A stretch of 30,978 nucleotides of DNA, from IMG/VR virus record IMGVR_UViG_3300043468_000670, positions 1 through 30,978 of that record. One strand, written 5' to 3'. Positions within the stretch are counted from its first letter, which is position 1; each line of letters starts with the position of its first letter. The position numbers were made by a program, and so were the translations under genes. The DNA is from a virus. The notes below the pieces were generated by a model. It saw nothing but the letters and a program-made list of their open reading frames with translations. It did not search any database and was not told where the DNA came from. Positions 1 through 30,978 of this stretch are shown here, in pieces.

Positions 1-1109
1 AATACTTTTGGGTAAGGTGTGTCATTATAATATTCAGTGTGAAAAACCTCTATATTATTATGTGTTATATCCCCATTAACCCAAGATTGATAACAATAAT
101 TTATATTATTTACTAATATTTTTCTACCACTTAAAAATATACAATCTATAATTTCGTTAAAATTATTTTCTTCAAAATTTGAAGCATCTGTAATTAAATT
201 TAAAGTTTTACCTGTTACAGTATTATTTTTAAGCTTTGTTGATTTTACAGTGACATTGTAAGTAGTGTCTAAAAATTTGTTGTTTTCACATGCAAGTTCG
301 TCGCTTGTGCCTAATACAACATTAGGTAAATCAAATTTTATTCCTTCAAAAGTTTTAACTAGATTAGAATCAACTATACCACTATAATTTTGTAAATTTT
401 TATTTTGTACTTTTAATGTTTCCCAAACCCCATATACAAAATTATTACTTGCACTAGGAAAAAATATTTTATAATAGACCGACGGCGCACCTGGATACTT
501 AGGATAATGTGTCATTATACCAATACCATTTGCATATAAATCATTTTGCATATCTAAATATCTTTTAAAATACACATTTCTATGATCAAAGTCTGTCCTA
601 TTGTTTTTATTATCTATGCGCTCGTATATTCTACCTTTAGTTGTTGCGCCAGTTCTATGGGTAGTATAATCTAATACGTATTTTAATTTATCTTGTGGGT
701 ATTCTTCTTGGTAAGCATCACAATGCAATGTATTTACTGTAAGTGCCATTACTATTAATGGTTCTATTGGACCACTAACTATATTAATATCTTGTGTATA
801 AACTGGTGTTAATTCATCTATATAATCTGGTTCTTCGTATATAGTTTGATAATCAGTAATTCTATAATAAGCTCCTGGTATTAAATTATTATTGTTTCTT
901 AATGAAATTAAATTAGAATAATCTACGTTTATTACATTAGTACCAACAACTGAACTATAATCCACAAATACTTCTTCCTTTACATTATTACGCCAAATGT
1001 AGTATTTATCAGTATCTTCTGTGTAGTAGCATACATGAGAAGGATAGCCACTAGGCACATCTGTTAAAGTTGCAACTTTAACAATTTGAAAATTAGCTGA
1101 ATTAAGCAT
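1..1109 (-). CDS. Tail fibre protein, 5' part (runs off the window)
   Basis: This open frame starts with an ATG at 1109 and reads without a stop to position 1, so at least 369 residues are present and the C-terminus is missing. The protein begins MLNSANFQIVKVATLTDVPS. It contains a block from about residue 82 (YRITDYQTIYEQPDYI) to about residue 190 that is nearly the same as residues 271-372 of the complete fibre encoded just upstream (1122-4469). After that come Asn-rich turns (NNKFLD, NNTVTG, ENNFNEI, NNIEVF) like those of a right-handed beta-helix. It lacks about 190 residues of N-terminal sequence found in its paralogue, including the attachment-like part. It starts 12 nt after the stop of the neighbouring fibre gene, so both are probably on one transcript. 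A host-recognition or depolymerase role is inferred from this architecture; no catalytic residues could be identified. Confidence 0.8.
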   Translation of the reverse strand, partial: MLNSANFQIVKVATLTDVPSGYPSHVCYYTEDTDKYYIWRNNVKEEVFVDYSSVVGTNVINVDYSNLISLRNNNNLIPGAYYRITDYQTIYEEPDYIDELTPVYTQDINIVSGPIEPLIVMALTVNTLHCDAYQEEYPQDKLKYVLDYTTHRTGATTKGRIYERIDNKNNRTDFDHRNVYFKRYLDMQNDLYANGIGIMTHYPKYPGAPSVYYKIFFPSASNNFVYGVWETLKVQNKNLQNYSGIVDSNLVKTFEGIKFDLPNVVLGTSDELACENNKFLDTTYNVTVKSTKLKNNTVTGKTLNLITDASNFEENNFNEIIDCIFLSGRKILVNNINYCYQSWVNGDITHNNIEVFHTEYYNDTPYPKV

Positions 1110-1121
1110 AAATTAATTATA

Positions 1122-4100
1122 TTAAAAAGTTACATCTTTTGTTAATTCTGAGCCATAAGCATCAGTGTATTGCATAATAAGTCTGTTAGAGCCTACATAA
1201 TCAAAAGCTAGATTAACACCAGCATCTGCAGATTTGTTTAAAGGTTGGAATAAACCAGTGCTCCAATCAAATGCCCACATATTATCTTGATCTGCCTCAG
1301 AAGAAGTCCAAACTAATCTGTAATCAAATGTAGGATTTGCTGCGTATATAAGGGCCATTTCATCTTTTGAAGGGATATAAAAATTTAAATTTAATTTTTC
1401 TTCTCTGCTTAATAATGTTACATGACTTATTGCAATTAAACGCTCACTACCAGAAACATATGGATTATGGATTGACGGAGTTATATTTAAATCTACCTTA
1501 TTACTTAATAAATCTGTATTAAATAATCCCGAATTAACACTTTCACTAGTGCCTATTAATTGACCACTAAAATTTTCATACGTTAATCTATAATTATTAG
1601 AAAGTATAGAGTCTGCAAAAATAAAAAGTACGTCATTAATATTTGTTACTAAAACAGAATATTTTTGCAAATCATCATAAGTTGTTTGTTTATTAAAAAT
1701 TTTTCCTTCAACAAATGTATCTGTTTTATATGTAAATGCTATATTATCGCCTATATTTTTTGAGTCAGCAGGTAAAAATTTAGAGTGTAAATTTACAATG
1801 AAATTTTCTTTAAATTGGGGATAATTAAATAAATAATTAACATTTACAGGTGTTTGGGCAAAATTAAGTAAAAAGTCTATATTATTATTTTTAAAGCCAC
1901 TAGGTATAATTAATGGGTATGTTGCGCCACTACCTGTATAATTATCATCATCATAATAAATATTATTAAATTTATTACCTCTTACATTGTCTCCAAATTT
2001 TACACCTGAAACTGGAGATGTAAAAATATTACCCCATTTTCTAGGTGTTATATTAGATGGGTTTTCATTAAATGCTAATAAATTATCGTTATAAGCACTC
2101 ATATATGCTGAGCCATATCCACCAAAATTAGCTCCAATTTCATTGTATGAAAAATTTGGGCCAAAATCATTGTAATAAGCAGAATCTTTAAATGAGCAAG
2201 TATCTATATAAACACCTATATTACCAGTAATTGATTCAAAAAAACAATTGTTAAACCTAGAAAATATATTACGACCAATATTTCTACCTACATTTCCCCC
2301 CATTGATTGGGCTTGATTTTCTACGCAAAGACCTAATGTATTTCGTTCAAATAAAATTATATCATTGTTACGTAACGCTGAAAAGCCATCTAAAACAAAA
2401 TATTCATATGAAATATAAATTGTTTCATTGTCTGTTGACGCTATACATCCAGTCTCTCCAAAATTAGTTGTTTTTATATAAAATGTTGTGTTATTAGCAT
2501 TCAGAAAAGAAAAATTAAATTTAAAATTGTCTGTATCAGCAGTGATAGAAGTTATAATATTATTTGACACTGTGGCTGTAGCAGCAGAATAGAACTTATT
2601 TGATTGATCAAAATATATATATACTGGGTAAACCCCATCAAGTAAAGTGCCAGTTACTGCATTATAATTTATTACATCTGCTTCTGCATCGTAAGTATAA
2701 ATTGTAGGTTTTAAATTAGAAAAATTAATAAAAGTCTTTATGTCATTTTTTTGTATAACAGAAGCAACTGAATTTGGTATCCCAGTACTTGAATAATAAC
2801 CTGTTGAAAAAACTGTTATATTATTATCATTAATATTTCCCCCAGCTAACCAATTATGCTCAAAAAAATCAATATTATTATTAGTCATATTATAATAACC
2901 TAAATATCTAACATCTAAAATATTTTTAAAGTTGTTATTAAGCAAATCTTGATTATTAAATATTGCATTTAAACAATAACCAGTGCAAGTGTTGTTAATT
3001 ATAGTACCAAGAATAGTTGTATCGTAAGTTACATCTAAAAATTTATTATTATAACAAGGTATATCTCCCCCATTAATAATAACATTAGGTAAATCAAATT
3101 TTATACCATAAAAATTTTTTCTACGTGTTATAGAATAATCTGGGTAAGTACCGTTATAATTATAACTTAAATCATTATTACTATTTTTTAAAATATCCCA
3201 TACACCATGTACATAATTGTTTCTAGCATAATTTAAATTATAAAATATAGTTGTTTCATATGAAGAAACAGCAGCTGAATTTGGCAAAGGAAAATGTGAA
3301 ACTATATATGACCCGTCTACAAGAAAAGTTTTAGACCCAACAACACAATTATATCTTTTAAATAATACATGTCTATGGTCAAAATCAGTTCTGTTATTAT
3401 TATGGTCTATACGTTCATATATACGTCCTTTAGTGTAAGCACCTGTTCGATGAGTTGTGTAGTCTAATTTATATTTTAGCTTATCATAAGGATAATTTTC
3501 TTGATAAGCATCACAGTGTAAAATACTATTTGTAAGAGCTAACACGGTCAAAGGCTCTATAGGCCCCATTTTAATTTGAATGTCTTGATTAGCAACTGGA
3601 ACACCTTCTGAAATATAATCAGGCTGCTCATAAATTGTTTGATAATCTGTAATTCTATACAAACTACCTTTAATTAAAGCACCAGTGTTTACTAAAATAA
3701 CTAGTTCATCATAAGTAGTGTCTAATACTTTAACATCAGGGGTAATAATAGTCCCTAATTCTAAATAACCAAATATAATATCTCCATTAATACCTAATTG
3801 ATCTGTAATCAAATCTGTATTACGTTGAGAAAATATTTTGTAAGCATCTGGCCCTTGTCTAACTAACCACATACGAGGATAAAAATCATCGTTCATGTAG
3901 GTTAATCTTCTTAATTCCCAGCCTTGAGTTGTACCATTCCCTAATTTAGTTAAAACGTAGTCACCATTTTTAGTTTTATCTGTTTGTTCTTTTACTAATA
4001 CTTTTAATCCTACATAAGGAGCAATACCTTGTAATGTAGGAAATACAGAAAAGTTAGAACTAGCTAATATAGCGTCTTTTGCAGGAAAATGTACACTAGG

Positions 4101-4469
4101 CCCCGATGTATAATTTATATTAATAAGGTTATCAATAGTATATACATCTATATCTGTTAATTTAGGAGCTGTAGTTATTTTAACAAAGTTAAAAGTTCTA
4201 TTAGAATAGTTAACTCCATTTACTATAATATTACTAGGATAAGTAAAAGGGGTCGGTAAAGCTCCTAATTCAGATTCTACCCACACATATTCTCTTTCGT
4301 TTTCTAGTACATATACTATTAACCCTTCATAATACCTATAAGCGTCTACATTATTAATACCAAGGCTTAATAAATCATCGTAATTATTTAATATTATCCT
4401 GTCATCTACAGGTGTTTGCGTTGCTACATGTAAACCACCTAAAGAACCTTTTTTGTTATTTTCGTTCAT
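1122..4469 (-). CDS. Tail fibre / receptor-binding protein with beta-helix and C-terminal lectin-like domain
   Basis: This 1115-residue protein is probably a trimeric tail fibre or spike that contacts the host surface. Residues about 1-70 resemble the start of the 520-residue fibre at 5172-6734 (a DxR motif, then YYEGLIVYV...YVWVE). Residues about 154-190 (VLVKEQTDKTKNGDYVLT...GWELRRL) match a small domain common near the N-terminus of phage tail proteins. Residues 271-372 are shared with the next gene. Residues about 400-900 are full of NNN and NNxF/NNxI turns, typical of an Asn ladder in a right-handed parallel beta-helix. Residues about 1027-1095 (YIPSKDEMALIY, WTSSEADQDNMWAFDW) look like the Lcl_C/DUF1566 branch of C-type-lectin-like folds. 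The fibre role is fairly sure from context; the fold assignments are by motif only. The gene starts 1 nt after its upstream neighbour's stop. Confidence 0.85.
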   Translation of the reverse strand: MNENNKKGSLGGLHVATQTPVDDRIILNNYDDLLSLGINNVDAYRYYEGLIVYVLENEREYVWVESELGALPTPFTYPSNIIVNGVNYSNRTFNFVKITTAPKLTDIDVYTIDNLININYTSGPSVHFPAKDAILASSNFSVFPTLQGIAPYVGLKVLVKEQTDKTKNGDYVLTKLGNGTTQGWELRRLTYMNDDFYPRMWLVRQGPDAYKIFSQRNTDLITDQLGINGDIIFGYLELGTIITPDVKVLDTTYDELVILVNTGALIKGSLYRITDYQTIYEQPDYISEGVPVANQDIQIKMGPIEPLTVLALTNSILHCDAYQENYPYDKLKYKLDYTTHRTGAYTKGRIYERIDHNNNRTDFDHRHVLFKRYNCVVGSKTFLVDGSYIVSHFPLPNSAAVSSYETTIFYNLNYARNNYVHGVWDILKNSNNDLSYNYNGTYPDYSITRRKNFYGIKFDLPNVIINGGDIPCYNNKFLDVTYDTTILGTIINNTCTGYCLNAIFNNQDLLNNNFKNILDVRYLGYYNMTNNNIDFFEHNWLAGGNINDNNITVFSTGYYSSTGIPNSVASVIQKNDIKTFINFSNLKPTIYTYDAEADVINYNAVTGTLLDGVYPVYIYFDQSNKFYSAATATVSNNIITSITADTDNFKFNFSFLNANNTTFYIKTTNFGETGCIASTDNETIYISYEYFVLDGFSALRNNDIILFERNTLGLCVENQAQSMGGNVGRNIGRNIFSRFNNCFFESITGNIGVYIDTCSFKDSAYYNDFGPNFSYNEIGANFGGYGSAYMSAYNDNLLAFNENPSNITPRKWGNIFTSPVSGVKFGDNVRGNKFNNIYYDDDNYTGSGATYPLIIPSGFKNNNIDFLLNFAQTPVNVNYLFNYPQFKENFIVNLHSKFLPADSKNIGDNIAFTYKTDTFVEGKIFNKQTTYDDLQKYSVLVTNINDVLFIFADSILSNNYRLTYENFSGQLIGTSESVNSGLFNTDLLSNKVDLNITPSIHNPYVSGSERLIAISHVTLLSREEKLNLNFYIPSKDEMALIYAANPTFDYRLVWTSSEADQDNMWAFDWSTGLFQPLNKSADAGVNLAFDYVGSNRLIMQYTDAYGSELTKDVTF

Positions 4470-4470
4470 G

Positions 4471-5169
4471 TTAGTAAATTAATTTAAACGTATAAGTACC
4501 AGATGTTAAAGCATTAACTGTTTTATAAATAGTTCTACCATTTACAGAATCTGTGTAAGATACAATTTGTCCATCATCTAATAAATCATTTTCTAAATTG
4601 TCTTCTATTCTAATTACACTTCCGTAACTATTAGGTATAACAAATATTATTCTTGCAGAAGCAGGGGTTACTGTTACAGTAAAGTAATTAATTACTTGGT
4701 TTTTAGTTTTAGAAGTTAAAGTTTGAATTAATGCGTTATCAACTTGATTTGCTGCAGTAATATCTGCACTAGGATCTGCTAAAGCACCTACATAAGATTC
4801 TGACTCTACTGTAATAGTTGTTGAAACTTCAATAGGAGTTGCCACGTTTCCATCTGGGTCATTATATCTTACAACTAATCTATAACTATAAGAGCCTGGA
4901 TTGGTTGGCACAGTGCTATCTACAGCTGCAACAGTTAAACCACTACCTGCAGTAACTAAAGCATTAGTTTCATCATATATTTCCCAAGCTGTAATAGTAT
5001 TGCTATAAGGTACAATAGTAGAGCCTAAACCAATATTAATAGGTGGATTAGTTCTAAGATAACTATTAGGCGTAGCTGTTAATAATGCTGAAGGCACAGC
5101 GTAAGTTACTATTGTATCAGATGTAAATACTTTATCTAATATTCTCTTTAATTGTCTTGCACTAATCAT
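4471..5169 (-). CDS. Small tail protein with adaptor-like C-terminal domain (paralogue A)
   Basis: This 232-residue protein has no signal peptide or membrane segment and is rich in Thr, Val and Ser, consistent with beta structure. Its last 110 residues (YVGALADPS..., LTSKTKNQ, VTVTPASARIIFVIPNSYGSVIRIEDN) follow a pattern seen in many phage tail proteins: a Y-G start, an I..L.SK segment, an aromatic or hydrophobic P-N/S-YG turn, and I.D. The same domain occurs in the 231-residue protein at 6737-7432. Residues about 25-125 resemble an Ig-like domain (GSYSYRLVVRYNDPDGN). Genes on both sides abut it by 1-2 nt, placing it in the fibre operon. It probably links or decorates fibres; this is inference from position and paralogy. 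Confidence 0.7.
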   Translation of the reverse strand: MISARQLKRILDKVFTSDTIVTYAVPSALLTATPNSYLRTNPPINIGLGSTIVPYSNTITAWEIYDETNALVTAGSGLTVAAVDSTVPTNPGSYSYRLVVRYNDPDGNVATPIEVSTTITVESESYVGALADPSADITAANQVDNALIQTLTSKTKNQVINYFTVTVTPASARIIFVIPNSYGSVIRIEDNLENDLLDDGQIVSYTDSVNGRTIYKTVNALTSGTYTFKLIY

Positions 5170-5171
5170 AA

Positions 5172-6734
5172 TTAATTTAATTTAGTAATTCTTATATAAG
5201 ATGATGCCTCTAAACTCAAACCTAAAAACTTTTTATTTGAAACAATATGAGGACATGATAATAAAAAAGTATAACCCTCACCAAATGGGCTTACTGCAGC
5301 TTTCACTTTTAAATTATAATAAGATGGGTCAAAAGTAGAACCATTATTGTAATTAGAATCTTTAGCTAGTATAGTTGCACCACTTGGCACACTGTTTATT
5401 TGTGTATTAGGAACTAAACCATTTGTATTTTCATACAACATTAAAGAAATAGGTTGAGGATCTAATCCTACTTTTTTAAAGCTCAAAGAGCATTCTAATT
5501 CATATATTTCGTTTCCTGTAAAATATTTAGGTGTAAAAGTAAAAATTTTAGTTGCAAATCCTTGTAATGTATTAAAATTAAAAAATGAACCTAAAGAGCC
5601 AATATTATTGTTTAAACTAATAGGCACACTTATTATACCAGACCCTGTATTGTCAGTTTCTAAAGCTAAATCTGATGCTACACAATTATATTGCACACTG
5701 TATAAAGAATCTTTTTTCTGTATGTTAAACCAACTTGAAGTTAAATTTTTATCTGCATTTGCAGGCAAAACCCATACTCCAAAATTAATAGGCTGAAGTG
5801 AGTTTGAACCGGAAGATGAAAAATTTAAATTTACGTATCTATCTTTATTATAATATTGTGGAGCAGCTATACCAACAAGAAAAGATGGTATACCAGAACT
5901 AGACGAAAAAGCATATAAATTACTTAATAAAGTAGTAGTCCAAGTAATATTTATTATTTCATACGTATTAGGTAATTTATATAAAATTTTACTAGTTTCA
6001 TTATATTCTAAAAGTGTATTTTCGTCAAAAATAATTTTGTTTTGTTTAGTTTCATCTAACACTTTACCTTGGCGCGCTGATAATGCTCTATTTACTGCGT
6101 TAGAAGCTAGGTTATCTTCTACTAATATTGATAAAGCTTGGCTAACCCATTCATTTGTTTTAAGGTATTGAACTGCTCCTTTTTGAGCAAAAACTGTAGA
6201 TTGTTTTTGCAACCATAACATTTCATTACCTATAGTTCTACCTGTAATAGTAATATCTAAACCGTCTTCTAATACAATAACGCCGTTGTTTGCAACATCA
6301 TAATCAGTATGTTTAAAAGTTACAGATTGATTTGCTTTAACATAAAACATTATTTCTTCTTTTGTAGAAGAATTTATTATAGTCTGTAAAGTTGCAGTTG
6401 TACCGCCTGAAATGTCTATTCTTACAGCAAAGCATTTATCTATAGATGGAGTACAAGTGCTTAAATCTAATTGTGTTGTTGTTGCAGTAATTGTAATTAC
6501 ACCTAAAACTAAATTTTCTGTTGTTTGTTTAACCCATACTAAAACATTAGATGAATTTTTTTCAACTCTATAATTAGCTTTTTCACTCTTAACATACACT
6601 GTAGCTCCTTCATATAAAAATGAACCTACTGCAGTTGGACTAATTAAATCATTTGCTGTTTCAACTGAATTTAATCTTGCATCTAAACTAGCTGCTTTTT
6701 TTAAATCGTAATTATTATTAGTTTCTATAGCCAT
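5172..6734 (-). CDS. Tail fibre or baseplate-type protein with NLxSxxxxxALSAxQGKVL motif
   Basis: The 520-residue product begins with a short helix (LDARLNSVETANDL), followed by a strand-turn segment (FLYEGATVYVKSEKANYRV) also seen at the start of the 1115-residue fibre. Residues about 208-226 (DNLASNAVNRALSARQGKVL) carry a motif that recurs in many phage tail fibre and collar proteins, usually just before a trimeric coiled coil or receptor-binding head; the following DETKQNKI fits such a linker. The C-terminal 290 residues are beta-rich and unrecognised. The gene sits between the two paralogous 231/232-residue proteins, with 2-nt gaps on each side. A structural tail role is well supported; the ligand is unknown. 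Confidence 0.75.
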   Translation of the reverse strand: MAIETNNNYDLKKAASLDARLNSVETANDLISPTAVGSFLYEGATVYVKSEKANYRVEKNSSNVLVWVKQTTENLVLGVITITATTTQLDLSTCTPSIDKCFAVRIDISGGTTATLQTIINSSTKEEIMFYVKANQSVTFKHTDYDVANNGVIVLEDGLDITITGRTIGNEMLWLQKQSTVFAQKGAVQYLKTNEWVSQALSILVEDNLASNAVNRALSARQGKVLDETKQNKIIFDENTLLEYNETSKILYKLPNTYEIINITWTTTLLSNLYAFSSSSGIPSFLVGIAAPQYYNKDRYVNLNFSSSGSNSLQPINFGVWVLPANADKNLTSSWFNIQKKDSLYSVQYNCVASDLALETDNTGSGIISVPISLNNNIGSLGSFFNFNTLQGFATKIFTFTPKYFTGNEIYELECSLSFKKVGLDPQPISLMLYENTNGLVPNTQINSVPSGATILAKDSNYNNGSTFDPSYYNLKVKAAVSPFGEGYTFLLSCPHIVSNKKFLGLSLEASSYIRITKLN

Positions 6735-6736
6735 TT

Positions 6737-7432
6737 TTATTGAATATTTATATTAAACGTTTTAGTAGAATTTGCTGATGCTGATATTATAGTATCCCAT
6801 TTTAATATATAAAATTTAAAACTTCCTGATGAAATTAAGTCAAAATCTGAAACAGGAAAAATAGCACCATTTGAATCTATTACATGGTTTAATGTATTAG
6901 TATTAGGCAATACAATATATAATCTAAGCGGAGTAACATTTGTAGAATTAAATTCTATTGTTTTACTAGTTATTGCTTGTTGTGTTAAACCAGCGGTTGT
7001 AGGAGTTCCTGATGGAGCAGCTTTTAAACCAAAATAAAAAGGTAAAACTGCTGTTATTGTAAAGGTAATATTTAAAGGTATATCTGGTAAACCAGATTTT
7101 TCTAACATTGCGCTTGCCTCAACTGTAATAGTAGTTCCTACGTTGCCTGCAACAAAATTTATATTTGATGTCATTATGGCATTACTAGTGCTACCATTAT
7201 AACCAGGAGCTATTATTTGGTGAGTTCCATTTTTGATAGTATAACCACTAGGAATATCTGTAATTTCAGATATAAATAATAACGTTTTAGCTGTATTAGC
7301 AGCTATACTAGTTACATTTTGTGCGTTTGTTAATTTGATTTTAGCCCCAGATAAAGATACACCATTGTTAGAGGATTGAGAATCTTTAAGTATTAATTCC
7401 GAGATAACTAAATCATAAATATTTTTTTCCAT
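6737..7432 (-). CDS. Small tail protein with adaptor-like C-terminal domain (paralogue B)
   Basis: This 231-residue protein shares its C-terminal half with the 232-residue protein at 4471-5169: FYFGLKAAPSG, then AITSKTIEF, then VTPLRLYIVLPNTN...HVIDSNG, then a Phe/Tyr-rich end. The N-terminal half is beta-rich, with a stretch (GTTITVEASAMLEKSG) like an Ig-type strand pair. The start ATG lies 1 nt after the TAG stop of the 1731-residue gene, so translation is probably coupled. I infer a tail adaptor or fibre-attachment role from paralogy with its neighbour and location. No enzymatic motif is visible. Confidence 0.7.
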   Translation of the reverse strand: MEKNIYDLVISELILKDSQSSNNGVSLSGAKIKLTNAQNVTSIAANTAKTLLFISEITDIPSGYTIKNGTHQIIAPGYNGSTSNAIMTSNINFVAGNVGTTITVEASAMLEKSGLPDIPLNITFTITAVLPFYFGLKAAPSGTPTTAGLTQQAITSKTIEFNSTNVTPLRLYIVLPNTNTLNHVIDSNGAIFPVSDFDLISSGSFKFYILKWDTIISASANSTKTFNINIQ

Positions 7433-7433
7433 A

Positions 7434-10400
7434 CTAATTAAAAGAATATAAAAATGAAGAAACTACAGTTTGAACAGTAACATAGTCATAACCTTCATAT
7501 GTTAATTTTATTTTTATTGCCTTATCTCTTATTCTCGATTTCTCTTTCCCTGCGGTTGAATTTGGGTCTGCAAATTTACCGTGATCAACTTCTATGTACA
7601 ATTCATCTTCAATATAATCAGCATTTTGGTGTATTATACCAAATGTTATCATTGTAAATGTAATTGGCGTAGGTAAAGCACCGTATATAAAGTTACCATT
7701 TTCATCTTTAACTTCATTGTAAAAAAGTCCATTAAATAGCACTGGTGCGCCTAAAATATATGTTAATCCATTTGATCCAACAAACCAAGCACCTTCTAAT
7801 CTACTAGCTTCTTCTTGAGTAAGAAGAGGATTAAATCTAACCAAAAGTTTATTTGTAACAGTATCTACATTAAATTGTATTTTATTAGGATCTATAAATT
7901 CTTTTCTTTGATGTATATACTGTTTATAACTATTATCAACTGATGAGCCATTTTCAAAACTATAATCGTTTTCTAATAATTTATATTCTACAGTTGTAGG
8001 AAAAACTCTATTAGAAACTACAGTTAAATTATGTAGTAATTTTTGCATACTAGGCTTATCTACTAAAATAAATTCAAATATGAATTTTTCTTGTTCGCCA
8101 TAAAAATTACAATAAGGAACAGCAGTAGAAAAATGTTGCCATAACTTATGGTTATCTTTTAAAGCATTAAAACTATACAATTTATTTTGTATATTAAATG
8201 CCCATAAAGGATTCCAAGATAATTTAGATACCCATTTTTGTAAAGTTTCATTCCAATAAATAGTTGCTACTTTATTGCTTTTTTCTACTATGCTTAAAGT
8301 GTCTGCAACTTTTCCGGATGTAGGTTCATTTTGTTTATTGTTTCTTATATAATCTGCTGTTATTTTGTTTTTTAAATCAAAGTTAAAATAAGAAAACATA
8401 ACGTGATTTAACTCTCTATCATAGTTAGCTTTTACAAAATTTAAAGCAGTATTTTTTAATGGAGAGACTAAATTAACTCCTAATAACCTTTCTTTAAATT
8501 CTTTTATAATAGATTGAACTGCAAAATCACTAATAATTGTTAATCCTTCTGTAGTTGCTCTCCAAATTTTATTTTTACGTAAATCACAACCATATAATGC
8601 TTGGTCTGTTTTAATTATACTAAATTGTTGGTCACTACCATATTCAGTAGATAATATTTGCATTTTAGGAGCTAATACTTGAGCATTGTCAATAAATACT
8701 CCGCCATCTTGCTCAGATACCATTGTACGTTGATTAACAGGTATAATACCTACTCCTTGTTCAAATACACAATAAACATCATTATTATGGCTTATTAATT
8801 TTATGATTTGCCCTAACTGTTTATTATAATCTCTAAAGTTTAAACCACTAAAATCTAAATAACCATTTGTAAAACTACCAGACACACTAGGTGCTGATAC
8901 CATTACTCTGTTAGTGTAATTAGTGTTAAATGCAGGAGATCTATCATTTAATGCTATAAATACTTTATCGTGGAAATTATCATTATAACCAAAATTATAA
9001 GCTGTAGATTCTTTTTGTTTAGATGATCTTAGTTTATCTACATTAGATTCTAAAGGATAAAAAGTTCTAGCGTCATTATATAATATTTTTTCATTAGCAT
9101 AAGAATTATCTTTTACTCTTAGAGCAATATTATAATTGTTTTCTGATACAATAGGCATAAAAAAACCATCTGGCATCAGACCTGTATTCTGGTTAAAATC
9201 CATGTATAAGCCTGGATTAGTAGCAGTATCAATCCCAGGTATACCTCTAGGTAACATTATACGTTTGTAAACATGCGCAACATAACAGTCACCTGAATAA
9301 AATTTTACAAATCGTTCGTCTGCTGTAGCATTAGATTCTAATTCTTTATTCCAAGCTTTTCTTTCTGTAACTGCAAAATATACACCTGTACTACTACCTA
9401 TACCATATTTAGATATCCAATCATTTGTTTTTAATGGGCCATTTATAGAGTCATAAACATTTATAAGTGTTCCTAAATGAAAACCTTTAGTTTGTATACG
9501 TTCTTTATACCTTACTAGCCCAGTGCCATTTGTACCTTCATTAGTTCCTTGATTTGTATAATTATTAACATTTTCAGAATCATTAGCTAAGGCTTTGTAC
9601 AAATAATAATTTGCAACATTTTCATCTTTTATTTCTACGTCACTATAAGATTCCAATCCTATATATTCAGAGTATTGGTGTATACTAGTAAACAAATCTG
9701 AACAAGCTGGGCCAGTGCTGGGTTTACCACCCTCAACCATACTAGGTTTAGCTAAAGCATACCAATTAGGGCCACCATCAGGGTATCTAAGTTTAGCCCC
9801 TACATAATATATATTTCTGTCTTCTATAGCTGAAAATTGATCTTTGCTATAAGCATCAGTAGCATAACCTATATATTTAAACCTGTATTTAATAGTTCTT
9901 TTTTCTTCTATTATTGTTGGGTCATTATCTGCCGGGTTAGATAACCAATTAAAATCTATTTTAAAAGAATTTAAATTTAAAACTTTAACTGGGTCTGCTG
10001 CAGAAATATCACTAGGGTCTGCATCTACAAAAGTTGATGAACTTATATTGAGGGCCCTCTGTAAAAATTGAGCATCAATACCCATATTATCGCCATCATA
10101 CTTTCCGCCTGTAATTTTTATAAGGTAATTACCAACATTACCATTGTCTCCTTCTTTTATAAAGGGAAAGTAAGAACCTGCGGCATCTACAAAAACTTCT
10201 GCAGTGTCTGAGTCACCAGTAACATCTGTAGAAACATTAAAAACATTACCCGTTTCGTTTACTGAAAAACTAATAGAAACATCTACGTCGTCATCTGGAA
10301 AAGCAGCGTTGTAATTAAAAGCTATATTTTGTGCAAAAAAATTCCACGTTTGTACCCCTGCGCTAGCAGAAACAAAAGTTAGGTAAATGTTAGTTCCTTC

Positions 10401-12629
10401 TTCTGCCCCAAACTTATCTCCTCCTACCTCTGCAGTTCCACTTGGGTAAGTATATATTACCCCTCCATTACCGTTAGGTAAACCTACAGCGCTTAACTTT
10501 TTTGAATTACCACTTATTATACTATTTACTTTAAGGACATTTCCTACGTCGTCATTACCAAGTTGAGGATTATTTATAAATATACCTTTATCAGTACCAT
10601 TAAAAATAGTATTCATCATAGCTGGGTCAGCTAATTGATCAGCTGGGTAAAAAGCCCAATATTGTTGTTTTCTACTGGGATTTCTGGTAATACGGCCTTG
10701 GATAGTGAAACTTTTATGAGCAGTTACATCAGTGTCACTATCGTAATGAACTTCAGTTAATCTACCTGGAGCTGGTATTATTTTATAATTTGTCGGTAAT
10801 TTATCATTATAACTACCTATAGGGTCTCTATCTATGTCTTTTACATGTATTTGATCAAGATCTGAGTCCCAGGGTGATATACCTGTATCTTTATTATATC
10901 TACCAGAAGCAGGTATTTTTTGATTAATAGGAACATGTGTTGTATTAGTTACATAACCTTGAACTATACAATCTCTATCTCTTTCTTTACGAACTATAAA
11001 ATAACCTTTAGTTAAAGTTCTTAATGTATTTTGTTTAGTTGCATCTAAATAATTAAAATCTAAAGCTAAAGATCTAACTTTAGTTGTATCTGCCGCAAAT
11101 TTAGTTGTAGAACCATCTCCATTAAAAAAGAAATTATCTTTATTTTTATTGGTTCTATATACTCCTAAAGAGTTTTCACTACCATTAAATAAATTACTAG
11201 TTAAATTAAGATTACTACTGTAACCATTATTTCCATAAAAATTATCTATACCTCTTACCGGAAATACTGGGCTTAAAGAGTAATCATTTAATATATAAAC
11301 TATACCAATTTCATAAGTTTCTCCTCCCCAATAACCTAATTTACTATAAACGTTATAAGGATTAGCATAACCTTCTCCTAAACCTTTTATTTTTAAATCA
11401 AGTTCATCTCTTTCCTTTATTTGTATATAAGTTGAAATATTTCTTAAAGTAGTGTATATATCACTATTAAAACTTAAATTTCCTAATATTAATCTGTCGT
11501 CAAATTGAGTCATTGTACGAACAGAATAAATATTGGAATAATTCACATTTAATTTTTCTGCATTGTAGGGTGTAGTTAATTCATTACCAAATATTGTAAT
11601 AGCTATTGAATTTCCTTTAATATCATATATATTTGCAATTTCAAATACAGTTGTTACACTTGTAGCTAAATCATCTCCTTTAGAAAAATAAACTTTTATA
11701 CCTGCAAATTTTCTATCTAAATTACTTAAAGTAAACTTTATTAATTTACCTGTATTTTCGTCTGGTCTTGCTCCATGTTTATCATGGGCTATTACTACTA
11801 GCCTAGATTCTTCTATTATATCTGATAAAGTTCCATCAGTATCTATATACCTAAAATAAAACCTATAACCACCGCCTTTATGGTGACCTCCATTACTTAC
11901 TCCGTTAAATGTTAAAGAAGCTATAGTATCTGCAGTCCTTAATAATTTTGTAGCTGTAAATCTATTATCTGAATAAGTATTAGTATCTTTTGTTTGTCTT
12001 CTATCAGCAATAAGAGCTTTTTTGCCTCCATCTAATACTTTAAATCTACTATTGATTAAACGTATAGGGTTATAGTTATCAGTTATAATAATGTTTACAG
12101 AATCATCATACGACGGTTGAATCTCTAATTCTACCATACGATCTGATTTTAAATCAAATTTGTAAGAATTAAAAGGCCACGTATAATTTTGGTCATCATT
12201 TAATATTGAGTTTATTAAGGATGCAGAAGCCCCAGCAGGTAATTTATAGTCAGGGAGAAAATTTCTTATAGCAGAATATTTAGGTAAAATATTTACAGGC
12301 TTTGTAAAATCAAATGGTGCTGTATATGCTGTAACCCAATCAGGGCTAGGGAAAGTTCCTAATTCTGCGGATAAAAATTTTCCATCAGCGTCAAATGCAG
12401 CAGATAAAATATAAGCTATATTGTTAAATATAGCTACACCCACAGGTTTATACCCATCAGGTAAAGCTGTAAAATCTGCATTACCTTTCATATTTTGAAG
12501 TATAAGCTGATTTTCACCTTCTGTAGTTAATGCCGCATTAATGGCATCAATCATTGCATTATTTTTTGCGTTTACAGGATGTGCATCTGCATTTAATTCT
12601 GTAAATAAATTATATGAAGAATTTTTCAT
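7434..12629 (-). CDS. Giant tail protein, muzzle/stabilisation-type (crAss-like)
   Basis: At 1731 residues this is the largest product of the window. Its place directly after the ring-type genes and before the fibres is that of the large 'stabilization' or 'muzzle' tail protein of crAss-like phages. The sequence is mostly beta strands. A C-terminal part, about residues 1290-1560, has short hydrophobic strands with Asp/Asn turns (VYCVFEQGVGIIPVN, ALYGCDLRKNKIWRATTEGLTII, ATIYWNETLQKWVSKLSW), as expected for propeller-like repeats. A following segment (FYGEQEKFIFEFILVDKPSMQKLLHNLTVVSNRVFP) looks like a conserved block in Bacteroidota phage tail proteins. It has no signal peptide or transmembrane helix. 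The start overlaps the upstream gene by 20 nt, and it ends in TAG one base before the next ATG. The tail role is confident; the specific muzzle assignment is inferred. Confidence 0.78.
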   Translation of the reverse strand: MKNSSYNLFTELNADAHPVNAKNNAMIDAINAALTTEGENQLILQNMKGNADFTALPDGYKPVGVAIFNNIAYILSAAFDADGKFLSAELGTFPSPDWVTAYTAPFDFTKPVNILPKYSAIRNFLPDYKLPAGASASLINSILNDDQNYTWPFNSYKFDLKSDRMVELEIQPSYDDSVNIIITDNYNPIRLINSRFKVLDGGKKALIADRRQTKDTNTYSDNRFTATKLLRTADTIASLTFNGVSNGGHHKGGGYRFYFRYIDTDGTLSDIIEESRLVVIAHDKHGARPDENTGKLIKFTLSNLDRKFAGIKVYFSKGDDLATSVTTVFEIANIYDIKGNSIAITIFGNELTTPYNAEKLNVNYSNIYSVRTMTQFDDRLILGNLSFNSDIYTTLRNISTYIQIKERDELDLKIKGLGEGYANPYNVYSKLGYWGGETYEIGIVYILNDYSLSPVFPVRGIDNFYGNNGYSSNLNLTSNLFNGSENSLGVYRTNKNKDNFFFNGDGSTTKFAADTTKVRSLALDFNYLDATKQNTLRTLTKGYFIVRKERDRDCIVQGYVTNTTHVPINQKIPASGRYNKDTGISPWDSDLDQIHVKDIDRDPIGSYNDKLPTNYKIIPAPGRLTEVHYDSDTDVTAHKSFTIQGRITRNPSRKQQYWAFYPADQLADPAMMNTIFNGTDKGIFINNPQLGNDDVGNVLKVNSIISGNSKKLSAVGLPNGNGGVIYTYPSGTAEVGGDKFGAEEGTNIYLTFVSASAGVQTWNFFAQNIAFNYNAAFPDDDVDVSISFSVNETGNVFNVSTDVTGDSDTAEVFVDAAGSYFPFIKEGDNGNVGNYLIKITGGKYDGDNMGIDAQFLQRALNISSSTFVDADPSDISAADPVKVLNLNSFKIDFNWLSNPADNDPTIIEEKRTIKYRFKYIGYATDAYSKDQFSAIEDRNIYYVGAKLRYPDGGPNWYALAKPSMVEGGKPSTGPACSDLFTSIHQYSEYIGLESYSDVEIKDENVANYYLYKALANDSENVNNYTNQGTNEGTNGTGLVRYKERIQTKGFHLGTLINVYDSINGPLKTNDWISKYGIGSSTGVYFAVTERKAWNKELESNATADERFVKFYSGDCYVAHVYKRIMLPRGIPGIDTATNPGLYMDFNQNTGLMPDGFFMPIVSENNYNIALRVKDNSYANEKILYNDARTFYPLESNVDKLRSSKQKESTAYNFGYNDNFHDKVFIALNDRSPAFNTNYTNRVMVSAPSVSGSFTNGYLDFSGLNFRDYNKQLGQIIKLISHNNDVYCVFEQGVGIIPVNQRTMVSEQDGGVFIDNAQVLAPKMQILSTEYGSDQQFSIIKTDQALYGCDLRKNKIWRATTEGLTIISDFAVQSIIKEFKERLLGVNLVSPLKNTALNFVKANYDRELNHVMFSYFNFDLKNKITADYIRNNKQNEPTSGKVADTLSIVEKSNKVATIYWNETLQKWVSKLSWNPLWAFNIQNKLYSFNALKDNHKLWQHFSTAVPYCNFYGEQEKFIFEFILVDKPSMQKLLHNLTVVSNRVFPTTVEYKLLENDYSFENGSSVDNSYKQYIHQRKEFIDPNKIQFNVDTVTNKLLVRFNPLLTQEEASRLEGAWFVGSNGLTYILGAPVLFNGLFYNEVKDENGNFIYGALPTPITFTMITFGIIHQNADYIEDELYIEVDHGKFADPNSTAGKEKSRIRDKAIKIKLTYEGYDYVTVQTVVSSFLYSFN

Positions 12630-13356
12630 ACTTTTCTTTATGAGCTTTATTTATTCTATTTCTAACTATGCTAGACATTATACTGTCATGCTGTTTTCCT
12701 AGAGGTCTAAAAAATCTAATTTCAGATTTAGCGTCTAATAATCTTACTTCTTCTCCTTGTTTCAAGTGCCAAAGTAATTTATTAAAACAATCTAAAATCA
12801 TTAATCTTAATGACTGAGGTCTAATATACTTAAACTCCTCATAAATATGTGGTAAAAAGTAATCTAGTTTCCTTGGCCTCTTAGAAAATTTACCTCCTTT
12901 ATTGGCGTGATTTATTGTAGCTTCATACATATCCCTAGAGATATATATTTTTATAGGCTTTTTATTTAGATGCGGAGAGAATTCAAAAGTAATATACGGT
13001 ATTTTATAATCAGTTTGTAGTAAATCTATATAATCTAATTTACCATATTCCGCCTTACTACGAGTCACTTTGTCGTCTAAATAGCCCATAAATATTTTAG
13101 ATTTACTATGTGGCCAATAAAAAGAACAATTGCCTACGGCTACTTCCCACAATATTACTCTAATTGTATAATTAAATATTTTTCTAATTAATGAAGAGTT
13201 ACATTGTGAATGGTATATATCTCTTAATTTACCATTAGGTGCATCTTCTGTTTTTATTAAAAATTTTTTTGCAAACTCTCTATTGTTAGGTATTACATCT
13301 TTGAGAGTTAGCATTAAACTTGTATCATAATAAGCAGAAGTTCTTTTTGTAAACAT
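12610..13356 (-). CDS. Basic protein of unknown function in the tail module
   Basis: I do not recognise this 248-residue protein. It is Lys/Arg-rich, especially at the C-terminus (IVRNRINKAHKEKYEKFF), and has mixed helix and strand character. Notable stretches are YFLPHIYEEFKYIRPQSLR, LLWHLKQGEEVRLLD and EIRFFRPLGKQHDSI. Its start codon shares the final base of the upstream ring-like gene's stop (13356), and its end overlaps the giant tail gene by 20 nt, so the three are tightly coupled in translation. In p-crAssphage this region holds IHF-like genes between ring and stabilisation genes, but the length here is far above that of an IHF subunit and I see no IHF signature. A connector or tail-assembly role is possible. 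Confidence 0.7.
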   Translation of the reverse strand: MFTKRTSAYYDTSLMLTLKDVIPNNREFAKKFLIKTEDAPNGKLRDIYHSQCNSSLIRKIFNYTIRVILWEVAVGNCSFYWPHSKSKIFMGYLDDKVTRSKAEYGKLDYIDLLQTDYKIPYITFEFSPHLNKKPIKIYISRDMYEATINHANKGGKFSKRPRKLDYFLPHIYEEFKYIRPQSLRLMILDCFNKLLWHLKQGEEVRLLDAKSEIRFFRPLGKQHDSIMSSIVRNRINKAHKEKYEKFFI

Positions 13357-14102
13357 TATTGTAAAGTTTTATAACTTGTATTATATACTTTTCTATCATG
13401 TCTAGTTTTAGCACTAAGTATTCTATTCCATTGATTTTGAGAAATATATTCTGGTATTTTAGCGGCTGCCATTAATCTACCAGCTTCTGGTTTAATATAA
13501 GCTAATATGTTGCTAGCTGCAGGATCACGCATAAATACTTGTTTTTGAGTATGTAAAAATGCTAGTTGTGCAGCAATAGCTTCAGCTTCTTTTCTATGTA
13601 ATATAGGATTGTTTTGTTCATCTACAAGTACACCTCTATAAATAAGATGAGCTTTTGTGCCTGCTTGTTCTTCTCTAAAAATTACAGTTCTACCATGCAA
13701 TTCATAAGGTAAAAATATACCTGTTGGATGTAAATTACTAGCTTGTGGAACATATACTCTTCTTAAGGATTCATTAGAAATTATGTCTGCTAAATAAGCA
13801 TTAGGAGAAACATATGCATTAGTAGAATAAACTACTAAATCTTCTTGTTTCATAAGTAAGTTTTCATCTGTAGAAATGGCTTCTATAAATTCACAATTAC
13901 AAGGCAATTCAAATTTTAAAGTATTATCTATTGTAAAATGAAATTCATGTATAGCAGTTGCAATATTACCTATAGCTCTAAATGTGTTATAAGCGCGTTC
14001 TGCATAATCATCTTCTTGCATATCTATATCATAAAGGTCTTTCAATAAAAACCTAGGATACATAAAATCATAAAAAGGAGAAGTTACTTGTTCTTGTGCC
14101 AT
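13356..14102 (-). CDS. Head-tail ring (tail tubular/connector, P22 gp4-like) protein
   Basis: The 248 residues fit the P22 gp4-like 'tail tubular' or ring-protein family of crAss-like phages, which stack below the portal. The best evidence is the C-terminal half: IYRGVLVDEQNNPILHRKEA followed by EAIAAQLAFLHTQ (about residues 154-186), a pattern (YxG...DE.G.P.I..KEAEAIAA) I associate with these proteins. Residues 63-77 (KFELPCNCEFIEAIS) form the preceding strand segment. The N-terminus (PFYDFMYPRFLLKDLYDID) is compact and helical. The gene lies directly upstream of the unknown basic protein and the giant tail protein, as ring genes do. Family assignment is by recalled motif, without alignment. 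Confidence 0.72.
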   Translation of the reverse strand: MAQEQVTSPFYDFMYPRFLLKDLYDIDMQEDDYAERAYNTFRAIGNIATAIHEFHFTIDNTLKFELPCNCEFIEAISTDENLLMKQEDLVVYSTNAYVSPNAYLADIISNESLRRVYVPQASNLHPTGIFLPYELHGRTVIFREEQAGTKAHLIYRGVLVDEQNNPILHRKEAEAIAAQLAFLHTQKQVFMRDPAASNILAYIKPEAGRLMAAAKIPEYISQNQWNRILSAKTRHDRKVYNTSYKTLQ

Positions 14103-14115
14103 AATATTTAATTTT

Positions 14116-14370
14116 TTACCATAATTCTGTACAAGCTAAATGTCTAGCTGTTCCTGGTTTTGCTGTGCTGCATTTATGTCTAGCTTTAAAAGCTTTTCTT
14201 TTAGAATCTACATTATTTACATAACGATTATCACCTGCATGCACTAATTTTTTCTTACCGTTTATACAGTACAATTTCATAATTTTTTTATACTTTCTAT
14301 TAGAGCGTCTAGTTTCCCCACAAGACATATCAGCTTTTACTGAACCTCCTTTTTTATAAAGTAAAATCAT
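14116..14370 (-). CDS. Small basic Cys-containing protein (KxFKARHxC type)
   Basis: This 84-residue, strongly basic protein has the C-terminal signature AFKARHKCSTAKPGTARHLACTELW. The pattern [KR]xF[KR]ARHxC....KPG..R.LAC..LW resembles short segments in marine-phage and algal-virus proteins with an FRARHNC-type motif. Four cysteines (C17, C34, C67, C80) could bind metal or form disulphides. The N-terminus MILLYKKGGSVK is not a signal peptide. It follows the ferritin-like gene by 4 nt and precedes a ring gene by 13 nt. A virion-associated DNA-binding or packing role is speculative. Confidence 0.7.
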   Translation of the reverse strand: MILLYKKGGSVKADMSCGETRRSNRKYKKIMKLYCINGKKKLVHAGDNRYVNNVDSKRKAFKARHKCSTAKPGTARHLACTELW

Positions 14371-14374
14371 AATA

Positions 14375-14926
14375 TTAACCGTTTGCTAATTCACCCATTT
14401 CATTATCTAATAATCTTAACGATTCAGGAGATTCTCCAAATGCTGCAAGTTTATCTAACCAAGTTTGCATTTTACCAATTTCTTCTATTTGCTCAGATAA
14501 AAATTTAGCGGCTAATTGATATAACATATGGTCTCCATTTTTCATTGCACATGCTGCAAATTCTTTACATTGTCTAGTAATTTCTACTTCATGGTCATAA
14601 GATAAACGAATTACTTCAGGAAAGCTTTTATATTCCTTAGGCATAATTGCTGGCAATTCTCTAAGCTCAGGTTGTATACCAAGATCTAATAAATAATTTC
14701 TAGCCCAATCAGAATGTACTTCTTCTTCATGTCCATATTTATGCCATAATGCACCTGCCCCTGTATATCCTTTGTTGTTTAAAAACATATACATATTGTG
14801 ATACAATCTAGCTGATTTATCTTCTTCAGTAATGCGGAAATTTAGCATCTCTATGCATTCCTCATTGATAAGACCGTTTTTAACAGCATTATTTTCACTA
14901 TTATTTACTATTTTTTCTAAAGCCAT
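14375..14926 (-). CDS. Ferritin-like diiron protein
   Basis: The 183-residue product reads as a four-helix ferritin-like protein. Residues 30-50 form helix A, with E34/E35 as the likely first metal ligand. Residues 58-80 form helix B with the ExxH motif E68-E-V-H71 (context WHKYGHEEEVH). Helix C contains YDHEVEITRQC with E113, and helix D contains LSEQIEEIGKM with E145, Q146, E148 and E149, the same spacing as the SEQxEE segment of bacterial FtnA. All expected diiron ligand positions are therefore filled. The family oxidises Fe(II) and stores iron, or, in Dps-like members, protects DNA. The A-B loop seems about five residues shorter than in E. coli FtnA. The gene is packed between virion genes, 1 nt after its upstream neighbour and 4 nt before the next, so it is probably expressed late. 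Its location and role are unknown. Confidence 0.85.
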   Translation of the reverse strand: MALEKIVNNSENNAVKNGLINEECIEMLNFRITEEDKSARLYHNMYMFLNNKGYTGAGALWHKYGHEEEVHSDWARNYLLDLGIQPELRELPAIMPKEYKSFPEVIRLSYDHEVEITRQCKEFAACAMKNGDHMLYQLAAKFLSEQIEEIGKMQTWLDKLAAFGESPESLRLLDNEMGELANG

Positions 14927-14927
14927 A

Positions 14928-15284
14928 TTAATTATTTTTATAATATAATAAACCTCCGTATGTAGCTTTGCTTATTTTATTGCCCATACCTGTTTGTTTT
15001 TTCTCTTGTATTTTTTGTTTTAATTTTTTACCTGAAGGCATATTTGGTGTTTTGTTACTTACTTTCTTACTAGGTCTACAATACTCTGTATTACTAGAAG
15101 TTCCACAAGCTTTACCACTTATTTTATCTACCCATTGCTCTTTGCCCCATCTTTTTAAATTATTACCTTCTTCAGTTTTTCTAACATTTCCACTTGCCTT
15201 TCTACACTTTGCTATAAGTTGACTTCTTCTAGCAGAGTTAGGCATTTTTGCCGCAAATTTATTATAGCAACTATCTTGTGGCAT
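14928..15284 (-). CDS. Small basic Cys-containing protein, DUF5872-like
   Basis: This 118-residue basic protein has two recognisable segments. Residues 3-35 (DSCYNKFAAKMPNSARRSQL then IAKCRKASG) follow a D.CY.K...SA..S..I.KCRK pattern seen in phage proteins. Residues about 43-80 (LKRWGKEQWVDKISGKACG, TEYCRPSKKVSNKTP) match my memory of the DUF5872 family (L.RW..E.W.....G..CG...EYCRP.K.VS.KTP), which occurs in large algal and amoebal viruses and in phages. The C-terminus is Lys-rich and ends in YGGLLYYKNN. Function is unknown for the family. It directly precedes the ferritin-like gene, with a 1-nt gap. The family name rests on motif recall. Confidence 0.75.
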   Translation of the reverse strand: MPQDSCYNKFAAKMPNSARRSQLIAKCRKASGNVRKTEEGNNLKRWGKEQWVDKISGKACGTSSNTEYCRPSKKVSNKTPNMPSGKKLKQKIQEKKQTGMGNKISKATYGGLLYYKNN

Positions 15285-15286
15285 AA

Positions 15287-15985
15287 TTATTGTATATTAT
15301 CAGTTTGAGTATTAGGTTGTGGCACAGTGTGCATTTGTCTGTAGTAACGAATATATTTTTCTGTTACTGCATCTAATATTGCCATTTGCATATGTGCAGG
15401 AGCAGCATATTCCCTATCTAAATATTGTGGATCAAAAGGTAAAACTGATGATGGATGATTGAATATTGCTCTTATAGATACGTATTTTAACGGATTAAAT
15501 TTACCCAAATTAAAAAAGTATAATGTATTCATTCCATTTGCATTTATAGTAGTATCTACCCATACAAAAGGTTTTTTTGAAGTTCTAATACGTACTCTAT
15601 GATTTTGTATATCTGAAGTAGAGTAATATACTGCAAATTTTTCTTGTTTGTTAGTTAGCCCTAAAAATTCAATTGCGCTATCATCTGGTGTTGCCATTAA
15701 AGCAGGTATTTCTAAAGCAGGAACTTCATCATTTAAATGTCTAAATGCATCACATTTACTTGTGTAAGCTAAGCTAGTACATTTTATTTCTAAATTATCT
15801 AAAGATTGTAATAAATATTTTGTATTTAACTTTGAAGTCATAGAATATTTATTAACAAAATCTGCTCTTACTAAGTCAATCTCATCAAATAATTGGTGTG
15901 TACTAATAGACTGGTCTGAAATAGTTCCAGATAAACCGTCATATATACGATTTTTTATCGCAGAAGTTAATTCGTTTGCTGTCAT
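15287..15985 (-). CDS. Head-tail ring/connector-like structural protein
   Basis: The 232-residue protein begins with a helical segment typical of connector proteins (LTSAIKNRIYDGLSG, then HQLFDEIDLVRADFVNKYSM). A beta-rich centre follows (RVRIRTSKKPFVWVDTTINA, YFFNLGKFNPLKYVSIRAIF), and a C-terminal helix (YAAPAHMQMAILDAVTEKYIRYYRQ) like those closing ring proteins of the gp4-like type. I infer one of the stacked rings under the portal. It is the first gene after a strong terminator (16041-16068), about 55 nt downstream, so it depends on read-through or on an unseen promoter in 15986-16040. It opens the segment 118-residue protein, ferritin-like, 84-residue protein, ring protein. Confidence 0.65.
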   Translation of the reverse strand: MTANELTSAIKNRIYDGLSGTISDQSISTHQLFDEIDLVRADFVNKYSMTSKLNTKYLLQSLDNLEIKCTSLAYTSKCDAFRHLNDEVPALEIPALMATPDDSAIEFLGLTNKQEKFAVYYSTSDIQNHRVRIRTSKKPFVWVDTTINANGMNTLYFFNLGKFNPLKYVSIRAIFNHPSSVLPFDPQYLDREYAAPAHMQMAILDAVTEKYIRYYRQMHTVPQPNTQTDNIQ

Positions 15986-16040
15986 TTTTAAATCTTTAGA
16001 TTATAAAATATATGTAAATTTTTTTAAACTACCAGTAAAT

Positions 16041-16068
16041 AAAAAACCCCGCCGGGTTGGGCGAGGTT
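16041..16068 (-). terminator. Intrinsic terminator after the 360-residue structural gene
   Basis: Read on the minus strand there is a 9-bp stem (AACCTCGCC / GGCGGGGTT, with one U-G pair), a 6-nt loop, then a run of six T. The stem arms are 16060-16068 and 16045-16053. It is by far the most G+C-rich stretch nearby and lies 23 nt beyond the stop codon of the 16092-17174 gene. Confidence 0.9.
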
Positions 16069-16091
16069 CTTTTGAAAATCAAATATATTGA

Positions 16092-17174
16092 TTAAGCAAT
16101 AAATGCAGCAACTGTAGCAACAGATGATCCATCAGCTTTAACCATAACTTCAGTTCTCTCAGCAGCTAAAGGTAGAGGAGCAGCAGTCACAGTAGCAGTC
16201 ATACCGTTAGTACCAGCTTTCAATAAAGCAGCAGCAGCTAATTTACCGATAGCGCTATCTAAACCATTACAAGTAGCCTCGTTCAAGAAAAGTACAAAAT
16301 CATGTTTTGCGCTTAATGGTCTAACATCAGCAGCAACTGTAGATAAATTTTCTTCGTAGTTAGCAGCAACTGTAAAGTATACAGCAGTGTAAGAACCTCT
16401 AAGGTCTACTTGAGTTTCTGCGTTATCAACCCCGTATACGTTAGAAGTAATTGGAGTATTCATACGGATAGACTCTTCTAAGAATTTACCTAAACCTTCA
16501 CCTTGGAAACCTGCAGCATTTGTTGCATGTGAAGCTTTTGCTAAAGCAATAAATGGTTGAGTTCCAATACCTGAATTAACTCTACGAACAGACACAGATC
16601 TTACGTTAATAGCTTCATAATCTTTAGCAATAACTGTTCTAATTTGTGATGTAGTACCTCCAGCAACAACAGATAGTTGGAAAAAACCTTTAGTGAAAGT
16701 GTCTAAATATTTAGTATAAGCTGTAACAATAGCACTAGCAATTTCAGCTGCAGTTGGAACCGCACCAGCTCCAATAATAGGGGCAGTTGTAAAAACCATA
16801 GGTTTAACTCCACCTAATCTATCTTGTACAAATAAAGTAGAATCGTAGCGAGCAGTATCCATTTCAATTTTTACTTCAATAGCGTCTCCAGATGCAAAAG
16901 AACCACTATTAAAACCTACTGGGATAGCAGTACCTGCAGGAACTGTCCAGTTTTGTACTTCTGCAACTGCAGCACGAGCTCTACGACAGTGAATGTCAGT
17001 AATTGCAGCAATGTCAAAATGACCAAAGCCATCAACTAAAATTTTATCCGTCGCCGTAATAGACGCAGATGTAGTTCTTTCTGTTACTACACCTGTACTT
17101 GGGTTTGGTGCAGAAAAAACTTTTACGCTAAGGGGTTGATTTAAGACCCTCTGTTTGTCTGATAATGTAAACAT
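16092..17174 (-). CDS. Abundant structural protein candidate (head decoration, fibre or tail), unrecognised
   Basis: I chose the ATG at 17174 (MFTLSDKQRVLNQPLSV, 360 residues) over the in-frame ATG at 17213. The region between encodes MLHWYKHYKKLKL, lies inside a stem-loop leader, and an A-rich TTAAAACTT precedes the inner ATG. The protein is Ala/Thr/Val-rich and beta-rich, with few charged clusters, and shows G+C and codon choice more balanced than the fibres. It has its own leader and promoter-like motif (17271-17290) and its own terminator (16041-16068). Only the major capsid gene in this window shares this arrangement, which argues for very high expression. A capsid auxiliary or head-fibre protein is the best guess; a major tail component is the alternative. 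I recognise no family. Confidence 0.8.
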   Translation of the reverse strand: MFTLSDKQRVLNQPLSVKVFSAPNPSTGVVTERTTSASITATDKILVDGFGHFDIAAITDIHCRRARAAVAEVQNWTVPAGTAIPVGFNSGSFASGDAIEVKIEMDTARYDSTLFVQDRLGGVKPMVFTTAPIIGAGAVPTAAEIASAIVTAYTKYLDTFTKGFFQLSVVAGGTTSQIRTVIAKDYEAINVRSVSVRRVNSGIGTQPFIALAKASHATNAAGFQGEGLGKFLEESIRMNTPITSNVYGVDNAETQVDLRGSYTAVYFTVAANYEENLSTVAADVRPLSAKHDFVLFLNEATCNGLDSAIGKLAAAALLKAGTNGMTATVTAAPLPLAAERTEVMVKADGSSVATVAAFIA

Positions 17175-17198
17175 AAGTTTTAATTTTTTGTAATGCTT

Positions 17199-17241
17199 AT
17201 ACCAGTGTAGCAATACGGTTTATAATAAATGGAGCTGGTAT
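17199..17241 (-). promoter_or_regulatory. Leader inverted repeat before the 360-residue structural gene
   Basis: The minus strand has ATACCAG at 17241-17235 and CTGGTAT at 17205-17199, a perfect 7-bp inverted repeat around a 29-nt loop, ending 24 nt before the chosen start codon. An AGC/GCT pair inside could extend the stem across a bulge. It may stabilise the mRNA 5' end or control translation; no ligand is known. Confidence 0.5.
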
Positions 17242-17270
17242 CCCCAAAACGTTGTGATGATATTAATATA

Positions 17271-17290
17271 ATTTTTAAACACCAGGTACT
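17271..17290 (-). promoter_or_regulatory. Promoter-like motif shared with the MCP leader
   Basis: The minus strand reads AGTACCTGGTGTTTAAAAAT, beginning inside the TAG stop of the upstream ring gene and ending 97 nt before the start codon at 17174. A near-identical sequence sits at 20534-20556 before the major capsid gene, with a similar distance to the ATG. In both leaders an ATATC/ATATCG and a GGGG-TAT or GGGG-ATAC element follow. It does not match the Bacteroidota -33/-7 consensus, so a phage-specific promoter or RNA-processing site is possible. Confidence 0.5.
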
Positions 17291-18053
17291 ATGGAATACT
17301 TTGATTTATAGGTATATTAGTTTGTACTCTTGGGTCGCTAGAATTTTCTAAAATTAGTTTAACTACTCTTTTAATAATTTCATTACAAACGTATTCTGGA
17401 AACTCCAATGTTTGAGAAGTATCTGAAGGAGAAGTTATTTGAGGATCTGTTAATACTATTTTTATAGGTTTCTTTAAATAATCTACCGCTATAGTTTTTA
17501 TACCATATTTATTTATATCTCCAAAATAATAAGTAAGCCTTACTCCAGGTACAGTTTCACTATAATCACTAAAATCGTGGTATACACGATCAACTGTGGG
17601 TCTTAAATAAGTATTAGATATTATGGCTGCCCCAGTTGTTGCTGATAATTTTTTAGCAGGCACAAAATAGTTATAACCTGCAGGAGCACATTTAGTAGGA
17701 AACTTTGTAAAAGTATTTACGTGTGTTCCTATCATATGCCAATAATTACTAGGTGCAAGAAAACTAATATAATCAGAATTATATCTTTTATCAGTTGTTA
17801 TTGCAACACCTACAGTTGGAGTATCTGCATAATGTCCTAGTGTGTTATTATCAACTACAAAAGTTTTAGACGTAATTAAAGCTGTTAAATCGTCTGTAAT
17901 TTGTTGAGATATCTGGAATTTATTATAACGTTCATTTATATATTCTTGTACTCCTTTATTCATAAAGTACAAATAATCTTCTAAATGAAGAGAAGGAGCT
18001 TTAACTTTCCTTAACTCCATTAAGATATTTTCATAAGCTCCTCTCGATGTCAT
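17289..18053 (-). CDS. Head-tail ring/connector protein (crAss-like)
   Basis: This 254-residue protein has a connector layout. An N-terminal helix pair (AYENILMELRKVKAPSLHLE, FMNKGVQEYINERYNKFQIS) precedes a beta domain (YISFLAPSNYWHMIG, VRLTYYFGDINKYGIKTIAVDY). The C-terminal segment LKKPIKIVLTDPQI...DTSQTLEFPEYVCNEIIKRV, ending VKLILENSSDPR (residues 193-242), is a block I associate with conserved ring proteins of crAss-like phages. It ends in TAG, overlapping the shared promoter-like motif. Read-through would add about 23 residues before a TAA, but nothing suggests recoding. It probably docks under the portal. The gene follows its upstream neighbour by 7 nt. Confidence 0.72.
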   Translation of the reverse strand: MTSRGAYENILMELRKVKAPSLHLEDYLYFMNKGVQEYINERYNKFQISQQITDDLTALITSKTFVVDNNTLGHYADTPTVGVAITTDKRYNSDYISFLAPSNYWHMIGTHVNTFTKFPTKCAPAGYNYFVPAKKLSATTGAAIISNTYLRPTVDRVYHDFSDYSETVPGVRLTYYFGDINKYGIKTIAVDYLKKPIKIVLTDPQITSPSDTSQTLEFPEYVCNEIIKRVVKLILENSSDPRVQTNIPINQSIP

Positions 18054-18060
18054 AATTTAT

Positions 18061-18933
18061 TTATTTAGATTCTTCTTTTAGTTTTCTAGCTGCTTGAGCT
18101 TTTTCTAAAGGAGTCAATACTTTTTCTTCTCTTACTGGAATTTCCGTTTCTGGTAATTTTGTAGCAAAATATTCAGGATTAACTTCTCTCTCTAACAACA
18201 TTAAAATATCTTCATTACTTTGTAAATAAGCAATAGCAGAATCGTCAGAAATACCTAAAATTGTAGTGCCATAAGTGACTACATTATCTCTAGGGTCAGT
18301 CTTAACAAGTCCCATTTTCTTACCTTTTAAATAAAGTAAATGAATTTTCATTGCTTTATCTCTATAAATTCTAAAGATTTTTTCAGGTGTTTTTTCAGCT
18401 GTTTCTAACAAAAAGTCTTTAATAACTGATGGTTGTTCACCTTCCATATCCATATTTAACAATAAAGCACGGTTAACGTAATTTGTAGTTGGATCTTCTA
18501 AAACTAGTTTTACTGCTTCATGACGTTTTTCTACAGTTCTAGTTCTCATTTCAGATTCTCTACCTTCAATATGCACATAAAATAATGCTTTAGAAGATTG
18601 AGCTTCTGCAAAAGACATTGCTACTTGCGGGCAAGCTTTTACCCAATCCCAATTAACTTTATCTACAGGATTATTTAAATCAAAGATCAACCCATCTTTT
18701 AAAGTAATTTTTGTATTAAGGTGCACTCTATCAGAAGTTGTTTCACCTACTACTACGTAATAATCTCTTTCTTTCTTTTGTTCTTCAGAAAGTCTTTCTA
18801 CTCCTGCCCACCATTTTGTTTTAGGGTCAAATGCAGGTTGTACAGTTTGTTTAGTTGTTTTATAAACAGCTTTAATTTCAATTACTCTGTCGGCAATTGT
18901 GCCGTTTTCTAGTTGTTCAATAGTTGTTTCCAT
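18061..18933 (-). CDS. Conserved-looking structural-module protein of unknown function
   Basis: This 290-residue protein is charged and mixed alpha/beta, with no membrane segment. Residues about 130-215 are helical (SEMRTRTVEKRHEAVKLVLE, IKDFLLETAEKTPEKIFRIY, DKAMKIHLLYLKGKKMGLV). The C-terminus is a Lys/Glu-rich tail (LEKAQAARKLKEESK). The segment VKACPQVAMSFAEAQSSKALFYVHIEGRE is distinctive but I cannot assign it to a family. It is the first gene after the MCP terminator and carries its own leader with tandem TTTGCAAA sites and AAAATAAGTTAATATG at the start. Its position between MCP and a ring protein suggests a head-completion or assembly role. Confidence 0.72.
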   Translation of the reverse strand: METTIEQLENGTIADRVIEIKAVYKTTKQTVQPAFDPKTKWWAGVERLSEEQKKERDYYVVVGETTSDRVHLNTKITLKDGLIFDLNNPVDKVNWDWVKACPQVAMSFAEAQSSKALFYVHIEGRESEMRTRTVEKRHEAVKLVLEDPTTNYVNRALLLNMDMEGEQPSVIKDFLLETAEKTPEKIFRIYRDKAMKIHLLYLKGKKMGLVKTDPRDNVVTYGTTILGISDDSAIAYLQSNEDILMLLEREVNPEYFATKLPETEIPVREEKVLTPLEKAQAARKLKEESK

Positions 18934-18946
18934 ATTAACTTATTTT
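18934..18946 (-). promoter_or_regulatory. Translation-leader element AAAATAAGTTAAT before the start codon
   Basis: The 13 bases directly upstream of the ATG at 18933 are AAAATAAGTTAAT. They are identical to those before the scaffold-like gene and differ in one base from those before the 82-residue gene. No Shine-Dalgarno motif is present. A/T-rich initiation regions are normal in Bacteroidota, but this repeated exact string suggests a defined initiation signal. Confidence 0.5.
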
Positions 18947-18953
18947 TTATTTC

Positions 18954-18970
18954 TTTGCAAATTTTGCAAA
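18954..18970. promoter_or_regulatory. Tandem TTTGCAAA palindromes
   Basis: Two copies of the self-complementary octamer TTTGCAAA lie at 18954-18961 and 18963-18970, one base apart, between the MCP terminator and the 290-residue gene. On the minus strand they also give ATATTTGC and AAAATTTG, near the Bacteroidota -7 consensus TAnnTTTG. They could be an operator, a promoter core, or both. Confidence 0.4.
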
Positions 18971-18991
18971 TATTATTTTATTTTTCAGGTT

Positions 18992-19023
18992 AAAAAAAAA
19001 GCACCGGCGGTTACCGATGCTTT
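18992..19023 (-). terminator. Intrinsic terminator after the major capsid gene
   Basis: On the minus strand AAAGCATCGG (19023-19014) pairs with CCGGTGCTTT (19007-18998), ten pairs with one G-U, around a 6-nt loop, followed by an unbroken run of T to 18992. It lies 19 nt after the MCP stop codon. Confidence 0.92.
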
Positions 19024-19041
19024 CTTTATATTAGATTATAA

Positions 19042-20457
19042 TTATCCTACAAGAGATTCTTGGATAATGAATGATCTGTAAGGGTTGAATACTACAACTC
19101 CTGAGTATCCTAGTAAGTGGTATTCAGAACCAGCAACTGAAGTTGCGATTTCACCTGAAGCAGTACCAGATACACCTCCCATACCTACTAAAGTACCAGA
19201 AATCATTTCTGATCCTTGTAAAGTAAACATAGAAACGTTAGGACGTCCAGAAGAAAGGTCAGCACCTGTATCTAAGAAGATACCGTATCCACCTTCAGGA
19301 TATTCTTGAGAAAGAACCCTGTCTGGCATGAAAGTGATAGTATTACCTTGGAAAGTGTAAGAATCAAATTCAGCACCTAAACTTACTTTACCATTAGCAG
19401 CTTTTGAATAAAAATAAGCAGCGTTAGCAGGAGATAAGTATTTCAAGTCATTACGCATTAATTTACCAATTTGATCGTAGAAACGCTCATTACAAATTAC
19501 TGCATAAATGTTACCTGTAGGAGTTTCTGATTTCTCTCTCATTGCAGAAAGTACATCATCAAATACATCTAAAGTTAACAAAGAGTAAGCAAATTTATCA
19601 CAGTATCTTTCGATTTGTGCAACAACACCATCACCCATAGGGATATCACGACCGTGATCATCTTGATCTAAACAACGACCATTAACATCGTAGTTAGTTT
19701 CAGAGAAAAGACAGTTTTGCTCACGAGAAATTAAGAAAGTATCTAAACATTCTTTTTCTTTCTTGTTCATTTTGAAATATGCGTTTGCATCTTTTTCGTT
19801 TTTACCCATTTGTAAGTAAACTTCTTCGTGTAATGCAAAATCAGATGACCAAGAAACAGAAGATCTTTGACGTGACAAGTAGTTACGGTGAGTCTCTGTG
19901 TTAGAAATGAATTTAGAGTAACCTCTTTCAGACAATTCTGGATGGTAGTTAGAACGGTAACGTGTATCTTTACCAGCAGCCGCATAAGCAGTGTTGATAG
20001 TTTTAGAATAGTCGTTACCAACTAATACTACTTTATATTCCCAACGAGATTGAGCTAATTTTTTAGGCGGAGCAACAACGAATAATTGTTGTTTATTTTC
20101 CAACGTAAAAGTATCGTTTTTATCATAGTAACGCTCAGCTAAAACAATGCTTTCTACATTTTTATTAGCACCATTTCCTGTGATATTACTAACGATTTTT
20201 ACTTTTTTAATAAAGTTAACATCAATAGTCCACTCAATAACCATAGAATTGATAGGAACAAAAGAGTTGCTATCTTTTTTAGGATTGTAATATACGTTTT
20301 TCAACGCATCTGTTAAAGTTGACAATGCTAAGTTTTTATACATTGTAACCACAGTACCTAATTTGTGAGGTTTTGTCCCCAACAAAGTACCAAAATTTTG
20401 TACCGTTTTAGTGTCCCCTAAATGCTGAACAACGGTCGCTCTGTCTACTACTTTCAT
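19042..20457 (-). CDS. Major capsid protein (HK97-fold, crAss-like)
   Basis: This 471-residue protein is placed after a scaffold-like gene and before connector genes, the usual position of the capsid gene. Its sequence is consistent with an HK97-fold capsid protein without a prohead protease: a long N-arm (residues about 1-80), a mixed alpha/beta core with a helix-rich central part (ALHEEVYLQMGKNEKDANAYF, KEKECLDTFLISREQN), and a beta-rich C-terminus ending in HLLGYSGVVVFNPYRSFIIQ. The gene uses many CGT arginine and other apparently favoured codons compared with the AT-rich fibres. It is preceded by a 109-nt leader with a promoter-like motif and hairpin and followed by a strong terminator, all signs of the most abundant virion protein. 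I did not align it, so identity rests on context, size and expression signals. Confidence 0.85.
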   Translation of the reverse strand: MKVVDRATVVQHLGDTKTVQNFGTLLGTKPHKLGTVVTMYKNLALSTLTDALKNVYYNPKKDSNSFVPINSMVIEWTIDVNFIKKVKIVSNITGNGANKNVESIVLAERYYDKNDTFTLENKQQLFVVAPPKKLAQSRWEYKVVLVGNDYSKTINTAYAAAGKDTRYRSNYHPELSERGYSKFISNTETHRNYLSRQRSSVSWSSDFALHEEVYLQMGKNEKDANAYFKMNKKEKECLDTFLISREQNCLFSETNYDVNGRCLDQDDHGRDIPMGDGVVAQIERYCDKFAYSLLTLDVFDDVLSAMREKSETPTGNIYAVICNERFYDQIGKLMRNDLKYLSPANAAYFYSKAANGKVSLGAEFDSYTFQGNTITFMPDRVLSQEYPEGGYGIFLDTGADLSSGRPNVSMFTLQGSEMISGTLVGMGGVSGTASGEIATSVAGSEYHLLGYSGVVVFNPYRSFIIQESLVG

Positions 20458-20472
20458 TTGCTTTTGTTTTAT

Positions 20473-20489
20473 GGAGGGTAGTGCCCCCC
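20473..20489 (-). promoter_or_regulatory. GC hairpin in the MCP leader
   Basis: On the minus strand GGGGGG (20489-20484) pairs with CCCTCC (20478-20473), six pairs with one G-U, around the loop CACTA, ending 15 nt before the MCP start codon. It stands out in an otherwise A/T-only leader and has no T run after it, so it is not a terminator. It may stabilise the mRNA or control initiation. Confidence 0.55.
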
Positions 20490-20533
20490 TTGTTATTAAT
20501 TAAAAAATTTTCAATACCCCGATATAGAAAAAA

Positions 20534-20556
20534 CATTTTTAATATACCAGGGTACT
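20534..20556 (-). promoter_or_regulatory. Promoter-like motif upstream of the major capsid gene
   Basis: The minus strand has AGTACCCTGGTATA followed by TTAAAAATG, ending 76 nt before the ATG at 20457. The same element occurs at 17271-17290 before the other gene with its own terminator. It lies in the gap between the scaffold-like and capsid genes. It does not fit the Bacteroidota sigma consensus, so it could be a phage RNA-polymerase promoter, an activator site or an RNA-processing site. Confidence 0.5.
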
Positions 20557-20566
20557 TTTATAAAAA

Positions 20567-21703
20567 TTAGTCGTTATGTAAATCATCAACGTCTATAATT
20601 TTCTGTTTTCTTAATGAAGGATCATCTTGACCTGATCTTGAATCATTATTAGAACTTGATCTTACACCACCTACTGGCCTAGAAGATAAGCCATTTAATG
20701 CTTCATTCTTTGCAGTTTGGTAAACTTTTGCAATCTCATTCTTGTAATATTTCTCAAGTTGATCAAAAATTTTCTCTCCATTTCTGTACAACCAAGCAGC
20801 TTTAAATAATCTTTCTGGGTCTGAAAAAACTTCTTCCATAAATAAAGAATCACCATACTCATTTACTTCTAGTAAATCTTGTAAAATAACGTTTTTATCT
20901 TCATCAGAAATTTCAAAACCTGCAATATCTCTTATATTATTTACAGCTGTTGCAATCTCAGATCTTTCAGATTCTAATTCTTGAATGTATTGTTGCTCTT
21001 CTTGTTGTCTAGCATAAGCAATTGCATTAGCTTGTTCTGCTTCATATTGTTCTCTAATACGAGCAGCATTTTTTCCATACAATTTACTTTCTTTTTGTCT
21101 AGCTAATTCTTCTGCTAAATCTGCTTCACTAGCTTCAGGGTCTGAATCTCTTAGCCATCTTAAAGTAATAGCATCATCATCCATAGCAGTAAAGTCTGTA
21201 GCAGATGCATTATTAAAAGCTAGTATTTGTTCAACTCTTGCTTGAGCTAATTCTTCAATAGATTCTGCAATAGGTCTATTTTGACTACGTGCCCAATTCA
21301 ATAATTCAATTTCTTGATCTTCTAAACCATATTGTTCTGCAATATCTGGGGCAGTTGTGCTAGATAAATCAGCTAAAATATTATACTTTTCAACCTCAGA
21401 TAAATCATTAAAATGCTTAGACTCTCCATCTTCAAATTGAATCATACCACCTAAAATACCATATTGAGCTAAAAATTGTTCAAGAGCAGGTGTATCTTCA
21501 TTAGGTGTGTAATCTCCTAAATTAGGTCTATTATCACCGTTAGGATCTGCTGGTGGGTTATCATCTGTAGATAAATTATCACCATCTGCTGGCGCAGGTG
21601 GGTTAGGATCATTGGGATCTGCTGGTGGAGTGTTATTATCTCCTGGGTTTGGTGCATCTAGATCATCATGTAGATCATCAATGCTTCTTACATCTTCTGA
21701 CAT
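20567..21703 (-). CDS. Scaffold-like acidic protein
   Basis: This 378-residue protein is very acidic. Residues about 12-75 are a disordered Pro/Asp/Asn region with repeated PADPNDPNPP-type units. Residues about 150-340 are mostly helical with coiled-coil character (QEEQQYIQELESERSEIATA, LEKYYKNEIAKVYQTAKNEA). Directly before the capsid gene, this is the expected profile of a capsid assembly scaffold. Curiously, both ends carry the same short motif: VRSIDDLHDD at residues 5-14 and IIDVDDLHND at 369-378. Either end could be a capsid- or portal-binding tag. No protease motif is visible. The gene has a leader with a TAAATTTG box (21732-21739) and AAAATAAGTTAATATG at the start. Confidence 0.72.
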   Translation of the reverse strand: MSEDVRSIDDLHDDLDAPNPGDNNTPPADPNDPNPPAPADGDNLSTDDNPPADPNGDNRPNLGDYTPNEDTPALEQFLAQYGILGGMIQFEDGESKHFNDLSEVEKYNILADLSSTTAPDIAEQYGLEDQEIELLNWARSQNRPIAESIEELAQARVEQILAFNNASATDFTAMDDDAITLRWLRDSDPEASEADLAEELARQKESKLYGKNAARIREQYEAEQANAIAYARQQEEQQYIQELESERSEIATAVNNIRDIAGFEISDEDKNVILQDLLEVNEYGDSLFMEEVFSDPERLFKAAWLYRNGEKIFDQLEKYYKNEIAKVYQTAKNEALNGLSSRPVGGVRSSSNNDSRSGQDDPSLRKQKIIDVDDLHND

Positions 21704-21716
21704 ATTAACTTATTTT
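21704..21716 (-). promoter_or_regulatory. Translation-leader element AAAATAAGTTAAT before the scaffold-like gene
   Basis: The 13 bases before the ATG at 21703 are identical to those before the ATG at 18933. They support the choice of this start. Confidence 0.5.
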
Positions 21717-21731
21717 ATATTATTATTGTTG

Positions 21732-21739
21732 CAAATTTA
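21732..21739 (-). promoter_or_regulatory. Candidate Bacteroidota -7 promoter box (TAAATTTG)
   Basis: On the minus strand TAAATTTG exactly fits the TAnnTTTG -7 element of the Bacteroidota housekeeping sigma factor, 28 nt before the scaffold-like start codon. I see no clear TTG -33 element at the usual distance, where the sequence is A/T only, so the promoter is tentative. Confidence 0.35.
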
Positions 21740-21755
21740 AAAAATATTTTTAAAA

Positions 21756-22190
21756 TTAATTGGTACTATCACTTTGTACGCGTAAATATATTTTACCGTT
21801 TACAATTGCACCATACCAAATTTGTATTTTTCCTGGGTTTACTAATATACTAGAACTAGGGTCATCTAAGAATTTAAAATCATTTGTAAATACAAATGTT
21901 TTAGAAGAAGCATTACCTGAATTGTCTAAAGTTAAATTAATTAAACTTCTATTATCTGCTTTAAGAAAAGAGTTTACATTAAAAGTAGATAAGTTACTAT
22001 TTACAGGAACTTTAATTGTTATAAATGCGTGGTCAAAACCTAAATTAACATCTATATTACTATCTGAAGCCATTAAAACAATTTCTCTAGCGTCTGTGTC
22101 AGGGCTTTGGAATTGTCTTTTAGAAGCAGGGTTTACAATATTTTGTCCCAATATTGTATTATTGTTTTGGTAAGTTTTGTTACTAGGCAT
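21756..22190 (-). CDS. Small beta-rich virion protein candidate
   Basis: The 144-residue product has a short polar N-terminus and then alternating strands (IVLMASDSNIDVNLGFDHAF, ITIKVPVNSNLSTFNV, INLTLDNSGNASSKTFVF, KIQIWYGAIVNGKIYLRV). It has no membrane segment and no Cys. The ending WYGAIVNGKIYLRVQ resembles strands of capsid decoration or fibre proteins, but I cannot name a family. It lies 52 nt before the scaffold-like gene and follows the Pro-rich protein gene, in the portal-to-capsid interval where auxiliary head or head-fibre proteins are common. Confidence 0.7.
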   Translation of the reverse strand: MPSNKTYQNNNTILGQNIVNPASKRQFQSPDTDAREIVLMASDSNIDVNLGFDHAFITIKVPVNSNLSTFNVNSFLKADNRSLINLTLDNSGNASSKTFVFTNDFKFLDDPSSSILVNPGKIQIWYGAIVNGKIYLRVQSDSTN

Positions 22191-22212
22191 AATATTTATT
22201 TTTTATATTTAT

Positions 22213-22788
22213 TTAATACATACTCATTGGGCTCCAACCACCAGGTCTTTCATTAGGATCTTCTTCAGTAGGAAATGATATAGGGAATCCACCACCAGGT
22301 GTTGAAGGAGGAGTAGGGTCTTCAGGTAATTCTGGTATTGGCGTAGGGGCTGGTGCAGGAGTTGGGCCACTATTTGGTCTTGGTCTAGGGTCTTCTGCTG
22401 GGTCCATAGTGCTTTCTGGTTCAAATTCTGGTATTACTGGTATTATTGGAACTGGTACAGGGTTTGCAGTTACGATTGGCACACCCATTGGTTTGTGATA
22501 ATCTGTTTTATCTTTAATTCTATTTACAGGTTTTCTACATAAATTTTTATCTATTGCAGATCTTAAACACATTAATAAACCTTCGTCTTCTCTGTAATTT
22601 TTATTATCACTATTTTCTAAATAGTCAATAATACCAGAAATTAAAACACTTTGGGCATATAATCTGTCTAACACTTTAGATTCACCTAAATAAGGTTCTT
22701 GCTTACTAATGTTGTGTTGTATTTCTCCCAACAATAGTTTGCCGTTCATAATAGTGTCTACAAAATCATCTGTAAATTTTAACAACAT
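22213..22788 (-). CDS. Two-part protein with helical N-terminus and Pro-rich tail
   Basis: I do not recognise this 191-residue protein. Residues 1-90 are helical (LKFTDDFVDTIMNGKLLLGE, VLDRLYAQSVLISGIIDYLE, DEGLLMCLRSAIDKNLC). Residues about 100-185 are low complexity, with repeated Pro at alternate positions (VPVPIIPVIPEFEPE, PTPAPAPTPIPELPEDPTPP) and a Gly/Pro end. Such tails are usually extended linkers. The start overlaps the end of the 365-residue gene by 10 nt, so the two are translationally coupled and may work together, perhaps as a head fibre and its base. This partnership is inferred. Confidence 0.7.
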   Translation of the reverse strand: MLLKFTDDFVDTIMNGKLLLGEIQHNISKQEPYLGESKVLDRLYAQSVLISGIIDYLENSDNKNYREDEGLLMCLRSAIDKNLCRKPVNRIKDKTDYHKPMGVPIVTANPVPVPIIPVIPEFEPESTMDPAEDPRPRPNSGPTPAPAPTPIPELPEDPTPPSTPGGGFPISFPTEEDPNERPGGWSPMSMY

Positions 22789-23876
22789 CCTCCTTCTTTT
22801 TTAGTATATAAACATAAATCACAAATTCTTCTAGAGCTTTCAACAACACATTGGGCTTCATGGAATATTTCATCATTAAATAAAACATATGCACCTAAAC
22901 GTTTTTGCATAAGTTTCATATAGCTTAACATATACGACATATTAAAATCAGGCTTATCACAACAATTACATTGGCATTTTAATTCCGATAAAATAGCTTT
23001 ATTTAATTCTGCAGTTACTAAATGTTGAGTTTCTACAAATTTAATAGCTGAACCTGTAGTAGACATTATAGAGTATTTTCTTAATAAAGTCATCCAATCT
23101 TCAAATGTAACATCAGGAGACCAATCTTCTGGGTTTGGTTTTTTAATTTCTGGTACTGCATTTGGAAAAGCTGGATCTGTTATTAAGTATCCTTGATTAC
23201 CTGTAAGATTTTTATAAAATCTTTGTTGTTGGTCGTGATACACAATATCTCCTTTTCCATATGCAGGTGGATTACCGCTATTTAACCAAACTTGACAAGC
23301 AATTACATAACTTGTGTACCAACCATCAGTATAGATTCTATTATTTTCTACGTTTGCTGGCAAAAAAGAAGTTAAATGTGGTGCTCTATAAAATGCAGTA
23401 TAAGCTGGCCCTCCTGGAGTAATATTTGCACCTGAAGTTAAAAATTGTTTAACTACTGTAAAACCTTGACTATAATCATAAGGTTTATTAGAGTAATCTT
23501 TTATATTTGTAAATTCTTTAAAATCCCAATTATAATTAAAATCTCTTGGTGTATATATCCATTCATTAGAATTACAATAACCCGGAATAGGAACAGCATT
23601 ACCATCCTTTTCGTTGCTAGACTCAATTAAAACAGTTTCCATCATTTCATGAGATTCGCAGCTCTTACCGTTATAGGTTAAAAAAGTTTTTTTAACGTAT
23701 CTATTATTATTTTGAAAGCTTAAAAGATTATAATCTAAATTATAATCAACAAGGGTTAAAGTTTCCTCATCTTCTGACCAAACTAAACTAACATTTTCAA
23801 AATTAGGATCGATTCTGTAAAGAGGATCTTTTAATGTCCCACTTGTTGGGATGCTTTCTACTACTCTAATATCCAT
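22779..23876 (-). CDS. Head-associated protein with carbohydrate-binding-like segment and Cys-rich C-terminus
   Basis: This 365-residue protein has three visible parts. Residues 1-60 form a strand-rich N-terminus. Residues about 196-252 (VWLNSGNPPAYGKGDIVYHD, RFYKNLTGNQG...NPEDWSP) resemble a CBM5/12-type fold, in which Y..GD.V.Y...Y and a later W are typical. Residues 300-365 hold nine cysteines arranged CxCxCC (301, 303, 305, 306), C343, CxxC (352, 355) and a terminal CC (364, 365), suggesting metal binding or disulphides. It has no signal peptide. It starts 5 nt after the 45-residue ORF and overlaps the Pro-rich protein gene by 10 nt. A role in a head fibre or head surface protein is plausible from the lectin-like segment. 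The specific function is not known. Confidence 0.72.
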   Translation of the reverse strand: MDIRVVESIPTSGTLKDPLYRIDPNFENVSLVWSEDEETLTLVDYNLDYNLLSFQNNNRYVKKTFLTYNGKSCESHEMMETVLIESSNEKDGNAVPIPGYCNSNEWIYTPRDFNYNWDFKEFTNIKDYSNKPYDYSQGFTVVKQFLTSGANITPGGPAYTAFYRAPHLTSFLPANVENNRIYTDGWYTSYVIACQVWLNSGNPPAYGKGDIVYHDQQQRFYKNLTGNQGYLITDPAFPNAVPEIKKPNPEDWSPDVTFEDWMTLLRKYSIMSTTGSAIKFVETQHLVTAELNKAILSELKCQCNCCDKPDFNMSYMLSYMKLMQKRLGAYVLFNDEIFHEAQCVVESSRRICDLCLYTKKEGGCC

Positions 23877-23881
23877 GAGCT

Positions 23882-24019
23882 TTAATCTTTATAATTTTTA
23901 ATAAACATTTCTACACCATCTAAACCACCAAAATAATCTAACCATCTTTGTTTATATAATTGATGTTCATTTACAATTACATAAGTTTTAGGGTCTAACC
24001 ATATTTTATACTTTTTCAT
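23882..24019 (-). CDS. 45-residue protein overlapping the portal stop
   Basis: A short ORF starts with ATG at 24019, overlapping the portal stop as ATGA, and ends with TAA at 23882-23884, 5 nt before the next start. The product begins MKKYKIWLDPKTYVIVNEHQ and ends FIKNYKD. It fills the only gap between portal and the 365-residue gene exactly, which argues that it is translated by coupling. The protein is basic, with several aromatic residues (3 Trp/Phe plus 6 Tyr) and no membrane segment. Function unknown. Confidence 0.65.
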   Translation of the reverse strand: MKKYKIWLDPKTYVIVNEHQLYKQRWLDYFGGLDGVEMFIKNYKD

Positions 24020-26382
24020 ATATTATTCTTTACTTCTCTGGCTTGACCTTTAGATTGTTCAGCATATAACTGCTCTCTTTCTAATTGAACTATTTTATTA
24101 TCTTTTATAGATTCATTTTCTGCAACTCTTTGCTCTAATTCTAATTCTTCTTGAGCAATTTCTATACGTTTATCTTCCCTTTGATATCTATATTCTAGTT
24201 CTTTGTTTTTGTATTCTCTATCAACTTTTTCGAGTGCTTCTTTTTCTTGTGTAGTTTTTTGCAATTGATCTTGTAATTGTTTTGTTTGATCTTGCATTTG
24301 TTGTAATTGTTGTTGTAGCTGTTTAATAGCGTCGTTTTCTTCTTTTTTCTTAGCAAGGTTTTTATCTACTAATTTAATAGCTTCAGTAGTTGATTCTGTT
24401 AATAGTAATTTAACTAATATTTCGTCATCCATACTTCCTTTACCTACTAATTGTGGAGCTAAAGCACTGATTTTATCTAATCTTAAAATATCTTTACTAC
24501 TGTTAACAACATGTATGTTATAATCTGTAAATCTAAAATTTTCAGGTATTATATTGAATAATACGGTTCTGTGGCCTAATATATAAGAACCACGTTTACC
24601 TTCTTTGTAAGAAATTTTTGCTAGATTAATTAAATCAATTAACATATTTTTACGAGAAGCAAATACAGATTCAAACATATCTTTAATAATTAAAGAAGTT
24701 TGTTTAATACCTGTTTTTACGTTGCTCACTGCATCTCTTTGTTCTGCTGCTTGATACATATAACGGTTTACACCAGTTACCATATCGGCTTGCTTTTCTA
24801 AAGATTCTAGCACTAAGTTTAAAGATTGTACAACATTGCCATCTAAAGAACCACGGAATTCCCCGTAATGTTGAAATAAGCTTGCTCCTTCTTCTGTAGG
24901 GTCATATAATTCTAAACCTTGTTTACGGAATGCTATAAATTTAAGCATACGTTCCATAAAATCTTGGCCTAATACTTTTGGTATAGCAGCAAGGTTAATA
25001 CGAGAACCATCTACTCCAGAGTTAGCAATAAGGTTATCTCTAAAGAAAGTAATAATGTCGTAAGAATCTTGTATATTTTTAAGAGATAAAGCTAAAGAAT
25101 AAGGCTTTGAATTTCTGTCATTATATACAGTACCATTGTAGGATAAAGTAGTTTTATATGGAGAACTTATACTTCTAGGCGTATGTTTACTTTTACCCAT
25201 ATTTAAGTAAATATCCCAACCAATTCTAATACCTTCGTATTTATCTAATCTATAAACAACATCTCTAGGCTCACCATTACCAGCACCTACACCTAAGTAT
25301 GAATCTGGCACTAAGCTATCTTTCCAATACTCTTTTTTTGAAATATGATTTACTACTTCAAGTTTAGCTTGTTCTTCTTTATCTATTTTAACTTCATTAT
25401 TAGCTAACCATTCAACATGATAAACTGGTAAAGTATCCCAAGTACTGTTTGTATGTTGATCATATACTGCATCTTGTAAATTGTACATGTGGTCTAATTG
25501 TCTAGGGTCACGTATACGGTTTACAGCAGTACTTCTAGCCATACCATATAAAGCAGTTTTTTGTTCATCAGTCATTACATGGCCCCAACGATTAAGAATT
25601 TCGTTCCGTTTCATATAAGTTCTGTGGACTACTGCCATAACATGAGGATCGCCCCCTTCAGCTAAAAATTGATGAGCTGTATTTTTACTAAAAAATACAT
25701 TTTCAGGTTTGCAAATTTCTAATTTTGGATCTCCACCTTCGTAGTCTAAATAAGTACGATAATAAGCTTCACCTGTAACTAAATAATCTATTAAAAATTG
25801 TTTAGCTTTTTGTTTAATATTTATAGTAGGATCTTGTTCAAAAAACTTTAATAAAGATTGAATTGCTATTTCAAAACTAGAAATAAATTCTTCATTTAAA
25901 GATTCTTTAAGAGTTTTTACAAAATTGTTTTCAGTTTTTGTAGCGTCTACAGTTTTATTGTTTCTAATTAGATTTATAGTTTCATTTGTAAACTCATCTA
26001 ATTTTTGCATCATTCTTTTTGTAAACTCTTTTTTCTTTTCTTCTTCTACGTGAGCAACTGTAGTTGTGTCACTGATAGAAACGTGATAATTATACTCTTC
26101 ATCTAAAAACATACCAACCAGAACGTCAATTCTGGTTTTAATTAATGGTGTCATTTTTACAGCTAAAGGAGTTTCTATACCAAAAGTTTCTTCTAAGTAG
26201 CGAAATTCATCTTTATTTCTAACCCCGTCATATAAATTTCTTGCTGTTTTAATATGGTCTTTTTCTCGCACCATAGCAGCAATATAAAAATCAACAGTAT
26301 GACTTAAATAATTAAATCCTGATTTTTCTTCTTCCGATACAGCAGTATCTTCGACATTATAATAACGGCCTAAACTACTCAT
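24016..26382 (-). CDS. Portal protein (crAss-like)
   Basis: The 788-residue protein fits the size of crAss-like portals. The N-terminal block ARNLYDGVRNKDEFRYLEET, then AVKMTPLIKTRIDVLVGMFL (about residues 43-91), matches the conserved opening of these portals (a YYDG...F.YL...PL...RIDVLVG pattern). Middle segments describe the wing and stem (QFLIDYLVTGEAYYRTYLDY, VYHVEWLANNEVK, EGIRIGWDIYLNMGKS). Residues about 590-620 (FESVFASRKNMLIDLINLAK) could be the crown-side helices. The last 110 residues are a Gln/Glu/Lys-rich coiled coil (KQLQQQLQQMQDQTKQLQDQ). The portal forms the dodecameric DNA channel at one capsid vertex. Its gene follows the double-GroES gene by 2 nt, and its TGA stop overlaps the ATG of a 45-residue ORF. 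Confidence 0.88.
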   Translation of the reverse strand: MSSLGRYYNVEDTAVSEEEKSGFNYLSHTVDFYIAAMVREKDHIKTARNLYDGVRNKDEFRYLEETFGIETPLAVKMTPLIKTRIDVLVGMFLDEEYNYHVSISDTTTVAHVEEEKKKEFTKRMMQKLDEFTNETINLIRNNKTVDATKTENNFVKTLKESLNEEFISSFEIAIQSLLKFFEQDPTINIKQKAKQFLIDYLVTGEAYYRTYLDYEGGDPKLEICKPENVFFSKNTAHQFLAEGGDPHVMAVVHRTYMKRNEILNRWGHVMTDEQKTALYGMARSTAVNRIRDPRQLDHMYNLQDAVYDQHTNSTWDTLPVYHVEWLANNEVKIDKEEQAKLEVVNHISKKEYWKDSLVPDSYLGVGAGNGEPRDVVYRLDKYEGIRIGWDIYLNMGKSKHTPRSISSPYKTTLSYNGTVYNDRNSKPYSLALSLKNIQDSYDIITFFRDNLIANSGVDGSRINLAAIPKVLGQDFMERMLKFIAFRKQGLELYDPTEEGASLFQHYGEFRGSLDGNVVQSLNLVLESLEKQADMVTGVNRYMYQAAEQRDAVSNVKTGIKQTSLIIKDMFESVFASRKNMLIDLINLAKISYKEGKRGSYILGHRTVLFNIIPENFRFTDYNIHVVNSSKDILRLDKISALAPQLVGKGSMDDEILVKLLLTESTTEAIKLVDKNLAKKKEENDAIKQLQQQLQQMQDQTKQLQDQLQKTTQEKEALEKVDREYKNKELEYRYQREDKRIEIAQEELELEQRVAENESIKDNKIVQLEREQLYAEQSKGQAREVKNNI

Positions 26383-26384
26383 TG

Positions 26385-26984
26385 TTATTTATCAATAGTG
26401 TATAAAATATCAAAACTTTGAAGAGTCTTTAATTTTAAATTATTTTCATTTACAATTAAATTACCACAATAAGGTTCAAATGCTACAATTGTTCCAGCTG
26501 GATATTGGTCTGCATTTTTTGCGCAACTAATCACTTCTCCTTTTTGTGTGACTGCTTCTCTGGCATCATTTGCAGTATCATCATAGATACCATTTTCAAT
26601 CAAATTTTCGCCTATAATTTTTACTAAAATTCTTTCTCCTGTTGGTTGTATTGTTTTTTCTGTCATATCATCAAAATTAGAAGTTACTATTGCCACAATA
26701 TCTGATCCTCTTACTACTTTGCAATAACCATCGTTAGTTGCAGTTGCAAATCCAGCAAATTGTGAAAAAATAATATTTGTATTTGGTTTTACTTCAGGGC
26801 ATTGCTCTTTATCTTTAGCCGCAGGCCCTAGTTTTAAAGCTTTACCATAATAATACTCTATATTAGTTTTAGTAGCTAATTGTTGAGCACCTTGATAAAT
26901 ATTATTTTTAATCTTTTCTAATTCTGTAATTTCAGCTAAAACATGATAATTTTTAGGAGAAATACTCTTTTTACTTATTTTCAT
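26385..26984 (-). CDS. Co-chaperonin-like protein with two tandem GroES domains
   Basis: The 199-residue protein reads as two GroES (Cpn10)-like halves. Residues 10-100: NYHVLAEI, then a loop containing NNIYQG, then YYGKALKLGPA, VKPNTNIIFSQFAGF, and the closing VVRGSDIVAIV. Residues 112-199: IQPTGERILVKII, a loop containing NGIYDD, TQKGEVISCAKNADQYPAGTIVAF, then NLKLKTLQSFDILYTI. In GroES the mobile loop (GGIVL) contacts GroEL; here both loops keep an N[NG]IY equivalent. The family caps the GroEL chamber, and T4 gp31 does this for capsid folding. A role in helping host GroEL fold the capsid protein is therefore plausible. The gene lies between terminase and portal; a 59-nt gap with a palindrome precedes it. 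Sequence identity to GroES is low, so the assignment is by pattern. Confidence 0.8.
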   Translation of the reverse strand: MKISKKSISPKNYHVLAEITELEKIKNNIYQGAQQLATKTNIEYYYGKALKLGPAAKDKEQCPEVKPNTNIIFSQFAGFATATNDGYCKVVRGSDIVAIVTSNFDDMTEKTIQPTGERILVKIIGENLIENGIYDDTANDAREAVTQKGEVISCAKNADQYPAGTIVAFEPYCGNLIVNENNLKLKTLQSFDILYTIDK

Positions 26985-27018
26985 ATTTATAGTATTTTAC
27001 TGTTAATATTATAAAAAC

Positions 27019-27032
27019 TGATTATATAATCA
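27019..27032. promoter_or_regulatory. Perfect 14-bp palindrome between terminase and double-GroES genes
   Basis: TGATTATATAATCA reads the same on both strands and lies 12 nt after the TerL stop and 35 nt before the next start. On the minus strand it is followed by GTTTTT, so it could be a weak A/T-rich terminator (5-bp stem, 4-nt loop) or a dimer-binding operator. Confidence 0.4.
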
Positions 27033-27043
27033 AGGGTATATTA

Positions 27044-29338
27044 TTAATCATAAATATACTGTGGATTTTTTGGATCAGTCATATCTATCCATCTAACTCC
27101 ACCGTGATCTAAAAATGATTTAGCTATAGATCTGTCTAATTCTTTTTGAGCATCAGATTTATTTGGTATTACGCCGTACTTTTTTTGTCCAGTTGCTGGA
27201 TCAGTATAATAACCAAATAATTGAAATTGTTCTGTAGCAGCTTCTTTAGGTTTAGCTATTGCACCCATTAAATCTTCATCAGATAACTCACAAAGACCCA
27301 TAGCAATAACAAAGTCAAATTTTGTACGATCTTCTCTATTATAATCTTGTAGTTGTTCTAACAAATCAGGAAAATATATAGTGTCATAAAAATCATCTAT
27401 GTAAGCTTTTATTTTTTGATCTTGGTGGTCTATGATAGGCCCACCTGCAGTAGTACCTATAAGCTGTGTTTGTTTTCTAGGGTCTGCATTTTGCAAATTA
27501 ATTGTAGGTCTTTTCTTTAATAAATGGTAAAAACCGTTATCACGAAAATGACCAACTATACCAATTTTAGTATACTCTATATTTACTTCTGCGTTATAAT
27601 AATAGGCTAATTTTAAAGCGTTGTCCCAATCACTTCTAACATCATTAGATCTTTTCTTATAACTTGCAACATATAAATTAGATGTAGTTCTAAAATAACC
27701 TTTATCTAGTATACGTTTCTTTATAAGTATAGCTAATTCAGAACCTTTTTTACTATTAGTTGCATGTGAAGAATCCCCTGTACCTTGGTCAATACTATCG
27801 GCCCCGCCTACATAAAGATTTGGTAAAGGTTGTTTTTCATTTTCTAAAGCGTGCTCTGTAAGCCAATGTGGGTGCTCTAATATATGTATATCTCCCATAG
27901 GACTAGGATCCCACTCTACACCTATAATTTTACCATTTTCAGCACGTTTCCATTTAAGAAAACCTTTTTCTGGTTTAGGTAAATCTTTATTCATTTGAAT
28001 ATTTATACGTTGAGTAGCAATTTTGTCTTGATCAAATATATTACTACCTTTGCGTATAAATACTTCTTTAATAGTCATAGGGTATTCTTGTAGTAAACCT
28101 AAGTAAACAGTAGGATCAGCCTTGGCAGCTTCACGTTCTTGCATTACTTCTGATGTAGCTTGAGTTACATCTGGGCAACCTGTTACTTCCCAAGTACCTG
28201 CACGCTTAATATGTGTAGGGCAAAAGAAACCTGAAGCCACACCAAAATCATAAGTAGGTAAAATTTCATGTGCGTCTGGGTTGCAAAATATACCTTCTGC
28301 TTCATCATTTTCTACAGTACCACCTGTACCTGAATAATATACTTGACATTTTTTGATACTACCCATTACATACCAAGAACCACGACTTTCTCTTTTACAA
28401 GCGCCTAGCGAACCTTTTTGATGAGATGGTGGAAACGCCGCAAACTCTTCTACTAATTGTTTAGTAGGACGTTTACCTCTGGTTTTACCTGGGTTTTTAC
28501 CGTATACAATTTTTTCAAATTTAGATAAATGCCCGCGTTCTTCTTTAGTGCCATCTGGTAGATCTACAGTTTCACCTGAATATTTTACTTCAGCAGAATC
28601 ATCAATAAGTTTTAATTTTAAAACTCTATGTAACCTTTCTATAGCACCAAGACCTTCTTCAATTTTACGCCAAGCTTCATCAGTAGTAACTTCGTTTGTA
28701 GAAGAAATTAATGTATGACTACCGGGAAATAAACGGAACTCTCTATCTAATACATTATTGATCATATATGATTTACCTACACCACGACCACCCATTATAG
28801 AAACATCTTTATTATTTAAATATGCTTTCCAAGAGTAGTCAAAGAAATACCTATCTATATTACAATATTGTGGATGTGAAGTAGTAAAATCTTCTGTAGG
28901 CTTACCTTCTGAATCGTAAATAGGCACTGGAAATACAAATATATTTACCCAGTAAACAAAAAATGGATTATAATATTCTCCGTCTACCCACACTCCACGA
29001 TAACAAAAATTAATAAGTGGATTATACCACTCTTCCATATCTAAACTGTCAGGGTGATAATTTGGTATTTCTCGCCAAGCTATAAGTTCTTTTGGTAAAG
29101 GTCTATATACTAAATAATCTGTAAGTTTAATTTCTTCTTCACCTGTTACAACTCCGTGTAATTTTTTAGGTGCATCAGTAACTTCAAATTCACCATTCCA
29201 TATTCTACTTTGATCATCAGTTTTTAAAAATTCTAATGAAAAAGGATCATATTTATTTTTAACACCAATTAAAGTAGGTATTTTATGAACATTAACATTT
29301 CTAAGTTTTTTCTTAACTGTTGATTTAATACTATTCAT
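27044..29338 (-). CDS. terL: Terminase large subunit
   Basis: The 764-residue protein has both terminase activities: an ATPase that drives DNA packaging and a nuclease that cuts the concatemer. Residues 183-190 (GGRGVGKS) are the Walker A loop. Residues 294-299 (QLVEEF) are the Walker B strand with its catalytic Glu pair. The nuclease domain shows the three acidic positions expected of the RNase H fold: D514 in VGGADSID, E588 in NIEYT, and D675 in KFDFVIA. The N-terminus of about 175 residues before Walker A is longer than in compact terminases but normal for crAss-like ones. The start overlaps the preceding gene by 8 nt. It acts at the portal, whose gene is two positions downstream. Confidence 0.95.
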   Translation of the reverse strand: MNSIKSTVKKKLRNVNVHKIPTLIGVKNKYDPFSLEFLKTDDQSRIWNGEFEVTDAPKKLHGVVTGEEEIKLTDYLVYRPLPKELIAWREIPNYHPDSLDMEEWYNPLINFCYRGVWVDGEYYNPFFVYWVNIFVFPVPIYDSEGKPTEDFTTSHPQYCNIDRYFFDYSWKAYLNNKDVSIMGGRGVGKSYMINNVLDREFRLFPGSHTLISSTNEVTTDEAWRKIEEGLGAIERLHRVLKLKLIDDSAEVKYSGETVDLPDGTKEERGHLSKFEKIVYGKNPGKTRGKRPTKQLVEEFAAFPPSHQKGSLGACKRESRGSWYVMGSIKKCQVYYSGTGGTVENDEAEGIFCNPDAHEILPTYDFGVASGFFCPTHIKRAGTWEVTGCPDVTQATSEVMQEREAAKADPTVYLGLLQEYPMTIKEVFIRKGSNIFDQDKIATQRINIQMNKDLPKPEKGFLKWKRAENGKIIGVEWDPSPMGDIHILEHPHWLTEHALENEKQPLPNLYVGGADSIDQGTGDSSHATNSKKGSELAILIKKRILDKGYFRTTSNLYVASYKKRSNDVRSDWDNALKLAYYYNAEVNIEYTKIGIVGHFRDNGFYHLLKKRPTINLQNADPRKQTQLIGTTAGGPIIDHQDQKIKAYIDDFYDTIYFPDLLEQLQDYNREDRTKFDFVIAMGLCELSDEDLMGAIAKPKEAATEQFQLFGYYTDPATGQKKYGVIPNKSDAQKELDRSIAKSFLDHGGVRWIDMTDPKNPQYIYD

Positions 29339-29933
29339 CTTCTGGTTTTTGTATTAATCCACCGCGCTCTAATAATGAAGATCCTTTTCCACCACGTACA
29401 CGACCTGTATTTTCCATTTTTTTAGCAGCATTCATAACAGTTAATTTAAGTGTCATTAAATTACCTATGTTTGTTGCTAATTTAGAAAGTATAGTTTCAT
29501 TAGAAGCAAAAGATACTTCTCCGTTGTCTTTTTGATTTCTTACTATTTCGATTTCAGTATTTTCTAACACAGTTCTAGCTTCATCAATTTTTTTATCTAC
29601 AGCTAATATAGCTCTTTCAGCAGAAGTTTCGTTAAAAAAGTTGTAAGCATCTATTGCAGCGTCTATAAGATCTTGCTGCTCTTGATCTAATTTTTTAATT
29701 TGGCCTGCAAAAGCTCTGGCTAAAGCTTGTTCTGGTTTAAGTCGATAATCTAAATCTCGCATAAAATTATCTTCAGTAAGATCACAACAAAAGAAAACAT
29801 ATAGCAACATTCTATTTGCTAAGTCTTCATTTTTCTTTTTCTTACCGTATGCAAGGATATTAGAAAATTCTTCTAGTAGAACTATGCTAGGATCAATGCA
29901 TACTTTACCGTTGTATACTTGAAATTTTAGCAT
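29331..29933 (-). CDS. Helical protein directly upstream of terminase, possible small terminase subunit
   Basis: The 200-residue product is mostly helical, with a coiled-coil-like middle (KLDQEQQDLIDAAIDAYNFF, AILAVDKKIDEARTVLENTE) and a second helix (NETILSKLATNIGNLMTLKL). The C-terminus is Gly/Arg-rich and polar (GRVRGGKGSSLLERGGLIQK). It overlaps the terminase gene by 8 nt, so they are coupled. This position, size and helical content fit a small terminase subunit, but I see no clear helix-turn-helix and no family signature, so the role stays open. Neighbouring conserved genes in crAss-like genomes of similar size are also unassigned. Confidence 0.7.
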   Translation of the reverse strand: MLKFQVYNGKVCIDPSIVLLEEFSNILAYGKKKKNEDLANRMLLYVFFCCDLTEDNFMRDLDYRLKPEQALARAFAGQIKKLDQEQQDLIDAAIDAYNFFNETSAERAILAVDKKIDEARTVLENTEIEIVRNQKDNGEVSFASNETILSKLATNIGNLMTLKLTVMNAAKKMENTGRVRGGKGSSLLERGGLIQKPEDE

Positions 29934-29937
29934 AATA

Positions 29938-30186
29938 TTAGTCTTTTAATAAATGAGCTGAAATTACTTCTAAATCTTTAGTGTTAAAAGTTTTTTCTTG
30001 GTATAAACCATCTTTTGTAAACCAACAACAAGTTACTCCTAGTAACATTGATTGTGTTTTTCTTTCTCCGTTTGCGTTAATAGGTTTAGCTTTAGGTATA
30101 CGCACTACTAACATAATTGGTTTATTAGGTAGATTTTGTTTTAAAGTTACAATATCACCTGCATGGAAATAAACGAAATTTGACAT
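29938..30186 (-). CDS. DUF2158 (YodC)-like small protein
   Basis: The 82-residue protein has the layout of the DUF2158/YodC-like small beta-barrel proteins: FHAGDIVTLKQNLPNKPIML near the start, GVTCCWFTKDGLYQEKTFNT in the second half, and a final LEVI. In that family the pattern is GDxVxLKSGGPxMTV...CxWF......F....L. Function is not known for most members. It lies 4 nt before the terminase-upstream helical gene and has the leader AAAATAAGATAATATG, one base different from that of two other genes in the window. Confidence 0.65.
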   Translation of the reverse strand: MSNFVYFHAGDIVTLKQNLPNKPIMLVVRIPKAKPINANGERKTQSMLLGVTCCWFTKDGLYQEKTFNTKDLEVISAHLLKD

Positions 30187-30199
30187 ATTATCTTATTTT
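30187..30199 (-). promoter_or_regulatory. Translation-leader element AAAATAAGATAAT before the 82-residue gene
   Basis: The 13 bases before the ATG at 30186 match the leaders at 18934-18946 and 21704-21716 except for one base (A for T). Just further upstream the minus strand carries AAAATTTAGCAAATTTT, an imperfect inverted repeat akin to the TTTGCAAA sites before the 290-residue gene. Confidence 0.4.
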
Positions 30200-30248
30200 T
30201 AAAATTTGCTAAATTTTAAAAAAATTTTATAAAGTTTAAGATAATATT

Positions 30249-30878
30249 TTAAATAGATATATTAGGCATAAATTGTTTAGCCATTTGTATAAAAGTAGGA
30301 GTAATAGCTTCTGTAATTTTACCTAAGATATAAGCAAAATTTTCTTCATCTATTTGTATTAATTTATTTTTTTCATTCATATCACCCATTGTAGGCCAAT
30401 TGTATTCACCAGCTCCATAATCGTATGTTATCCATTCTGGGCCATTAATATTAACTTTGTTCTTTTTTGCAATTGCTCTAGTTAAAACTAACCTAGCTAC
30501 ATGCGTACATTCGTGAGAAATTTGTTCTATAATAGCTGGTAAAGCCCCAATTTTTTTAGATACACCATTTAATCTTGTACCGTTTGTCCAAAAATAAATA
30601 TCCTTACCATTATTCATAATATTAGTTAATCCGTAAATGATAGCATCTTCTGGTCTATCTTTTCCAGCTTGAACATCTTTAATTACATCTTTTTCAGGTA
30701 TACCACAATACTTTTCTACATCTTTACCTATTTTATAAACTCCAGTGCTGTCTACAGACATAGCAATAGTAACTTCATCATCAATGAGTTTTATAACATC
30801 AGAATCTAAATTAAATTTTAATTTAACCGCTTTTGAAAAAACTTTTTCTGTATTTATGGGTTTTTTTCTAAGTATCAT
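30249..30878 (-). CDS. HExxH-type metallopeptidase-like protein
   Basis: I start this at the ATG at 30878 (MILRKKPINTEKVFSKAVKL, 209 residues) because it lies one base after the stop of the upstream ORF. An in-frame ATG at 30920 would add 14 residues overlapping that ORF. The central helix IEQISHECTHVARLVLTRAI contains HECTH at residues 122-126, the zinc-binding HExxH signature with its catalytic Glu. A downstream acidic pair in IDEENFAYILGKITEAI (about 177-193) is a candidate third ligand. There is no signal peptide, so it acts in the cell or virion. Function in the phage is unknown. It precedes the DUF2158-like gene by 62 nt. Confidence 0.7.
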   Translation of the reverse strand: MILRKKPINTEKVFSKAVKLKFNLDSDVIKLIDDEVTIAMSVDSTGVYKIGKDVEKYCGIPEKDVIKDVQAGKDRPEDAIIYGLTNIMNNGKDIYFWTNGTRLNGVSKKIGALPAIIEQISHECTHVARLVLTRAIAKKNKVNINGPEWITYDYGAGEYNWPTMGDMNEKNKLIQIDEENFAYILGKITEAITPTFIQMAKQFMPNISI

Positions 30879-30879
30879 G

Positions 30880-30978
30880 TTATTTATTTTTCTTTTGGTT
30901 ATTATATAATATAGATCCAACTCCTATAGCTGGGGCCAATATCCTTGTTTTACTTAACATATCTGAAAGTAATTTATA
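30880..30978 (-). CDS. 3' end of an upstream gene
   Basis: An open frame enters from the right edge and ends with TAA at 30880-30882, giving the C-terminal residues YKLLSDMLSKTRILAPAIGV, then GSILYNNQKKNK. It ends one base before the metallopeptidase-like start. The short hydrophobic stretch ILAPAIGVGSILY followed by a Lys/Asn/Gln end might be a C-terminal membrane or packing helix. An internal ATG would also give a 26-residue ORF, so the true gene start cannot be seen here. Confidence 0.5.
   Translation of the reverse strand, partial: YKLLSDMLSKTRILAPAIGVGSILYNNQKKNK

Follow-up and report, generated by a model that had tools for sequence, protein, structure and literature searches.

The window analysed here, meaning the whole stretch of DNA under study, is a virus record of 30,978 bases from IMG/VR and represents a fragment rather than a whole genome. 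On its minus strand lies an open reading frame of 199 codons, from ATG to stop, that encodes a protein with two GroES-like domains. The gene is flanked by the terminase and portal genes, all three being read from the minus strand, and the gene for the major capsid protein is found in the same window. The four genes are as follows:

26385..26984, minus strand: tandem Cpn10 (GroES-like) gene, candidate co-chaperonin; ATG start, 199 aa, 22.0 kDa
27044..29338, minus strand: terminase large subunit, neighbouring gene; 764 aa; phrog_6681, E 5.3e-48
24016..26382, minus strand: portal protein, neighbouring gene; 788 aa; phrog_6547, E 2e-47; 20-30% identity to Crassvirales portals
19042..20457, minus strand: crassvirus major capsid protein, 471 aa, 52.7 kDa (predicted); PF23898 Crass_capsid, E 5.6e-19

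A previous sequence-only reading of this DNA had placed the reading frame at exactly these positions and had described it as lying next to the portal and the terminase; the PHROG matches of the two flanking reading frames bore this out. The window also encodes a muzzle protein (PF25731, E 2e-41), and ring protein 2 was weakly matched. Judged by its capsid, muzzle, portal and terminase matches, the phage is a crassvirus. The tail module includes a ferritin/Dps-like gene (14375-14926, minus strand; PF00210, E 6.7e-19), and DpsA genes are annotated in the crassviruses crAss001 and cr111_1 as well. A search of the window for RNA elements returned none at Rfam thresholds.

Two Cpn10 domains in one chain

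The protein divides into two halves of similar length, each of which was compared separately with known families and folds:

26673..26984, minus strand: N-terminal Cpn10 domain, residues 1-104; Pfam Cpn10 E 5e-4 when scanned alone; VIA-align matches
26388..26672, minus strand: C-terminal Cpn10 domain, residues 105-199; Pfam Cpn10 E 8.4e-3 when scanned alone; profile and fold matches

The complete protein matched the Pfam family Cpn10 (PF00166) in two stretches with an E value of 9.5e-8 and 32.4 bits, above the cut-off of 21.1. When the halves were scanned alone, Cpn10 was the top family both times, with scores just under the curated gathering score; the match of the C-half spanned profile positions 2-90 of 93. 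In the relative G004 (L047), each half separately exceeded the Cpn10 cut-off, with 24.7 and 23.6 bits, and Cpn10 was matched by all 13 members scanned from the first family alignment, the best of them at 1.5e-12. Furthermore, a profile of the N-half aligned with a profile of the C-half end to end, with 90-94 columns in register, a probability of 96 and a score of 54. As controls for this score, the columns of the C-half were shuffled 100 times and the C-half was also reversed, which gave maximum scores of 25.7 (n=100) and 12.7, respectively. Since the observed score exceeds every shuffled or reversed control, the two halves are, on profile evidence, homologous Cpn10 domains, and the two-fold layout lies far beyond chance. 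A profile search of PDB sequences with the C-half (alignment A4) returned Cpn10 or Cpn20-type proteins as its six best matches.

Structure prediction led to the same assignment. An AlphaFold2 model of the whole protein, built on the 13-member alignment, had a pLDDT of 77 and a pTM of 0.76, and its best match in the PDB was the Chlamydomonas CPN20 (7ekq chain R; Foldseek E 4.5e-8). Superposition of the model on this chain with VIA-align gave a Z score of 14.6 over 178 residues at 3.6 A. Because one rigid superposition covered both domains, their predicted relative placement is Cpn20-like, and the modelled arrangement appears to resemble that of CPN20 in its seven-domain cap. The N-domain matched 1p3h (Z 10.4) and T4 gp31 (1g31; Z 8.3) in VIA-align. 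As a single domain could fill the match list of the whole model, the C-half was also predicted alone (pLDDT 82). The first 16 entries in its VIA-align list were all Cpn10, GroES, Cpn20-type or gp31 structures (Z 7.4-10.6), and alcohol dehydrogenase chains that share the barrel ranked below them. Each domain is therefore a Cpn10 beta-barrel in the predicted models, both in the whole protein and, for the C-half, in isolation.

The sequence-only reading had proposed two fused GroES-like domains in one phage protein, to be checked half by half against profiles and against the structures of GroES and T4 gp31. This proposal held at the level of sequence, internal duplication and predicted structure: Cpn10 was the best family for each half, although below the gathering cut-off, and both halves matched Cpn10 folds. 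Its comparison with plastid Cpn20 was apt, CPN20 being the top PDB match by both structure and sequence.

Two other explanations of these matches were rejected. A chance resemblance, or an over-reading of short motifs, was ruled out by the shuffled and reversed controls and by two independent structure predictions. The 'GroES-like' domain of alcohol dehydrogenases (PF08240) was touched weakly by 5 of the 13 members scanned; it was discarded because alcohol dehydrogenase chains rank under Cpn10 in every structure search and the protein has no Rossmann domain.

Loops, conservation and distribution of the family

Viral contigs were scanned with the tandem protein, with its two neighbours (portal and terminase) and with the family alignment as it grew. 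This gave a family of 23 aligned members, some of them near-identical, and the two-domain architecture is present in all 23. Both domains contain an equivalent of the GroES mobile loop:

26856..26921, minus strand: N-domain mobile-loop equivalent, residues 22-43, with NNIY at 27-30; pLDDT below 50 over exactly residues 22-43
26547..26609, minus strand: C-domain mobile-loop equivalent, about residues 126-146, with NGIY at 131-134; pLDDT below 50 within residues 128-134

In the C-domain the low values fall on residues 128-130 and 132-134. The motifs listed in the sequence-only reading were broadly right, in that the two N[NG]IY elements occupy corresponding positions of the two halves and are modelled with low confidence, as loop-like segments. 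The mobile loop of GroES is anchored by the tripeptide I-V-L. At the positions aligned to it, most members of the family carry [NDGE]-x-[IV]-[YF], a descriptive pattern that was written after viewing the alignment. The [IV] residue is kept in both halves of all 23 aligned members and is followed by Y or F in 19 of the 23 N-halves, while G-[IV]-[YF] is found in 22 of the 23 C-halves; in a few members the anchor reads [IV] followed by K, E, H or I, which departs from the canonical I-V-L. Each half thus has the flexible loop with a hydrophobic anchor that is typical of Cpn10, with Y or F replacing V-L. In the alignment with E. coli GroES, the C-half lacks 9 residues of the roof loop and the N-half 3.

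Pairwise dN/dS ranged from 0.08 to 0.34 for the N-half and from 0.08 to 0.20 for the C-half. As these ratios are low in each half, both domains are, by this measure, under purifying selection and kept by it. The C-domain has the invariant residues C154, F169, P171, G174, N175 and K186-T187. Those that go beyond a plain GroES (C154 and P171-x-x-G174-N175) may hint at another role. An invariant C62 in the N-domain, like C154 and the PxxGN motif (171-175) of the C-domain found in 23 of 23 members, is atypical of GroES.

The position of the gene within the packaging module is equally constant. In all eight of the more distant relatives whose reading frames were read, the tandem gene lies between the terminase and the portal. 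In one relative, L026, a reading frame of 548 aa (L026 5667-7313) is inserted between the terminase and the tandem Cpn10 gene. The terminase reading frames of two others, L027 (2465-5854) and L038 (3-2492), are longer, that of L027 measuring 1129 aa versus 764, and both contain an inserted stretch that, by eye, resembles an intein carrying a homing-endonuclease domain. Upstream of the terminase in L025, a reading frame at 2557-3474 resembles a patatin-like phospholipase, again by eye, from its GGGYRG and GTSTGS motifs.

Two scans of 85,000 bacterial and archaeal genomes detected no relative of the tandem protein, and a bacterial or prophage origin of the gene was rejected on this basis. Likewise, tblastn at E 1 identified no relative of the tandem gene in the annotated phage collection, and the A3 profile did not match any of 15 reference phages in a comparison run without a positive control.

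Known two-domain and phage co-chaperonins

The closest parallel in design is the Cpn20 of plastids and apicoplasts (Chlamydomonas CPN20, Arabidopsis Cpn20 and P. falciparum cpn20), which likewise packs a head-to-tail pair of Cpn10 domains into about 195 residues, shares the predicted relative domain placement and is the best PDB match by profile and fold. However, the identity to Cpn20 is only 17-19%, the roof loop of the C-domain appears, by alignment, to be lost, and the anchors are of the [IV]-[YF] type. Plastid and apicoplast proteins carry a transit peptide, whereas the present protein is encoded by a phage gene and has a short N-terminus that lacks such a peptide. We therefore refer to it as Cpn20-like by design and do not class it as a plastid Cpn20. 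We infer that the phage and Cpn20 fusions almost certainly arose independently.

Among phage proteins, T4 gp31 and RB49 CocO likewise combine the Cpn10 fold with a late, capsid-building context, their roof is reduced as that of the tandem protein appears to be by alignment, and each half of the tandem protein matches gp31 with Z scores of 8.1-9.3 in the predicted models. In contrast to gp31, which has one domain per chain and forms a heptamer, the tandem protein carries two domains per chain and so falls outside the gp31 type. E. coli GroES and the bacterial Cpn10 proteins (PF00166) share its fold, mobile loop and strand order, but E. coli GroES has one domain, a full roof loop and the I-V-L anchor. 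Crassviruses themselves encode 'putative 10kDa chaperonins' (crAss001 gp15, cr85_1 gp90 and cr111_1 gp85) that are likewise of Cpn10 type and located a few genes from the terminase. Unlike the tandem protein, these have a single domain of 132-136 aa, and their genes lie on the opposite side of the terminase gene; their profile similarity to the tandem family is weak, too weak to decide whether the tandem protein descends from them.

A further case is the 'co-chaperonin GroES' gp096 of the Cellulophaga phage phi18:3 (Pachyviridae; L061 41458-42060), a protein of 200 aa encoded two genes from the terminase. The structure predicted for gp096 can be aligned with the tandem protein from end to end, whereas only its C-half is recognised as Cpn10 by sequence, and the phage has a second, single-domain GroES. 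On the basis of the models, gp096 probably represents another tandem Cpn10 that arose independently. It was rejected as a sequence relative of the family, since no sequence similarity was found between them. Most of the tandem protein is likewise covered by structural alignments to three viral models in BFVD. As a separate observation, a 117-kb unannotated gut phage encodes, near its terminase, a Cpn10-like protein of 183 aa whose N-terminus is extended by 65 residues (L008 1281-1832).

The sequence-only reading had called tandem Cpn10 fusions unusual in phages. This was right as far as it went, but there are precedents in the single-domain 10kDa chaperonins and the GroEL of crassviruses and, probably, in the tandem GroES of phi18:3. 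The open-access literature that we searched yielded no report of a tandem phage Cpn10 or of a crassvirus chaperonin. Besides a reported apicoplast protein, tandem co-chaperonins were described in 2013 as occurring only in chloroplasts and algae (PMC3542282). So far the design is known mainly from the plastids of plants and parasites, and its poor fit to the seven-fold GroEL has puzzled researchers there for a long time. This phage family, which seems to have arrived at the design on its own, adds another and simpler setting for studying why two domains are fused. The finding further suggests that crassviruses, which are very abundant gut viruses, rely on a chaperonin lid of viral origin to fold their capsid protein. 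It should interest specialists on chaperonins and crassviruses.

A putative chaperonin lid and its partner

The reading that we favour, and consider likely, is that of a phage co-chaperonin of Cpn20 design that serves as a lid for GroEL, with the capsid protein as its most likely phage client. By analogy, the tandem protein would probably cap the chamber of a host or phage GroEL, thereby serving capsid folding and helping virus assembly. In each chain a short linker connects the two Cpn10 beta-barrels head to tail, and both barrels bear a flexible, [IV]-[YF]-anchored loop; several chains placed side by side would form a ring, as in GroES, gp31 and Cpn20. With their mobile loops inserted in the apical domains of a GroEL ring that has bound ATP, these chains would seal the chamber around a phage protein; the best candidate for this client is the 53-kDa capsid protein, a product of the same late module. 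If the roof loop is missing in the C-domain and shortened in the N-domain, as the alignment suggests, the top of the cage may be open as in gp31. In T4, gp31 lacks roof loops, has longer mobile loops and makes the cage larger for the 56-kDa gp23 (PMC6318259). The sequence-only reading had suggested that the protein could form an asymmetric cap suited to the large capsid protein; the predicted capsid protein is near the gp31-dependent gp23 in size.

Several points speak against a lid. The half-by-half Pfam scores of the window protein are under the curated cut-off, the loop anchor is non-canonical, the C-domain has invariant residues that a plain GroES lacks, and an even number of domains mismatches the seven-fold GroEL. 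The even-numbered Cpn20 does function on seven-fold GroEL, the solutions demonstrated for plastid Cpn20 being seven-domain mixed rings with single-domain partners and six- or eight-domain homo-oligomers that act asymmetrically (PMC5780408; PMC3542282). For the phage protein, conceivable rings would comprise three copies plus one host GroES, giving seven domains, three copies alone, or, as for plastid Cpn20, four copies with one domain left over. The single-domain partner in a mixed ring would have to be host GroES, because a search of eight records for a single-domain Cpn10 partner gene found none.

The partner of such a lid need not be the GroEL of the host, since a close relative encodes its own. 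Contig G001, an 88%-identical relative of 69,350 bases, carries the following gene:

4211-5782 of L057 (contig G001), minus strand: divergent phage GroEL, among replication genes and far from the tandem gene

Its product is a Cpn60 of 523 aa (PF00118, 155 bits) with 31.7% identity to E. coli GroEL. The catalytic residues D52, D87 and D398 are kept, and apical positions that contact the lid are changed (L234K, V263A and V264K). A scan of viral contigs for further copies of this GroEL found it only in contig G001. Seven other records with the tandem gene are without both this GroEL and its neighbouring primase gene; because the adjoining primase is missing too, they do not cover the region and are silent on GroEL. 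Phage GroEL as such is already known: 275 records of the annotated phage collection have similar GroELs (best identity 34.5%), and the reference crassviruses phi14:2 and cr111_1 carry an annotated GroEL, accompanied in cr111_1 by a 10kDa chaperonin near the terminase.

Conceivably, the tandem protein could be the dedicated lid of a phage-encoded GroEL and not of the host's, a possibility that we regard as somewhat doubtful. The GroEL of the 88%-identical relative, with its catalytic residues kept and its lid-contact positions changed, speaks for this possibility. However, the 31-kb fragment in the window has no GroEL, the GroEL and lid genes of the relative are far apart, and crAss001 has a 10kDa chaperonin without any GroEL. 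Taken further, a crassvirus lineage might possess a complete chaperonin machine of its own, made up of the divergent GroEL and a co-evolved two-domain lid, possibly with a symmetry or stoichiometry other than seven-on-seven and with an open roof that suits the capsid protein; this seems to us distinctly improbable.

The remaining alternatives take one or both domains out of the lid. That the Cpn10 fold is reused outside chaperonins, for example in a ring-shaped assembly factor, a minor portal-region component of the virion or a blocker of host GroES, would fit the location of the gene among packaging genes, and the presence of plastid Cpn20, Cpn11 and Cpn23 chains on ClpP in 7ekq, according to its title and chains, indicates that Cpn10 rings can have other partners. 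Such reuse nevertheless appears very unlikely given that the loops are kept in both halves, that chaperonin genes recur in crassviruses, with GroEL plus Cpn10 in cr111_1 and GroEL in the relative G001, and that the 10kDa chaperonin of crAss001 (gp15) is absent from the main text of the structural atlas of that phage. It is also unlikely, in our estimate, that only one domain forms the lid while the other, probably the more conserved C-domain, is a binding or docking module that brings a specific phage protein, such as capsid, portal or terminase, to GroEL. The invariant residues of the C-domain, a dN that is lower in the C-half in most pairs and the constant position between terminase and portal would agree with docking. 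On the other hand, the C-domain anchor G-[IV]-[YF] is kept in 22 of 23 members, which would be unexpected without GroEL contact, and the C-half, when taken alone, still matches Cpn10 first.
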